A DNA stretch of 44,405 nt from Anaerolineales bacterium (GTDB taxonomy: Bacteria; Chloroflexota; Anaerolineae; Anaerolineales; Villigracilaceae), in the NCBI GenBank assembly GCA_919902735.1, contig CAKKRM010000154.1, forward strand, positions 1-44,405, given 5' to 3'. A program made the translations under genes and the position numbers. Below, in pieces: positions 1-44,405 of this stretch. How positions within the stretch are numbered: the first letter of the stretch is position 1; the number at the start of each line of letters is the position of its first letter. The notes under the pieces were generated by a model, which was not told the origin of the DNA, did not search any database, and saw nothing but the letters and a program-made list of their open reading frames with translations.

Positions 1-2
1 AC

Positions 3-59
3 GAAGGCCTGAAGTTGATTGACGAGGGGCTGGCGGAATTGATGGATGTGCAGGTGTAG
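3..59 (+). CDS. C-terminal tail of a probable aminotransferase (partial)
   Basis: Only the last 18 codons and a TAG stop lie in the window. They read EGLKLIDEGLAELMDVQV. A helix of this kind (xGLxxxDEGLAEL) is common at the C-terminus of class III PLP aminotransferases, and the next two genes belong to amine catabolism, so an aminotransferase is the best guess. The fragment is too short to prove it. The gene enters from the left edge on the plus strand. Confidence 0.4.
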   Translation, partial: EGLKLIDEGLAELMDVQV

Positions 60-70
60 AATTTATTGCG

Positions 71-119
71 TGTAGCGTGTTGCGTTGCGTAATAAAACGG
101 AACACGCTACAGCATTTTT
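71..119 (+). terminator. Hairpin after the first, partial gene
   Basis: A perfect 11-bp inverted repeat (71-81 with 101-111) encloses a 19-nt loop and is followed by GC and five T. It can act as an intrinsic terminator or attenuator 10 nt before the next start codon. The sequence (TGTAGCGTGTTGCG type) resembles the text at about 33890, so it may also be a dispersed repeat. Confidence 0.45.
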
Positions 120-128
120 GGAGAACAC

Positions 129-1595
129 ATGGAAATCTTAAACTACATAAACGGCGAATGGGTTAAACCTGCTGTAAAAGATTATTTCGATGTCATCAAC
201 CCTGCAACGGGAGAGGTGATTGCGCGCACCCCGCTTGGCACGAAGGCGGATGTGGAAGCGGCGGCGAAAGCGGCGAGCGAGGCGCTGCCTGCCTGGCGCA
301 GAACACCAGTCAATGACCGTGTGCAGTATTTGTTCAAGCTCCGCAATTTGATGCGCGAAAATGCAGATGAAATTGCAAAATATATTACCAATGAAGCAGG
401 CAAGACCTTTGAAGAAGCCAAAGCCGAAATGGTTCGGGCTTACGAAAATATAGAAGTTGCCTGTGGAATGCCACATTTGAGCAAAGGCGAATTTGTGGAA
501 GACATCGCCCCCGGCATCGATGAGATCATGATCCGTCAGCCTGTGGGTGTGTGCGCCACGATTGCGCCGTTCAACTTCCCTGGCATGATTCCGTTTTGGT
601 ATTTGCCGTATGCGCTTGCGGCGGGCAACACCTACATCATCAAGCCATCCGAAAAAGTGCCGATGACCATGCAGTTTATTTTCAAACTCATCGAGCAGGT
701 TGGCTTCCCGAAGGGCGTGGTCAACATGGTCAACGGCGCGAAGGAAACCGTGGATGGCATTCTTGAGCATCCCGCCATTCGCGCGATCACTTTTGTGGGT
801 TCGACCAATGTTGCAAAATATATCTATTCGACAGCAGCCGCGCACGGTAAACGAGTCCAAGCGCAAGGCGGAGCGAAGAATCCTGTCATCATTTTGCCTG
901 ATGCGGATATGGAAATGGCGACGAAGATCATCGCCGATTCAGCCTTCGGGTGTGCTGGTCAGCGCTGTCTGGCAGTTTCCCTCGCTGTGACAGTTGCCGA
1001 GTCAAAGAACGAATTCACCGAATTGATTTGCGATGCCGCTGCCTCGCGCACCATTGGCTATGGCATGGACTCTGGCGTTCAGATGGGGCCTGTGATCAAT
1101 TCCGCATCGCAGCAGCGCGTGGAGCAGTTGATCGCCCTCGGCGCGAAGGAAGGCGCTGGCGTACCTGTGGATGGACGCGGGACGGTGGTGAAGGGCTACG
1201 AGCGTGGAACCTTCGTCAGACCGACGATCCTCTCTGATGTTAAAGCTGGAAGCGAGATTGCGAGAACGGAAATCTTCGGGCCAGTATTAAGTCTGATGCA
1301 CGTGAATTCCATCGATGAAGCCATCCAGTTGGTGAATAGCGGACAGTATGGAAATCAAGCCAGCCTATTCACAAACAGCGGCAATGCCGCGCGCAGATTT
1401 AGATACGAAGCGGACGCGGGCAATATTGGAATCAACATCGGTGTCGCCGCGCCGATGGCTTTCTTTCCGTTCAGCGGATGGAAGGAATCGTTCTTCGGCG
1501 ATATGCACGGACAAGGCATGGATGCGGTGGAGTTCTTCACGCAGAAGAAGATCGTTGTGGAGCGCTGGCCGAAAGAGTGGACAAGAAAGTTTTAA
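129..1595 (+). CDS. mmsA: CoA-acylating methylmalonate-semialdehyde dehydrogenase family protein
   Basis: This is a cytoplasmic ALDH-superfamily enzyme of 488 aa, a normal length for the MmsA/IolA family. The family oxidises methylmalonate or malonate semialdehyde to propionyl- or acetyl-CoA using NAD and CoA. Visible motifs are the N-terminal [17 protein letters not shown] (about 146-157), KPSEKVP, FVGST (222-226) and the catalytic region FGCAGQRC with nucleophile Cys280. The usual ALDH general-base Glu (ELGGK) is replaced by QGGAKN, as expected for the CoA-acylating MmsA group. The start is an ATG behind GGAG. It lies just upstream of patA and potABCD, so its real substrate here may be a semialdehyde derived from polyamine or beta-amino-acid breakdown. 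That part is inference. Confidence 0.85.
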
Positions 1596-1602
1596 TTTTA
1601 TT

Positions 1603-1631
1603 GTAGGGGCACAGCGCCGCTGTGCCCCTAC
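1603..1631. repeat. Palindromic repeat between mmsA and patA
   Basis: A 12-bp perfect stem (GTAGGGGCACAG, 1603-1614, pairing with 1620-1631) has a 5-nt loop. It ends 13 nt before the patA start and only a few nt before its ribosome binding site (AAGGAT). No T-tract follows, so it is a palindromic intergenic repeat rather than a terminator. It could protect the upstream mRNA end or mask translation of patA. Confidence 0.7.
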
Positions 1632-1644
1632 GCAAGGATTTTTT

Positions 1645-3006
1645 ATGACCTACGATTACGAAGACGCATTAGACTATTCATCGCGCTGGATGGATTTAAT
1701 TCAAAAGAATGAATTCCCGACAACCGAACAGGCGCATCAGATCATCGATGAATCGAAGATAAATTTTGCCGAACATTACAACCGTAACTGGTTGGAATAT
1801 CGAAAGAGCGTCACCGAATCAGGGGATTGGGCGGCGGTGGAGTGGGGCGGTTCGGGCGCGGTGTTCAAAGACATACTTGGGCGCGAGTATCTGGATTTTC
1901 TCGGCGGCTACGGCATGATGGATTTGGGCTGGAGTCATCCTGACGTGGTCAATACGGTGAAGGCGCAGTTGGACCGTTCGCCGATGCCTTCGCAGGAATT
2001 GATCGATCCGTTGCGCGGCGTGCTGGCGAAATTGCTTGCCACCATTACGCCTGGCGATTTGAAATATAGCTGGTTTGCCGCAAGCGGCGCAGAAGCCAAT
2101 GAAGCCGCGATGAAGATCGCAAAACTTTACACGGGTAAGACTGCATTCATTGTAGGCGTGAAGGCATTTCACGGAAAAACCATGGGCGCACTTTCGCTGA
2201 TGGGCAAAGCGGATTTTCGCGCGCCGATGGGGGCCTTGTACGCAGGGCAGGTGTATCACGTTCCATTTGGAGATGCAGACGCGGTTGAGAAACAATTGGA
2301 GATTTGCGAGAAAGTCGGCATTGGCGTGGCGGCGGTGATGTTCGAGCCAATTCAGGGTGAGTCTGGGGCAATCGTCCCGCCTGATGATTTCTGGCCGCGC
2401 ATCCGCGCTGCGACGAAAAAATATGGCGTGTTGTTGATTGCGGATGAAGTGCAAACGGGACTGGGGCGCACGGGCAAGTTGTGGGGCGTGGAGCATTGGG
2501 GAGTGGTGCCTGACATTTTGACCGTCGCCAAATCTTTGGGCGGCGGTGTGATGCCGATCAGCGCGGTGACAACGACAGAGGAAATTTTCCACCCGATGAT
2601 GTATCCAAATCCGTTTATGCACACCACCACGACAGGCGGCGGCGCGCTGGCTTGTTCGGCGGCCATCTCTGCCATTCATGTGACGCTGCGTGAAAGGTTG
2701 TGGGAGCAGGCGGCAGAAAAAGGCGCATATCTGATTCCGCAGTTGGAAAAATTCGCTTCGCAGTATCCGCAAATCTATGAGAAAATAACGGGCAAAGGCC
2801 TCTTGATTGGTATGCATTTCAAAACGCCAGAAATAGGCTACAAGGTGGCCTCGGGGTTATTTAAACGCAACCTGCTGGTGGCGGGCACATTGACGAGCGC
2901 GCAGACGATTCGCGTCGAGCCGCCGTTGGTTGTAACACAGCAACAAATGGATGTATTGCTGGATCGATTAAGCGAAGTGTTAAAAGAAATCAACAAGGCG
3001 ATTTAA
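1645..3006 (+). CDS. patA: Putrescine aminotransferase (class III, PLP)
   Basis: The protein has 453 aa from the ATG at 1645, which has AAGGAT upstream. The same frame stays open back to 1348, but that part overlaps mmsA and is not coding. The sequence closely follows E. coli PatA/YgjG as remembered: NWLEYRKSVTESGD (about 48-61), LGGYG, PMPSQELIDPLR, FHGKTMGALS, EPIQGESG, LIADEVQTGLGRTG with Asp267, and VAKSLGGGVMPI with the PLP lysine Lys296. PatA moves the terminal amine of putrescine (or cadaverine) to 2-oxoglutarate, giving 4-aminobutanal. It sits 28 nt upstream of the polyamine transporter, which fits. PatA and general ornithine/GABA aminotransferases are close relatives, but the N-terminal RKSVTESGD block favours PatA. 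Confidence 0.88.
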   Translation: MTYDYEDALDYSSRWMDLIQKNEFPTTEQAHQIIDESKINFAEHYNRNWLEYRKSVTESGDWAAVEWGGSGAVFKDILGREYLDFLGGYGMMDLGWSHPDVVNTVKAQLDRSPMPSQELIDPLRGVLAKLLATITPGDLKYSWFAASGAEANEAAMKIAKLYTGKTAFIVGVKAFHGKTMGALSLMGKADFRAPMGALYAGQVYHVPFGDADAVEKQLEICEKVGIGVAAVMFEPIQGESGAIVPPDDFWPRIRAATKKYGVLLIADEVQTGLGRTGKLWGVEHWGVVPDILTVAKSLGGGVMPISAVTTTEEIFHPMMYPNPFMHTTTTGGGALACSAAISAIHVTLRERLWEQAAEKGAYLIPQLEKFASQYPQIYEKITGKGLLIGMHFKTPEIGYKVASGLFKRNLLVAGTLTSAQTIRVEPPLVVTQQQMDVLLDRLSEVLKEINKAI

Positions 3007-3034
3007 TTTCAAAAATCATCTGAGGAGAAGATAG

Positions 3035-4150
<1,116 letters not shown>

Positions 4151-4152
4151 CC

Positions 4153-5076
4153 ATGCTTAAGCGACTTCGTGAAAGTAAAGCTGCACAAGGAACATTGCTG
4201 GCGCTGCCGACTACGTTCTGGTTGTTTTTCCTGCTGATCATCCCTTTGTTTCTCACGCTTGTTATAAGTTTCGGCAAACGCAGCCCGGACGGCGACGTGA
4301 TCTACACGTTCTCTCTGGATAATTACACCCGTTTGTTTGGCTATAGCACAGACTGCCCCGATGGACAGTCATCGTGTTTCGATCCGTTGTATGTGCAGAT
4401 CCTTGGGCGTTCTTTGACTCTGGCTTTCAATACAACAGCGCTGGTCATTGGTATGGCGTACCCTCTTGCTTATTTTATTGCGCGCGCGCATCCTAAAAAG
4501 CGCAACCTGTTTTTGTTCCTGGTGCTGATTCCTTTGTGGACGAATTTTGTTATCCGCGTGTACGCATGGATGATGCTGCTCCGCAAGGAGGGCGCGATCA
4601 ATATCATCATTGGCGCGCTGGCGAATATGCTGCATATTCCGTTTACGCCTTTTGAAATGCTGTACACTCCGGGCGCGGTGCTGGTGGGGATGGTGTATGA
4701 GTTTTTGCCCTTCATGATCCTGCCGATCTATACGTCGCTTGAAAAAATAGACATATCCCTCTATGAAGCCGCCGCGGATTTGGGCGCGAACGCAGTCAAG
4801 ACCTTCCTGCGTGTCACGCTTCCGCTTTCGATGCCGGGTGTGGTTGCAGGGACGATCCTCGTCTTTATCCCTGTGATGGGAACCTTTATCGTGTCTGATA
4901 TTCTGGGCGGGCGTCAGGTGATTTTAGTGGGCAACTTGATCCAACGTCAATTTCTCGATGCGCGTGACCCGACTTTTGGTTCCGCTGCTTCCCTGATCTT
5001 GATGGTGATGACGCTGGTCGTCACATATTTCTACACCCGCAAATTCGGCTTCGGAGAGGAGATAGTTCCCGCATGA
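4153..5076 (+). CDS. potB: Spermidine/putrescine ABC transporter permease
   Basis: This is an integral membrane permease of 307 aa with about six transmembrane segments. The first is [18 protein letters not shown]. The cytoplasmic EAA loop, [21 protein letters not shown], is the contact site for the ATPase. It starts 2 nt after potA and its stop overlaps the potC start (ATGA), so potABC is one transcript. It pairs with PotC to form the channel. Confidence 0.92.
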
Positions 5077-5969
5077 ACCCCTTTCGCCGTTCTCCCTTTG
5101 TAATTACGGCCGCAGTATTGGTTTACTTTTTCCTGTACGCCCCGATCATTGGACTGGTTTTGTATTCTTTCAATGCTTCGCGCGCGAACGTGACGTTTGA
5201 AGGGTTTATCCCTGCATTTAGTGATCGTGTTGTGATGGACGGCAGTCTCGTCAAGTCCAGCCCGTGTGGGCCTTTTCACTGGTATTGTGACCTTGCCAAA
5301 AATGACGATGTAGGAGAGGCCGCTGGGAACACATTAACAATTGCATTCACAGCCACGATCATTGCGACGATCATTGGGACAATGTCTGCGATTGCGCTTC
5401 AACGCTATGATTTCAAGCTCAAACCCTTCTCGCAGCTTTCCCTGTATATCCCGATCGTGATTCCTGAGATCGTGATGGGGATTGGCGCTCTAACCCTGTT
5501 TAGTCAGTTGTTTGGGTGGGTGAATGAGACTTTCAATCTCAGTGGTGATGCGCGCCTTTCGTTGGGTATGGCAACGGTGACAATTAGCCATATCGCCTTT
5601 ATGGTTCCGTTTGTCACTCTGGTTGTGCAGGCACGTTTGCAGGGCTTTGATAAATCCTACGAAGAAGCTGCCATGGATCTCGGCGCGAACGAGTGGACAA
5701 CCTTCCGTCGGGTCACATTTCCCATGATCCTGCCTGGGGTCATGTCTGGGGCGCTGCTGGCTTTCACATTATCCCTGGATGATTTTGTGATCACGTTCTT
5801 TACGAATGGACCTGGCTCGACCACCCTGCCGATTTATGTGTATGGCCTGCTGAGGCGCATCATCACTCCGCAGGTAAATGCGCTTTCCACCGTGTGGATT
5901 TTGGTTGTATTCACCGCTGTTTTGCTGTTGCAGATCATTCAAAACCGCGAGTCGAAGCAGCATTCGTAG
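5073..5969 (+). CDS. potC: Spermidine/putrescine ABC transporter permease
   Basis: This is the second permease (298 aa), with about six membrane segments. Its EAA loop is [22 protein letters not shown], followed by [25 protein letters not shown], a block typical of PotC. Its start codon overlaps the potB stop by 4 nt (ATGA). A roughly 50-residue periplasmic loop with two cysteines ([13 protein letters not shown]) lies after the first membrane segment. A similar insert with cysteines occurs in PotB of this operon. Confidence 0.92.
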
Positions 5970-6039
5970 TGTTCTTTTGGGTATATCGTGGAAAGGGCCC
6001 ACGTGCCAAACCTATTTATATCTTCTCAAGGAGGAAGAA

Positions 6040-7191
6040 ATGAAAAATAACTTTGTGTCCAAAATTCTGGCTTTGCTTGTGGTTGCAAGCATGGCGCTGG
6101 CCGCCTGTGGGGGCGGGCAGACGGAAGCTCCCGCAGCTACTGGCGAGAAGGTCACATCCAGCGGATTCGTATGCCCGGAGCCAAGCCCGCGTGTGGATGT
6201 AACCTCAACCGAGTTGAATATCTTTGTGTGGACGGAATACTTCCCGCAGGATATGCTGGATTGTTTCGAACTGGTATATGACATTAAGCTGAATCGCGAT
6301 GAATATTCCAGCAATGAGGAAATGTACGCAAAGGTTTCCGCTGGCGGTTCTTCCTATGACCTTGTTCAGCCGACGGACTATATCATTGGTTTGATGATCC
6401 GCCAGGAATTGCTGCAGGAACTGGATCACGCTCAGATGCCCAATATGGTCAACTTTGATTCGGGCTGGATGAATCAGTCATTTGACCCGGGTAACAAATA
6501 TTCCGTGCCTTACCTTGCCGGTACCGATGCCATCGTTGTCAACACGGCTACTGTTGAGAACGTTCCACAATCCTGGGCCGACTTGTGGAAGCCTGAATAT
6601 GCGGGTCGTATGGTCTTTTTGGATGATTCCCGCGCTGTGATCGGTATGACCCTTGTCACTCTTGGGTACGACCCCAATACCACTGATCCCGCGCAGTTGG
6701 AAGAAGCCAAAAATAAACTTGCCGAACTTGTCCCGAACATCAAGGTCTTTGATAGCGACAGCCCGAAGACTGCCCTGATCGCTGGTGATGTGGAACTCGG
6801 TATGACTTGGACTGGCGAAGCTTACATTGCCAATCAGGAAAACCCAGACATCCAATATATTTACCCAACCGAAGGCCCTGTCCTTTGGCAGGATAACTGG
6901 GTCATGCTCAAGGATGCTTCGCACGCCGACGCCGCCTACGCCTGGCTAAACTACACCATGCAAGGTGATGTTTTCTGGCTCACAATCCGCGATTTCCAAT
7001 ACACCAACCCCAACCAAGCCGCTTTGGATTATGCCAAGGCCAACTATCCGGATGTCTATAACGCCTACGCCGATTCCCCGATCACCAACCCGCCCGCAGA
7101 CGCGGTAGCCAAGGGATTTGGCATTGAAGATGTCGGCGACGCCACACCCCTTTACGATGATATTTGGGTCGAGGTAAAAGGCGGCAATTAA
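6040..7191 (+). CDS. potD: Polyamine-binding lipoprotein of the ABC transporter
   Basis: This is the extracytoplasmic substrate-binding protein, 383 aa from the ATG at 6040 behind a strong AAGGAGGAA. The frame is open further upstream, but that part overlaps potC and is not used. Residues 1-22 form a lipoprotein signal peptide ending in the lipobox LAAC with Cys23, so the mature protein is membrane-anchored. The mature part begins with a low-complexity linker, then ELNIFVWTEYFPQDMLDCFE, DLVQPTDY, the hinge VPYLAGTD and TWTGEAY, as in PotD/PotF. It is the last gene of the transporter operon and is followed by a strong terminator. Confidence 0.92.
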   Translation: MKNNFVSKILALLVVASMALAACGGGQTEAPAATGEKVTSSGFVCPEPSPRVDVTSTELNIFVWTEYFPQDMLDCFELVYDIKLNRDEYSSNEEMYAKVSAGGSSYDLVQPTDYIIGLMIRQELLQELDHAQMPNMVNFDSGWMNQSFDPGNKYSVPYLAGTDAIVVNTATVENVPQSWADLWKPEYAGRMVFLDDSRAVIGMTLVTLGYDPNTTDPAQLEEAKNKLAELVPNIKVFDSDSPKTALIAGDVELGMTWTGEAYIANQENPDIQYIYPTEGPVLWQDNWVMLKDASHADAAYAWLNYTMQGDVFWLTIRDFQYTNPNQAALDYAKANYPDVYNAYADSPITNPPADAVAKGFGIEDVGDATPLYDDIWVEVKGGN

Positions 7192-7208
7192 TATCCCGGC
7201 CTTGCAGT

Positions 7209-7254
7209 ACAATAAACCCGACAGGAAATGAACGTGACCTGTCGGGTTTATTGT
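7209..7254. terminator. Strong terminator after potD
   Basis: A perfect 17-bp stem (7209-7225 with 7238-7254) has a 12-nt loop and ends in TTTATTGTTT. It lies 17 nt after the potD stop and closes the mmsA-patA-potABCD operon. Confidence 0.85.
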
Positions 7255-7301
7255 TTAAGCGTTGTTCTCAGTAGACATTATCGGAAATAAAATATAAACA
7301 C

Positions 7302-7361
7302 CGTCCCGAAGGTTTTTTCCGAGCAAGTGATCTGCCTGCGGGCAACCTTCGGGACGTTTTT
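7302..7361. repeat. CGTCCCGAAGG palindromic repeat, core copy
   Basis: A perfect 13-bp stem (7302-7314 with 7344-7356) is followed by five T. The arm is the core of a dispersed palindrome that also occurs, with longer flanks, at 26764-26869 and 29674-29772. The T-tract means it can also serve as a terminator. Apart from this element and the hairpin at 7209-7254, the gap 7192-7476 holds only the promoter of the next gene. Confidence 0.75.
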
Positions 7362-7441
7362 GATTATTACAGATAAAACCCAGCAAAAATCCTTAATAAG
7401 TATAAATTTTGCTTGAATAATTCAATTAAGTTATAATAGTG

Positions 7442-7470
7442 TTGACAGTAATGATAAAAAGGTATAAAAT
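7442..7470 (+). promoter_or_regulatory. Sigma-70-type promoter of the AsnC/Lrp gene (leaderless)
   Basis: A consensus -35 TTGACA (7442-7447), a 17-nt spacer and a -10 TAAAAT (7465-7470) are visible. Exactly 6 nt separate the -10 box from the ATG at 7477, so transcription should start at the A of the start codon and the mRNA would have no leader. A second -10-like TATAAT lies at 7432-7437. A short palindrome, TTGAATAATTCAA, just upstream could be an AsnC/Lrp operator, which is speculative. Confidence 0.65.
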
Positions 7471-7476
7471 ACGCAA

Positions 7477-7941
7477 ATGGACAGCATAATCGGTAATGGC
7501 GCTGAGCGACTGGACAAAATTGACTTGTTTATCATTGATGCCATGCGCGAAGATGGCAGAGAGGCGTTTGCCCAGATTGCCGAAAAACTCAAAGTTTCAC
7601 CCGGCATGATTCGTCAGCGTTACAACCGCCTGGTCAAGCTTGGCTATCTCAAAGTCGTTGCGGTCACCAACCCGCTCATGATGGGCAAGCGCACCATGGT
7701 GATGATCGGCATTCGCACCGATGGCCGCAAAATGATGGATGTGGCCAGCAAGATCGCCAAATTCGACGAAGTTGTTTACATCGTCGCCACCAGCGGCAGG
7801 TACGACCTGATGCTCGAAGTCTTTTGCCAGGATCACGAAGACCTGCTCAACTTCATGACCGAAAAACTTGCAAAAGTGGATGGAGTGCGCGAGACGGAAT
7901 CCTTCATCTACTTGAAGATCGTCAAAGAGATCTACTTCTAA
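7477..7941 (+). CDS. Lrp/AsnC family transcriptional regulator
   Basis: This is a DNA-binding regulator of 154 aa, the usual size for the family. Residues about 13-60 (LDKIDLFIIDAMREDGREAF through LVKLGYLKVV) form the winged helix-turn-helix. Residues about 70-150 form the RAM ligand-binding/oligomerisation domain, with the typical VYIVATSGRYDLMLEVFCQD. Such proteins sense amino acids or related small molecules. It lies between the polyamine transport operon and the dehydrogenase/AOR genes, so it is the natural candidate regulator of this island and probably of itself. No Shine-Dalgarno is present, and the promoter position points to a leaderless transcript. Confidence 0.88.
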   Translation: MDSIIGNGAERLDKIDLFIIDAMREDGREAFAQIAEKLKVSPGMIRQRYNRLVKLGYLKVVAVTNPLMMGKRTMVMIGIRTDGRKMMDVASKIAKFDEVVYIVATSGRYDLMLEVFCQDHEDLLNFMTEKLAKVDGVRETESFIYLKIVKEIYF

Positions 7942-8043
7942 ACGGGAATTCGCTTCACTCCCCGCTGTGGGCTGATGAGGTTTCCAATATACTTTGTCTG
8001 CCTCCCAAGCATGAGGATGGCGGAGCCAGCTTGAAAGGAAAAA

Positions 8044-8163
8044 ATGAAAGCGTTCGTTCGTAGTATCAGGAAAGTGGGGGATACGTTTGTGAAGGCGTAT
8101 TTAATGTCTCTTATGATTACCATTAATCCAGGCGGGCAGAATAAATCAAATGCTCGTTATTAG
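8044..8163 (+). CDS. Possible 39-aa small basic protein
   Basis: A short ORF begins MKAFVRSIRKVGDTFVKAY and ends NKSNARY. It has a good Shine-Dalgarno (AAAGGA, about 5 nt before the ATG) and its stop codon lies only 5 nt before an intrinsic terminator, so the stretch has the architecture of a real single-gene unit. The N-terminal half could form a positively charged amphipathic helix. I do not recognise a family. It could instead be a chance ORF in the leader of the next gene. The rest of the gap (7942-8043) shows only a weak -10-like TATACT at 7988. Confidence 0.35.
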   Translation: MKAFVRSIRKVGDTFVKAYLMSLMITINPGGQNKSNARY

Positions 8164-8168
8164 ATTTT

Positions 8169-8199
8169 CCCGCAGTCGAATTCGGCTGCGGGTTTTTTT
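8169..8199 (+). terminator. Intrinsic terminator
   Basis: The stem CCCGCAGTCG / CGGCTGCGGG (with one T-G pair) has an AATT loop and is followed by seven T. It ends transcription of the AsnC gene and of the possible 39-aa ORF, 55 nt before the next gene. Confidence 0.85.
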
Positions 8200-8253
8200 G
8201 TCAATCTAACTCGCGCCATCGCGGGTTATAAAACTAATGGAGAGATAAATCTC

Positions 8254-9459
8254 ATGAAAGTATTGCTCGTCGGAGTAGGTGGGGTCGGAGAAGCCATTGC
8301 TGCCATTGCCAGGCCGCGCGCATGGATGAAGCAAATGGTGCTGGCAGATTACAACGTCAAACGCGCCGAAGAGGTGCAGAAGAAAATGGGAGACAACGCT
8401 CGTTTTCCCGTGGAATTCATTGACGCCAGTAATCAGGGAATGATCGAAGACCTCGCCAAAAAATACGGTGTGGATTTGATAATGAACTCGGTTGACCCGA
8501 TCTTCAATAAACAGATATTCGATGCCGCCTATAATGTCGGCGCAAAATACATGGATATGGCCATGACTCTCTCTGAGCCGCACCCAACCGACCCGTTCAA
8601 TAAACCAGGCATCAAATTAGGCGATTATCAATTTGATAAAGCTGCTGAGTGGGAGAAGAAGGGCTTGCTCGCGATGGTTGGCTTCGGCGTGGAACCCGGC
8701 ATGGCAGATGTGTTTGCCCGTTATGCGGCTGACCATCTCTTTGATGAAATCGAAGAGCTTGGCATTCGTGACGGCGCAAATATTGCCATCGAAGGTTATG
8801 AATTTGCGCCCAACTTCTCGATCTGGACAACGATTGAAGAATGTCTCAATCCACCTGTGATCTGGGAAGATGGAAAGTGGATCACCACCGAGCCATTCTC
8901 AGAACCCGAAGTCTTTGATTTCCCCGAGATCGGCCCCGTGGAAGTGGTCAATGTGGAGCATGAAGAAGTTCTGCTCATGCCGCGCTGGATAAAGACCAAA
9001 CGCGCCACCTTCAAATACGGCCTCGGTGACCAGTTCATCGGCGTGCTCAAGACTTTGCACATGCTTGGCTTGGATAACAAAGAGAAGATTACAGTCAAAG
9101 GTGTGCAGGTTGCACCGCGTGATGTGGTGGCTGCCTGCCTGCCTGATCCCGCTCATCTTGGCGAAAAAATGTCTGGCAAGACATGCGCTGGCACATGGGT
9201 AAAAGGCACAAAGGACGGCAAACCGCGCCAGGTCTATCTCTATCAGGTGGCAGATAACAAAGCCTGCATGGATGCGTGGGGCTGTCAGGCCGTGGTGGCT
9301 CAAACCGCTTTCAGCGCAGTCATTGCCATGGATTTGATCGAGCATGGAGTTTGGACAGGCGCGGGCGTTCTTGGTCCAGAGGCTTTCCCGCCAGACCCGT
9401 TCATGGAAAAAATGGCTGATTACGGCTTCCCCTATGGGATGAGGGAAATGGTTGGGTAA
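8254..9459 (+). CDS. Saccharopine / carboxynorspermidine dehydrogenase-like oxidoreductase
   Basis: This is an NAD(P)-dependent oxidoreductase of 401 aa. The N-terminus is a Rossmann fold (MKVLLVGVGGVGEAIA). The middle, GFGVEPGMADVFARYAADHLFDEI (about 148-171), and the C-terminal block CAGTWVKGTKDGKPRQVYLY with PEAFPPDPF place it in the saccharopine-dehydrogenase superfamily. That superfamily includes carboxynorspermidine dehydrogenase (about 400 aa) and, more distantly, bacterial homospermidine synthase. From memory, several stretches resemble carboxynorspermidine dehydrogenase, which fits the polyamine context, but lysine catabolism by a saccharopine-type reaction is also possible. The substrate is unknown. 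GGAGAG precedes the ATG. Confidence 0.72.
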   Translation: MKVLLVGVGGVGEAIAAIARPRAWMKQMVLADYNVKRAEEVQKKMGDNARFPVEFIDASNQGMIEDLAKKYGVDLIMNSVDPIFNKQIFDAAYNVGAKYMDMAMTLSEPHPTDPFNKPGIKLGDYQFDKAAEWEKKGLLAMVGFGVEPGMADVFARYAADHLFDEIEELGIRDGANIAIEGYEFAPNFSIWTTIEECLNPPVIWEDGKWITTEPFSEPEVFDFPEIGPVEVVNVEHEEVLLMPRWIKTKRATFKYGLGDQFIGVLKTLHMLGLDNKEKITVKGVQVAPRDVVAACLPDPAHLGEKMSGKTCAGTWVKGTKDGKPRQVYLYQVADNKACMDAWGCQAVVAQTAFSAVIAMDLIEHGVWTGAGVLGPEAFPPDPFMEKMADYGFPYGMREMVG

Positions 9460-9484
9460 ACAAGGAAACACGTAAACAGTTACA

Positions 9485-9530
9485 AGAAACTCCCGCGAGC
9501 AGTCTTTTTGTTTATCGTGGGAGTTTCTTT
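9485..9530 (+). terminator. Terminator after the saccharopine-dehydrogenase-like gene
   Basis: A 14-bp stem (9485-9498 with 9515-9528, one G-T pair) has a 16-nt loop and a T-rich tail. It lies 26 nt after the stop codon. Confidence 0.75.
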
Positions 9531-9577
9531 ATTAGCAGGCTGGGGTGAGTCCGTTTCAACGGGCTTCGTAAAAATAG

Positions 9578-9620
9578 CGTGGACGACTTGCCCTGAGCCT
9601 GTCGAAGGGTTACGTCCACG
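9578..9620. repeat. CCCTGAGCCTGTCGAAGGG repeat inside an 8-bp hairpin
   Basis: The 20-nt core at 9590-9609 is one of three copies in the window, the others being at 22567-22586 and 35184-35203. Here it is framed by CGTGGACG (9578-9585) and its complement (9613-9620), so the whole element can fold. The rest of the gap 9460-9806 holds the terminator before it and the AOR promoter after it. From 9625 to 9740 I see nothing recognisable. Confidence 0.7.
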
Positions 9621-9743
9621 CGGGTTGGCGGGTGGATTCTGCCCCTCGAGGCCGAATCAACTTTCCGTTAAGTGCGAAGCGGCGTGGGAGGGCAGGGGAA
9701 TGCCCAGAGTCGAATCATCCCCGTCACTTTCGGAAAATCCAAG

Positions 9744-9772
9744 TTGTCTTAAGTCCACCTGACCTGTATAAT
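9744..9772 (+). promoter_or_regulatory. Promoter of the first AOR gene
   Basis: A -35 TTGTCT (9744-9749), a 17-nt spacer and a perfect -10 TATAAT (9767-9772) predict a transcript start near 9779. That gives a leader of about 28 nt carrying the GGAGG at 9797-9801. Confidence 0.6.
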
Positions 9773-9806
9773 TAAAAAATCACTAAATTCACCCATGGAG
9801 GATGTC

Positions 9807-11714
9807 ATGCCCAACGGTTATAACGGAAAGATTCTGCATGTTGATTTGTCGAGCGGCACGCTGACGGTGGAGGAGCCGCACGAGGCTTTTTACCGCAAGT
9901 ATCTTGGCGGCAGCGCCATGGGGATGCATTACATTTTGCGGGATATGCCGAAAGGCGCGGATGCGCTTAGCCCTGAGAATGTGTTGACGTTGATGGCAGG
10001 CGTGACGACGGGCGCGGCCATCTCAGGCCAGAGCCGTTTGAATGCGAATGCGAAATCGCCGATCAGTGGCGGCATTGGCGATTCGCAAAGCGGCGGGTTT
10101 TTCCCCGCCGAGTTGAAATTCGCTGGCTTCGATGGAATCGTGGTTAAGGGGAAATCTGCAAAGCCTGTTTATCTGGCGATCATTGACGGAAAATTTGAGT
10201 TGCGCGATGCCGCGCATTTGATGGGCAAGCTGACGGGGGAAGTGGACGACATCATCCACAAGGAAGTGGACCCGAAGGCTGAAATTTTGCAGCACGGCAT
10301 TGGCGCGGAAAATGGCGTGCTGTTCTCGTCGCTGTGTTCCATGTCCAACCGCCACAATGGACGCACGGGCATGGGCCTCGTAATGGCCTCCAAGAATTTG
10401 AAAGCCGTGGTGGTGCGTGGCACGAAGAAGGTGCAACTTGCCGATGCAAAGGCATTGACTGCCTTGAACCGTATCGGCCCCAAGGCTCTTCCTGAAAATG
10501 GCGACATGGACGGCCTTGCCAAGTTCGGTACAGCCGTGGTTGTTTTGTTCAACAACACCATCGGCACTTTGCCGACTCGCAACTATAACGAAGCTCAGTT
10601 CGAAGGCTGCGAGCCGATCAGCGGCGAAAAGATGGCTGAGACCATTTTGAAGGAACGCGATACCTGCTACGCCTGCATTGTCAAATGCAAACGCGTGGTT
10701 GAAATTAAGGATGGCCCGTATCATGTCGATCCGCGTTATGGCGGCCCCGAATATGAAACACTCGGCACCTTTGGTTCCTACTGCGGCGTTGATGATCTTG
10801 CGTCTGTCTCGTTTGCCAATCAGGTCTGCAACGAATACGCAGTTGACTCCATTGCCGCGGGCGCAACGATTGCCTTTGCGATGGAATGCTACGAGAAGGG
10901 TGTCATTACAAAAGAACAAACGGCTGGCCTTGATCTCAAGTTCGGCAATGCCGAAGCCATGCTCAAGGCGCTTGATATGATGGTCAAGGGCGAAGGCGAA
11001 TTTGGCAAGACCCTCGGCCTGGGTTCCGAACGCGCCTCCAAAGTTTGGGGCAAAGGCTCCGATGAATTCCTCATCACCGTCAAAGGCGCAGAGGCTCCCG
11101 CGCACATGCCGCAAGCCAAACGCTCGCTCGCGCTCATCTATGCTGTCAATCCTTTCGGCGCCGATCATCAGTCCTCTGAGCATGACCCATATTACGAAGA
11201 AGGTGTTGGCGATTTCAACCTCGACCGTCTCAAGCAGATCGGCCTTGGGTCACCGCAACCCGCCTACAGCCTCACCGAGGAGAAAGTTCGCTTCGCGTAT
11301 GAGACCGAAGTCTTCTACTCCATGCTCGACTCTGCCGAACTCTGCCAATTCGTCTACGGCCCCACGTGGACGCTCTACGATGGCAAGGACACCGCGCACA
11401 TGGTCAGCTCCGTCACGGGTTGGGATATGACCGTTGAAGAATTGATGGAAGTTGGCCGCCGCCGTTTGGATCTCTTTCGTGTGTTCAATGCCCGCGAGGG
11501 ATTAACCCGCAAGGATGATAAACTGCCAAAGAAATTTTTCAAGCAACTGGCTGGCACTGGCCCGACAGCGGGCTTCGTTCTGACTCACGAGGAAGTTGAC
11601 TCTGCCATCGACACATACTACAAGCTGGCAGGTTGGACCAATGACGGCGTTCCCACCCTTGAGACGTTGAAGAAGCATGACGTGGAATGGGCTGCGGAAT
11701 ATTTGCCCGTTTAA
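9807..11714 (+). CDS. Tungsten-dependent aldehyde:ferredoxin oxidoreductase (AOR)
   Basis: The protein has 635 aa, as expected for AOR. The family carries a tungsto-bispterin cofactor and one [4Fe-4S] cluster, and oxidises aldehydes to acids while reducing ferredoxin. Cluster ligands are visible as CYACIVKC (Cys287, Cys290, Cys294) and the distant Cys513 in LDSAELCQF, which match the CX2CX3C...C pattern of Pyrococcus AOR. The N-terminal domain (NGYNGKILHVDLSSGTLTVE, ISGQSRLN, GGFFPAELKFAGFDGIVVKG) is the pterin-binding AOR_N part. The start is the ATG at 9807 because GGAGG lies 5 nt before it, and the in-frame ATG at 9795 would remove that site. The nearby aminotransferases suggest that its substrate is an aldehyde made by transamination. 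Confidence 0.9.
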   Translation: MPNGYNGKILHVDLSSGTLTVEEPHEAFYRKYLGGSAMGMHYILRDMPKGADALSPENVLTLMAGVTTGAAISGQSRLNANAKSPISGGIGDSQSGGFFPAELKFAGFDGIVVKGKSAKPVYLAIIDGKFELRDAAHLMGKLTGEVDDIIHKEVDPKAEILQHGIGAENGVLFSSLCSMSNRHNGRTGMGLVMASKNLKAVVVRGTKKVQLADAKALTALNRIGPKALPENGDMDGLAKFGTAVVVLFNNTIGTLPTRNYNEAQFEGCEPISGEKMAETILKERDTCYACIVKCKRVVEIKDGPYHVDPRYGGPEYETLGTFGSYCGVDDLASVSFANQVCNEYAVDSIAAGATIAFAMECYEKGVITKEQTAGLDLKFGNAEAMLKALDMMVKGEGEFGKTLGLGSERASKVWGKGSDEFLITVKGAEAPAHMPQAKRSLALIYAVNPFGADHQSSEHDPYYEEGVGDFNLDRLKQIGLGSPQPAYSLTEEKVRFAYETEVFYSMLDSAELCQFVYGPTWTLYDGKDTAHMVSSVTGWDMTVEELMEVGRRRLDLFRVFNAREGLTRKDDKLPKKFFKQLAGTGPTAGFVLTHEEVDSAIDTYYKLAGWTNDGVPTLETLKKHDVEWAAEYLPV

Positions 11715-11742
11715 GATTAGTGACTGGAGATTAGAGATTGGT

Positions 11743-11779
11743 AATTGGGGATGGGATGGTGAATCTCATCCCCAATTTT
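11743..11779. terminator. Terminator between convergent genes
   Basis: An 11-bp stem, AATTGGGGATG (11743-11753) with 11767-11777, is followed by TT. It lies between the AOR and a minus-strand small gene. The text just before it (11715-11740) contains GATTAGAGATTGG, a member of the heptamer repeats seen at 34486-34541. Confidence 0.6.
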
Positions 11780-11788
11780 GTGGAAGAG

Positions 11789-12010
11789 TTAAGCGGTCAC
11801 CAGCGCCTGTTCAACTTCAAGAGGCAGTTCGAGAAATACAAAGTGGCTGTTGTGAAATAGATAATCTTCCCCGCTCTCGTCAATGATCCTTACAAAGTCA
11901 TCTTTTTCGGCGCGTTCATCGGGTATCACTTCGTAGATTTTGCGCGGAATAAGGGACGCTTCATAATCTTTATTGTTGATACAAATAACGTACTTTTTGT
12001 GAGCGCTCAT
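11789..12010 (-). CDS. Small protein of unknown function (second of a pair)
   Basis: This is a 73-aa acidic soluble protein (SAHKKYVICINNKDYEASLI ... IDESGEDYLFHNSHFVFLEL). It has no signal peptide or membrane segment. Proteins of this look (short, beta-rich, with IDESGEDYL) recur as uncharacterised proteins in several bacterial phyla, as I remember. It follows the 78-aa gene on the minus strand after 2 nt, so the two are co-expressed. A toxin-antitoxin role is possible, but no motif proves it. Confidence 0.65.
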   Translation of the reverse strand: MSAHKKYVICINNKDYEASLIPRKIYEVIPDERAEKDDFVRIIDESGEDYLFHNSHFVFLELPLEVEQALVTA

Positions 12011-12012
12011 AG

Positions 12013-12249
12013 TTATTCATCCAGGTAATACTTGATTTTCATGTCTCGTTTGCCAATTCCATGCGCTTCGTACCAGTGAAGTTCGACGCGGCGGAATTGC
12101 CCGTTTGGGATTTTGACTGTTGCAACGCCTTTGAGCTTTCGCCAGCGTCCATGCCCATAAGTTTTCTGTAAATATTCAAGGACGCGGATGCTTGAGCCAA
12201 TCGCTATCGTCTCGATGTTTTCAACGTTGCTAACGATTTCAAAATCCAT
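12013..12249 (-). CDS. Small basic protein of unknown function (first of a pair)
   Basis: This is a 78-aa protein with a predicted helix-strand layout: YLQKTYGHGRWRKLKGVATV followed by VELHWYEAHGIGKRDMKIKY. The block KGVATV...LHWYEAHGIGK looks strongly conserved and is known to me only from hypothetical proteins. The gene is transcribed away from the GABA-type aminotransferase, 72 nt apart, and is coupled to the 73-aa gene (2-nt gap). No function can be assigned. Confidence 0.65.
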   Translation of the reverse strand: MDFEIVSNVENIETIAIGSSIRVLEYLQKTYGHGRWRKLKGVATVKIPNGQFRRVELHWYEAHGIGKRDMKIKYYLDE

Positions 12250-12321
12250 TTCTGAAGTTTAACATGTTGATGAGCGGCGCGCAACCCTGTTAGATGAAAT
12301 TTTCAGTCCCAAAGGAATCTC

Positions 12322-13605
12322 ATGACCGATCAACTCTATCAAGATAATTTTCCCCACATGACTCCCGCCTGGAGCCGCATTTTCAATTTCGTAGCCGAAC
12401 GCGCCGAAGGCGCCTACATCTACACGGACGATGGCAAAAAACTTCTGGACTTCACCAGCGGCATCGGTGTGACGAACACAGGTCACTGCCATCCGAAGGT
12501 CGTGGAAGCCATCCGCGAACAGGCAGGCTTGTTCCTGCACGCGCAGGCCAATATCGTTGTCCACAAACCGATGTTGCAACTCATCGAAGAGATTCGCAAG
12601 ATCGTCCCGCCTTCGATTGACAGTTTCTACTTCGCCAACTCTGGCGCGGAAGCGTTGGAGAATGCGGTCAAAATTGCACGCGCCGCAACGGGCAGACAAA
12701 ATATCATCGTCTTCAACGGCTCCTTCCACGGACGCACCGCCCAAACCATGGCGTTGACCACATCCAAGACAGGGTATCGCACGGGCTTTGGTCCATTGCC
12801 TGCGGGGATTTACGTCTCGCCGTTCCCGTATGCTTTTCACCTGAACATGACCGAAGAACAAGCCTCAGCCTACGCGCTGGAACAGCTTGAATATTTGCTC
12901 GCCTCGCAAACTGCGCCGAAAGACACCGCCGCCATCCTGATCGAATCCGTGATGGGCGAAGGCGGCTACATCGTTCCGCCGACCTCATTCATGAAAGGTC
13001 TGCGTGATATCTGCGACAAGCACGGTATCATGCTCATCTTCGACGAAGTGCAATCAGGCTTCGGACGCACTGGCAAATGGTTCGCTCTCGAACATTTCGG
13101 CGTCATCCCCGATATCATCACCGCCGCAAAAGGCATTGCTTCAGGCATGCCACTCTCTGCTGTTTTCAGCCGCACAGATATTATGAAGAAACTCGACGTC
13201 GGTTCTATTGGCGGAACATATGGCGGGAACGCAGTCGCTTGTGCGGCAGGTGTGGCAACTATCCGCGTGATGAGAGACGAAAAGATGTTGGAAAATGCCG
13301 CAGACAAAGGCATCCAATTGATGACAGGTCTGCGCAAATTCCAGGAAGAATATCCACAGATTGGCGATGTCCGCGGCCTCGGCCTGATGGTCGGCACCGA
13401 ATTCATCGTGGATGGAAGCCAGTCTAAAGCCAAACAGCTTGTCAAAGATGTCATTCATTCTGCCGAAGAAAAAGGTATGTTGCTTCTCTCCTGCGGAACC
13501 TACGACAACACCCTGCGCTGGATCCCGCCGTTGAATGTGACCTCTGAGCAAATTAGCGACGGCTTGAAGATTTTCGGCGAAGCATTGAAGGAAACTGTAA
13601 AATAG
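12322..13605 (+). CDS. gabT: 4-aminobutyrate-type class III aminotransferase
   Basis: This is a PLP-dependent omega-aminotransferase of 427 aa. Key parts are DFTSGIGVTNTGHCHPKVVEAI, FYFANSGAEALENAVKIAR, FHGRTAQTMALTTSK, GEGGYIVPP, LIFDEVQSGFGRTG with Asp241, and AAKGIASGMPLSA with the PLP lysine Lys270. The likely reaction is GABA (or another omega-amino acid) plus 2-oxoglutarate to succinate semialdehyde and glutamate. This would be the step after PatA in putrescine breakdown. AGXT2-like or beta-alanine specificity cannot be excluded. AAAGGA lies before the ATG. Confidence 0.82.
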   Translation: MTDQLYQDNFPHMTPAWSRIFNFVAERAEGAYIYTDDGKKLLDFTSGIGVTNTGHCHPKVVEAIREQAGLFLHAQANIVVHKPMLQLIEEIRKIVPPSIDSFYFANSGAEALENAVKIARAATGRQNIIVFNGSFHGRTAQTMALTTSKTGYRTGFGPLPAGIYVSPFPYAFHLNMTEEQASAYALEQLEYLLASQTAPKDTAAILIESVMGEGGYIVPPTSFMKGLRDICDKHGIMLIFDEVQSGFGRTGKWFALEHFGVIPDIITAAKGIASGMPLSAVFSRTDIMKKLDVGSIGGTYGGNAVACAAGVATIRVMRDEKMLENAADKGIQLMTGLRKFQEEYPQIGDVRGLGLMVGTEFIVDGSQSKAKQLVKDVIHSAEEKGMLLLSCGTYDNTLRWIPPLNVTSEQISDGLKIFGEALKETVK

Positions 13606-13630
13606 TCGAAGGTTGAAAGTCTCAAGACCT

Positions 13631-13668
13631 TTGACCTTTGACTTTTGACTTTTCATTCAGAGTATAAT
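13631..13668 (+). promoter_or_regulatory. TTGAC-rich heptamer repeats and -10 box before the small-gene pair
   Basis: Near-tandem units of the type ACCTTTG/ACTTTTG run from about 13626 to 13652, and each supplies a TTGACY that resembles a -35 box. A TATAAT lies at 13663-13668 and is followed by AGAGG and the ATG at 13686. The repeats set several -35/-10 spacings (12 or 19 nt), none of them ideal. Confidence 0.4.
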
Positions 13669-13685
13669 TTTTAGCAGAGGTAACC

Positions 13686-13988
13686 ATGACACTTAATACT
13701 CTCGAATCCAGCGCCAGACGTTTATTTCCCAACCTTAATCCTGAACAGGCAATTGCAGAATTACTACTTGAAAAGGCGCAAAAAAACCTGATCAAATATC
13801 AAAGCATGGCGCGTCAATTGCAGGAAAAATATCAGGAGACGTTTGACTCTTTTCGCAAGAAAATGCTGGCGGCGGCATTGAACTCCAGCGCCGAGCAGGA
13901 TTACTTTGATTGGGAACTGGCCGTGACTGGCATTGAAGACATGCAGGATGAAATCAAAAAACTCAAGCCCTTGAGCAAAAGGGCATGA
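13686..13988 (+). CDS. Small helical protein, possible antitoxin partner
   Basis: This is a 100-aa protein that looks almost fully helical and partly coiled-coil (AIAELLLEKAQKNLIKYQSMARQLQEKYQETF ... DWELAVTGIEDMQDEIKKLK shows the charged heptad pattern). It overlaps the next gene by 4 nt (ATGA), so the two are translationally coupled. The size, overlap and helical nature fit the first gene of a toxin-antitoxin operon. I do not recognise a named family. Confidence 0.62.
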   Translation: MTLNTLESSARRLFPNLNPEQAIAELLLEKAQKNLIKYQSMARQLQEKYQETFDSFRKKMLAAALNSSAEQDYFDWELAVTGIEDMQDEIKKLKPLSKRA

Positions 13989-14338
13989 ATGTTTCCGATC
14001 TTGCAAATGGCTTGCAGAGGGAACTGAAACGCCGCAAGTATTTTGTCCGCATGGAAATACTCGATCAAACCCTGAGCCTCATAAAAGCGCGTTTGTATAT
14101 TTCCACTGATTTGTTCGTGCAGGTTTATCGGAATGACCGTTTCCAAACCACCAATCTTGTACTGATTCACAATGGAAGCAGGTTATTCGCGCGAGATGAA
14201 GTGGATGGCCGCTGGCACAGGCATGTTCATACCGCGCCTGAAGATCACGATTTCAGTCTTGAAGGCCAACGCGAAATTGAATTGCAGGAATTTTTGGATG
14301 AAGTTGAAAAAATATTGGCAGAATTGAATTTGCCATAG
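13985..14338 (+). CDS. Small protein, TumE-like or toxin-like partner (tentative)
   Basis: This is a 117-aa protein with a mixed fold: a helix (DLANGLQRELKRRKYFV), then strands SLIKARLYISTDLFVQVYRND and NLVLIHNGSRLFARDEVDGRWHRHVH, and a C-terminal acidic helix (LQEFLDEVEKILAEL). The order F-V-x-V-Y-x-N, a mid domain with W-H-R-H-V-H, and a terminal helix is reminiscent of the TumE/DUF6516 toxin-like group, but this rests on memory only. The His-rich strand could be catalytic. It is translated with the 100-aa gene and sits between two aminotransferase genes with no metabolic link. Confidence 0.6.
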   Translation: MNVSDLANGLQRELKRRKYFVRMEILDQTLSLIKARLYISTDLFVQVYRNDRFQTTNLVLIHNGSRLFARDEVDGRWHRHVHTAPEDHDFSLEGQREIELQEFLDEVEKILAELNLP

Positions 14339-14351
14339 GCAAACAATAATC

Positions 14352-15710
14352 ATGACGCAAACTATAAACCGCAAAAAACTAGAATCCCTCCTTGAGCACG
14401 AAGAACAACTCTTTCACAAGAACCATCCCAAATCCTACGAACTGTATCAGCGCGCGCGCAAGTCTTTGCATGGCGGCGTGCCAATGCTGTGGATGATCCG
14501 TTGGGCGGGTTCGTTTCCTGTCTTTGTAAAGGAAGCCAAAGGCGCGCACTTCACCGATGTGGACGGCAACGACTACATTGACTTCTGCCTCGGCGACACG
14601 GGTGCAATGACAGGTCATGCGCCCGAAGCCACCGTCCAAGCCATCACCGAGCAAATCCAAAAAGGCATCACGCTTATGCTGCCGTATGAAGATGTCATCT
14701 GGGTGGGTGAGGAACTTCAACGCCGCTTCAAACTTCCGTACTGGCAATTCGCTCTCACCGCCACCGACGCGAATCGTTTCGCCCTGCGCATGGCTCGTCT
14801 CATCACAGGCCGCCCGAAGATTCTCGTCTTCAACTATTGCTATCACGGCTCCGTGGATGAGACCTTCATCACTCTTGATGAAGAAGGCACGCCCATGCCG
14901 CGCGCCAATAACATGGGTCCGCAAATTGACCCGCGCGAGACCACCAAGGTCATCGAGTTCAACGATATTGGCGCGCTCGAAACGGCGCTTTCTGCCCGCG
15001 ATGTTGCCGCTGTCCTTGCCGAACCTGCCATGACCAACATCGGCATCATTCATCCCAACCCTGGCTATCACGATGCCCTGCGCGAGATCACTCGCAAATA
15101 TGGGACGTATCTCATTATTGATGAGACTCACACGATCTGTGCTGGTCCAGGCGGATACACCGCTTCATACGGTCTTCAGCCTGATTTCTTAACCCTCGGC
15201 AAACCCCTCGCTGGAGGAGTGCCCGCCGCGATCTATGGCTTTACTGAAGAAGTGTCCCAAGCTTTCACGGCAAAACTTTCGGTCGAAGATTCAGATGTGG
15301 GTGGAATCGGCGGTACGCTGGCGGGCAACGCCCTGTCTATTGCGGCGATGAAAGCCACGTTGCAAAATGTTTTAACAGAAGAATTTTATGCAAAGGCAAT
15401 CGCATTGCAGGAAAAATTTACCGAAGGCGTGCAGTCTGTTATCAAAGAGTTTGATTTACCGTGGATCGTCAAGCAATTGGGCAACCGCTCCGAATACTGG
15501 TTCCGTCCCAACCCGCCGAAGAATGGCGGGGAAGCCCACGCCGCCATTGACCCTGAACTCGACCGCTACATGCATCTCTATACCTTGAACCGCGGCATTC
15601 TGATGACGCCTTTCCATAACATGGCATTGATCTCACCTGAGACCACGCAAGCTGACGTGGATCACCATACGAAGGTTTTCAGGGAAGCAGTACAAAGTTT
15701 ATTAGGTTAG
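14352..15710 (+). CDS. Class III aminotransferase, HemL-like subgroup
   Basis: This is a PLP enzyme of 452 aa. It shows LYQRARKSLHGGVPMLW and DVDGNDYIDFCLGDTGAMTGHA in the N-terminal part, YHGSVDE (about 164-170), LIIDETHT with Asp257, and TLGKPLAGGVPAAIYG with the PLP lysine Lys284. The DETHT and GKPLAGG forms resemble glutamate-1-semialdehyde aminomutase and related aminotransferases more than GabT. A true HemL role is unlikely: the protein is longer than usual and no other haem gene is near. More likely it acts on an amino acid or amine and feeds the AOR gene that begins 78 nt later. No clear Shine-Dalgarno is visible before the ATG. Confidence 0.75.
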   Translation: MTQTINRKKLESLLEHEEQLFHKNHPKSYELYQRARKSLHGGVPMLWMIRWAGSFPVFVKEAKGAHFTDVDGNDYIDFCLGDTGAMTGHAPEATVQAITEQIQKGITLMLPYEDVIWVGEELQRRFKLPYWQFALTATDANRFALRMARLITGRPKILVFNYCYHGSVDETFITLDEEGTPMPRANNMGPQIDPRETTKVIEFNDIGALETALSARDVAAVLAEPAMTNIGIIHPNPGYHDALREITRKYGTYLIIDETHTICAGPGGYTASYGLQPDFLTLGKPLAGGVPAAIYGFTEEVSQAFTAKLSVEDSDVGGIGGTLAGNALSIAAMKATLQNVLTEEFYAKAIALQEKFTEGVQSVIKEFDLPWIVKQLGNRSEYWFRPNPPKNGGEAHAAIDPELDRYMHLYTLNRGILMTPFHNMALISPETTQADVDHHTKVFREAVQSLLG

Positions 15711-15726
15711 TTTTGTCGAAGATCAA

Positions 15727-15772
15727 AAGTCGAAAGTCTAACCTGCGACCTTTGACCTTCGACTTTCGACTT
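15727..15772. repeat. Hairpin of AAGTCGAAAGTC type repeats
   Basis: A perfect 12-bp stem (15727-15738 with 15761-15772) has a loop holding ACCTTTGACC, the same heptamer-like text as at 13626-13652. No T-tract follows, so read-through from the aminotransferase into the AOR is plausible. Confidence 0.6.
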
Positions 15773-15787
15773 GTGTGGAGAAAATAA

Positions 15788-17515
15788 ATGGCTGAATACA
15801 AATCCCAGATCTGGCGCATTAATGTCCATGAGCAAACGTTGAAGCGCGAACCTATCCCGCAAACTTGGCAGCGCCTCGGCGGACGTGGCCTTCTCACTCA
15901 CATCCTGCTTGACGAAGTGGATGCGAAGTGTGACCCGCTTGGCCCCGGCAACAAGCTTATCTTCGCGCCTGGCCTTTTGGTTGGGCATATGCTTTCATCC
16001 ACCGATAGAATTTCCATTGGGGGAAAGTCCCCGCTGACGGGTGGCGTCAAGGAAGCGAATGCAGGCGGGCGAACGGGTTATCATATGGCATTTATGGGAA
16101 TTCATGCGTTGATTATCGAAGATGCTCCAAAGGAAAATGGTTATTGGGTTTTGCACCTGTCATTGAATGGTGCAAAGTGGGAAAAGGCTGATGATTTGGC
16201 TGGGCTGGGCGTGTATGCAACTGCCCCGAAATTACTTGAAAAATATGGCGATAAAGTAGCGATTGCATTGATCGGCCCCGGCGGTGAAATGCGGATGAAG
16301 TCTGCGGGGATTCAGAATCTCGATAAGGACAGGATTCCCTCACGCATCGCTGCCCGCGGCGGATTGGGCGCGGTCATGGCCTCGAAGGGATTGAAAGCAA
16401 TCGTGTTCGATCATACCGGCGGGCAGAAGCCTGCCATCGCGAATCCCGAAGCGTTCAAAGTGGCGCAGAAGGATTACACCAAGGCGGTGATGGAACATCC
16501 GCAGTCTGTAACGTACCGTGATTATGGCACGGCGGCGATGGCGCAGTTGACCCAGCAGTTTGCTGGCATTCCCGTTCATAATTTTTCGCGCGGTACTTTT
16601 GACAACGTGGATGCGATTAGCGGAGAGACCCTGCGCGAATTCACATTGACTCGCGGCAAGCCTTCTGACCCTGCTCATGCTTGTATGGCAGGTTGTACTA
16701 TCAAATGCTCGAATGTCTTCGGCGGGGAGGATGGCAAGATCATCGTCTCGCCACTCGAATATGAAACCATCGGTCTGATGGGCACGAATATTGACATTGA
16801 CTCGCTGGATGCAATTGGCCGTCTCAACTGGCACGTCAACGACCTCGGTTTAGACTCGATTGAAATTGGCGGCTCGCTGGGCGTTGCCGCGGAAGCTGGT
16901 CTCATGCGCTGGGGAAGTGAAGAAGATGCTCAGAAATTAATTGACGAAATTCGCGCAGGTACAGAATTGGGTCACGTTCTCGGCGATGGCGCGGTGACGG
17001 TTGGCAAGAAATACAACATCGAGCGCGTACCTGCGGTGAAGGGACAGGCCATGTCTGCGTACGAGCCGCGCTCCATCAAGGGGACGGGTGTCACGTACGC
17101 AACGACTCCGCAAGGCGCTGACCACACTTGCGGGTTGACCATCCGCGCCAAGATCAATCACCTTGACCCCACTCAGCAAAAAGACGCTTCCTTGAATGCG
17201 CAGTTGAACATGGCGGGCTACGATACCATTGGCGCCTGTATCTTCGCAGGTTTTGGTTATGCGGCCACTCCCGATGGCGTGGTGAAACGTCTGCTCCAGG
17301 CGCGCTACGGCTGGGATGACCTGCCCGATAATATTTTGCAGGAACTCGGCAAGCAGACCATCAAAATGGAGCGCGAGTTCAACAAACGCGCTGGCTTCAC
17401 TGCCAAGGATGACCGCCTGCCTGAGTGGATGACGAGGGAAGCCATCCCTGAAAACGGCTCAGTCTTTGATGTGAGCGAGGAGGTGCTCGATCACATTTTT
17501 GACGGGATTGAATAA
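15788..17515 (+). CDS. Second AOR, variant with a CX3CX3C cluster motif
   Basis: This AOR-family protein (575 aa) is shorter than the first one. The N-terminal pterin domain is clear (WRINVHEQTLKREPIP, SIGGKSPLTGGVKEANAGGR, AARGGLGAVMASKGLKAIVF). The iron-sulfur ligands are CMAGCTIKC (Cys299, Cys303, Cys307) plus the distant Cys484 in YDTIGACIF, so the first spacing is X3 rather than the X2 of classical AOR. This spacing probably marks a subfamily rather than a defect, because the fourth ligand and GADHTCG are kept. The substrate is unknown. GGAG precedes the ATG, and the gene lies just after an aminotransferase, which suggests oxidation of the aldehyde that enzyme makes. Confidence 0.85.
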   Translation: MAEYKSQIWRINVHEQTLKREPIPQTWQRLGGRGLLTHILLDEVDAKCDPLGPGNKLIFAPGLLVGHMLSSTDRISIGGKSPLTGGVKEANAGGRTGYHMAFMGIHALIIEDAPKENGYWVLHLSLNGAKWEKADDLAGLGVYATAPKLLEKYGDKVAIALIGPGGEMRMKSAGIQNLDKDRIPSRIAARGGLGAVMASKGLKAIVFDHTGGQKPAIANPEAFKVAQKDYTKAVMEHPQSVTYRDYGTAAMAQLTQQFAGIPVHNFSRGTFDNVDAISGETLREFTLTRGKPSDPAHACMAGCTIKCSNVFGGEDGKIIVSPLEYETIGLMGTNIDIDSLDAIGRLNWHVNDLGLDSIEIGGSLGVAAEAGLMRWGSEEDAQKLIDEIRAGTELGHVLGDGAVTVGKKYNIERVPAVKGQAMSAYEPRSIKGTGVTYATTPQGADHTCGLTIRAKINHLDPTQQKDASLNAQLNMAGYDTIGACIFAGFGYAATPDGVVKRLLQARYGWDDLPDNILQELGKQTIKMEREFNKRAGFTAKDDRLPEWMTREAIPENGSVFDVSEEVLDHIFDGIE

Positions 17516-17518
17516 TAA

Positions 17519-17557
17519 AAACCTCCGAGGTCTTCAAGACCTCGGAGGTTTGCTTTT
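17519..17557. terminator. Bidirectional terminator between convergent genes
   Basis: A 16-bp perfect arm, AAACCTCCGAGGTCTT (17519-17534), pairs with 17536-17551, with T-rich flanks on both strands. It ends both the AOR and the minus-strand protease gene. A sister element (AAACCTCCGAAGTCTT) is at 31580-31612. Confidence 0.85.
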
Positions 17558-18401
17558 AATTATTTGCCGTTTTCTTCATTCGATACTGGTACAGCATCCA
17601 GCCTGCCACGCCGAAGAAAATTGATGTGATGACTCCTTCGTTGGTCGGGGTGAAAATAAATGCCAGCGGCCCTTTGACCTCGATAAAGCCGTTGATGAGC
17701 AATGGCATACTCAAGGCGTTGATTACATTGTGCAGAATAAACACAGGCCAGACGGATTTACTCAACAGGCGCAATTCACCAAACAGGAGTGCGGTGGGCG
17801 GCATAACCAACAAACCGATGAGCAGGAATACGGGAATACTGGTTGAGATAGCAGCCTTCAAGACGGCGCGATCCAGAAAGTAATAATAGTAGGGCAGGTG
17901 CCATGACCACCATAAAATACCGACGATCAGGTGATTCAATAATGGGTGAACTTTCGCCGCATCTAACCTTGGGGTGAGGTAGCCGCGCCAGGCAAATTCT
18001 TCGAAGATGTTTTTCATCAGCGAGCCGACGAGCATTACACCAGCCGCAGATATGTATGCGCTGAAGCCTTGCGTGGCGAAACCTTCAGCGGAGACGAAGC
18101 CAAAGAGCGCAGCCAGGCCAAAGGTTAAGAGAGCGGCGAGCGGATAGACGAGGATCGCTGCCAGATACCACTTCCAGCTTGAGATGAGATTCAGCCCGAA
18201 GCCAGAATCTTTCCAGCCATCCCCGCCAAAGGCACGTAAAAAGATTCCAGAGAGGGCGGGAGTGGTTAGCCAGACCAGCACGCCCAAACTTTGCATGGGC
18301 GGTTGGGTGTTGCCTGTGAGGTTGTTGAGCCAGATGCCGAGCCAGCCGCCGCCTACAGTGAAGAACGCGACGATGATGATGTTGCGAATGGTTTTGTTCA
18401 T
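17556..18401 (-). CDS. CPBP-family intramembrane metalloprotease
   Basis: This is a membrane protein of 281 aa with about eight transmembrane segments. The three CPBP/Abi motifs are present: EEFAWRGYL (EExxxR, residues about 135-143), WWSWHLPYY, and FILHNVIN with the late His and Asn. The family cleaves membrane substrates (prenylated-protein or bacteriocin-type immunity roles are known), but no substrate is predictable here. The start is the ATG at 18401 behind AAAGGAG. A GTG five codons earlier would remove that site. Confidence 0.85.
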   Translation of the reverse strand: MNKTIRNIIIVAFFTVGGGWLGIWLNNLTGNTQPPMQSLGVLVWLTTPALSGIFLRAFGGDGWKDSGFGLNLISSWKWYLAAILVYPLAALLTFGLAALFGFVSAEGFATQGFSAYISAAGVMLVGSLMKNIFEEFAWRGYLTPRLDAAKVHPLLNHLIVGILWWSWHLPYYYYFLDRAVLKAAISTSIPVFLLIGLLVMPPTALLFGELRLLSKSVWPVFILHNVINALSMPLLINGFIEVKGPLAFIFTPTNEGVITSIFFGVAGWMLYQYRMKKTANN

Positions 18402-18471
18402 GGTTTCTCCTTTCACTTGACGTTCAGATGAATATTGTATTTATACGGGGATAATGGAATAGAGTTTCAAA

Positions 18472-18513
18472 ACACACAGCCCCCGAGGATTTGAATCCTC
18501 GGGGGCTGTGTGT
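18472..18513. terminator. Long perfect hairpin downstream of tRNA-Thr
   Basis: A 20-bp perfect stem (18472-18491 with 18494-18513) lies 22 nt past the 3' end of the minus-strand tRNA. On that strand the stem is followed by TTT, so it can end the tRNA transcript before it runs into the protease gene. Confidence 0.7.
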
Positions 18514-18535
18514 AAATTTTGCGATATACTTTTTG

Positions 18536-18608
18536 AGCCACCTGTGGGATACGAACCCACGACCTGATAATTACGAATTATCTGCTCTACCAGCTGAGCT
18601 AAGGTGGC
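18536..18608 (-). tRNA. tRNA-Thr (anticodon CGT)
   Basis: On the minus strand the 73-nt sequence folds fully: acceptor GCCACCT/AGGTGGC, D-stem GCTC/GAGC, anticodon stem GATAA/TTATC with loop TTCGTAA (anticodon CGT), a five-base variable loop, T-stem GTGGG/CCCAC with loop TTCGTAT, and discriminator T. CCA is not encoded. The anticodon reads ACG threonine codons. No integrase gene is near it. Confidence 0.96.
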
Positions 18609-18703
18609 AGTGGTTTTATAGCGGCGGGATTATAAAGGATTACAGATAAACCCGCAAGTTTTTAGCTTTACACGTTGTCTGTGTCTTGGAGATTCGTATT
18701 TAC

Positions 18704-19951
18704 ATGCTTCGTGTTGCCATGCTTTCTTATCATACCTGTCCGCTTGCTACCTTGGGCGGCAAAGACACTGGCGGAATGAACGTGTACGTCCGCGATTTAA
18801 CCTGTGAACTGGGCCGTTTAGGCATTCATGTGGATGTTTTTACGCGTTCGCAGGATGAACATGTGCCGCATGTGCTGCACGACTTGGGCTTTGGGAACCG
18901 CGTGGTGCATATCCCTGCGGGGCCGGAAGAGCCAAAGAGCAAAAGCGACATTGCAAAATATATTCCCGAGTTTGCACAGGGAATCATGCAATTTGCAGCT
19001 GAAAAAGGCCTCAAGTATGATGTGATCCACAGCCATTATTGGATGTCTGGTTTGGCGGCTGAAATATTGAGCGATGCCTGGGGCGGGATTCCGATTGTCC
19101 ACATGTTCCACACCCTGGGGGAGATGAAGAATCGGGTGGCGAGGTCGGAGGATGAGAAAGCAGGCGAGGACCGACTCGCTGGGGAGAGGCAGGCGCTCGG
19201 CAGGGCGGAGCGGATCATCGTCGCCACTCTGGCAGAGTTGACCCAACTTCGATTCCTGTATCGCGCTGATTCACGCAAAATGACAGTCATCCCTCCAGGG
19301 GTAGACACAAGTCATTTTTACCCGATCCCCGCGGATGAGGCAAAGCAGTACATCGGCTTGAAACCTGAAAATCGTATGGTGCTTTTCGTGGGGCGGATCG
19401 AGCCTTTGAAAGGCATCGACACGTTGATACAGGCGATGTCCTGTTTGGACTTGCAGGGCATTCATCGTCCCGTTCATCTGGCGATTATCGGCGGTGATGT
19501 GGATGTCAGCCCCGAAGAGATGTCTGATGAGATGACCCGCCTGCAAACAATGTGCGATGAACTGTGCATGGGAGGCATGGTGATCTTTCTTGGCAAGCGC
19601 AGTCAGGATACCCTGCCGTATTATTATTCGGCGGCGGAGGTGGTGGTGATGCCTTCGTTGTATGAATCGTTTGGGATGGTGGCGCTTGAAGCCATGGCTT
19701 GCGGAACCCCGGTCATTGCTTCAGAAGTTGGCGGGCTGGGTTATCTTGTTCAGGATGGAATTACTGGATACACCATTCCTGATAGCGACCCCGTCGAATT
19801 ATGCGATAAGTTGTCTCATCTTTTGGGGGATGCCGACTTGAGAAATCAAATGGGAAATTCTGCCGCTGAGTATGCCACTGATTATGCCTGGAATAAAATC
19901 GCATCCCAGATCATTGATGTATATAAGGAAGTGACAAATAAAATAATGTAA
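18704..19951 (+). CDS. GT4 family glycosyltransferase, MshA / sucrose-phosphate-synthase-like
   Basis: This retaining glycosyltransferase (415 aa) has the GT-B fold. The N-terminus MLRVAMLSYHTCPLATLGGKDTGGMNVYVRDL carries the GGMN loop of MshA and sucrose-phosphate synthases. The C-terminal nucleotide-sugar site is seen as VLFVGRIEPLKGIDTLIQA and ESFGMVALEAMACGTPV (E-x7-E motif). The acceptor is unknown, and a sugar phosphate or inositol phosphate is likely by family. The ATG at 18704 is chosen, with GGAG about 12 nt upstream. A TTG at 18686 would add six residues but overlaps that site. Confidence 0.85.
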   Translation: MLRVAMLSYHTCPLATLGGKDTGGMNVYVRDLTCELGRLGIHVDVFTRSQDEHVPHVLHDLGFGNRVVHIPAGPEEPKSKSDIAKYIPEFAQGIMQFAAEKGLKYDVIHSHYWMSGLAAEILSDAWGGIPIVHMFHTLGEMKNRVARSEDEKAGEDRLAGERQALGRAERIIVATLAELTQLRFLYRADSRKMTVIPPGVDTSHFYPIPADEAKQYIGLKPENRMVLFVGRIEPLKGIDTLIQAMSCLDLQGIHRPVHLAIIGGDVDVSPEEMSDEMTRLQTMCDELCMGGMVIFLGKRSQDTLPYYYSAAEVVVMPSLYESFGMVALEAMACGTPVIASEVGGLGYLVQDGITGYTIPDSDPVELCDKLSHLLGDADLRNQMGNSAAEYATDYAWNKIASQIIDVYKEVTNKIM

Positions 19952-19955
19952 CGGC

Positions 19956-20717
19956 CTATTCCTTCATGCGTACATAAAAAATGATCGGCCCGCCGTTTTC
20001 CTGTGAGCGTATTTCGAAGCGCTCGCTTAACTTGCTGATCATCTTCGAGAGTTGTTTGTGGCCGTAGGTGCGCGGGTCAAAGCTGGGGTCCACCTGATAG
20101 AGCGCATTACCCATGTTTGCCAGCGACGCCCATCCATCCTGCTGTACGGCCATTTCAAAAGCCTGGGTCAGAATGGGCATGGGGTCAAGTTCTTCTTTTT
20201 CGCCCCTCGCCTTCTTTGCTTTGGTGTTGATTGTATTCTTTTGTTGCGCCGCCTTCTTTTCCACCGCAAGATTTTCGGTGTACACAAACACATCGCAGGC
20301 ATTCACGAACGGCTTGGGCGTTTTCTTTTCACCGATGCCCATCACGAAAATCCCCGTCTCACGGATGCGGGTTGCGAGCCTGGTGTAATCGCTGTCGCTG
20401 GAGACGAGACAGAATCCGTCGACCACGCTGGTATGCAATATATCCATCGCGTCGATGATCATGGCGCTATCGGTTGCGTTTTTTCCAATGGTGTAACGAA
20501 ATTGTTGAATGGGCTGGAAGGCGTGAAAGTTCAACGTGTCTTTCCATGAATTCATGCTGGTTGTCGTCCAATCGCCATAGATGCGGCGGACAGTCACCTG
20601 CCCATAGCGCCCCGCTTCGACAAGCATTTGAGACAATAAACCCGCCTGGGCGTTGTCACCATCGATCAACATGGCGATTTTGTTGCGTGCAAGGGATTTG
20701 ATTTGTTCGTCTGTCAT
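19956..20717 (-). CDS. NYN-domain (LabA/DUF88) protein with C-terminal LOTUS/OST-HTH-like domain
   Basis: The protein has 253 aa. The N-terminal half is a PIN-like NYN nuclease domain: AMLIDGDNAQAG with its Asp pair (residues about 15-21), GKNATDSAMIIDAMDILH, and FCLVSSDSDYTRLATRIRE. These give the acidic metal site expected of an RNase. After a Lys-rich linker (about 155-175) comes DPMPILTQAFEMAVQQDGWASLANMGNAL ... YGHKQLSKMISKLSERFEI, which reads as an OST-HTH/LOTUS RNA-binding domain. The likely role is in RNA turnover. The -10 box TATAAT (20729-20724 on the minus strand) lies 6 nt before the ATG, so the mRNA is probably leaderless. Confidence 0.85.
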   Translation of the reverse strand: MTDEQIKSLARNKIAMLIDGDNAQAGLLSQMLVEAGRYGQVTVRRIYGDWTTTSMNSWKDTLNFHAFQPIQQFRYTIGKNATDSAMIIDAMDILHTSVVDGFCLVSSDSDYTRLATRIRETGIFVMGIGEKKTPKPFVNACDVFVYTENLAVEKKAAQQKNTINTKAKKARGEKEELDPMPILTQAFEMAVQQDGWASLANMGNALYQVDPSFDPRTYGHKQLSKMISKLSERFEIRSQENGGPIIFYVRMKE

Positions 20718-20723
20718 AACTCG

Positions 20724-20729
20724 ATTATA
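20724..20729 (-). promoter_or_regulatory. -10 box of the leaderless NYN gene
   Basis: On the minus strand TATAAT is followed by exactly 6 nt and then the ATG at 20717. No Shine-Dalgarno is present. The -35 region is weak (TTAAGA-like, about 16 nt upstream). Confidence 0.5.
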
Positions 20730-20747
20730 CCCTCGCGCGCCTCATTC

Positions 20748-21716
20748 TTAACTGTGGGTTGGTTCTGTTTTCTGTGGCATTTTCTCCCCTTGCGAATCCC
20801 ACCATCCCAACACCCGCAACGCCCGCAGAGTATTCCACCTGCTGGGTTGACCCGCCTGCTCTAGATCAAAATACTTTCTCCCAGACATGCCGCTGTTCAT
20901 TAGCCAGCGTCCGTCCGCCTTTTGTTTCTTTTGCAGAAGTTCAATCGCATCGGACATGCGTTCGTCTCGCGGGGCATCACAGGCGCGGAAATAATCGAGC
21001 GCGCGAATGAAGTCATATTTCCAGCGGGGAGGGAAGGGCATAGTCGTCATCTTTGGGTCGAAAATTTTGCCTGTTCTGTGGGATTTATACAAGCGATGCG
21101 CCAGCAGGAATTCATGTCCACGGGAGCGGAATTGGCTGATTCGCTTTTTCGTTTCAGGGAACGCGCACTCGTACTCATACAATCCCTCCAGCGCCGAGAT
21201 CGTCGTGTGAAAGGATGAGTGCGTCGCGCCCTTGGGCGATTCGCAGTTCCAGCCGCCATCAGACATTTGCTGGCTGACCACGTACGCGGCAACAGCATGA
21301 ATACGCTCATCAGGGTAGCGGAAATAAGCCAGCAGGGCGAGGATCATGCTCGTGACGCAAGTCTCGCTGTATTTCCAGGCGTATGAAAAAAAGTTGATAC
21401 CCCCGTCTGTGTAAAAGCCTTCATCGAGAAACAACTTGCAGGCTCGTTTCGCCTGTGGGTTATTCGGCGGCAGACCAAGCAATCGCAGGGTCAGCATGGT
21501 GTAAGTGGTGGATATCCATTTTGGGCCGTACATCCCGCCGCCCCAGCGGCCATCCGAATCCTGCAAGTCAAGCAGACGCGCTCCCCAGCCTTCCTTCGCG
21601 ATCTTCTTCCGCTCCGCCTCAAACTTATCTGATGGTTGGTTCAACAAATCCCGCCGCACCTGCCAGCGGATGGATGGGTCGCCTGCGAGTAACCAGGAAA
21701 TTATTTTAGGGTTCAT
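20748..21716 (-). CDS. Prenyltransferase/squalene-cyclase-repeat (alpha-toroid) protein
   Basis: The protein has 322 aa from the ATG at 21716. Four or more repeats of the terpene-cyclase/prenyltransferase toroid are visible: SDGRWGGGMYGPKWISTTYTMLTL, INFFSYAWKYSETCVTSMILALLAYF, SDGGWNCESPKGATHSSFHTTISALEGL, and KADGRWLMNSGM with SRWNTLRALRVLGWW. The DxDD motif of squalene-hopene cyclases is not seen, so it is probably not a cyclase. The N-terminal WLLAGDPSIRWQVRRDLL is HEAT-like. No signal peptide is present. The function is unknown. Two in-frame ATGs farther upstream would lengthen it by up to 16 residues, but they have no better ribosome site. Confidence 0.7.
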   Translation of the reverse strand: MNPKIISWLLAGDPSIRWQVRRDLLNQPSDKFEAERKKIAKEGWGARLLDLQDSDGRWGGGMYGPKWISTTYTMLTLRLLGLPPNNPQAKRACKLFLDEGFYTDGGINFFSYAWKYSETCVTSMILALLAYFRYPDERIHAVAAYVVSQQMSDGGWNCESPKGATHSSFHTTISALEGLYEYECAFPETKKRISQFRSRGHEFLLAHRLYKSHRTGKIFDPKMTTMPFPPRWKYDFIRALDYFRACDAPRDERMSDAIELLQKKQKADGRWLMNSGMSGRKYFDLEQAGQPSRWNTLRALRVLGWWDSQGEKMPQKTEPTHS

Positions 21717-21732
21717 TTTAGAAACTTGCCTC

Positions 21733-21836
21733 ATGCAGAACGTCCCGACACTTGCGCCGCGCATGATTTGCCAAGCAAATCATGCGGTGAGGTTTCTTTG
21801 AAAAACTTTATTTAGCCGATCAATCCTTCGGGACGA
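21733..21836. repeat. Degenerate CGTCCCGA...TCGGGACG element with internal hairpin
   Basis: CGTCCCGA near 21743 and its complement near 21826-21833 enclose a second palindrome (GCATGATTTGC / GCAAATCATGC). This looks like a decayed or hybrid relative of the repeats at 7302, 26764 and 29674. It fills the gap between the toroid gene and recJ. Confidence 0.5.
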
Positions 21837-21858
21837 TGTATAACATCAGCAAATAACC

Positions 21859-24216
21859 TCAGGTTTCATAGTGGAAAAGCGCCTTTAGATCAGCGGTTGC
21901 GAAATATTTTCGGTACGCGGAAGTTTCATTCAATATCCCGCGCAAAGCTACAAACAACTCAGCCTGCAAGTAGGGATTCTTCTCCTGAGTTTCTTTGGAG
22001 AGCACGACATTGTCATCTTCCATCGTTACAGTTAATTGTCCTGTTGCAGAGAGCCACTCCAGCCCGATCTGTACTGCGCTTTCACGCGCTGCCATTGCCG
22101 CCGCAAGTTCAAGGATGGTTGTCTTGCCCCTGCGTTGGTTTAACACAAACTTACATAATCCCGCCAGATGGGTTAGAAAATCATCAGGTTTTTCTTCCGC
22201 AGGAATTTTTGCAAAGACATACACCGTTTTTGGTTTGACGATCTCCAATATCTTTTGCAAATCGGCTGGGGATGGAGGGGTTGTGTAAATCGAAAGTTCA
22301 TCGGCTTCATGTAATTCGAGGCGCGAGTTGCCCGCGGTTTTGTCGAGACCTTCGGCCCAAATGAGGGTTGAAGGTTGAAGGTTGAAGGTTGAAGGTTGCA
22401 GTCTCAAGTCTCGAATCTCCAATTTCGATTTCCGAACCTCAACAACTTTTTCCTCGACAACGCGGAATTCCTCGAATTGCAAAGTGACTTGTTTCTGTCC
22501 GCGGTAGGTGGAGGCGCGCAGGGAATAGGCAATGTCAAATGTGCTGCCCTCTCTGAGCGAAGCGTTGTCCTGAGCTTGTCGAAGGGTCGAAGAGTCTGGT
22601 AATTCCTCCCCCGCGCCGCCCCACCATAAAATAGACTGCACATTTCCGTCTTCATCTTCGACGTTAATGCGAAGATGTTCTTTGGTCTTGCCAATGGTTG
22701 AGACTGACTTCATTTTGACATTGCGCGTCGCCAGTGTGAGTGACGGATTCCCTGCGCCGAATGGGGCGAGCAGTTCCAATGATTCAGCGAGGGAAATGTC
22801 AATTTCGTGCAGACCAAGCCAGGCGTCGATTTGAAGCGTGGGTTCCTCGAAGACGATTTCGCCAAGCTGTTTTTCAATCGCTCTGCCCAGTCCGCGCCGA
22901 AACTCAGTCAATTTGTCTGCATCGAATGACATGCCCGCCGCCATGGGATGGCCGCCGAATCCGCGCAGGATTCCTTTTTGCGTGGCGATGGCTTCGGTGA
23001 TGTGCAATCCTTCGACGGAGCGGGCCGAGCCGCGCATGATGCCATCGTCTGACTCGTTTAGTAGAATGGCAGGCTTGTGATAACGGTCAACGAGTTTGTT
23101 GGCAACGATGCCCACCACGCCGCCAGGCCAGCCCGGGTGAGCAAGGATGATGACTGGTTCTTCAAGCAGAGCAGGGTTAGCTTTCAATTGCGCTTCCGCC
23201 GCTTGAAAGACTTGCGAAGTTAACATGCGCCGTTGCATGTTCAAGCCTTCGATTTGTGCGGCTAAAACCCTTGCGCGCGCCGAGTCTTGTGTAAGCAATA
23301 ATTCAACCGCGGGGTTTGCATCGCCCAGCCTGCCGAGCGCGTTCAAACGCGGCGCAAAGGTGAAGCCGATGGTTTCTTCGGTGAGTGTGTCGAGCGCTGC
23401 GCCCGCCAGGTCTGCCATCACTTTCAGCCCAAGCCGATTTGTGTTTCGCAGGGCTTGAATTCCTTTTTGCGCAAGCGAGCGGGTTTCGCCTTTGAGCAGG
23501 GCCACGTCGGCGATGAGGCCAAGGGCGACGAGGTCAAGTAATTCTTCAGACGACAGACGATGGACAATGGGCGACTCGTGGTCATTTGTCCGTGGTCCAT
23601 TGTCTAATAACGCCTCCGCCAGTTTGTACGCCACACCCACACCCGCCAAATTCGCAAGTAGATGTTCTTTGGGTAACAACTTTGGATTGACGATGGCTTT
23701 TGCATTCGGAAGCGTCTCACCCAAATCATGATGGTCGGTGACGATCACATCCACGCCGCGCGAGTTGGCGTAGTCGATGGCTTCGTGGGCGGTGATGCCT
23801 GTGTCGCAGGTCAGGATCAATTTCGCGCCGTTATCAAGGATCGGCTTCAGCGAATCTATGTGAACGCCGTGGCTTTCCTTCCCGCGGATGGGGATGTAGT
23901 AAATAACATTCGCGCCCAAAGCCCGCAGGGTTTGCACCAGCAACGCCGTGGAGGTTTGGCCGTCTACATCGAAGTCACCCCACACACAGATTTTATCTCC
24001 TTTGTGTATCGCCGCCTGGAGGATGTCCACTGCTTTTTCGATTTCAGGAAATGGAGTGGATGGATTCGTGTCGGGATGTAAAAACGCCTCCGCATCTTCG
24101 GGACGGTTGATCCCGCGTCGGAGGAGAGTCTGCGCGATGAGGGGGGGGAGATTCAGCGATGCAAGCGAATCGAGCGAGCCAACGGGTACGGGATGAGGAT
24201 CGAGCCAGCGAGTCAT
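21859..24216 (-). CDS. recJ: Single-stranded-DNA exonuclease RecJ with repeat-derived insertions
   Basis: RecJ degrades single-stranded DNA 5' to 3' in mismatch repair and recombination. The protein has 785 aa, longer than typical (about 550-600). Motifs are WGDFDVDGQTS (79-89), TCDTGIT, the DHH motif VTDHHDLG (159-166), FAPRLNALGR, the DHHA1 part GGVVGIVANKLVDRYHKP and RGFGGHPMAAG (418-428), and an OB-fold region around 500-590. Three segments look foreign and are encoded by intergenic-type repeats: residues 205-225, 542-558 and 594-619. A low-similarity C-terminal domain (about 620-785) follows. All three insertions keep the frame and spare the catalytic motifs, so the enzyme may be functional. 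Confidence 0.9.
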   Translation of the reverse strand: MTRWLDPHPVPVGSLDSLASLNLPPLIAQTLLRRGINRPEDAEAFLHPDTNPSTPFPEIEKAVDILQAAIHKGDKICVWGDFDVDGQTSTALLVQTLRALGANVIYYIPIRGKESHGVHIDSLKPILDNGAKLILTCDTGITAHEAIDYANSRGVDVIVTDHHDLGETLPNAKAIVNPKLLPKEHLLANLAGVGVAYKLAEALLDNGPRTNDHESPIVHRLSSEELLDLVALGLIADVALLKGETRSLAQKGIQALRNTNRLGLKVMADLAGAALDTLTEETIGFTFAPRLNALGRLGDANPAVELLLTQDSARARVLAAQIEGLNMQRRMLTSQVFQAAEAQLKANPALLEEPVIILAHPGWPGGVVGIVANKLVDRYHKPAILLNESDDGIMRGSARSVEGLHITEAIATQKGILRGFGGHPMAAGMSFDADKLTEFRRGLGRAIEKQLGEIVFEEPTLQIDAWLGLHEIDISLAESLELLAPFGAGNPSLTLATRNVKMKSVSTIGKTKEHLRINVEDEDGNVQSILWWGGAGEELPDSSTLRQAQDNASLREGSTFDIAYSLRASTYRGQKQVTLQFEEFRVVEEKVVEVRKSKLEIRDLRLQPSTFNLQPSTLIWAEGLDKTAGNSRLELHEADELSIYTTPPSPADLQKILEIVKPKTVYVFAKIPAEEKPDDFLTHLAGLCKFVLNQRRGKTTILELAAAMAARESAVQIGLEWLSATGQLTVTMEDDNVVLSKETQEKNPYLQAELFVALRGILNETSAYRKYFATADLKALFHYET
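22367..22401. repeat. Heptanucleotide tandem repeat inside recJ
   Basis: Four perfect GTTGAAG units and a fifth GTTGCAG unit lie in the coding sequence. On the coding strand they give the 7-residue peptide repeat LQPSTFN / LQPSTLI (residues about 606-619). Gain or loss of one unit would shift the frame. Confidence 0.85.
22567..22586. repeat. CCCTGAGCTTGTCGAAGGG-type repeat inside recJ
   Basis: This copy (TCCTGAGCTTGTCGAAGGG) matches those at 9590-9609 and 35184-35203 with two changes. It encodes TLRQAQD in RecJ (about 544-550), in a loop between the DHHA1/OB parts. Confidence 0.8.
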
Positions 24217-24268
24217 AAAAATAGGCCATTCTGAAAGATGGCTCTATTGTATCTGAAATGAATGTCTT

Positions 24269-25078
24269 TTAACTTCTTGTTCCTGTTCCAAGTTTTCTGA
24301 ATGTGAAGATCAAAGGAATGCCAACTGCAAGGTAGGCGATGAAGTAAAGCGAACCGCCTGGATGAGCGGTAAAATCAAAGAGGCGGATATGGATAAAAGC
24401 GGCGATGGTGATGAAAACAATCAATCCATACGATGCAATGGAATGGTGCAGGATGGCGTTCAGGCTTTTATCCCAAAAATAGGGGATAACAGCAATCGCA
24501 ATTGAAAAATAGAAAACGCCGAAACTGCGCAGGGTGAAAAGAGACATGACCTCAGGGAAAATTCCGCCGTTCGTGCCAGGGTCGCCGATTTGCGCAGTCA
24601 TTCCATAAAAACCAAGAAAGCCTACGAAAATAACGAATGCAACCAACAAAAAGCCTTGTACGCGCGTGGTGGTTGAACCAGCGAGGGTGTTGGCTGGACG
24701 AATGCGCAGGTAGTCAAAGACTCCAATGATGGCAGTCAGCACATTGACGATGAGTGCGGCGAGGTACAGCCATGCAATGGGATGTTCTAAAACCAATTTG
24801 CCCCGGAAGAGGAATAAAACGATCAACTCGCCGACGCCGAATAACCATAAATAAATGAGCGCCGTGTAAACCAATTTCCATTCCCAGCGGCGGGCGGTGA
24901 TGTAAGCCAGCCAGGCATTGCCAAGGCACCAGCCGCCGATGGTTATGGTCATAAAGGTAGTGACTTTCCATGCAAAGATAGGGGCGATTTGTTCAGGCAT
25001 TGTGTACATCAATACCCCCACAATTCCATACAGAACAGAACAAGCGTAAGTCAGTAAACGGGATGTGTTCGACAGCAT
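24269..25078 (-). CDS. Polytopic membrane protein of unknown function
   Basis: The protein has 269 aa with about eight hydrophobic segments, beginning LLTYACSVLYGIVGVLMY and ending LYFIAYLAVGIPLIFTF. No transport or enzyme motif is recognised. The start is the ATG at 25078 because GGAGG lies 5 nt upstream, and an in-frame codon 18 nt earlier would include that site. It stands alone between recJ and the divergent DUF3052 gene. Confidence 0.75.
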   Translation of the reverse strand: MLSNTSRLLTYACSVLYGIVGVLMYTMPEQIAPIFAWKVTTFMTITIGGWCLGNAWLAYITARRWEWKLVYTALIYLWLFGVGELIVLFLFRGKLVLEHPIAWLYLAALIVNVLTAIIGVFDYLRIRPANTLAGSTTTRVQGFLLVAFVIFVGFLGFYGMTAQIGDPGTNGGIFPEVMSLFTLRSFGVFYFSIAIAVIPYFWDKSLNAILHHSIASYGLIVFITIAAFIHIRLFDFTAHPGGSLYFIAYLAVGIPLIFTFRKLGTGTRS

Positions 25079-25150
25079 AGCTCCTCCAGATAACAATAAA
25101 TTTGAAACTCTTTAATCATTAACACCGGACCCCAGTTAATAGTTGCCATG

Positions 25151-25156
25151 TATAAT
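25151..25156 (+). promoter_or_regulatory. -10 box of the leaderless DUF3052 gene
   Basis: TATAAT is followed by exactly 6 nt and the ATG at 25163, with no Shine-Dalgarno. This box overlaps an ATG at 25148, which argues against that upstream codon as the start. Confidence 0.5.
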
Positions 25157-25162
25157 TTCGGC

Positions 25163-25576
25163 ATGGCAGATACTGGTTATGCTGGAACCCCGCTTGCAAA
25201 AAAACTTGGCCTCAAACCGCCGCTGACTTTGTTGGCGATCAACGCGCCAAAAGAATACCGCTCCTGGCTGGGCGAATTGTCTGGAGAGGTATCTCTTGTT
25301 GAAAAGGCAAAGCAACCGTTTGAAGCTGTGCATGTCTTTGCCACAGAAAGCGCATTTCTGGATACGACTCTTTCCAAGTTGCGGACTGAATTAAAGCAGG
25401 ATGGTTTCGTGTGGGTCTCGTGGCCGAAGAAATCATCCAAGGCGACCACGGACATCACAGAGGATGCCATCCGCGAGATTGCGCTGCCGCTTGGGTTTGT
25501 GGATATCAAAGTCTGCGCGGTGAATGAGGTGTGGTCGGGGTTGAAGTTGATGATACGGAAGTCGGAGAGGAAATAG
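25163..25576 (+). CDS. DUF3052 family protein
   Basis: This is a cytoplasmic protein of 137 aa. The N-terminus ADTGYAGTPLAKKLGLKPPLTLLAINAP and the centre FATESAFLDTTLSKLRTELKQDGFVWVSWPKKSSK with DITEDAIREIALPLGFVDIKVCAVNEVWSGLKLMIRK match the DUF3052 family as I remember it. The function is unknown. The ATG at 25163 gives the canonical family N-terminus and sits 6 nt after a -10 box, while the ATG at 25148 would add MYNFG. Confidence 0.8.
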   Translation: MADTGYAGTPLAKKLGLKPPLTLLAINAPKEYRSWLGELSGEVSLVEKAKQPFEAVHVFATESAFLDTTLSKLRTELKQDGFVWVSWPKKSSKATTDITEDAIREIALPLGFVDIKVCAVNEVWSGLKLMIRKSERK

Positions 25577-25593
25577 ATTTCGCCCTGAACGGA

Positions 25594-25656
25594 GCCGCCG
25601 AATTTCAGGCGGCGCAGTCGAAGGGTGGTGTCTTGCGCAACCAGTCCTTCGACTGC
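25594..25656. repeat. Paired hairpins between convergent genes
   Basis: GCCGCC...GGCGGC (25594-25613) is followed by an 11-bp stem, GCAGTCGAAGG (25614-25624) with 25646-25656. They lie between the DUF3052 gene and tryptophan dioxygenase, which converge. They are repeat-like and could act as a transcription barrier. Confidence 0.55.
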
Positions 25657-25693
25657 ACTACGCTTCGCTTCGTTCCGCTTAGGACGAAGGTTT

Positions 25694-26731
25694 TTACGCG
25701 TTGAAACTCATCTTCTCTTTCACCGCATTTGGCAGGCTGGGTAACTTACTTCGTTCCACCAAAAATGTTGAAATCTCCGTCAATTCCTTGAAAATATAAT
25801 GCTGCCGCAGCGCGCCTTCCAGGTAGCCCGCTCCGCTTGTGCCGCCCGTGCCAACGCGCACACCGATCATGCGGCGCGTCATGAGCATGTGTTTGTAGCG
25901 CCATTGCGAGAGCAATTCGTCAACATCAATGAGGGTGGTGAGCAGATCGAACGGAGTTTGGAAAATGGGCAGGTTGCGGTACAGCATGATGAACAATACC
26001 GCCCGCATGGCGCCCACGGAAAAATCCCCCAGCCCTTCCTTGTAAAAAACCTTCTCCAATTCATCCATACGGCCCTGCTCCAGGGTCGAAAGACTATTCT
26101 GGTAAATATTTTTGAAGTCATGCCAGAATTTTTGAGCATCGTTCTCGGCGGGGAATAAATTTTGATAATCTTTCCAAAGCGACTCGTCGAAGAAGGGAGT
26201 CCGTTCTGCCCATTTGACGATCAACTCTTTGAGCGTCGCCTCTTCCTCTACCTGATTGATGGTCTGAAAATCCTGTTGGCTGAATCCACCCCGACGCGTG
26301 TGTTTGTAATAATCTGCCTTGTAGCGTTGATCCATCTTCAAGCCGAGCTTGGCTTCGATGAGCCTGAATTGCATACTTTGGAATCCTGAAGATGGCAGCA
26401 GCAGATTCCTGAATTCGAGGAAATCCATTGGCGTCATCGTTTCGAGGATGGTCACTTGCTGGTTAAGCACCTCCAGAATTTTAACAACCCGCTTCAACTT
26501 GTGGACGGCAATGCTCATCTCGCCCGCGTTGTCGTTGACGTTGTCCGTCGAAAAGATTCCCCGCACACTGTCCAACTCGTGGATGATCTGCTTGAACCAC
26601 AGCTCATACGCCTGATGGATGACGATGAACAGCATTTCGTCTGTTTTGAATGAGCTTTTGGGGCGCTGACTGCCGAGAATTTTGTCGAGTTCGAGGTAGT
26701 CGGCGTAGTAGAGATTGCTTTCTTCGGTCAT
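25694..26731 (-). CDS. kynA: Tryptophan 2,3-dioxygenase
   Basis: This haem enzyme opens the indole ring of L-tryptophan to N-formylkynurenine using O2. The protein has 345 aa. The N-terminal helix MLFIVIHQAYELWFKQIIHELD (His39 is the active-site His), ETMTPMDFLEFRNLLLPSSGFQS, and WRYKHMLMTRRMIGVRVGTGGTSGAGYL with the proximal haem ligand His281 are all present, so it looks active. GAGGAA lies before the ATG. No kynureninase or formamidase gene is near. Its need for O2 suggests that the organism meets oxygen at least at times. Confidence 0.92.
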   Translation of the reverse strand: MTEESNLYYADYLELDKILGSQRPKSSFKTDEMLFIVIHQAYELWFKQIIHELDSVRGIFSTDNVNDNAGEMSIAVHKLKRVVKILEVLNQQVTILETMTPMDFLEFRNLLLPSSGFQSMQFRLIEAKLGLKMDQRYKADYYKHTRRGGFSQQDFQTINQVEEEATLKELIVKWAERTPFFDESLWKDYQNLFPAENDAQKFWHDFKNIYQNSLSTLEQGRMDELEKVFYKEGLGDFSVGAMRAVLFIMLYRNLPIFQTPFDLLTTLIDVDELLSQWRYKHMLMTRRMIGVRVGTGGTSGAGYLEGALRQHYIFKELTEISTFLVERSKLPSLPNAVKEKMSFNA

Positions 26732-26763
26732 ACGTTCCTCACTTTGGTAAAAATGGATTGGAT

Positions 26764-26869
26764 GTGTTTCAAATGAGTTGAAGGATGGAACGTCCCGAAG
26801 GTTTTCTCGAAGACTTTTGCCGTTTTTTCAAACCTTCGGGACGGTGGTTTCAACTGAAATGAAATACAC
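26764..26869. repeat. Long imperfect palindrome, CGTCCCGAAGG family, copy 1
   Basis: This is a nested inverted repeat: the outer arms GTGTTTCA.../...AAATACAC and the inner arms CGTCCCGAAGGTTT / AAACCTTCGGGACG. It matches 29674-29772 over almost its whole length with few substitutions, and its core is also at 7302-7356. It lies just upstream of the tryptophan dioxygenase gene. No ORF is inside it. It looks MITE- or REP-like. Confidence 0.85.
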
Positions 26870-26902
26870 CCAAATGGATTTCTTTCGATTGTACCCAGAA
26901 AC

Positions 26903-26942
26903 AAAAAAACAAGCCGGGATGCAAATCCCGGCTTGTTTTTTT
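26903..26942. terminator. Bidirectional terminator after the metalloprotease gene
   Basis: An 18-bp perfect stem with a GCAA loop (26903-26920 with 26925-26942) carries seven A on one side and seven T on the other, so it works on either strand. It lies 39 nt downstream of the protease stop. Confidence 0.92.
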
Positions 26943-26981
26943 GTTGCCTAAACTTGGTAACAGATTTCAATTCACCAAGTT

Positions 26982-28880
26982 TTATGGTGATGGAGACTGA
27001 TCTACAGTTCCACCAGGAACTTCATCTCCTGCGATAACCTGTTCATTCAAGTCCGCAGTTGCCGTAGTGGAAAGTTTTGCCCAGTCTATATATTGTGTGC
27101 CAGCTGCGGCATCCCGGAAGAAGCCAAAACCAACCTTGCCAGTCTTTAATGTGCTGTCGGCTCCAGACCAAACCAATGTGCCATTGATATAGAACCTCAA
27201 TGAGCTGCCGACAGCGATTACCTTCAGAGTGTTAAAGCCGTTCGGAACGATTGCCGCGCTGTTTGTCCAGGCCTTTAACGGCGTAATTACACCACCAGAG
27301 CTCACTTCGTAGACGGAGAATTGTCCAGTGTTGGTGTATTGGAAATAATACGAAGGCTTCCACCAGTTCGTTGAGACCAGACTGGTAGGATTTCCTCTGA
27401 TGATGATGCGGTTTGAGCACGTTGTGCAAGTTCCGATGCGCTTCATTCTGACTTCGTAGGTCAGATCGCCATAGGTGCCACTGTATTTTGCTGATGCGCC
27501 AGTGTTGGCAAGCCCAGCGCTTCGATAGTAAATGGCACTGGATAAAGCCCAGGCCCCAGTAACCGGTGACCACCCAGCAGTAGAACCGTTGAAAGTGGAG
27601 TTGAAGTTACTGCTGATAATCGCGGTACGGAAATTGGCAACCGTGAAGGCGGTGTTGTTAAGCACCAGGTAATTTCTGGCGTTTGCGTTACCCATGGGGG
27701 AGCCGCCATAGGTTTTGGCGGAGTTCGACCAGTATTGCAGGCGGGTACAACCTCCACATGCGTCACCATAAGCCATTACCGTCCGCCAACTGGTACCGAC
27801 GCTTCCGGTCCAATTCACATAGCCATGTCCATAGGCGAATGGGGTGGTAGAAGGATCCACAAAGGTATCATGGCGCGCGCCCTGCAAGTGGCCGAACTCG
27901 TGCCCGAAGGAGTAGTAGCCGGTCGCACAACCGTTGTCTGTTACCTGGAAGGCGGTTGAGGCGGTGGCCATAATGCTGGAGGCTAGGCCGCAGTATGCAC
28001 CGCCATTTGCCACGATCAGGCCGACCATATCCGCCGCGTAGGTATTACGCAGGCTGTGTATGGTGGTGAAGTAGGCGTCAGCAGTACCCATAAAGCGGCT
28101 TAAGTCAGTAGACATGTTGGCGGTTTCGGTGTAGGCATATTCCTCCACGTGAACCAGCCTGAGGCGCGGTGTCACGCCGGCATTGGCATAGGCTGTATTG
28201 GTCTCGAGCACAGCCAGCACAATCAACGCCTTCATGGCGGCCGTACTGCCTGCCGCGGCGCGGGCGTCGTCTGTGTAGGCGATCATGATATCAATGGTAG
28301 CGCCGGAGTCTGCATTGGGGCCAAGGTCTCCCACTTGAAGCACATCGCCTGACGGCGCGTAGGTGGCATTGGGATCATCGTCAATAAGTTGGGAGTGATC
28401 GAGCTGTATAACCTTATACAAGCTGTCCGCTGCAAATTTGACTTCATAGACGCCTTCCGGGGAGGCGACATGAGCCATGAATACGCCATCAGATACAACC
28501 AGATAGAAGTAGCCCTGTTTTCCCTTAAGCGGCCCGTTCCATGAGGTGGACCAGCGGTCCTTCTTGACAACGTTCACTTTACCTACATAGCTGGTATCAG
28601 AGAATAGATTCAAGGTAATTTCAGGCAGGCTGTCCTTGTCGTAGGGATCTCCACTGTCGTTATAGAGGGCCGCGAAGTCCACAGTCAGGAAGCGCGAGCG
28701 CAAAACGGAGGGTTCATCCGCGGCATAATCGGCAGGGTTAACATCCGCCGCATCGCCGAACAAGGATGGCGGTCCGCCAGCCTGAACCTGTGTGGCAGAC
28801 AGGCCGCTGAACGTCAGGGAGAGCATCAAAACGAGGGACAAAAGAATAAGTCTGGTCTGCTTTAGATTTTGTCTAGTCAT
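26982..28880 (-). CDS. Secreted metzincin (M12-like) zinc metalloprotease
   Basis: The protein has 632 aa. Residues 1-34 form a Sec signal peptide (LILLSLVLMLSLTFSGLSA, likely cut near VQA). A pro-domain follows (about 55-170: SRFLTVDFAALYND, EITLNLFSD, YLVVSDGVFMAHVASPEGVYEVKF, LYKVIQLDHSQL). The catalytic domain (about 195-420) contains HEFGHLQGARHD (327-338, zinc ligands His327, His331 and His337, base Glu328) and the Met-turn TVMAYG with Met369. The C-terminal part (about 430-610) reads as a jelly-roll or laminin-G-like domain that may bind sugar or a surface. The protein is probably secreted and processed. The gene just upstream encodes a free-standing homologue of the pro-domain. Confidence 0.88.
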   Translation of the reverse strand: MTRQNLKQTRLILLSLVLMLSLTFSGLSATQVQAGGPPSLFGDAADVNPADYAADEPSVLRSRFLTVDFAALYNDSGDPYDKDSLPEITLNLFSDTSYVGKVNVVKKDRWSTSWNGPLKGKQGYFYLVVSDGVFMAHVASPEGVYEVKFAADSLYKVIQLDHSQLIDDDPNATYAPSGDVLQVGDLGPNADSGATIDIMIAYTDDARAAAGSTAAMKALIVLAVLETNTAYANAGVTPRLRLVHVEEYAYTETANMSTDLSRFMGTADAYFTTIHSLRNTYAADMVGLIVANGGAYCGLASSIMATASTAFQVTDNGCATGYYSFGHEFGHLQGARHDTFVDPSTTPFAYGHGYVNWTGSVGTSWRTVMAYGDACGGCTRLQYWSNSAKTYGGSPMGNANARNYLVLNNTAFTVANFRTAIISSNFNSTFNGSTAGWSPVTGAWALSSAIYYRSAGLANTGASAKYSGTYGDLTYEVRMKRIGTCTTCSNRIIIRGNPTSLVSTNWWKPSYYFQYTNTGQFSVYEVSSGGVITPLKAWTNSAAIVPNGFNTLKVIAVGSSLRFYINGTLVWSGADSTLKTGKVGFGFFRDAAAGTQYIDWAKLSTTATADLNEQVIAGDEVPGGTVDQSPSP

Positions 28881-28964
28881 TGGATTTTCCTTTGTTTAAT
28901 TTGGTTGGATATACCATTGGTTTTGAACGATTCGTTGTGAGGGTGGTGTAATTTTCGTATCTCT

Positions 28965-29474
28965 TTATCCTTCACCTCCTGGCAGTTGCTTTTGATCGAT
29001 CTGGATGACGCGGTACAAGTCATCCTTTACAAAGGTCACTTCGTAAACACCCATTGGGCTTGCAAAGTGGCCGATATAAACACCGCTTGTGTACACCATG
29101 CTCAACTCGCTATATTCCACATCCTTGAGGTATCCCACCCATGTGGAGCCGTCTCCCAGTTCTTCGGTTTGCGTGATCACACCGGTATAAACTGTATCCG
29201 GAAAGAGGTTGATGGTAATTTCTTCCACTTTCTGCGCCTGCCCGCTTTCATCCAGCAACTGCGAGAGGTCGATCTTTACCAACCGCCAGCGGGAAATATG
29301 CGGCTCTGAGGGGAGCTGGAGGGTCGAATCTGCATCCAAAAAAAGCCCGTTGGAGGAAGTGGATAGAGCCATTGCAGGAGTCTCCAAAGGTGAAGCGGCC
29401 GGCCCCGCTGTGCCGCAGGCATAAGCCGATACTGCCAGCAGGCATACGCTAAAAACGAGCGCCGAAATTCTCAT
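28965..29474 (-). CDS. Exported stand-alone pro-domain homologue of the metalloprotease
   Basis: The protein has 169 aa with an N-terminal export signal (MRISALVFSVCLLAVSAYAC). Cys20 may be a lipoprotein cysteine, though the lipobox (AYAC) is imperfect. Residues about 58-165 align by eye with the pro-domain of the protease next door: ISRWRLVKIDLSQLLDE, EITINLFPDTVYTGVI, VYTSGVYIGHFASPMGVYEVTF and LYRVIQIDQKQL match SRFLTVDFAALYND, EITLNLFSDTSYVGKV, VVSDGVFMAHVASPEGVYEVKF and LYKVIQLDHSQL. No catalytic domain is present. It ends 84 nt before the protease start on the same strand, so the two are probably one transcript. A role as inhibitor, chaperone or anchor for the protease is inferred. Confidence 0.78.
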   Translation of the reverse strand: MRISALVFSVCLLAVSAYACGTAGPAASPLETPAMALSTSSNGLFLDADSTLQLPSEPHISRWRLVKIDLSQLLDESGQAQKVEEITINLFPDTVYTGVITQTEELGDGSTWVGYLKDVEYSELSMVYTSGVYIGHFASPMGVYEVTFVKDDLYRVIQIDQKQLPGGEG

Positions 29475-29673
29475 GAAAACTCCTTTTTAACTTCGTTGCG
29501 AAATAGACTTTCTAATCATTTTATAACATATTTTACCCCCGCGTTACATTCCTACAAAGGTACTGATATATTATTGAAATCTAAGGATTCTACAGTTTTG
29601 AAAGGGAATCTTTTCGCTCTTTCCTGAAAACAGCATTTTGGTTCGCCATGACGCGGCAGTTCCCCGTATGGAT

Positions 29674-29772
29674 AACTGAGTTGAAGGATGAAACGTCCCG
29701 AAGGTTTTCTCGAAGAATTTGGCCGTTTTTTAAACCTTCGGGACGGTTGTTTCAACTGAAATGAAACACACC
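29674..29772. repeat. Long imperfect palindrome, CGTCCCGAAGG family, copy 2
   Basis: It is nearly identical to 26764-26869: the same TGAGTTGAAGGATG lead-in, the same core palindrome, and the same TTTCAACTGAAATGAAA exit. It lies upstream of the exported pro-domain gene. Confidence 0.85.
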
Positions 29773-29900
29773 CTAAGCAGTTCACCCCTTCGGGGGCATA
29801 AGCGTAAGGTGAGTGAAAATAAGGATGCACTAAAAGGTTGTAGATGGGGGGCTAAAGCTGCCTGCTGAGAGCATGGAATTCGTTCGGACTGGCGCGCCAG

Positions 29901-30057
29901 AGTCGGCTTTAGCCGACTTTCACGAACTGCGGCAGGATTTCAGTCCGCCGAAACCGGGCACACCAACAAACTTTGAAGGCTCCCGAAAATAAATACGATC
30001 CATCCGTAGGTCACGCTTGCGTGTAACCGTCCCGTTGCAAGCGCGACCTACGTTTTT
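29901..30057. repeat. Further hairpin repeats in the 29475-30086 gap
   Basis: AGTCGGCT-TT-AGCCGACT (29901-29918) and a 16-bp stem, CGTAGGTCACGCTTGC (30005-30020) with 30037-30052 (one mismatch) followed by five T, occupy the downstream side of tryptophanase. Together with the palindrome at 29674 they account for most of the 612-nt gap. I see no gene in it. Confidence 0.6.
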
Positions 30058-30086
30058 ATCTCTTCAACTCCGCTCAAGGCGGAGAA

Positions 30087-31466
30087 CTACAACGGCTCAA
30101 ACCTCGCGGTGAAGTGACGGAGTAGCTCGGGGGCGTAGGTGTATTTATAGCCGCGAATCGTGCTTGCGCGGGTTTTGATCTTCTCGAGTGACTCGGCCAC
30201 ATAATCCAAATGACTTTGGGTGTAGGTGCGCCGCGGGATGGCCAGGCGCAGTAATTCGAGTTTCGGGTAATTCCATTGATTCGTTTCAGGGTCGAGGCAG
30301 CCGAACATGACCGAGCCAATTTCCACGCCGCGGATGCCGCCTTCGCGATATAGCTCGATAGCGAGTGCCTGTGCGGGGAATTCGTAATTTGGAATGTGCG
30401 GGAAGATCGCGCCCGCGTTGACGTAGACGCCATGTCCGCCAGTGGGTTGGAGGGTGGGAATACCCGCGTCGTTTAACTGCTTGGCGAGGTAGGCGGTTTG
30501 TCCCAAACGATATGAAAGATAATCTTCGTCCAAGCCTTCGTACAAGCCGACGGCCATTGCGTCGAGGTCGCGGCCAGCGAGTCCGCCGTAGGTGGGGAAG
30601 CCTTCACGCAGGATCAACTCGTTCTGCACATTCTGGAACAACGCATCATCGTTCACGCACAGCAAACCGCCGATGTTGACAATGGCATCCTTCTTTGCCG
30701 ACATGGTCATCCCGTCCGCGAGGGCAAACATTTCATGCGCGATCTCTTTGACGGATTTCTGCCCATAGCCAGGCTCCCGCTGCTTGATGAAGAAGCAGTT
30801 CTCAGCGTAGCGTGCGGCGTCGATAAAGAACGGGATTCTGCTCTCGTGGTAGATATCTGCCACGGCTTTGAGATTTTCCATCGAGACGGGTTGTCCGCCT
30901 CCCGCATTATTTGTAACGGTGATCATCCCCAAGGGAATTTGCTCACGCCCATACATTTTCACGAAGGCCTTGAGTTTGGCGATATCCATATTGCCCTTGA
31001 AGGGATGCGTGTTATCGGGGTCGTGCGCTTCGTCAATGACGAGGTTGGCAGGCCGCCCGCCGCGCGCGCGGATGTTGGCATCGGTCGTGTCGAAGTGCAT
31101 GTTGCTCGGGACGTACATCCTAGGCTTTACCAAACACGCAGCTAAAATGTTTTCTGCGGCGCGTCCCTGATGGGTTGGGGCGAAATGTTTGAAGCCGAAA
31201 ATATCTTCGACAGCCACTTTCAAACGATGGAAGGAGCGCGCGCCTGCATAGGACTCGTCGCCGCGCATGATAGCCGCCCATTGCTCGGAGCTCATCGCGC
31301 CTGTGCCTGAGTCGGTCAGCAGGTCGATGAACATGTCTTCGGCTTTCATCAGGAAGAGGTTGTAGCCTGCTTCCTTCAACGCCTTTTCTCTTTCTGCGGG
31401 TGGAATGAGGTGGATGGCTTCTGTTACTTTAATACGAAACGGTTCGGGGGGGTACGTGCTAGTCAT
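30087..31466 (-). CDS. tnaA: Tryptophanase (tryptophan indole-lyase)
   Basis: This PLP enzyme splits L-tryptophan into indole, pyruvate and ammonia. The protein has 459 aa. Motifs include FAPTHQGRAAENIL, MHFDTTDANI, TVTNNAGGGQPVSMENL, FFIDAARYAENC, and MTMSAKKDAIVNIGG with the PLP lysine at Lys259 (second Lys). Tryptophanase and tyrosine phenol-lyase are close. The C-terminal IPRR block looks like tyrosine phenol-lyase, but GVEIGS has Ile where tyrosine phenol-lyase has its phenol-binding Arg, and SAKKDA is tryptophanase-like, so tryptophanase is preferred. AAGGAG lies before the ATG. Confidence 0.85.
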   Translation of the reverse strand: MTSTYPPEPFRIKVTEAIHLIPPAEREKALKEAGYNLFLMKAEDMFIDLLTDSGTGAMSSEQWAAIMRGDESYAGARSFHRLKVAVEDIFGFKHFAPTHQGRAAENILAACLVKPRMYVPSNMHFDTTDANIRARGGRPANLVIDEAHDPDNTHPFKGNMDIAKLKAFVKMYGREQIPLGMITVTNNAGGGQPVSMENLKAVADIYHESRIPFFIDAARYAENCFFIKQREPGYGQKSVKEIAHEMFALADGMTMSAKKDAIVNIGGLLCVNDDALFQNVQNELILREGFPTYGGLAGRDLDAMAVGLYEGLDEDYLSYRLGQTAYLAKQLNDAGIPTLQPTGGHGVYVNAGAIFPHIPNYEFPAQALAIELYREGGIRGVEIGSVMFGCLDPETNQWNYPKLELLRLAIPRRTYTQSHLDYVAESLEKIKTRASTIRGYKYTYAPELLRHFTARFEPL

Positions 31467-31579
31467 TTGGTCTCCTTGAAATTTGAGTATGCGTCAAATT
31501 TTGGGTAGCGAGCCTGGCGTATTCCCCTTTACAGCCATTCGGTCTCCAATGACGGGGTGATTTTACAACCAAAAGACAA

Positions 31580-31612
31580 AAACCTCCGAAGTCTTTAAGA
31601 CTTCGGAGGTTT
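31580..31612. terminator. Terminator/repeat downstream of the GIY-YIG gene
   Basis: AAACCTCCGAAGTCTT (31580-31595) pairs with 31597-31612. It is a sister of 17519-17551 with one compensated base-pair change. On the minus strand it is followed by a T-rich stretch. Confidence 0.7.
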
Positions 31613-31640
31613 TGGAGAATATCGGCGTTTGAATAAATCC

Positions 31641-31790
31641 GGTGGTCGAGTAGACGCGAGCGTACTTTGCGAGCGTCGTATCGAGACCACCAGTAACCAC
31701 CATACCCCTGTTGGTCTCGGTACGAGCGAGAAGAATGCTTCGATAAACTCAGCACATCGCACTCGCTCTACTCGACCAACGGCTTGTTCT
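31641..31790. repeat. GGTGGTCGAGTAG dispersed repeat, unit 1
   Basis: The left half (31641-31692) is a palindrome, GGTGGTCGAGTAG ... CGTATCGAGACCACC. The right half runs from GTTGGTCTCGGTACGAG to CTCTACTCGACCAACGG, with CTCGACCAACGG repeated again at about 31790. The stop codon of the GIY-YIG gene is part of it. Related units are at 32108-32233 and 32270-32396. Confidence 0.8.
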
Positions 31791-32085
31791 CGACCAACGG
31801 GTTTTTCTTAAAATTCTTCTTCGCCAACGCAGGGAGTAAATCTGTCCCGCCGTTTATCAATGCCTCGCGTTTTGCCCTGCTCCAGTTTTGGACTTGCTTC
31901 TCGCGGTTGAAGGCGTCTACGACGCGGTCATATTCTTCGCTGTAGACAAGTTCGACGGGTAATCTTCTCGATGTATATTTTGCGCCGACACCTTCTTGAT
32001 GTTGAGATAAACGCAACTCCAGGTTTTTTGTCGAGCCGACATAATACGAACCATCCACGCATTTGAGAATATACATCCATGTCAT
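31768..32085 (-). CDS. GIY-YIG nuclease domain protein
   Basis: This is a small nuclease-fold protein of 105 aa. The GIY-YIG layout is visible: MTWMYILKCVDGSYYVGSTKNLELRLSQH (YIL...YVG, Arg and His) and the metal-binding Glu in FNREKQVQNWSRAKREALI, as in the UPF0213/YhbQ group. The C-terminal NPLVENKPLVE is not part of the domain: it is read from the neighbouring repeat, which also supplies the TAG stop. The gene is enclosed by repeat units on both sides. The function is unknown, with DNA processing or mobility possible. Confidence 0.85.
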   Translation of the reverse strand: MTWMYILKCVDGSYYVGSTKNLELRLSQHQEGVGAKYTSRRLPVELVYSEEYDRVVDAFNREKQVQNWSRAKREALINGGTDLLPALAKKNFKKNPLVENKPLVE

Positions 32086-32107
32086 AATTCTTGTTCCTTG
32101 TCATCCT

Positions 32108-32396
32108 CGGTGGTCGAGTAGATGCGAGCGTTCTTTGCGAGCATCGTACCGAGACCACCAGTGATTGAGAATATTCTTGTCACTTGTTGGTTTCGATACG
32201 ACGGCGGAAGATCACCGCCGCCTACTCGACCAATGGATTGCTTTTGTAATTTAAATTTTCACCATACCTCGGTGGTCGAGTAGCCCTGAGCGTACTTTGC
32301 GAAGGGCGTATCGAGACCACAAGTGATTGAGAATACTCTTGTCACCTGTTGGTCTCGGTACGTCCCGCGAAAAACATGCGGGACTACTCGACCAAC
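32108..32396. repeat. GGTGGTCGAGTAG dispersed repeat, units 2 and 3 in tandem
   Basis: Unit 2 (32108-32233) and unit 3 (32270-32396) share the palindromic half (GGTGGTCGAGTAG ... GAGACCAC), the spacer AGTGATTGAGAATA-TCTTGTCAC-TGTTGG and the closing CTACTCGACCAA. Their hairpin tips differ. This is too long, too structured and too irregular for a CRISPR array. Confidence 0.85.
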
Positions 32397-32510
32397 GAGT
32401 TTTCAATTTCTTTGAGCGTTTCCTGCGCTTACTGCAAATCTGGATGACGCAGGCGCGTGAAAATCTCGACGGCGCGGGGGTAGGGCAAATCGGAGATTTG
32501 CCTGCACAAG
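32397..32510 (-). pseudogene. Duplicated C-terminal end of the STAND-TPR gene
   Basis: After the functional stop at 32511, the same strand carries a second copy of the gene's last codons: AVEIFTRLRHPDLQ, a stop, then AQETLKEIENSLVE. This compares with AVEIYTRLRSPYLQSAQETLAEIE inside the gene. The two copies are separated by a hairpin repeat (GCAAGTCTCTGACTTG / GGCAAATCTCCGATTTGCC). The last codons, LVE and stop, come from the GGTGGTCGAGTAG repeat. It looks as if the repeat insertion cut or duplicated the original 3' end. Confidence 0.6.
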
Positions 32511-34508
32511 TCAGAGACTTGCGCTACGCGCTTCGATTTCTGCCAGCGTTTCCTGCGCTGATTGCAAATATGGTGAACGCAGGCGCGTGTAAATCTCGAC
32601 GGCGCGGCGGGAGAGGGATAGGGCTTCCTGCAGCGCAAGCTTGAAGCTTGCGGTACTGCCGCTTTGTTTGAGCAGGGCTTTGGCGATGCGGTGACAATCG
32701 CTGGCAATTAACTCCTGACGCCCGACTTTTTCAGCCAGCGCGAGGGCTTCGCGGGCGAGGGACTCGGCTTCTGCCCACTGCTCGCGGTCGAGGGCGAGTT
32801 CCGCCAGGTTGCCTGTAATCTCAGCAACGCCTTCTTTATAGTTATTTTTCTTTGCAATGCGCAGGGCTTCACGGAAATCGCGCTCGGCGGCAGGGTAATC
32901 TTTGTTTGCGTGTTCCGCTTCTGCTAAGTCGTTCAGCGAGATAGCAACATCTAGGCTTTCGGGGGAGATGGAGCGGCGGATTTCCAGCGCTTCACGGTGG
33001 GCGGCGATGGCGGCGGAGTAGTCTTTGTTCAGTTTGTGACCGAGTCCGCGCAGTTGGATGGCAATCGCTTTGTTGCGCGGAGTGCTGTTCTGCCAGTGTT
33101 CGGTGGCGCGGGCGGCGCACGCCAGCACTTCATCGGGTTGGTTGCGGAAGTAATAAATCATCCCTGTGCGAAATGCGTTCCAACCCGCATTCTCTTTATC
33201 ATCGGCAGCGAGGGCGCGCGTTTCGGCTTGTTCTGAAAACCACAACCAATCATCCCATCTGCCTGTGAAGTTGAGAAATTGGTAAAGTTCGCTGGACACG
33301 GTGTGTAAACGATCACTGTCGCCTGTCAGCAAGCGCGGCAGGGCGGCGGAGATAAAGCCCCAATCGGCATCCAGCATTGGGAATTTTTCGTAGTCTTTGC
33401 TTCCGCCACCGTATTGCATGACGAGGGCGTAGGCGCGGTCGGTGAGGGCGTCGCCTGTTTGGGTCACGGCTTCGGGGCGGAGGGTGCGAATGAATTTCGC
33501 TGTCAGCGGGGGTAAAAGGAAAGTGCGAGATTCGAGATTAGAGATTAGGATCGAGCGATCGGTTAAATCTTCGAGGGCAGTTTCGGCTTGTCGTTCGGGC
33601 AGGGCGGTCATGTCTGCGATCCACTGGAGTTTGGCGGGCAGGCTGAAATACGTCAGCGCGGCGAGGACTTTCGTCTCGTCGGCGGTGAAGGTCTCCAGCA
33701 GGTCGCCGAAGATGTATTCGAGCGGGTCGTTTCCTTTGGGGGCTTTGTCAATGAAGGCGCAGGCTTCGGCGATGGTGCGGCACTGCGAGCCTTCGCGCCC
33801 CAACTGTCCCGCGATCCAGCGGATGAAGAGCGGGTTGCCGTGGGTGATGGCATAAAGGGAGTCACGTTCTTGTTGTGATGTGCGATTTAAGCGCGTGTTG
33901 CGTGTTGCGAGTTCATTCACCAGTTGCAGGGCTTCGTCGCGGGCGAGGCGGTCGAGGCGCACGATGCGCGCGTCCACGTCGGTGCGGCGGCGGGAGGTGA
34001 CGATGGCTTTGTTCCCTTCGGGCAGGCGCGAGAGGAATTGGAACAGGCGCGTCCGCTCGTCTTCGGGCAGGGTTTCTAAATTGTCGAAGATGATCAGCGC
34101 CTTCTTGCCCGCCAGCGCGAGGCGCAATTCGTTGGGACGCTCATCGGGCGCGAGTTTTTCGAGTCCGTCTGCGCCCAATTCCTTGCCCAGTTCGTCCAGC
34201 ATGGCGAGGTAGGTTGGGCGGGTGAAGTCGGTCAGTTTGGCTTCGCCGTCCGCGTTCAGTTCGCGCACTTTGGCGGTGATGAAGATTTTGCGCTCGAAGA
34301 GTTCGGCGGGCGCATCATGCGCGGCTTTGATGGCGAGGGCGGTCTTGCCGATGCCGCCAGGTCCGTCAATGAGTGCGCCCCAGGTGCGGGATTCGGAGGA
34401 GAGGGCGGAGGCGATGATTTTGAGTTCGTCCGCGCGTCCGAAGAAGTAGGGTTGGGTGGGGAGGGTGTTGCCTGTGGGCTTGGCAGATTGGAGATTAGAG
34501 ATTGGAGA
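32511..34508 (-). pseudogene. STAND NTPase-TPR part of a split DUF4062 gene
   Basis: The open frame continues from the DUF4062 gene in the same phase after one TAA. It reads TQPYFFGRADELKIIASAL, the P-loop GPGGIGKTALAIKAA, Walker B KKALIIFDNLETLP, NKAIVTSRRR and GNPLFIRWIAGQLG, all typical of NB-ARC/STAND ATPases. TPR-like helical repeats follow (YSAAIAAHREALEIRRS, YPAAERDFREALRIAKKN, WAEAESLAREALALAEK). No ATG lies before the P-loop. The first usable start, a GTG at 34268, would delete the P-loop and leave 585 aa. The part is therefore either silent, a pseudogene, or expressed only when the stop is bypassed. Within it, GSTASFKLALQ (about 32650) and ILISNLESRTF (about 33540) are read from hairpin or heptamer repeats. 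Confidence 0.75.
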
Positions 34509-34541
34509 TTAGAGATTGGAGATTGGAGATTGGGAGTTGGG
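34486..34541. repeat. Heptanucleotide array (GATTGGA/GATTAGA) at the domain junction
   Basis: Seven consecutive 7-nt units, alternating GATTGGA and GATTAGA, plus a degenerate eighth, span the end of the DUF4062 gene. The TAA stop of that gene comes from one GATTAGA unit. Related heptamers occur at 11720-11740, about 22405-22430 and 33527-33550. Confidence 0.9.
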
Positions 34542-34994
34542 ATGTTCGGAGAGATAATGTCCAACAGACGAAGCAACGTTGTTTGCCAGATTGTCGGGGG
34601 TGGTGAAAAATTCAACGGGTTGTTTTTTGACTTTGCTCAAAAAGGCATCGAGTTTGGCTTTCTTATCATGCTCCCAATTTTTTTGATGCCAGATGAAATC
34701 ATCATCAACTATAAATCCAAAGATGGGCTTTCCAAGTTTTTTCGCGTGGTCGAATTCCTGTTCGGTGATGGAGATGTCTTTGCCATCGGGGATATATCCG
34801 TAACGATGGGCGTATATGCCAACGAATAGGTCGCTTTCTTCCACTTCATCCAAACATGCTTTAGTTGAATCTTCAGGGCGCGCACCGAAGGCTTCCATCC
34901 AGATGACGTGCAAGCCTAGCTGTTCCAGCGCGTCATGCGCGGCTTTGCGGTGTTCGATTAGGTCAATGTAAGTGGAGGAGAGGAAGACTTTCAT
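34509..34994 (-). CDS. DUF4062 domain protein (N-terminal part of a STAND protein)
   Basis: The protein has 161 aa. MKVFLSSTYIDLIEHRKAAHDALEQLGLHVIWMEAFGARPEDST, DEVEESDLFVGIYAHRYGYIPDGKDISITEQEFDHAKKLGKPIFGFI and FTTPDNLANNVASSVGHYL match the DUF4062 domain (TIR-like fold), which normally sits in front of a STAND ATPase and repeats. Such proteins are thought to act in signalling or phage defence. The chain ends HPNSQSPISNL inside the heptamer array, and the ATPase part continues in the same frame after the stop. Changing GATTAGA to GATTGGA in that unit would remove the stop. Confidence 0.82.
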   Translation of the reverse strand: MKVFLSSTYIDLIEHRKAAHDALEQLGLHVIWMEAFGARPEDSTKACLDEVEESDLFVGIYAHRYGYIPDGKDISITEQEFDHAKKLGKPIFGFIVDDDFIWHQKNWEHDKKAKLDAFLSKVKKQPVEFFTTPDNLANNVASSVGHYLSEHPNSQSPISNL

Positions 34995-35109
34995 GGAATG
35001 TCATTGTGGGTTTTGGGGCGTACCGTCCACGAATGATTCACGAATGCACGAATTGGCTGATGGTTGTATTCGAATATTCGAGGTCTCATTCGTGGATGGT
35101 TCCTGGTTC

Positions 35110-35214
35110 ATCGTGCGCGGCTTCGCCCCCTACGGGGATGATACGATGCTCGGTCAAGTCAACGTAGGTGGAGCTGAGACGTTGCCCTGAGCCTGTCGAA
35201 GGGAAGATTTTCAT
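35110..35214 (-). pseudogene. Remnant of a second DUF4062 gene with in-frame insertions
   Basis: The minus strand reads MKIF, then PSTGSGQR, then LSSTYVDLTEHR, then IIPVGGE, then AAHD. Removing the two inserts gives MKIFLSSTYVDLTEHR-AAHD, the hallmark start of DUF4062, as in the complete copy 115 nt downstream (MKVFLSSTYIDLIEHRKAAHD). The first insert is exactly 24 nt and is the CCCTGAGCCTGTCGAAGGG repeat (35184-35203). The second contains CCCCGTAGGGG. Homology stops after AAHD. The gene is dead. Confidence 0.8.
35184..35203. repeat. CCCTGAGCCTGTCGAAGGG repeat in the DUF4062 remnant
   Basis: This copy is identical to the one at 9590-9609 over 20 nt. It is inserted between codons 4 and 5 of the DUF4062 start. 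The rest of the gap 34995-35485 holds ATTCGTGGA-type repeats (about 35030-35100) and a GCGAAATACGCGAAATTGGCG-like stretch (35330-35410), with no gene. Confidence 0.85.
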
Positions 35215-35485
35215 GTTTGCCTCGTTTGGTTTTCCCGAATGGCATTTTCTCAATTCTACAACCAAATCACCTGATGCGGAATGAAAAGCCACACCCTCCG
35301 CATGGCTGTAGCAAAGTCAGGAAAATCTTAGCGCGAAATACGCGAAATTGGCGAATGGACGCGAAAAAGGAAAAATTCGCGCTCTTTCGCTTTTTTCGCG
35401 GCGTTCGCGTTAAAACGACGCCATGAATTCAGAACCACGTCAAGCGACTTTGCAACAACCATAACACTCTCCGTCAATATGGCGG

Positions 35486-35513
35486 TTGCGTTCTGTTTTT
35501 CGGGGGGTATAAT
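35486..35513 (+). promoter_or_regulatory. Promoter of the metallophosphoesterase gene
   Basis: A -35 TTGCGT (35486-35491), a 16-nt spacer and a -10 TATAAT (35508-35513) are present. Transcription would start near 35520 and give a leader of about 50 nt with AAAGGA before the GTG start at 35570. Confidence 0.5.
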
Positions 35514-35569
35514 TGACCAATCGTAACCGCACCACCTCTGCAAGCCATCCCACTTTAAAGGATTTGCAT

Positions 35570-36511
35570 GTGACTACAATCTTCTTTGCTACAGACATTC
35601 ACGGTTCGGATATTTGTTGGAGCAAGTTTCTCAATGCGGGGAAGTTCTACGGCGCGGATCAGTTGATCCTCGGCGGCGATATGACGGGCAAGGCGGTGGT
35701 GCCGTTTGTGCATCAGGGCGGCAGTAATTACCGCATCACTTTACTTGAACAGGTGTTTGATACTACGAACGACGACGAACTGCAGGATATTGTCAAACGT
35801 GTCCGCAGCCGTGGTTATTATCCCTACATGACCAACCCAGATGAAATTGCCGAATTGGAACAAAATCCAGACCGTGTCAGCGGGATATTTCTTGCCGAAG
35901 CGCTCAAGGTCGTCCAGCAGTGGATGGACCTGGCGGATAAAAAACTGGAAGGCACCGATATGAAACTCTACTGCTGTCCGGGCAACGATGACATGGATGA
36001 AGTGGACGAGATCGTTCGGGCGAGCCGCAGCGTGGTTCTGGCCGAAGGACAGGTGACTACCCTGAAGAGCGGCCACGAAATGATCGCCTCCGGCTGGAGC
36101 AACAGAACTCCCTGGGATACGCACCGTGAAGAAGACGAGGACCAGCTCAAAGTCAGGTATGAAGCGATGACGTCCCAATTGAAAGACCCGCACAATGCCA
36201 TTTTCAACATCCATGTGCCGCCTTATAAATCCCAACTGGATGAAGCTCCCGAATTGGATAAGGATTTACGTCCCATTTTAGCGGGCAATTCCTTAAAGCC
36301 TGTTGGTTCCACCGCGCTGCGTGAAGCGATAGAAATGACCCAGCCGCTGCTTGGCCTGCATGGGCACATCCACGAAGGACGCGGCGTTTCAAGAATTGGA
36401 AAAACTCTTTGCGTCAACCCGGGTTCCATGTATGAGCAGGGAACTTTGCTTGGCGCAATTGTAAAACTTGGCAGGAAAAAAATCGAAGATTACGTTTTGA
36501 CGACAGGTTAA
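35570..36511 (+). CDS. Calcineurin-like metallophosphoesterase
   Basis: This phosphoesterase (313 aa) has a two-metal site. Motifs run in order: FATDIHGSD (D-x-H), LILGGDMTG (GGD), YCCPGNDDMDE (GND), NIHVPPYKS (His) and LHGHIHEGRG (GHxH). The C-terminal SRIGKTLCVNPGSMYEQG is like other small phosphodiesterases of the YfcE type. The substrate is unknown. The start is the GTG at 35570: AAAGGA lies 7 nt upstream and the conserved domain begins at once. The open frame back to 35513 overlaps the -10 box and is rejected. Confidence 0.85.
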   Translation: MTTIFFATDIHGSDICWSKFLNAGKFYGADQLILGGDMTGKAVVPFVHQGGSNYRITLLEQVFDTTNDDELQDIVKRVRSRGYYPYMTNPDEIAELEQNPDRVSGIFLAEALKVVQQWMDLADKKLEGTDMKLYCCPGNDDMDEVDEIVRASRSVVLAEGQVTTLKSGHEMIASGWSNRTPWDTHREEDEDQLKVRYEAMTSQLKDPHNAIFNIHVPPYKSQLDEAPELDKDLRPILAGNSLKPVGSTALREAIEMTQPLLGLHGHIHEGRGVSRIGKTLCVNPGSMYEQGTLLGAIVKLGRKKIEDYVLTTG

Positions 36512-36586
36512 CGGCGAATTGCCAATTATCGTTTACGCTCGTGTGATTGGTAATTCGTAAATAAAAACCATAAAGAGGAGAGAATT

Positions 36587-38254
36587 ATGAGCAACTTGTT
36601 TGTCCGTAAGGCGACTGGCATGGTCCGTTCGTGGTCAGTCTTCGACGCATTTATTTATGCGTTCTTTTCCATCAATATTGTGACATTGGGATTCTACAGT
36701 TTCAGCCAGATGTATTTCTTTGGCGGCGGCATGATCAATTCATTGGTCTTGAGCGCCATCTTTTTGATCTTTGAGATCATCGTATATGCCTCCCTGATCG
36801 CGGTTATGCCGCGCTCGGGCGGCGATTACGTCTGGATGACACGCATCTTTGGCGGAGGCATTGGCTTCATCCTTGCCATTACAGGTTGGTGGTTCACCCT
36901 TTGGTTGTGGACTCCCATCTATGGCGACATGCTGCGCCAATTTGTTATCACCCCATTGCTTGGCGTGTTGGGGCAGCAAAGCCTGGCGTTGTGGTTCTCC
37001 GGCAAGGGCACTCCGTTGTTTGTCAGCACGTTGATCGCAATTGGTTTCGTATCTGTCGTGATTGCAATGGGTATGAAAACCTATGCCCGCGTTCAAAAGT
37101 ATTCGTTCTATGCTGGAATGCTTGGCTTGTTGATCGTGCTCGTCCTGCTCTTCACCGGGTCTCCCGATGCTTTCAAGGCTGGCTACAATGCAAATGCAAC
37201 TGCCTTGTTTGGCTCCCAGCCTGGCGCTTATGATGCGACTATAACAGCAGGGACGGATGCAGGCGCGGGCACGCCTCTCACTGGCGGCACGCTCAATCTG
37301 GTTTTCCTCACTCTTCCGTGGCTGGTGTTCTTTAATTTGTGGCCCAACTGGGGCGCGACTCTTTATGGCGAAGTGCGCGGCGCGACAGATTACAAGCGCA
37401 ATTTCTCAGGCATGGCCTGGGCGCTTGGATCGGTGACTGTGCTTGGCATCATCTTCTTCCTCGGTGTTGCGAAAACCATCGGCTGGGATTTCTACATGCA
37501 ATCCAATGGCGCATGGTGGAATTATGCCTGGGCCTATGTCACAGATAAACCGCCATTGCCCATCTGGCCCTATCCTGCCTTGCTCGCGGTTTTCCTTACT
37601 ACGAACCGCTTCGTTCAAATCCTTGTTGTGGTTTTGATGAGCTTCTGGTGGTTCGGCTGGGCAGGTACCTTGTTCCTTTCCTCGACCCGTGTGATCTTCG
37701 CCGCCGCGTTTGACCGCCTGCTCCCCGAGAAGGTTGCTGAATTGAATAAAAATGGAACACCCATCAACGCCATGTTGTTGATGGTGATTCCCGCCATACT
37801 GGTTTCCTACCTGTATGCTTATAACGTAGGCGCTGCCGCGGATGGCACGGGCGGTTTCTATACGATAACCCTTGCCGCCACACAAGGGATTGCGATCATG
37901 TACTTCGGCACTGCCATTGCCGCAATTGTTCTGCCTTACAAGAAAAAGGAACTCTTCGAGGCTTCCCCAATTGCCCAAATGAAAGTATTTGGAATTCCGC
38001 TCATCACCGTTGCAGGCCTGGTCTTCGGCGGCTTCCTCGCCTTCCTTCTCGTGGAATGGATGTTTGATCCCTGGCTCAACACAGGCGGCGAAGGCGCGGG
38101 TTTGTACGGCATCAGCTTCAAAAATACAAATTCCATTATCTTCCTGCTGGTATGCTATGGCTTGTCCGCCTCCATCTATTACGGCTTCAAATCCTACCGC
38201 CAAAAGGGCGGTATCGACATGGACAAAGTCCAGACCGAAATTCCTGTAGAATAG
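36587..38254 (+). CDS. APC-family amino acid/amine permease
   Basis: This secondary transporter has 555 aa and about 12-14 membrane segments. The N-terminal SWSVFDAFIYAFFSINIVTLGF and VMPRSGGDYVWMTRIFGGGIGF are typical of the amino acid-polyamine-organocation superfamily (unwound TM1 and the PRSGG loop). A large extracellular loop between about 200 and 240 (FGSQPGAYDATITAGTDAGAG) is unusual. GAGGAG precedes the ATG. It lies upstream of a choline-kinase-like gene, which hints at an amine or ethanolamine/choline-type substrate. This is inference only. Confidence 0.85.
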   Translation: MSNLFVRKATGMVRSWSVFDAFIYAFFSINIVTLGFYSFSQMYFFGGGMINSLVLSAIFLIFEIIVYASLIAVMPRSGGDYVWMTRIFGGGIGFILAITGWWFTLWLWTPIYGDMLRQFVITPLLGVLGQQSLALWFSGKGTPLFVSTLIAIGFVSVVIAMGMKTYARVQKYSFYAGMLGLLIVLVLLFTGSPDAFKAGYNANATALFGSQPGAYDATITAGTDAGAGTPLTGGTLNLVFLTLPWLVFFNLWPNWGATLYGEVRGATDYKRNFSGMAWALGSVTVLGIIFFLGVAKTIGWDFYMQSNGAWWNYAWAYVTDKPPLPIWPYPALLAVFLTTNRFVQILVVVLMSFWWFGWAGTLFLSSTRVIFAAAFDRLLPEKVAELNKNGTPINAMLLMVIPAILVSYLYAYNVGAAADGTGGFYTITLAATQGIAIMYFGTAIAAIVLPYKKKELFEASPIAQMKVFGIPLITVAGLVFGGFLAFLLVEWMFDPWLNTGGEGAGLYGISFKNTNSIIFLLVCYGLSASIYYGFKSYRQKGGIDMDKVQTEIPVE

Positions 38255-38268
38255 TAGTATCAAGTATG

Positions 38269-38303
38269 GGTGACAGTCACCTTCAAGGTGACTGTCACCT
38301 TTT
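38269..38303 (+). terminator. Perfect hairpin between permease and kinase genes
   Basis: A 15-bp perfect arm, GGTGACAGTCACCTT (38269-38283), pairs with 38285-38299, with four T after it. It ends 8 nt before the GGGAG of the kinase gene, so it may be a partial terminator (attenuator). GGTGACAGTCACC is itself a palindrome. Confidence 0.65.
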
Positions 38304-38319
38304 GATTTGGGAGCCGCGT

Positions 38320-39222
38320 ATGTCTGTGATCGAAGAAGTGGTTGCAAAGGTGGACGACTGGAAAGGAAGAGATGTGTCCATCCAGCATCTTTCGGGCGGG
38401 TTGACGAACACGAATTACAAAGTCACTGTGGATGGAAAACCATTTTTTATCCGCGTGCCGGGCGAAGGCACGGAACTGCTGGCAATTGACCGCAACAACG
38501 AATATCACAGCGCCAAAGCTGCCGCGCAGGCGGGCGTTGGGCCGAAAGTTTTGTATCATTTTCCCGAATACCATGTGATGATTCTGGAATTCCTGAACGG
38601 CGTTACCATGTCTAAGGATTCACTGAACGCGCCCGGAATGCCAAAGCGGATGGCTGAATCGATCCAGCGACTCCACGCTGGAGAACGCCTCTTACTTGAC
38701 TTCAACATGTTCCGCCTCACGGAGTATTACCTCCGCCTTTGCAAAGAGCGGGGCATCAAAACTCCCGATGGCTATCTCGAAAGGATGAGAATCGTCGAAG
38801 AGATCGAAAAAGCAATGTCTGTGAAACCGCTGGCAACTGTCCCCTGTAACAACGATCTCCTCGCCGAAAATTACATCGACGACGGCAGGCAGCTTTGGCT
38901 GATCGACTACGAATACAGCGGCAATAACGACCCGACCTTTGAGTTGGGCAATACCTGTCAGGAAATGCAGTTCAACGACGTTCAAATTGCAGAAGTCTGC
39001 GCGGCGTATTTCGGTGAAGCCTCTGCCCATAAGATCGCGCGCATGAAGTTAAACATGATCATGTCTGACGTGGGTTGGGGATTGTGGGCCGCCATTCAAG
39101 CCAATATATCCACCATCGAATTTGATTTTTGGGGTTGGGCCATCGAACGCTGGGGCAGGGCCGTGGAAAAAATGGATTCGGCGGAATTTCCCCTCTGGCT
39201 AAAAGATGTACAGGCATCGTAA
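38320..39222 (+). CDS. Choline/ethanolamine-kinase-like phosphotransferase
   Basis: This is an APH/choline-kinase-fold protein (300 aa) that would phosphorylate a small alcohol or amine with ATP. LSGGLTNTNYKVTVDGKPFFIRVPGEGTE is the nucleotide loop and the Lys/Arg strand. VPCNNDLLAENYIDD (175-188) is the catalytic loop with Asp179, and LIDYEYSGNNDPTFELGN (Asp196) is the metal site. The usual C-H-N-D is C-N-N-D here, so His is replaced by Asn177. The start is the ATG at 38320 with GGGAG upstream. The longer open frame from 38152 overlaps the permease. The stop is directly followed by the next ATG. Confidence 0.82.
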   Translation: MSVIEEVVAKVDDWKGRDVSIQHLSGGLTNTNYKVTVDGKPFFIRVPGEGTELLAIDRNNEYHSAKAAAQAGVGPKVLYHFPEYHVMILEFLNGVTMSKDSLNAPGMPKRMAESIQRLHAGERLLLDFNMFRLTEYYLRLCKERGIKTPDGYLERMRIVEEIEKAMSVKPLATVPCNNDLLAENYIDDGRQLWLIDYEYSGNNDPTFELGNTCQEMQFNDVQIAEVCAAYFGEASAHKIARMKLNMIMSDVGWGLWAAIQANISTIEFDFWGWAIERWGRAVEKMDSAEFPLWLKDVQAS

Positions 39223-39978
39223 ATGGAAACGCATCAGACCGAAATATTCAATGAAATGCGCCGCCTGATCGAGGCGGGGGACGCAAAAAATATCCAACTC
39301 CGCGCCATCGGCGGGCTGGCAGTTCAGGCGCACAACAAAACCAATCATCCGCTTTTTGTGCGCGAATTCGCCGACCTGGATTTTGTCGTAGCCAGCAAAC
39401 AGCGCCGCGATTTTGAAGCCTTCATGCCCGAAGTCGGCTATTTGCCGAATAAGAAATTCAACATCATGAACGGCGACCAGCGACAAATTTATTATCACGA
39501 AACCACCGAAATGAAAGTGGATATCTTCGTCGGGGATTTTGAAATGTGCCACAAAATTCCCCTTGAAAATCGCCTGACCGCCGACCCCATCACCATCCCG
39601 CTGGCCGAGTTGTTGTTGTCCAAAGCGCAGATCGTCGAACTCAACCGCAAAGACGCGCTTGATCTTACGTCCGTTTTGTTGAATAATGAAACTGGCGATG
39701 GCGATAACGAAACCATCAACCTGAAAGTCCTTGCCCAGTTATGCAGCCAGGATTGGGGCTTGTACAAAACTACATCCATCAATTTGGGGCGCGTGGCAGA
39801 CCTTGTCCACGAAAAAGATATCAGCCTTACACAAACCGAGCGCGACCTCGTCATGAGCCGCATTCAAGCAATTCAAAAAACATTTGAAGAAATGCCAAAG
39901 CCCATCGCCTGGCAATTGCGCGACCGCGTCGGCACCCGCGTCAAATGGTACATTGAGGTTGAAGAAGTAACTCGATGA
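39223..39978 (+). CDS. Nucleotidyltransferase-fold protein
   Basis: The protein has 251 aa. LRAIGGLAVQAHN (about 27-38) with EFADLDFVVASK (48-59) gives the GG...DxD pattern of minimal nucleotidyltransferases, including the AbiEii-like group. KVDIFVGDFEM may supply the third acidic residue. The C-terminal half is helical. The start codon directly abuts the kinase stop, and the end overlaps the next gene by 4 nt. The substrate is unknown. Either a metabolic role with the kinase or a defence-type role is possible. Confidence 0.68.
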   Translation: METHQTEIFNEMRRLIEAGDAKNIQLRAIGGLAVQAHNKTNHPLFVREFADLDFVVASKQRRDFEAFMPEVGYLPNKKFNIMNGDQRQIYYHETTEMKVDIFVGDFEMCHKIPLENRLTADPITIPLAELLLSKAQIVELNRKDALDLTSVLLNNETGDGDNETINLKVLAQLCSQDWGLYKTTSINLGRVADLVHEKDISLTQTERDLVMSRIQAIQKTFEEMPKPIAWQLRDRVGTRVKWYIEVEEVTR

Positions 39979-40175
39979 AAAATAGAGTTCGGCTTTTTCT
40001 TGCCATTCTGATTCTTGGAATTTCAATATCCCTTTTGCTTTGGGGATATTGGCCCAACCCTCGTGAAGTGATGGATAGGGACATCCCGCCTGCGGAGATG
40101 CAGTTGCCAACTCCCACCTCGCTTCATCTTTATATTTCGACTGCGCTCAATACAAGTCTGTTGCCTGTTTCATGA
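39975..40175 (+). CDS. Small single-pass membrane protein
   Basis: This is a 66-aa protein with one N-terminal membrane segment (LFLAILILGISISLLLWGYW) preceded by basic residues, and a short Pro-rich exported tail. No family is recognised. It overlaps both neighbours by ATGA, so it is translated as part of the kinase operon. The tail length and orientation suggest an anchor or partner of the next protein. Confidence 0.65.
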   Translation: MKNRVRLFLAILILGISISLLLWGYWPNPREVMDRDIPPAEMQLPTPTSLHLYISTALNTSLLPVS

Positions 40176-40915
40176 CCTGCAAACATTTTTCTCCCCGAAT
40201 CATTTCCCTGCTCGCCGCCGCGCTGACGATTATTTTCGCCAACTATGCCTGCGCGGTTGCCGCCTCGCCTGTAGCCGAGTCTCCCGCAGACTCAGGTGTA
40301 GAACCCGCTGCAACCTTTGTTGTTCCGCAAGCCACTCAGGCTGCATCCACAGCGGAGACACAACCCGCCATCCCAGAGACTCGCCGCCTCACATTGGAAT
40401 ACCCGCCCAAAATGAAAGCGGGCGCGGAAAGCGACGTGATCCGCCTGATACTTGAAGTGGATGAGCAGGGCAACATCACTCCCACGGCGCAGGTGCAGGG
40501 GAATGTGATTGCTGGCGAAGTGATTCAAATCCCCAATTTATATGAAACGCATACAGTCACTGCCGAAGCCCGCATTGACATGGCAGGCATGGACATTCAA
40601 CCGCCCGGCGCGGTTTTCGAGCCGATGGCGCCTGGCCAGTCTGTGAAATTTTTCTGGAGCATTCGCCCGCAGGAGACGGGGGTGTATCGCGGCACGGTCT
40701 GGCTGCATTTGGTGTTTGTGGACCGTATCAGCGGGGAAGAAAGCCGAATGGCAATATCAGCCCAAGTCGTAGAGATCGAGGCGGTGGACTTCTTTGGATT
40801 CTCCGTCAACCTGGCGAGGACTTCCGGCGTGGTCGGCTCTGTCGTTGGTGGCATCGTCGGCTTCCCGTTTTTGGAGGATATTGTCAAGTTTTTGTTTAAA
40901 AAGAAAAAACGGTAG
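40172..40915 (+). CDS. Exported protein with C-terminal membrane/basic tail
   Basis: The protein has 247 aa. An N-terminal signal (ISLLAAALTIIFANYACAVA) may be lipoprotein-like. A Pro/Ala/Thr-rich linker comes next, then a beta-rich domain (about 75-205: TLEYPPKMKAGAESDVIRLILEVDE ... SVKFFWSIRPQETGVYRGTVWLHLVF) resembling those in bacterial surface or TIR-linked proteins. A glycine-rich membrane segment (SGVVGSVVGGIVGFPFLEDIVKFLF) and the basic end KKKKR complete it. It is the last gene of the four-gene operon. No function is known to me. Confidence 0.68.
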   Translation: MTCKHFSPRIISLLAAALTIIFANYACAVAASPVAESPADSGVEPAATFVVPQATQAASTAETQPAIPETRRLTLEYPPKMKAGAESDVIRLILEVDEQGNITPTAQVQGNVIAGEVIQIPNLYETHTVTAEARIDMAGMDIQPPGAVFEPMAPGQSVKFFWSIRPQETGVYRGTVWLHLVFVDRISGEESRMAISAQVVEIEAVDFFGFSVNLARTSGVVGSVVGGIVGFPFLEDIVKFLFKKKKR

Positions 40916-41055
40916 CGCGACATTAATGTTGCGGCACGGGGGAAAATATGACGAATATCACCTAAAAAATTGACATGCTTTACGGGGAGGCCGTTTGTTC
41001 TGTATGGTACAATTTGCGAAGTTGTTGTAATAAATTTCACGACGGAGTACTTATA

Positions 41056-41409
41056 ATGAACGAGTGGTTGTATGTAGCGTTGTTTATTGTTGTCGGGATG
41101 ATCATCCCCATCGGCGCGATCGCGGCAGGCTTTATCTTCGGACCCAAAAAGCCAAACCCCATTAAACAATCAACTTATGAATGCGGAATTGAACCAGTCG
41201 GCGAGGCTTGGATTCAGTTCAAGGCGCAGTATTACATTTTTGCGCTGGTCTTCCTTGTCTTTGACGTGGAGGCTGTTTTCCTTTTTCCGTGGGCTGTAAA
41301 ACTTGGGCAGTTGGGTTTGTATGCGGTGATGGAAGGTATTGTCTTTGTAGGCATCCTCGTTGTTGGCCTGGTGTATACCTGGCGCAAGGGAATGTTGGAA
41401 TGGGTGTAA
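41056..41409 (+). CDS. nuoA: NADH-quinone oxidoreductase subunit A
   Basis: This is a membrane subunit of complex I (117 aa) with three membrane segments. The family signature TYECGIEPVGEAWIQFKAQYYIFALVFLVFDVEAVFLFPW is clear. The start is the ATG at 41056 with GGAG 8 nt upstream, and the open frame back to 40975 is not needed. A possible extended -10 box, TGGTACAAT, lies at 41005-41013. nuoB, which normally follows, is missing here. Confidence 0.93.
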   Translation: MNEWLYVALFIVVGMIIPIGAIAAGFIFGPKKPNPIKQSTYECGIEPVGEAWIQFKAQYYIFALVFLVFDVEAVFLFPWAVKLGQLGLYAVMEGIVFVGILVVGLVYTWRKGMLEWV

Positions 41410-41427
41410 TTTTCAAATAAATAAAAG

Positions 41428-41466
41428 AGAAGGCTGATAGGATTTATCCTTTCAGCCTTTTCTTTG
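41428..41466 (+). terminator. Terminator-like hairpin after nuoA
   Basis: AGAAGGCTGATAGGAT (41428-41443) pairs imperfectly with ATCCTTTCAGCCTTTTCT (41446-41463) and ends in TTT. It may separate nuoA from nuoH or lower expression downstream. Between it and nuoH lies a CCTACGGGCAC ... GTGCCCGCAGGGTAGAGGGTTAGGGTGAGGG repeat (about 41489-41588), a type of dispersed repeat that reaches almost to the nuoH ribosome site. Confidence 0.6.
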
Positions 41467-41605
41467 TGTAATAAGGAAAAATCCCCTCATACCTACGGGC
41501 ACTTTCCCCAGCCCTTCCCCCGAAGGGAAAGGGAGTTCCCTCTTCCTTCGGGACATCGTGCCCGCAGGGTAGAGGGTTAGGGTGAGGGCAAAACAGGAGC
41601 GATTT

Positions 41606-42796
41606 ATGAATTTTTGGAATGACCCATTAAAAGTCGCCGCGGCTTGGCTGGAAGGAATCTTCACTGGCTGGGGCATGGACGCTGTCCTTGCTCATGTGCT
41701 GGTGGTCTTCCTCGGCGTATTTCTGCTCATCACAATCTTGATGGTGCTGGATATCTTCCTGGTGTGGATCGAGCGCAAGGTGGTGGCTCGCTTCCAGGAC
41801 CGTATCGGTCCCAACCGTGTCGGCCCGTATGGTTTGATTCAGCCGTTTGCAGACATTATCAAACTCATCATTAAAGAAGACACAACTCCAGATGGCGCAG
41901 ACAAGGTGGTCTATAACCTTGCGCCCATCCTCTCGATGATGTCCGTGCTCATTCTGTGGGCGGTTGTGCCGCTGGCCCCCGTCATGCTCGGCATTGACTT
42001 GAATGTTGGCGTTTTATTCCTGATCGCGGCAGGCGCCATTGGCACACTCTCCATTATTATGGCAGGCTGGTCATCGAACAATAAATTTGCGATGATCGGC
42101 GGTTTCCGTCAGGTGGCGGTGATGGTGGCCTTTGAAGTTCCCATGCTTGCCATGCTGATGATCCCAACCATTTTTGCGGGTTCAATGAATATGAACGCCA
42201 TCATCGAAGCGCAGAATGTCTGGTTCTTCTTTATTTCTCCGCTCGCCGCGTTGATCTTTTTGATCGCCGCAATTGCCGAGTTGGGACGCGCTCCCTTCGA
42301 TCTCGCGGAAGGTGAATCCGAATTGGTGGCTGGTTTCAATATCGAGTATTCAGGTATGAAGTTCGGCATGTTCTACGCGGGTGAGTTGCTGCACGCTTTC
42401 ACCTTCGGCGGCTTTTGGGCAATTTTATTCTTTGGTGGATACCGCTTCTTTGGCTTGGAACAGGTCAGCCCCTTCCTCGCCATCCTGATTTTGGTTATCA
42501 AAGCCATGCTCGGGTACTGGGTCATCATGTGGGTCAAGTACACCATGATGCGCATCCGTATCGATCAGATGCTTGGATTCAACTGGAAATTCCTGACCCC
42601 GCTTTCCTTTGCTCTTGTGCTTGTAACCGCGTTGATGAATACGCTTCTGCGCGGCGCGGATAGCTGGCTCTTTGTCACGGGCATGTTTCTGTCTAACGTA
42701 GTCGTCGGCTGGATCGCGCTGGAAATCGCGCGTTCGGTGGCTCGCAAGGAACGTGAACGTGTGGAAGGCGTGAAGGCCGTGGAGGCTCATCACTAA
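41606..42796 (+). CDS. nuoH: NADH-quinone oxidoreductase subunit H
   Basis: This is a membrane subunit of complex I at the quinone site, with 396 aa and about eight to nine membrane segments. Signatures are DIFLVWIERKVVARFQDRIGPNRVGPYGLIQPFADIIKLIIKED, ELGRAPFDLAEGESELVAGFNIEYSGM and YTMMRIRIDQMLGFNWKFLTPLS. The start is the ATG at 41606 with AGGAG 7 nt upstream. The GTG at 41582 would include the ribosome site and is rejected. Confidence 0.94.
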   Translation: MNFWNDPLKVAAAWLEGIFTGWGMDAVLAHVLVVFLGVFLLITILMVLDIFLVWIERKVVARFQDRIGPNRVGPYGLIQPFADIIKLIIKEDTTPDGADKVVYNLAPILSMMSVLILWAVVPLAPVMLGIDLNVGVLFLIAAGAIGTLSIIMAGWSSNNKFAMIGGFRQVAVMVAFEVPMLAMLMIPTIFAGSMNMNAIIEAQNVWFFFISPLAALIFLIAAIAELGRAPFDLAEGESELVAGFNIEYSGMKFGMFYAGELLHAFTFGGFWAILFFGGYRFFGLEQVSPFLAILILVIKAMLGYWVIMWVKYTMMRIRIDQMLGFNWKFLTPLSFALVLVTALMNTLLRGADSWLFVTGMFLSNVVVGWIALEIARSVARKERERVEGVKAVEAHH

Positions 42797-42809
42797 AAAT
42801 TCTCATTAT

Positions 42810-42903
42810 GTCTTTGCGAGGAGGGCACTTGCTCTTCCCGACGAAGCAATCCTGCGCTATTTAGGAGACTGCTTCGGCTAAGAACAAGAGCGCCTCGCAG
42901 CGA
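42810..42903. repeat. GTC-TTGCGAGG dispersed palindrome between nuoH and nuoJ
   Basis: The outer arms GTCTTTGCGAGG (42810-42821) and CCTCGCAGCGAC (42892-42903) and the inner CGAAGCA...TGCTTCG form a long hairpin. The text (TTGCGAGGAGG...CGAAGCAATCCTGCG) is of a type I know as a very common intergenic repeat in several phyla. It sits inside the nuo operon, 20 nt before nuoJ. Confidence 0.75.
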
Positions 42904-42923
42904 CATTTAGAAATGGAAATCTT

Positions 42924-43433
42924 ATGACAGCAGAACAAATTATTTTTCTGATCGTTGCCCTCTTCACCCTCGGCTCTGCGCTGATGGTGGTGACGACGCG
43001 CAACTTGATCCACGCGGCGCTTTGGCTGGTCGCCACCCTGTTTGGTGTGGCAGTCATTTACGCGCTGTTGAACGCAGGCTTTATGGCGGTGGTGCAGGTG
43101 GTGGTGTACATCGGGGCGATTGCCATCCTCTTCATTTTTGCGGTGATGCTCACCCGCAAGGACTTGCGCGACAACACTCCCCAAACGAATAAGAACTGGT
43201 GGGCTGGCGCGCTTATCGCAGTGTTGACCTTTGCAGGACTCGTTTTTACGCTTCAGGGTTGGAGCGGCTTCTCGAAGACAGCATCAGCCGTCCCGTTAGG
43301 CTTTGATGCGATCAGTCAGCTTGGCGAACAGTTGACATCGCCCACGGCCTACGTCCTGCCGTTTGAAGTTGCGTCCGTCCTTCTGCTGGCGGCATTGGTG
43401 GGCGCGGTCTACGTCGCGTTCAATAAAAAGTAG
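42924..43433 (+). CDS. nuoJ: NADH-quinone oxidoreductase subunit J
   Basis: This complex I membrane subunit has 169 aa and five membrane segments. The conserved ALLNAGFMAVVQVVVYIGAIAILFIFAVMLTRKD is present. The late helix ends VGAVYVAFNKK. Only a weak ribosome site (GGAA) lies upstream. The gene ends 9 nt before nuoK. Confidence 0.92.
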   Translation: MTAEQIIFLIVALFTLGSALMVVTTRNLIHAALWLVATLFGVAVIYALLNAGFMAVVQVVVYIGAIAILFIFAVMLTRKDLRDNTPQTNKNWWAGALIAVLTFAGLVFTLQGWSGFSKTASAVPLGFDAISQLGEQLTSPTAYVLPFEVASVLLLAALVGAVYVAFNKK

Positions 43434-43442
43434 GAGGCGCAG

Positions 43443-43751
43443 ATGATCCCTCTTTCCTGGTATCTCATTCTTGCGGCGGCATTGTTCGGTATTGGTTTGT
43501 TCGGCGTGCTGGTGCGCAGGAACGCGGTTGCGATTTTGCTTGGCGTTGAATTGATGCTCAATGCTGTGAACATCAACCTCGTGGCTTTCTGGCGCTACGG
43601 TGACGTGACATTGATGGCTGGACAGGTTTTTGCCATCATCGTGTTCGCGGTTGCCGCTGCCGAAGTGTCCGTGGGGCTGGCTCTTGTCATTTCTGTCTAT
43701 CGCAGGCGCAATACTGTGGTTGCAGATGAACTCGATTTGTTGAAGTGGTAG
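43443..43751 (+). CDS. nuoK: NADH-quinone oxidoreductase subunit K
   Basis: This complex I antiporter-related small subunit has 102 aa and three membrane segments. LFGIGLFGVLVRRNAVAILLGVELMLNAVNINLVAFWRY with the buried Glu in GVELMLNAVN and VFAIIVFAVAAAEVSVGLALVISVYRR are diagnostic. GGAGG precedes the ATG. Confidence 0.94.
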   Translation: MIPLSWYLILAAALFGIGLFGVLVRRNAVAILLGVELMLNAVNINLVAFWRYGDVTLMAGQVFAIIVFAVAAAEVSVGLALVISVYRRRNTVVADELDLLKW

Positions 43752-43757
43752 GGACGC

Positions 43758-44405
43758 ATGACTCATGAATTTGTAACAAGTTTAGTTTGGCTAATTCCCT
43801 TGCCACCCCTTTTAGCTTTTGCTCTTATTGTGTTGTTTACCAATAAGAACAAGGCTCTAAGCCATACGGTGGCAATCAGCGCGGCCTTCCTCTCGTGGTT
43901 GGGCGCCATGATCGTATTTTGGAACGCAGTCAAGACCGAGCATTTTGGCGAACACCCGTTTGCATCTGCGGTCAACTGGCTTCCAACGGGTGAGACTTGG
44001 TTGAAGATCGGCGTGTTGATCGACCCGCTCTCTGCCGCGGTGTTGTTCTTCGTGGCGTGGACGGTGTTGATGATCTTCATTTATAGCGTTGGTTACCATA
44101 ATTACGGTCAACCCACTGGCGATCACGATCATGCAGGCCTGCCTCCGCATGGCGCAACCGTGACGGATGACCTCGGGCACAAGAACACTGTCCTTTCGAT
44201 TGAGCCGATGTACTCGCGCTTCTTCGCATTTATCGGCCTGTTCGCCTTCGGCATGTACACCCTCGTAGTTTCGGATAACCTGCTCACTCTCTTTGTGGGT
44301 TGGGAAATCATGGGTTTATGCTCATACCTGCTGATCGGCTTCTGGTATGCCAAGCCATCCGCACGTAACGCGGCAGTCAAAGCCTTCATGACCACACGCA
44401 TCGGC
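43758..44405 (+). CDS. nuoL: NADH-quinone oxidoreductase subunit L (5' part)
   Basis: The first 216 codons are present and the gene runs off the right edge. The start is the ATG at 43758, 6 nt after the nuoK stop. The text reads MTHEFVTSLVWLIPLPPLLAFALIVLF, later WLKIGVLIDPLSAAVLFFVAWTVLMIFIYSVGYH, MYSRFFAFIGLFAFGMYTLVVSDNLLTLFVGWEIMGLCSYLLIGFWY and AAVKAFMTTRIG, all characteristic of the antiporter-like NuoL. An insertion of His/Gly-rich sequence (GQPTGDHDHAGLPPHGATV, about 114-135) lies before the MYSRFF helix. Confidence 0.93.
   Translation, partial: MTHEFVTSLVWLIPLPPLLAFALIVLFTNKNKALSHTVAISAAFLSWLGAMIVFWNAVKTEHFGEHPFASAVNWLPTGETWLKIGVLIDPLSAAVLFFVAWTVLMIFIYSVGYHNYGQPTGDHDHAGLPPHGATVTDDLGHKNTVLSIEPMYSRFFAFIGLFAFGMYTLVVSDNLLTLFVGWEIMGLCSYLLIGFWYAKPSARNAAVKAFMTTRIG

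What the first reader, a model, noticed from the sequence alone, without database searches (positions are those of the whole stretch)
32511..34994. DUF4062-STAND-TPR gene split by a stop codon inside a heptamer array
The 161-aa DUF4062 ORF and the ATPase-TPR part are in the same frame, separated only by a TAA that belongs to a GATTAGA unit (34507-34513) of a 7-nt array. No start codon lies before the P-loop. A change of that unit to GATTGGA restores an 827-codon fusion, and a change in unit number shifts the frame. DUF4062-STAND proteins are linked to defence or signalling, where reversible silencing is useful, so this may be an on/off switch.
Basis: partly seen in the sequence, partly recalled or inferred. 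Interest (0 to 1): 0.72.

Follow-up and report, generated by a model that had tools for sequence, protein, structure and literature searches.

The report
Immune-like gene cut in repeat linker
A bacterial gene that looks like an antiviral sensor is cut in two by a stop codon inside a string of 7-letter DNA repeats that forms the hinge between its parts; such repeats are scattered through the genome and sit in this hinge in many relatives, so this looks like a recently broken, possibly revertible copy rather than a proven on/off switch.

Summary
A minus-strand gene (34994-32511) encodes DUF4062 (TIR-like NADase family), a NB-ARC/STAND ATPase and TPRs in one frame, cut only by a TAA at 34509-34511 in a 7.6-copy heptamer array (34480-34533); no ATG/GTG/TTG lies before the P-loop. 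The array is not private to this gene: period 7 is the commonest tandem period in 309 kb sampled (18 of 64 TRF rows; none in five shuffles), mostly between or at the edges of genes. In 25 relatives the linker at this junction has excess 7-nt periodicity and 0 of 39 stop triplets in frame; 17 of 17 full-length DUF4062 copies found beside the core are fused to it. The effector ahead of the STAND-TPR core differs between relatives, sometimes beside a DUF4062 5' relic. One relative (L058) is frameshifted by exactly one extra heptamer at a second site. pN/pS shows no decay. Best reading: a recent null allele made by turnover of a genome-wide heptamer family in a tolerant linker at the effector-swap junction. 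A selected switch is possible but unproven: no reads or strains could be examined.

The parts
34509..34994 (-). DUF4062 (TIR-like) ORF, 161 aa, ended by the TAA in the array
   Evidence: PF13271 6.2e-26; KpSwz match 3.1e-6
32511..34508 (-). In-frame continuation: NB-ARC/STAND ATPase and TPR, 665 codons without another stop and without a common start codon before the P-loop
34480..34533 (.). Heptamer array (coding strand AATCTCC/AATCTCT), the inter-domain linker
   Evidence: TRF period 7, 7.6 copies; 36 BLAST matches in own genome, itself included
34509..34511 (-). The in-frame TAA, inside unit 34507-34513
34341..34364 (-). P-loop GPGGIGKT of the STAND ATPase
33527..33548 (.). Second heptamer-like site (3 units, in frame here); one extra unit and a frameshift at the homologous place in L058
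35086..35214 (-). Relic of a DUF4062 5' end (MKIF..LSSTYVDLTEHR..AAHD..TIHE*) interrupted by short inserts, upstream of the gene
   Evidence: comparison copies

Best explanation
This is a null (OFF) allele of a single-chain, NLR-like conflict protein: a TIR-like NADase effector (DUF4062), a STAND ATPase switch and a TPR sensor. The flexible linker between effector and ATPase is made of a heptamer repeat that is scattered through the genome. Its units come in a stop-free form and a form that makes TAA in one of three phases, and here a stop-bearing unit lies in phase. Translation should therefore end after the effector, and the ATPase-TPR part has no common start codon before its P-loop, so no working sensor should be made. 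The linker is a tolerant place where intergenic-type repeats collect and where the effector domain has been exchanged in relatives. Shown: the split, the repeat, its genome-wide presence, open linkers in relatives, differing effectors on one core, a one-unit frameshift in a relative. Inferred: NADase and defence function, loss of function, recency, and that the lesion is accidental turnover of the repeat rather than a selected switch.
For: Split and array. Genome-wide repeat: 36 BLAST places in the own genome, itself included; 18 of 64 TRF rows of period 7 in 309 kb, none of period 7 in five shuffles; 14 period-7 segments in 58.9 kb outside ORFs against 1-3 at five other lags; exact AATCTCYAATCTCYAATC in 30 of 61 genomes, 25 places in the own one against 3 for the backward control. 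Linker: lag-7 identity 0.42 in 25 relatives against at most 0.34 at other lags and 0.24-0.27 at lag 7 in flanking code; 9 of 25 linkers significant at 0.01 against 1 of 169 control windows; 0 of 39 stop triplets in frame. Stop-bearing units are common: 27 of 59 unit junctions counted in fetched own stretches. One lesion only; pN/pS 0.23-0.42 in 20 comparisons against 0.32-0.38 in 5 intact pairs. Effector exchange: with DUF4062 relics upstream of 4 of 9 membrane-type loci (L012, L043, L055, L060). L058: one extra unit, frameshift, rest open.
Against: No expression, population or read data, so 'null' and 'recent' are inferences. With synonymous distances of 0.3 or more to the compared relatives, pN/pS cannot date a young lesion. 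The gene is otherwise intact and in phase across a seven-base repeat, which a maintained switch would also show. Of four broken copies seen (window, L058, L055, L061) two break at heptamers, about 3% of the gene (P 0.005); without the window, which was chosen for its lesion, 1 of 3 (P 0.09). Most branches of the swap tree are weak (18 of 27 open). Inside ORFs of the own genome period 7 hardly exceeds other lags (3 against 1, 1, 2, 1, 1).
Confidence: 0.57

Rival explanations
1. Contingency locus: slippage and base exchange in the linker array switch an effector-STAND gene off and on in the population, sparing cells the cost of a suicidal NADase.
For: One lesion, both halves in one frame, no sign of decay; a relative frameshifted by exactly one unit at another heptamer site; printed precedents for heptanucleotide tracts inside ORFs with a frame shift in Haemophilus influenzae (PMC2651432, passages).
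Against: The lesion is a base variant, not a unit-number change; the array is short and imperfect (7.6 copies, 89%); similar repeats sit between genes and in the aroA loop; 0 of 25 relatives have an in-frame stop in the linker.
Confidence: 0.2
2. Sequencing, assembly or strain-mixture artefact: the draft genome carries a wrong base or a merged allele in the array.
For: The genome is a draft of 356 contigs, and repeats are prone to merged strain variants.
Against: The array (54 bp) is shorter than ordinary reads; the rest of the 2.5 kb gene is open; two units of the array carry the stop-bearing form.
Confidence: 0.1
3. Ordinary pseudogene on its way out: the gene lost its use and the array is merely where the first lesion fell.
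For: Patchy presence of the core (20 of 152 genomes of the family; 18 of 400 of the order; own included in both); other broken copies exist (L055 deletion, L061 one-base indel).
Against: No second lesion in the window; pN/pS as in intact pairs.
Confidence: 0.1
4. The split is functional: a free DUF4062 NADase and a separately initiated or read-through STAND-TPR partner.
For: The free ORF keeps the whole Pfam domain (2-84 of 161 aa) and both Glu that are invariant in 12 relatives.
Against: No ATG/GTG/TTG/CTG between the TAA and the P-loop; 17 of 17 full-length DUF4062 copies beside the core are fused to it.
Confidence: 0.03

Closest known systems
DUF4062 / Swarozyc (KpSwz), TIR-like NADase antiphage protein (PMC13174449; abstract, section 8 and passages seen)
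   Same: Homologous DUF4062 domain: phmmer 3.1e-6; a profile of 12 relatives matches the KpSwz chain at 9.8e-14 over chain residues 7-157
   Different: KpSwz carries a C-terminal portal-binding AUX domain; here a STAND ATPase and TPRs follow, and the gene is split
Bacterial conflict proteins with exchangeable N-terminal effectors (PMC8195603, passages)
   Same: The passages describe AP-ATPases fused to TPRs and, for TRADD-N proteins, N-terminal domains that vary greatly between close relatives; here the N-terminal part of a NB-ARC-TPR core varies
   Different: That statement is about TRADD-N proteins, not this core; DUF4062 has 0 occurrences in the main text of PMC8195603 and PMC7159879; a repeat-built linker was not in the passages seen
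Heptanucleotide repeats inside ORFs with frame shift in H. influenzae (hmw1A of PittAA, HI1369; PMC2651432, passages)
   Same: Seven-base tandem tract inside an ORF, frame depends on unit number
   Different: There 8-14 units in hmw1A and a TonB-dependent receptor gene; here 7.6 imperfect units in a predicted intracellular sensor, split by a base variant
Genome-wide heptamer repeats of Xanthomonas/Nostoc (PMC4692102, passages) and TAACTGA repeats of Beggiatoaceae (PMC4679880, passages)
   Same: Dispersed heptamer arrays, mainly intergenic; PMC4679880 reports, after Mrazek 2007, that heptanucleotides were the commonest category of long repeats in most genomes
   Different: Other units; here a heptamer array also forms the linker of a protein

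Membership tests
DUF4062 TIR-like NADases (Pfam PF13271) | Match above the curated cut-off | tested here: met
   90.9 bits against 24.7
DUF4062 TIR-like NADases (Pfam PF13271) | Conserved catalytic Glu (E97 in KpSwz; named in the E97A construct of section 8) | tested here: inconclusive
   Two Glu of S[IV]TExE are invariant in 12 of 12 aligned relatives and present in the window; the second aligns with an Ala of the PDB chain, which would fit the E97A construct, but this numbering is my inference
DUF4062 TIR-like NADases (Pfam PF13271) | NAD+ hydrolysis | not testable with these tools
   needs an assay
Swarozyc system | C-terminal AUX portal-binding domain | tested here: not met
   NB-ARC and TPR follow DUF4062; the best stretch of the profile match to the KpSwz chain (326 aa) is residues 7-157
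Swarozyc system | Defence-gene neighbourhood (the paper gives about 20% in predicted islands and over half beside a defence homologue) | tested here: inconclusive
   PADLOC on 10 ORFs including the two halves: a TPR model on the core and a partial match of the next ORF 35513-36511 to candidate PDC-S10 (2.4e-8), nothing else; Pfam names of neighbours are mostly metabolic
STAND NTPase | P-loop NB-ARC/NACHT-type ATPase with repeat sensor | tested here: met
   NB-ARC 29.2 bits against 23.5; GPGGIGKT; TPR_12 62.9 bits against 30.1
Phase-variable (contingency) gene | Tandem repeat inside the ORF whose unit number sets the frame | tested here: met
   one-unit frameshift at the second site in L058
Phase-variable (contingency) gene | Both states within one population, reversible | not testable with these tools
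   no reads and no second strain were at hand
Pseudogene | Several lesions or relaxed selection | tested here: not met
   single TAA; pN/pS as in intact pairs

The most novel reading that the evidence does not exclude
In these Chloroflexota, heptamer arrays act as a hinge maker for modular proteins. Because 7 and 3 share no factor, a stop-free heptamer array reads as the same repeating heptapeptide in all three frames, so it can join an effector and a STAND core from unlike frames, grow and shrink, and give genes a shared landing place for effector exchange. The price is that stop-bearing units and one-unit changes silence the gene from time to time, which selection may use as a low-rate switch for suicidal effectors.
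Probability: 0.15. Interest if true: 0.78.

Novelty: new variant of a known kind. Interest (0 to 1): 0.5.

Why it matters
If the linker is both the effector-swap junction and a repeat-driven weak point, the diversification and the silencing of a bacterial NLR-like family become testable at one short locus. More widely, seven-base repeats that build protein linkers and loops would link a mutational bias (heptamer slippage) to protein evolution.

Tried and rejected
A dedicated switch array: weakened because such repeats are genome-wide and 15 of 29 examined places fall inside ORFs by my simple ORF caller, among them genes with EPSP synthase, TPK, AMP-binding and radical SAM domains. A separately translated STAND-TPR protein: no common start before the P-loop. 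Long-standing pseudogene: no second lesion, pN/pS unchanged. Third heptamer-like site (33893-33913): homologous code in 20 relatives shows no such repeat by eye. The upstream relic as a dispersed element: in a DNA search of 57 genus genomes the listed places (the list was cut) match mostly the short palindrome and the ATTCGTG-like part; the DUF4062 part appears among them only at G003 (beside the gene) and G001. Second site as an inserted repeat: the window and most relatives have equal length there, and some relatives have related non-repeat codons, so the repeat probably grew out of ordinary code.

Arguments I withdraw as evidence of selection: the 0 of 25 in-frame stop triplets in 16 in-gene arrays and the 0 of 22 in the aroA loop are forced, because I chose open ORFs and matched translated text without stops. 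Only the linker count (0 of 39) is free of this, since its relatives were found by the core alone.

Rows dropped: one search left out 5 of 30 relatives (L108, L013, L113, L116, L117) because the core-start pattern did not match; one search shows these five open across the junction. L045 has no sequence upstream and L055 was matched by its downstream piece, so neither gave a linker. Six loci (L189-L194) were not analysed; from frame length and position I take them for copies of ones already used. One search used 25 of 30 AroA loci (pattern misses: L126, L128, L136, L138, L143), and loci were fetched for 30 places only. In the tree I labelled L063 'AlbA'; Pfam in the same turn showed DUF4062 plus HATPase_c_4, so the change counts may be off by about one. 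The stretches lie on contigs met in earlier hits, not on random ones.

Paper searches returned nothing; others returned listings. I make no claim that any of this is absent from print. The AlphaFold model of L041 (12 rows, mean pLDDT 70, pTM 0.44) has the linker (153-177) below pLDDT 50; the region 405-512 is too poor to judge site 2. No fold search was run on it.

Full report
What is there. On the minus strand, 34994-32511 holds a DUF4062 ORF (161 aa), a TAA at 34509-34511, and 665 further codons in the same frame with NB-ARC and TPR matches. The TAA is inside a heptamer array at 34480-34533 (7.6 copies, 89% match). Coding-strand units are mainly AATCTCC and AATCTCT; the second makes TAA in one of three phases. 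Two such units are in the array, one in phase and one out of phase. No ATG, GTG, TTG or CTG lies between the TAA and the P-loop at 34341-34364; the first common start is GTG 34268.

The repeat is not private to this gene. The own genome (4.26 Mb, 356 contigs) gives 36 BLAST places for a 151-base stretch with the array, itself included. In 309 kb (the window plus 14 stretches, on contigs met in earlier hits) TRF lists 64 rows of score 40 or more, 18 of period 7, the commonest period; three Markov and two triplet shuffles list none of period 7. Of the 18, 9 lie between ORFs, 5 at ORF edges and 4 in ORFs. By a lag test on 329 kb, period-7 segments number 14 in 58.9 kb outside ORFs (other lags 1-3) and 3 in 243.6 kb of ORF interior, where other lags give 1, 1, 2, 1 and 1, so the excess inside genes is slight in this sample (outside against inside P 4e-8). 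Controls: same-genus G017 5 outside and 3 inside in 80 kb, same-genus G026 1 and 0 in 80 kb, same-order G057 2 and 1 in 80 kb, same-order G048 0 and 0 in 60 kb, E. coli 0 and 0 in 50 kb. The exact pattern AATCTCYAATCTCYAATC occurs in 30 of 61 genomes, with 25 places in the own genome against 3 for the backward control; in G005 and G035 the control is also high (47 against 74, and 9 against 10), so the pattern alone is not a clean marker there.

The repeat inside other genes. I examined 29 of the 36 places with their context; 15 lie inside an ORF by my simple caller. Ten ORFs with such arrays went to Pfam and nine have a known domain, among them EPSP synthase, TPK, AMP-binding and radical SAM. 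That these arrays hold no in-frame stop (0 of 25 with the RecJ array added) is forced by choosing open ORFs and proves nothing about selection. In EPSP synthase (aroA) one array lies where the two solved homologues shown have gaps. In 25 of 30 AroA loci of the genus whose loop my pattern could cut out, the loop has lag-7 identity 0.56 against at most 0.34 at lags 3-12 and lengths of 15 to 36 aa. L121 has another heptamer (ACCTTCA type) at that place.

The linker in relatives. Relatives of the STAND-TPR core came from genome contigs (26 loci) and from searches of 61, 400 and 152 genomes; 20 of 152 family genomes carry it at E 1e-60, own included, a patchy spread. Record titles name mostly Chloroflexota MAGs (Anaerolineales and kin), with four loci labelled Chlorobaculum or Chlorobiales. 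In 25 relatives with a cut-out linker (5 of 30 dropped by the pattern) lag-7 identity is 0.42 against at most 0.34 at other lags and 0.24-0.27 at lag 7 in flanking code; 0 of 39 stop triplets are in frame, against 1 of 2 in the window (P 1e-7 if phases were free). Nine of 25 linkers are significant at 0.01 against 1 of 169 control windows, so 16 of 25 are not at that level. Five hold a REP-like stretch; that of L043 has 31 matches in its own genome G017, itself included. The rows share ancestry, so these P values are too small. In one search, 17 relatives' loci hold a full-length DUF4062 match beside the core, and in all 17 it lies in the open frame of the core. AlphaFold on L041 gives pLDDT below 50 for the linker (153-177), at modest overall confidence.

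The junction is where effectors differ. Ahead of the same core stand DUF4062, a two-helix membrane segment (my reading of the sequence; L044 has no Pfam match), PNP_UDP_1, DUF4062 plus HATPase_c_4, or short leaders. On a 30-row tree five labels need 8 changes (least possible 4, shuffled mean 12.2); DUF4062 alone needs 5, of which well-supported branches force 2; 18 of 27 inner branches are weak, and the membrane label is hardly more clustered than shuffles (41 of 500 as low). L042 (DUF4062) groups with L044 and L060 (membrane segment) at 98/94; L042 and L044 share ACCAATCACCAATTAC in the linker, L060 with one difference. Relics of the first 21-28 DUF4062 codons lie upstream of 4 of 9 membrane-type loci (L012, L043, L055, L060) and also upstream of the intact DUF4062 genes of L056 (two), L063 and L108 and of the window. 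Replacement in place is my inference from the first four.

Broken copies. Four were seen: the window (TAA in the array); L058, with four AATATCG units where the window has three, a +7 frameshift and the rest open; L055, a deletion of about 23 codons with frameshift; and L061, a frameshift where, by eye, one G of a short run is missing. Two of four at heptamers, about 3% of the gene, gives P 0.005, but the window was chosen for its lesion; without it P is 0.09. L058, L055 and L061 are draft records too, so errors are not excluded. pN/pS of the window core is 0.23-0.42 in 20 comparisons and 0.32-0.38 in five intact pairs: no sign of decay, though a young lesion could not show.

Function. DUF4062 proteins are reported as TIR-like NADases, one of which (KpSwz) gives abortive infection with the phage portal as trigger (PMC13174449, a preprint; abstract, section 8 and passages). 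The window domain matches KpSwz at 3.1e-6, and a profile of 12 relatives at 9.8e-14. So the intact protein is most likely a sensor that unleashes an NADase on a trigger read by the STAND-TPR part; that is inference. It is not Swarozyc proper: NB-ARC and TPR stand in the place of the AUX domain. The neighbours are mostly metabolic by Pfam; one has a partial match to a candidate defence model, PDC-S10.

Verdict. A real split gene, most likely a recent null allele caused by turnover of a dispersed heptamer family in a tolerant linker. A selected on/off switch is not excluded; it has precedents in print (H. influenzae, PMC2651432, passages) and one suggestive relative, but needs reads or strains. 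The more unusual point is that the linker at an effector-exchange junction is often built from the kind of seven-base repeat that is dispersed between genes in this group.

Noticed in passing
window 35086-35214 (-); L060, L055, L043, L012, L056, L063, L108: Short relics of the DUF4062 5' end (about 21-28 codons, several ending AAHD) upstream of the gene, some with inserts. G001:C48 (L168) has two relic-like pieces, and G001 had no match to the core.
   Followed up: partly
window 22362-22398 in the RecJ-like gene 21859-24216 (-): An in-frame heptamer array (ACCTTCA type, 5.3 copies) in a gene with DHH, DHHA1 and RecJ_OB matches, behind the last Pfam domain.
   Followed up: partly
L066 (G000:C153) 3254-4630 and genus homologues L118-L147: EPSP synthase loop with variable, heptamer-periodic code (15-36 aa in 25 of 30 loci cut out), plus a second variable place (FNLQPAT-type) near its C-terminal part in a few.
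   Followed up: partly
G005 (same genus): 74 places of AATCTCYAATCTCYAATC, the most of 61 genomes, but 47 for the backward control too, so another similar heptamer family may abound there.
   Followed up: no
G210:C21:50232-50621 and other G210 places: A repeat similar to the ATTCGTG-like part of the window's 35000-35214 region occurs three times in a row at even spacing on G210:C21 and on other contigs of G210.
   Followed up: no
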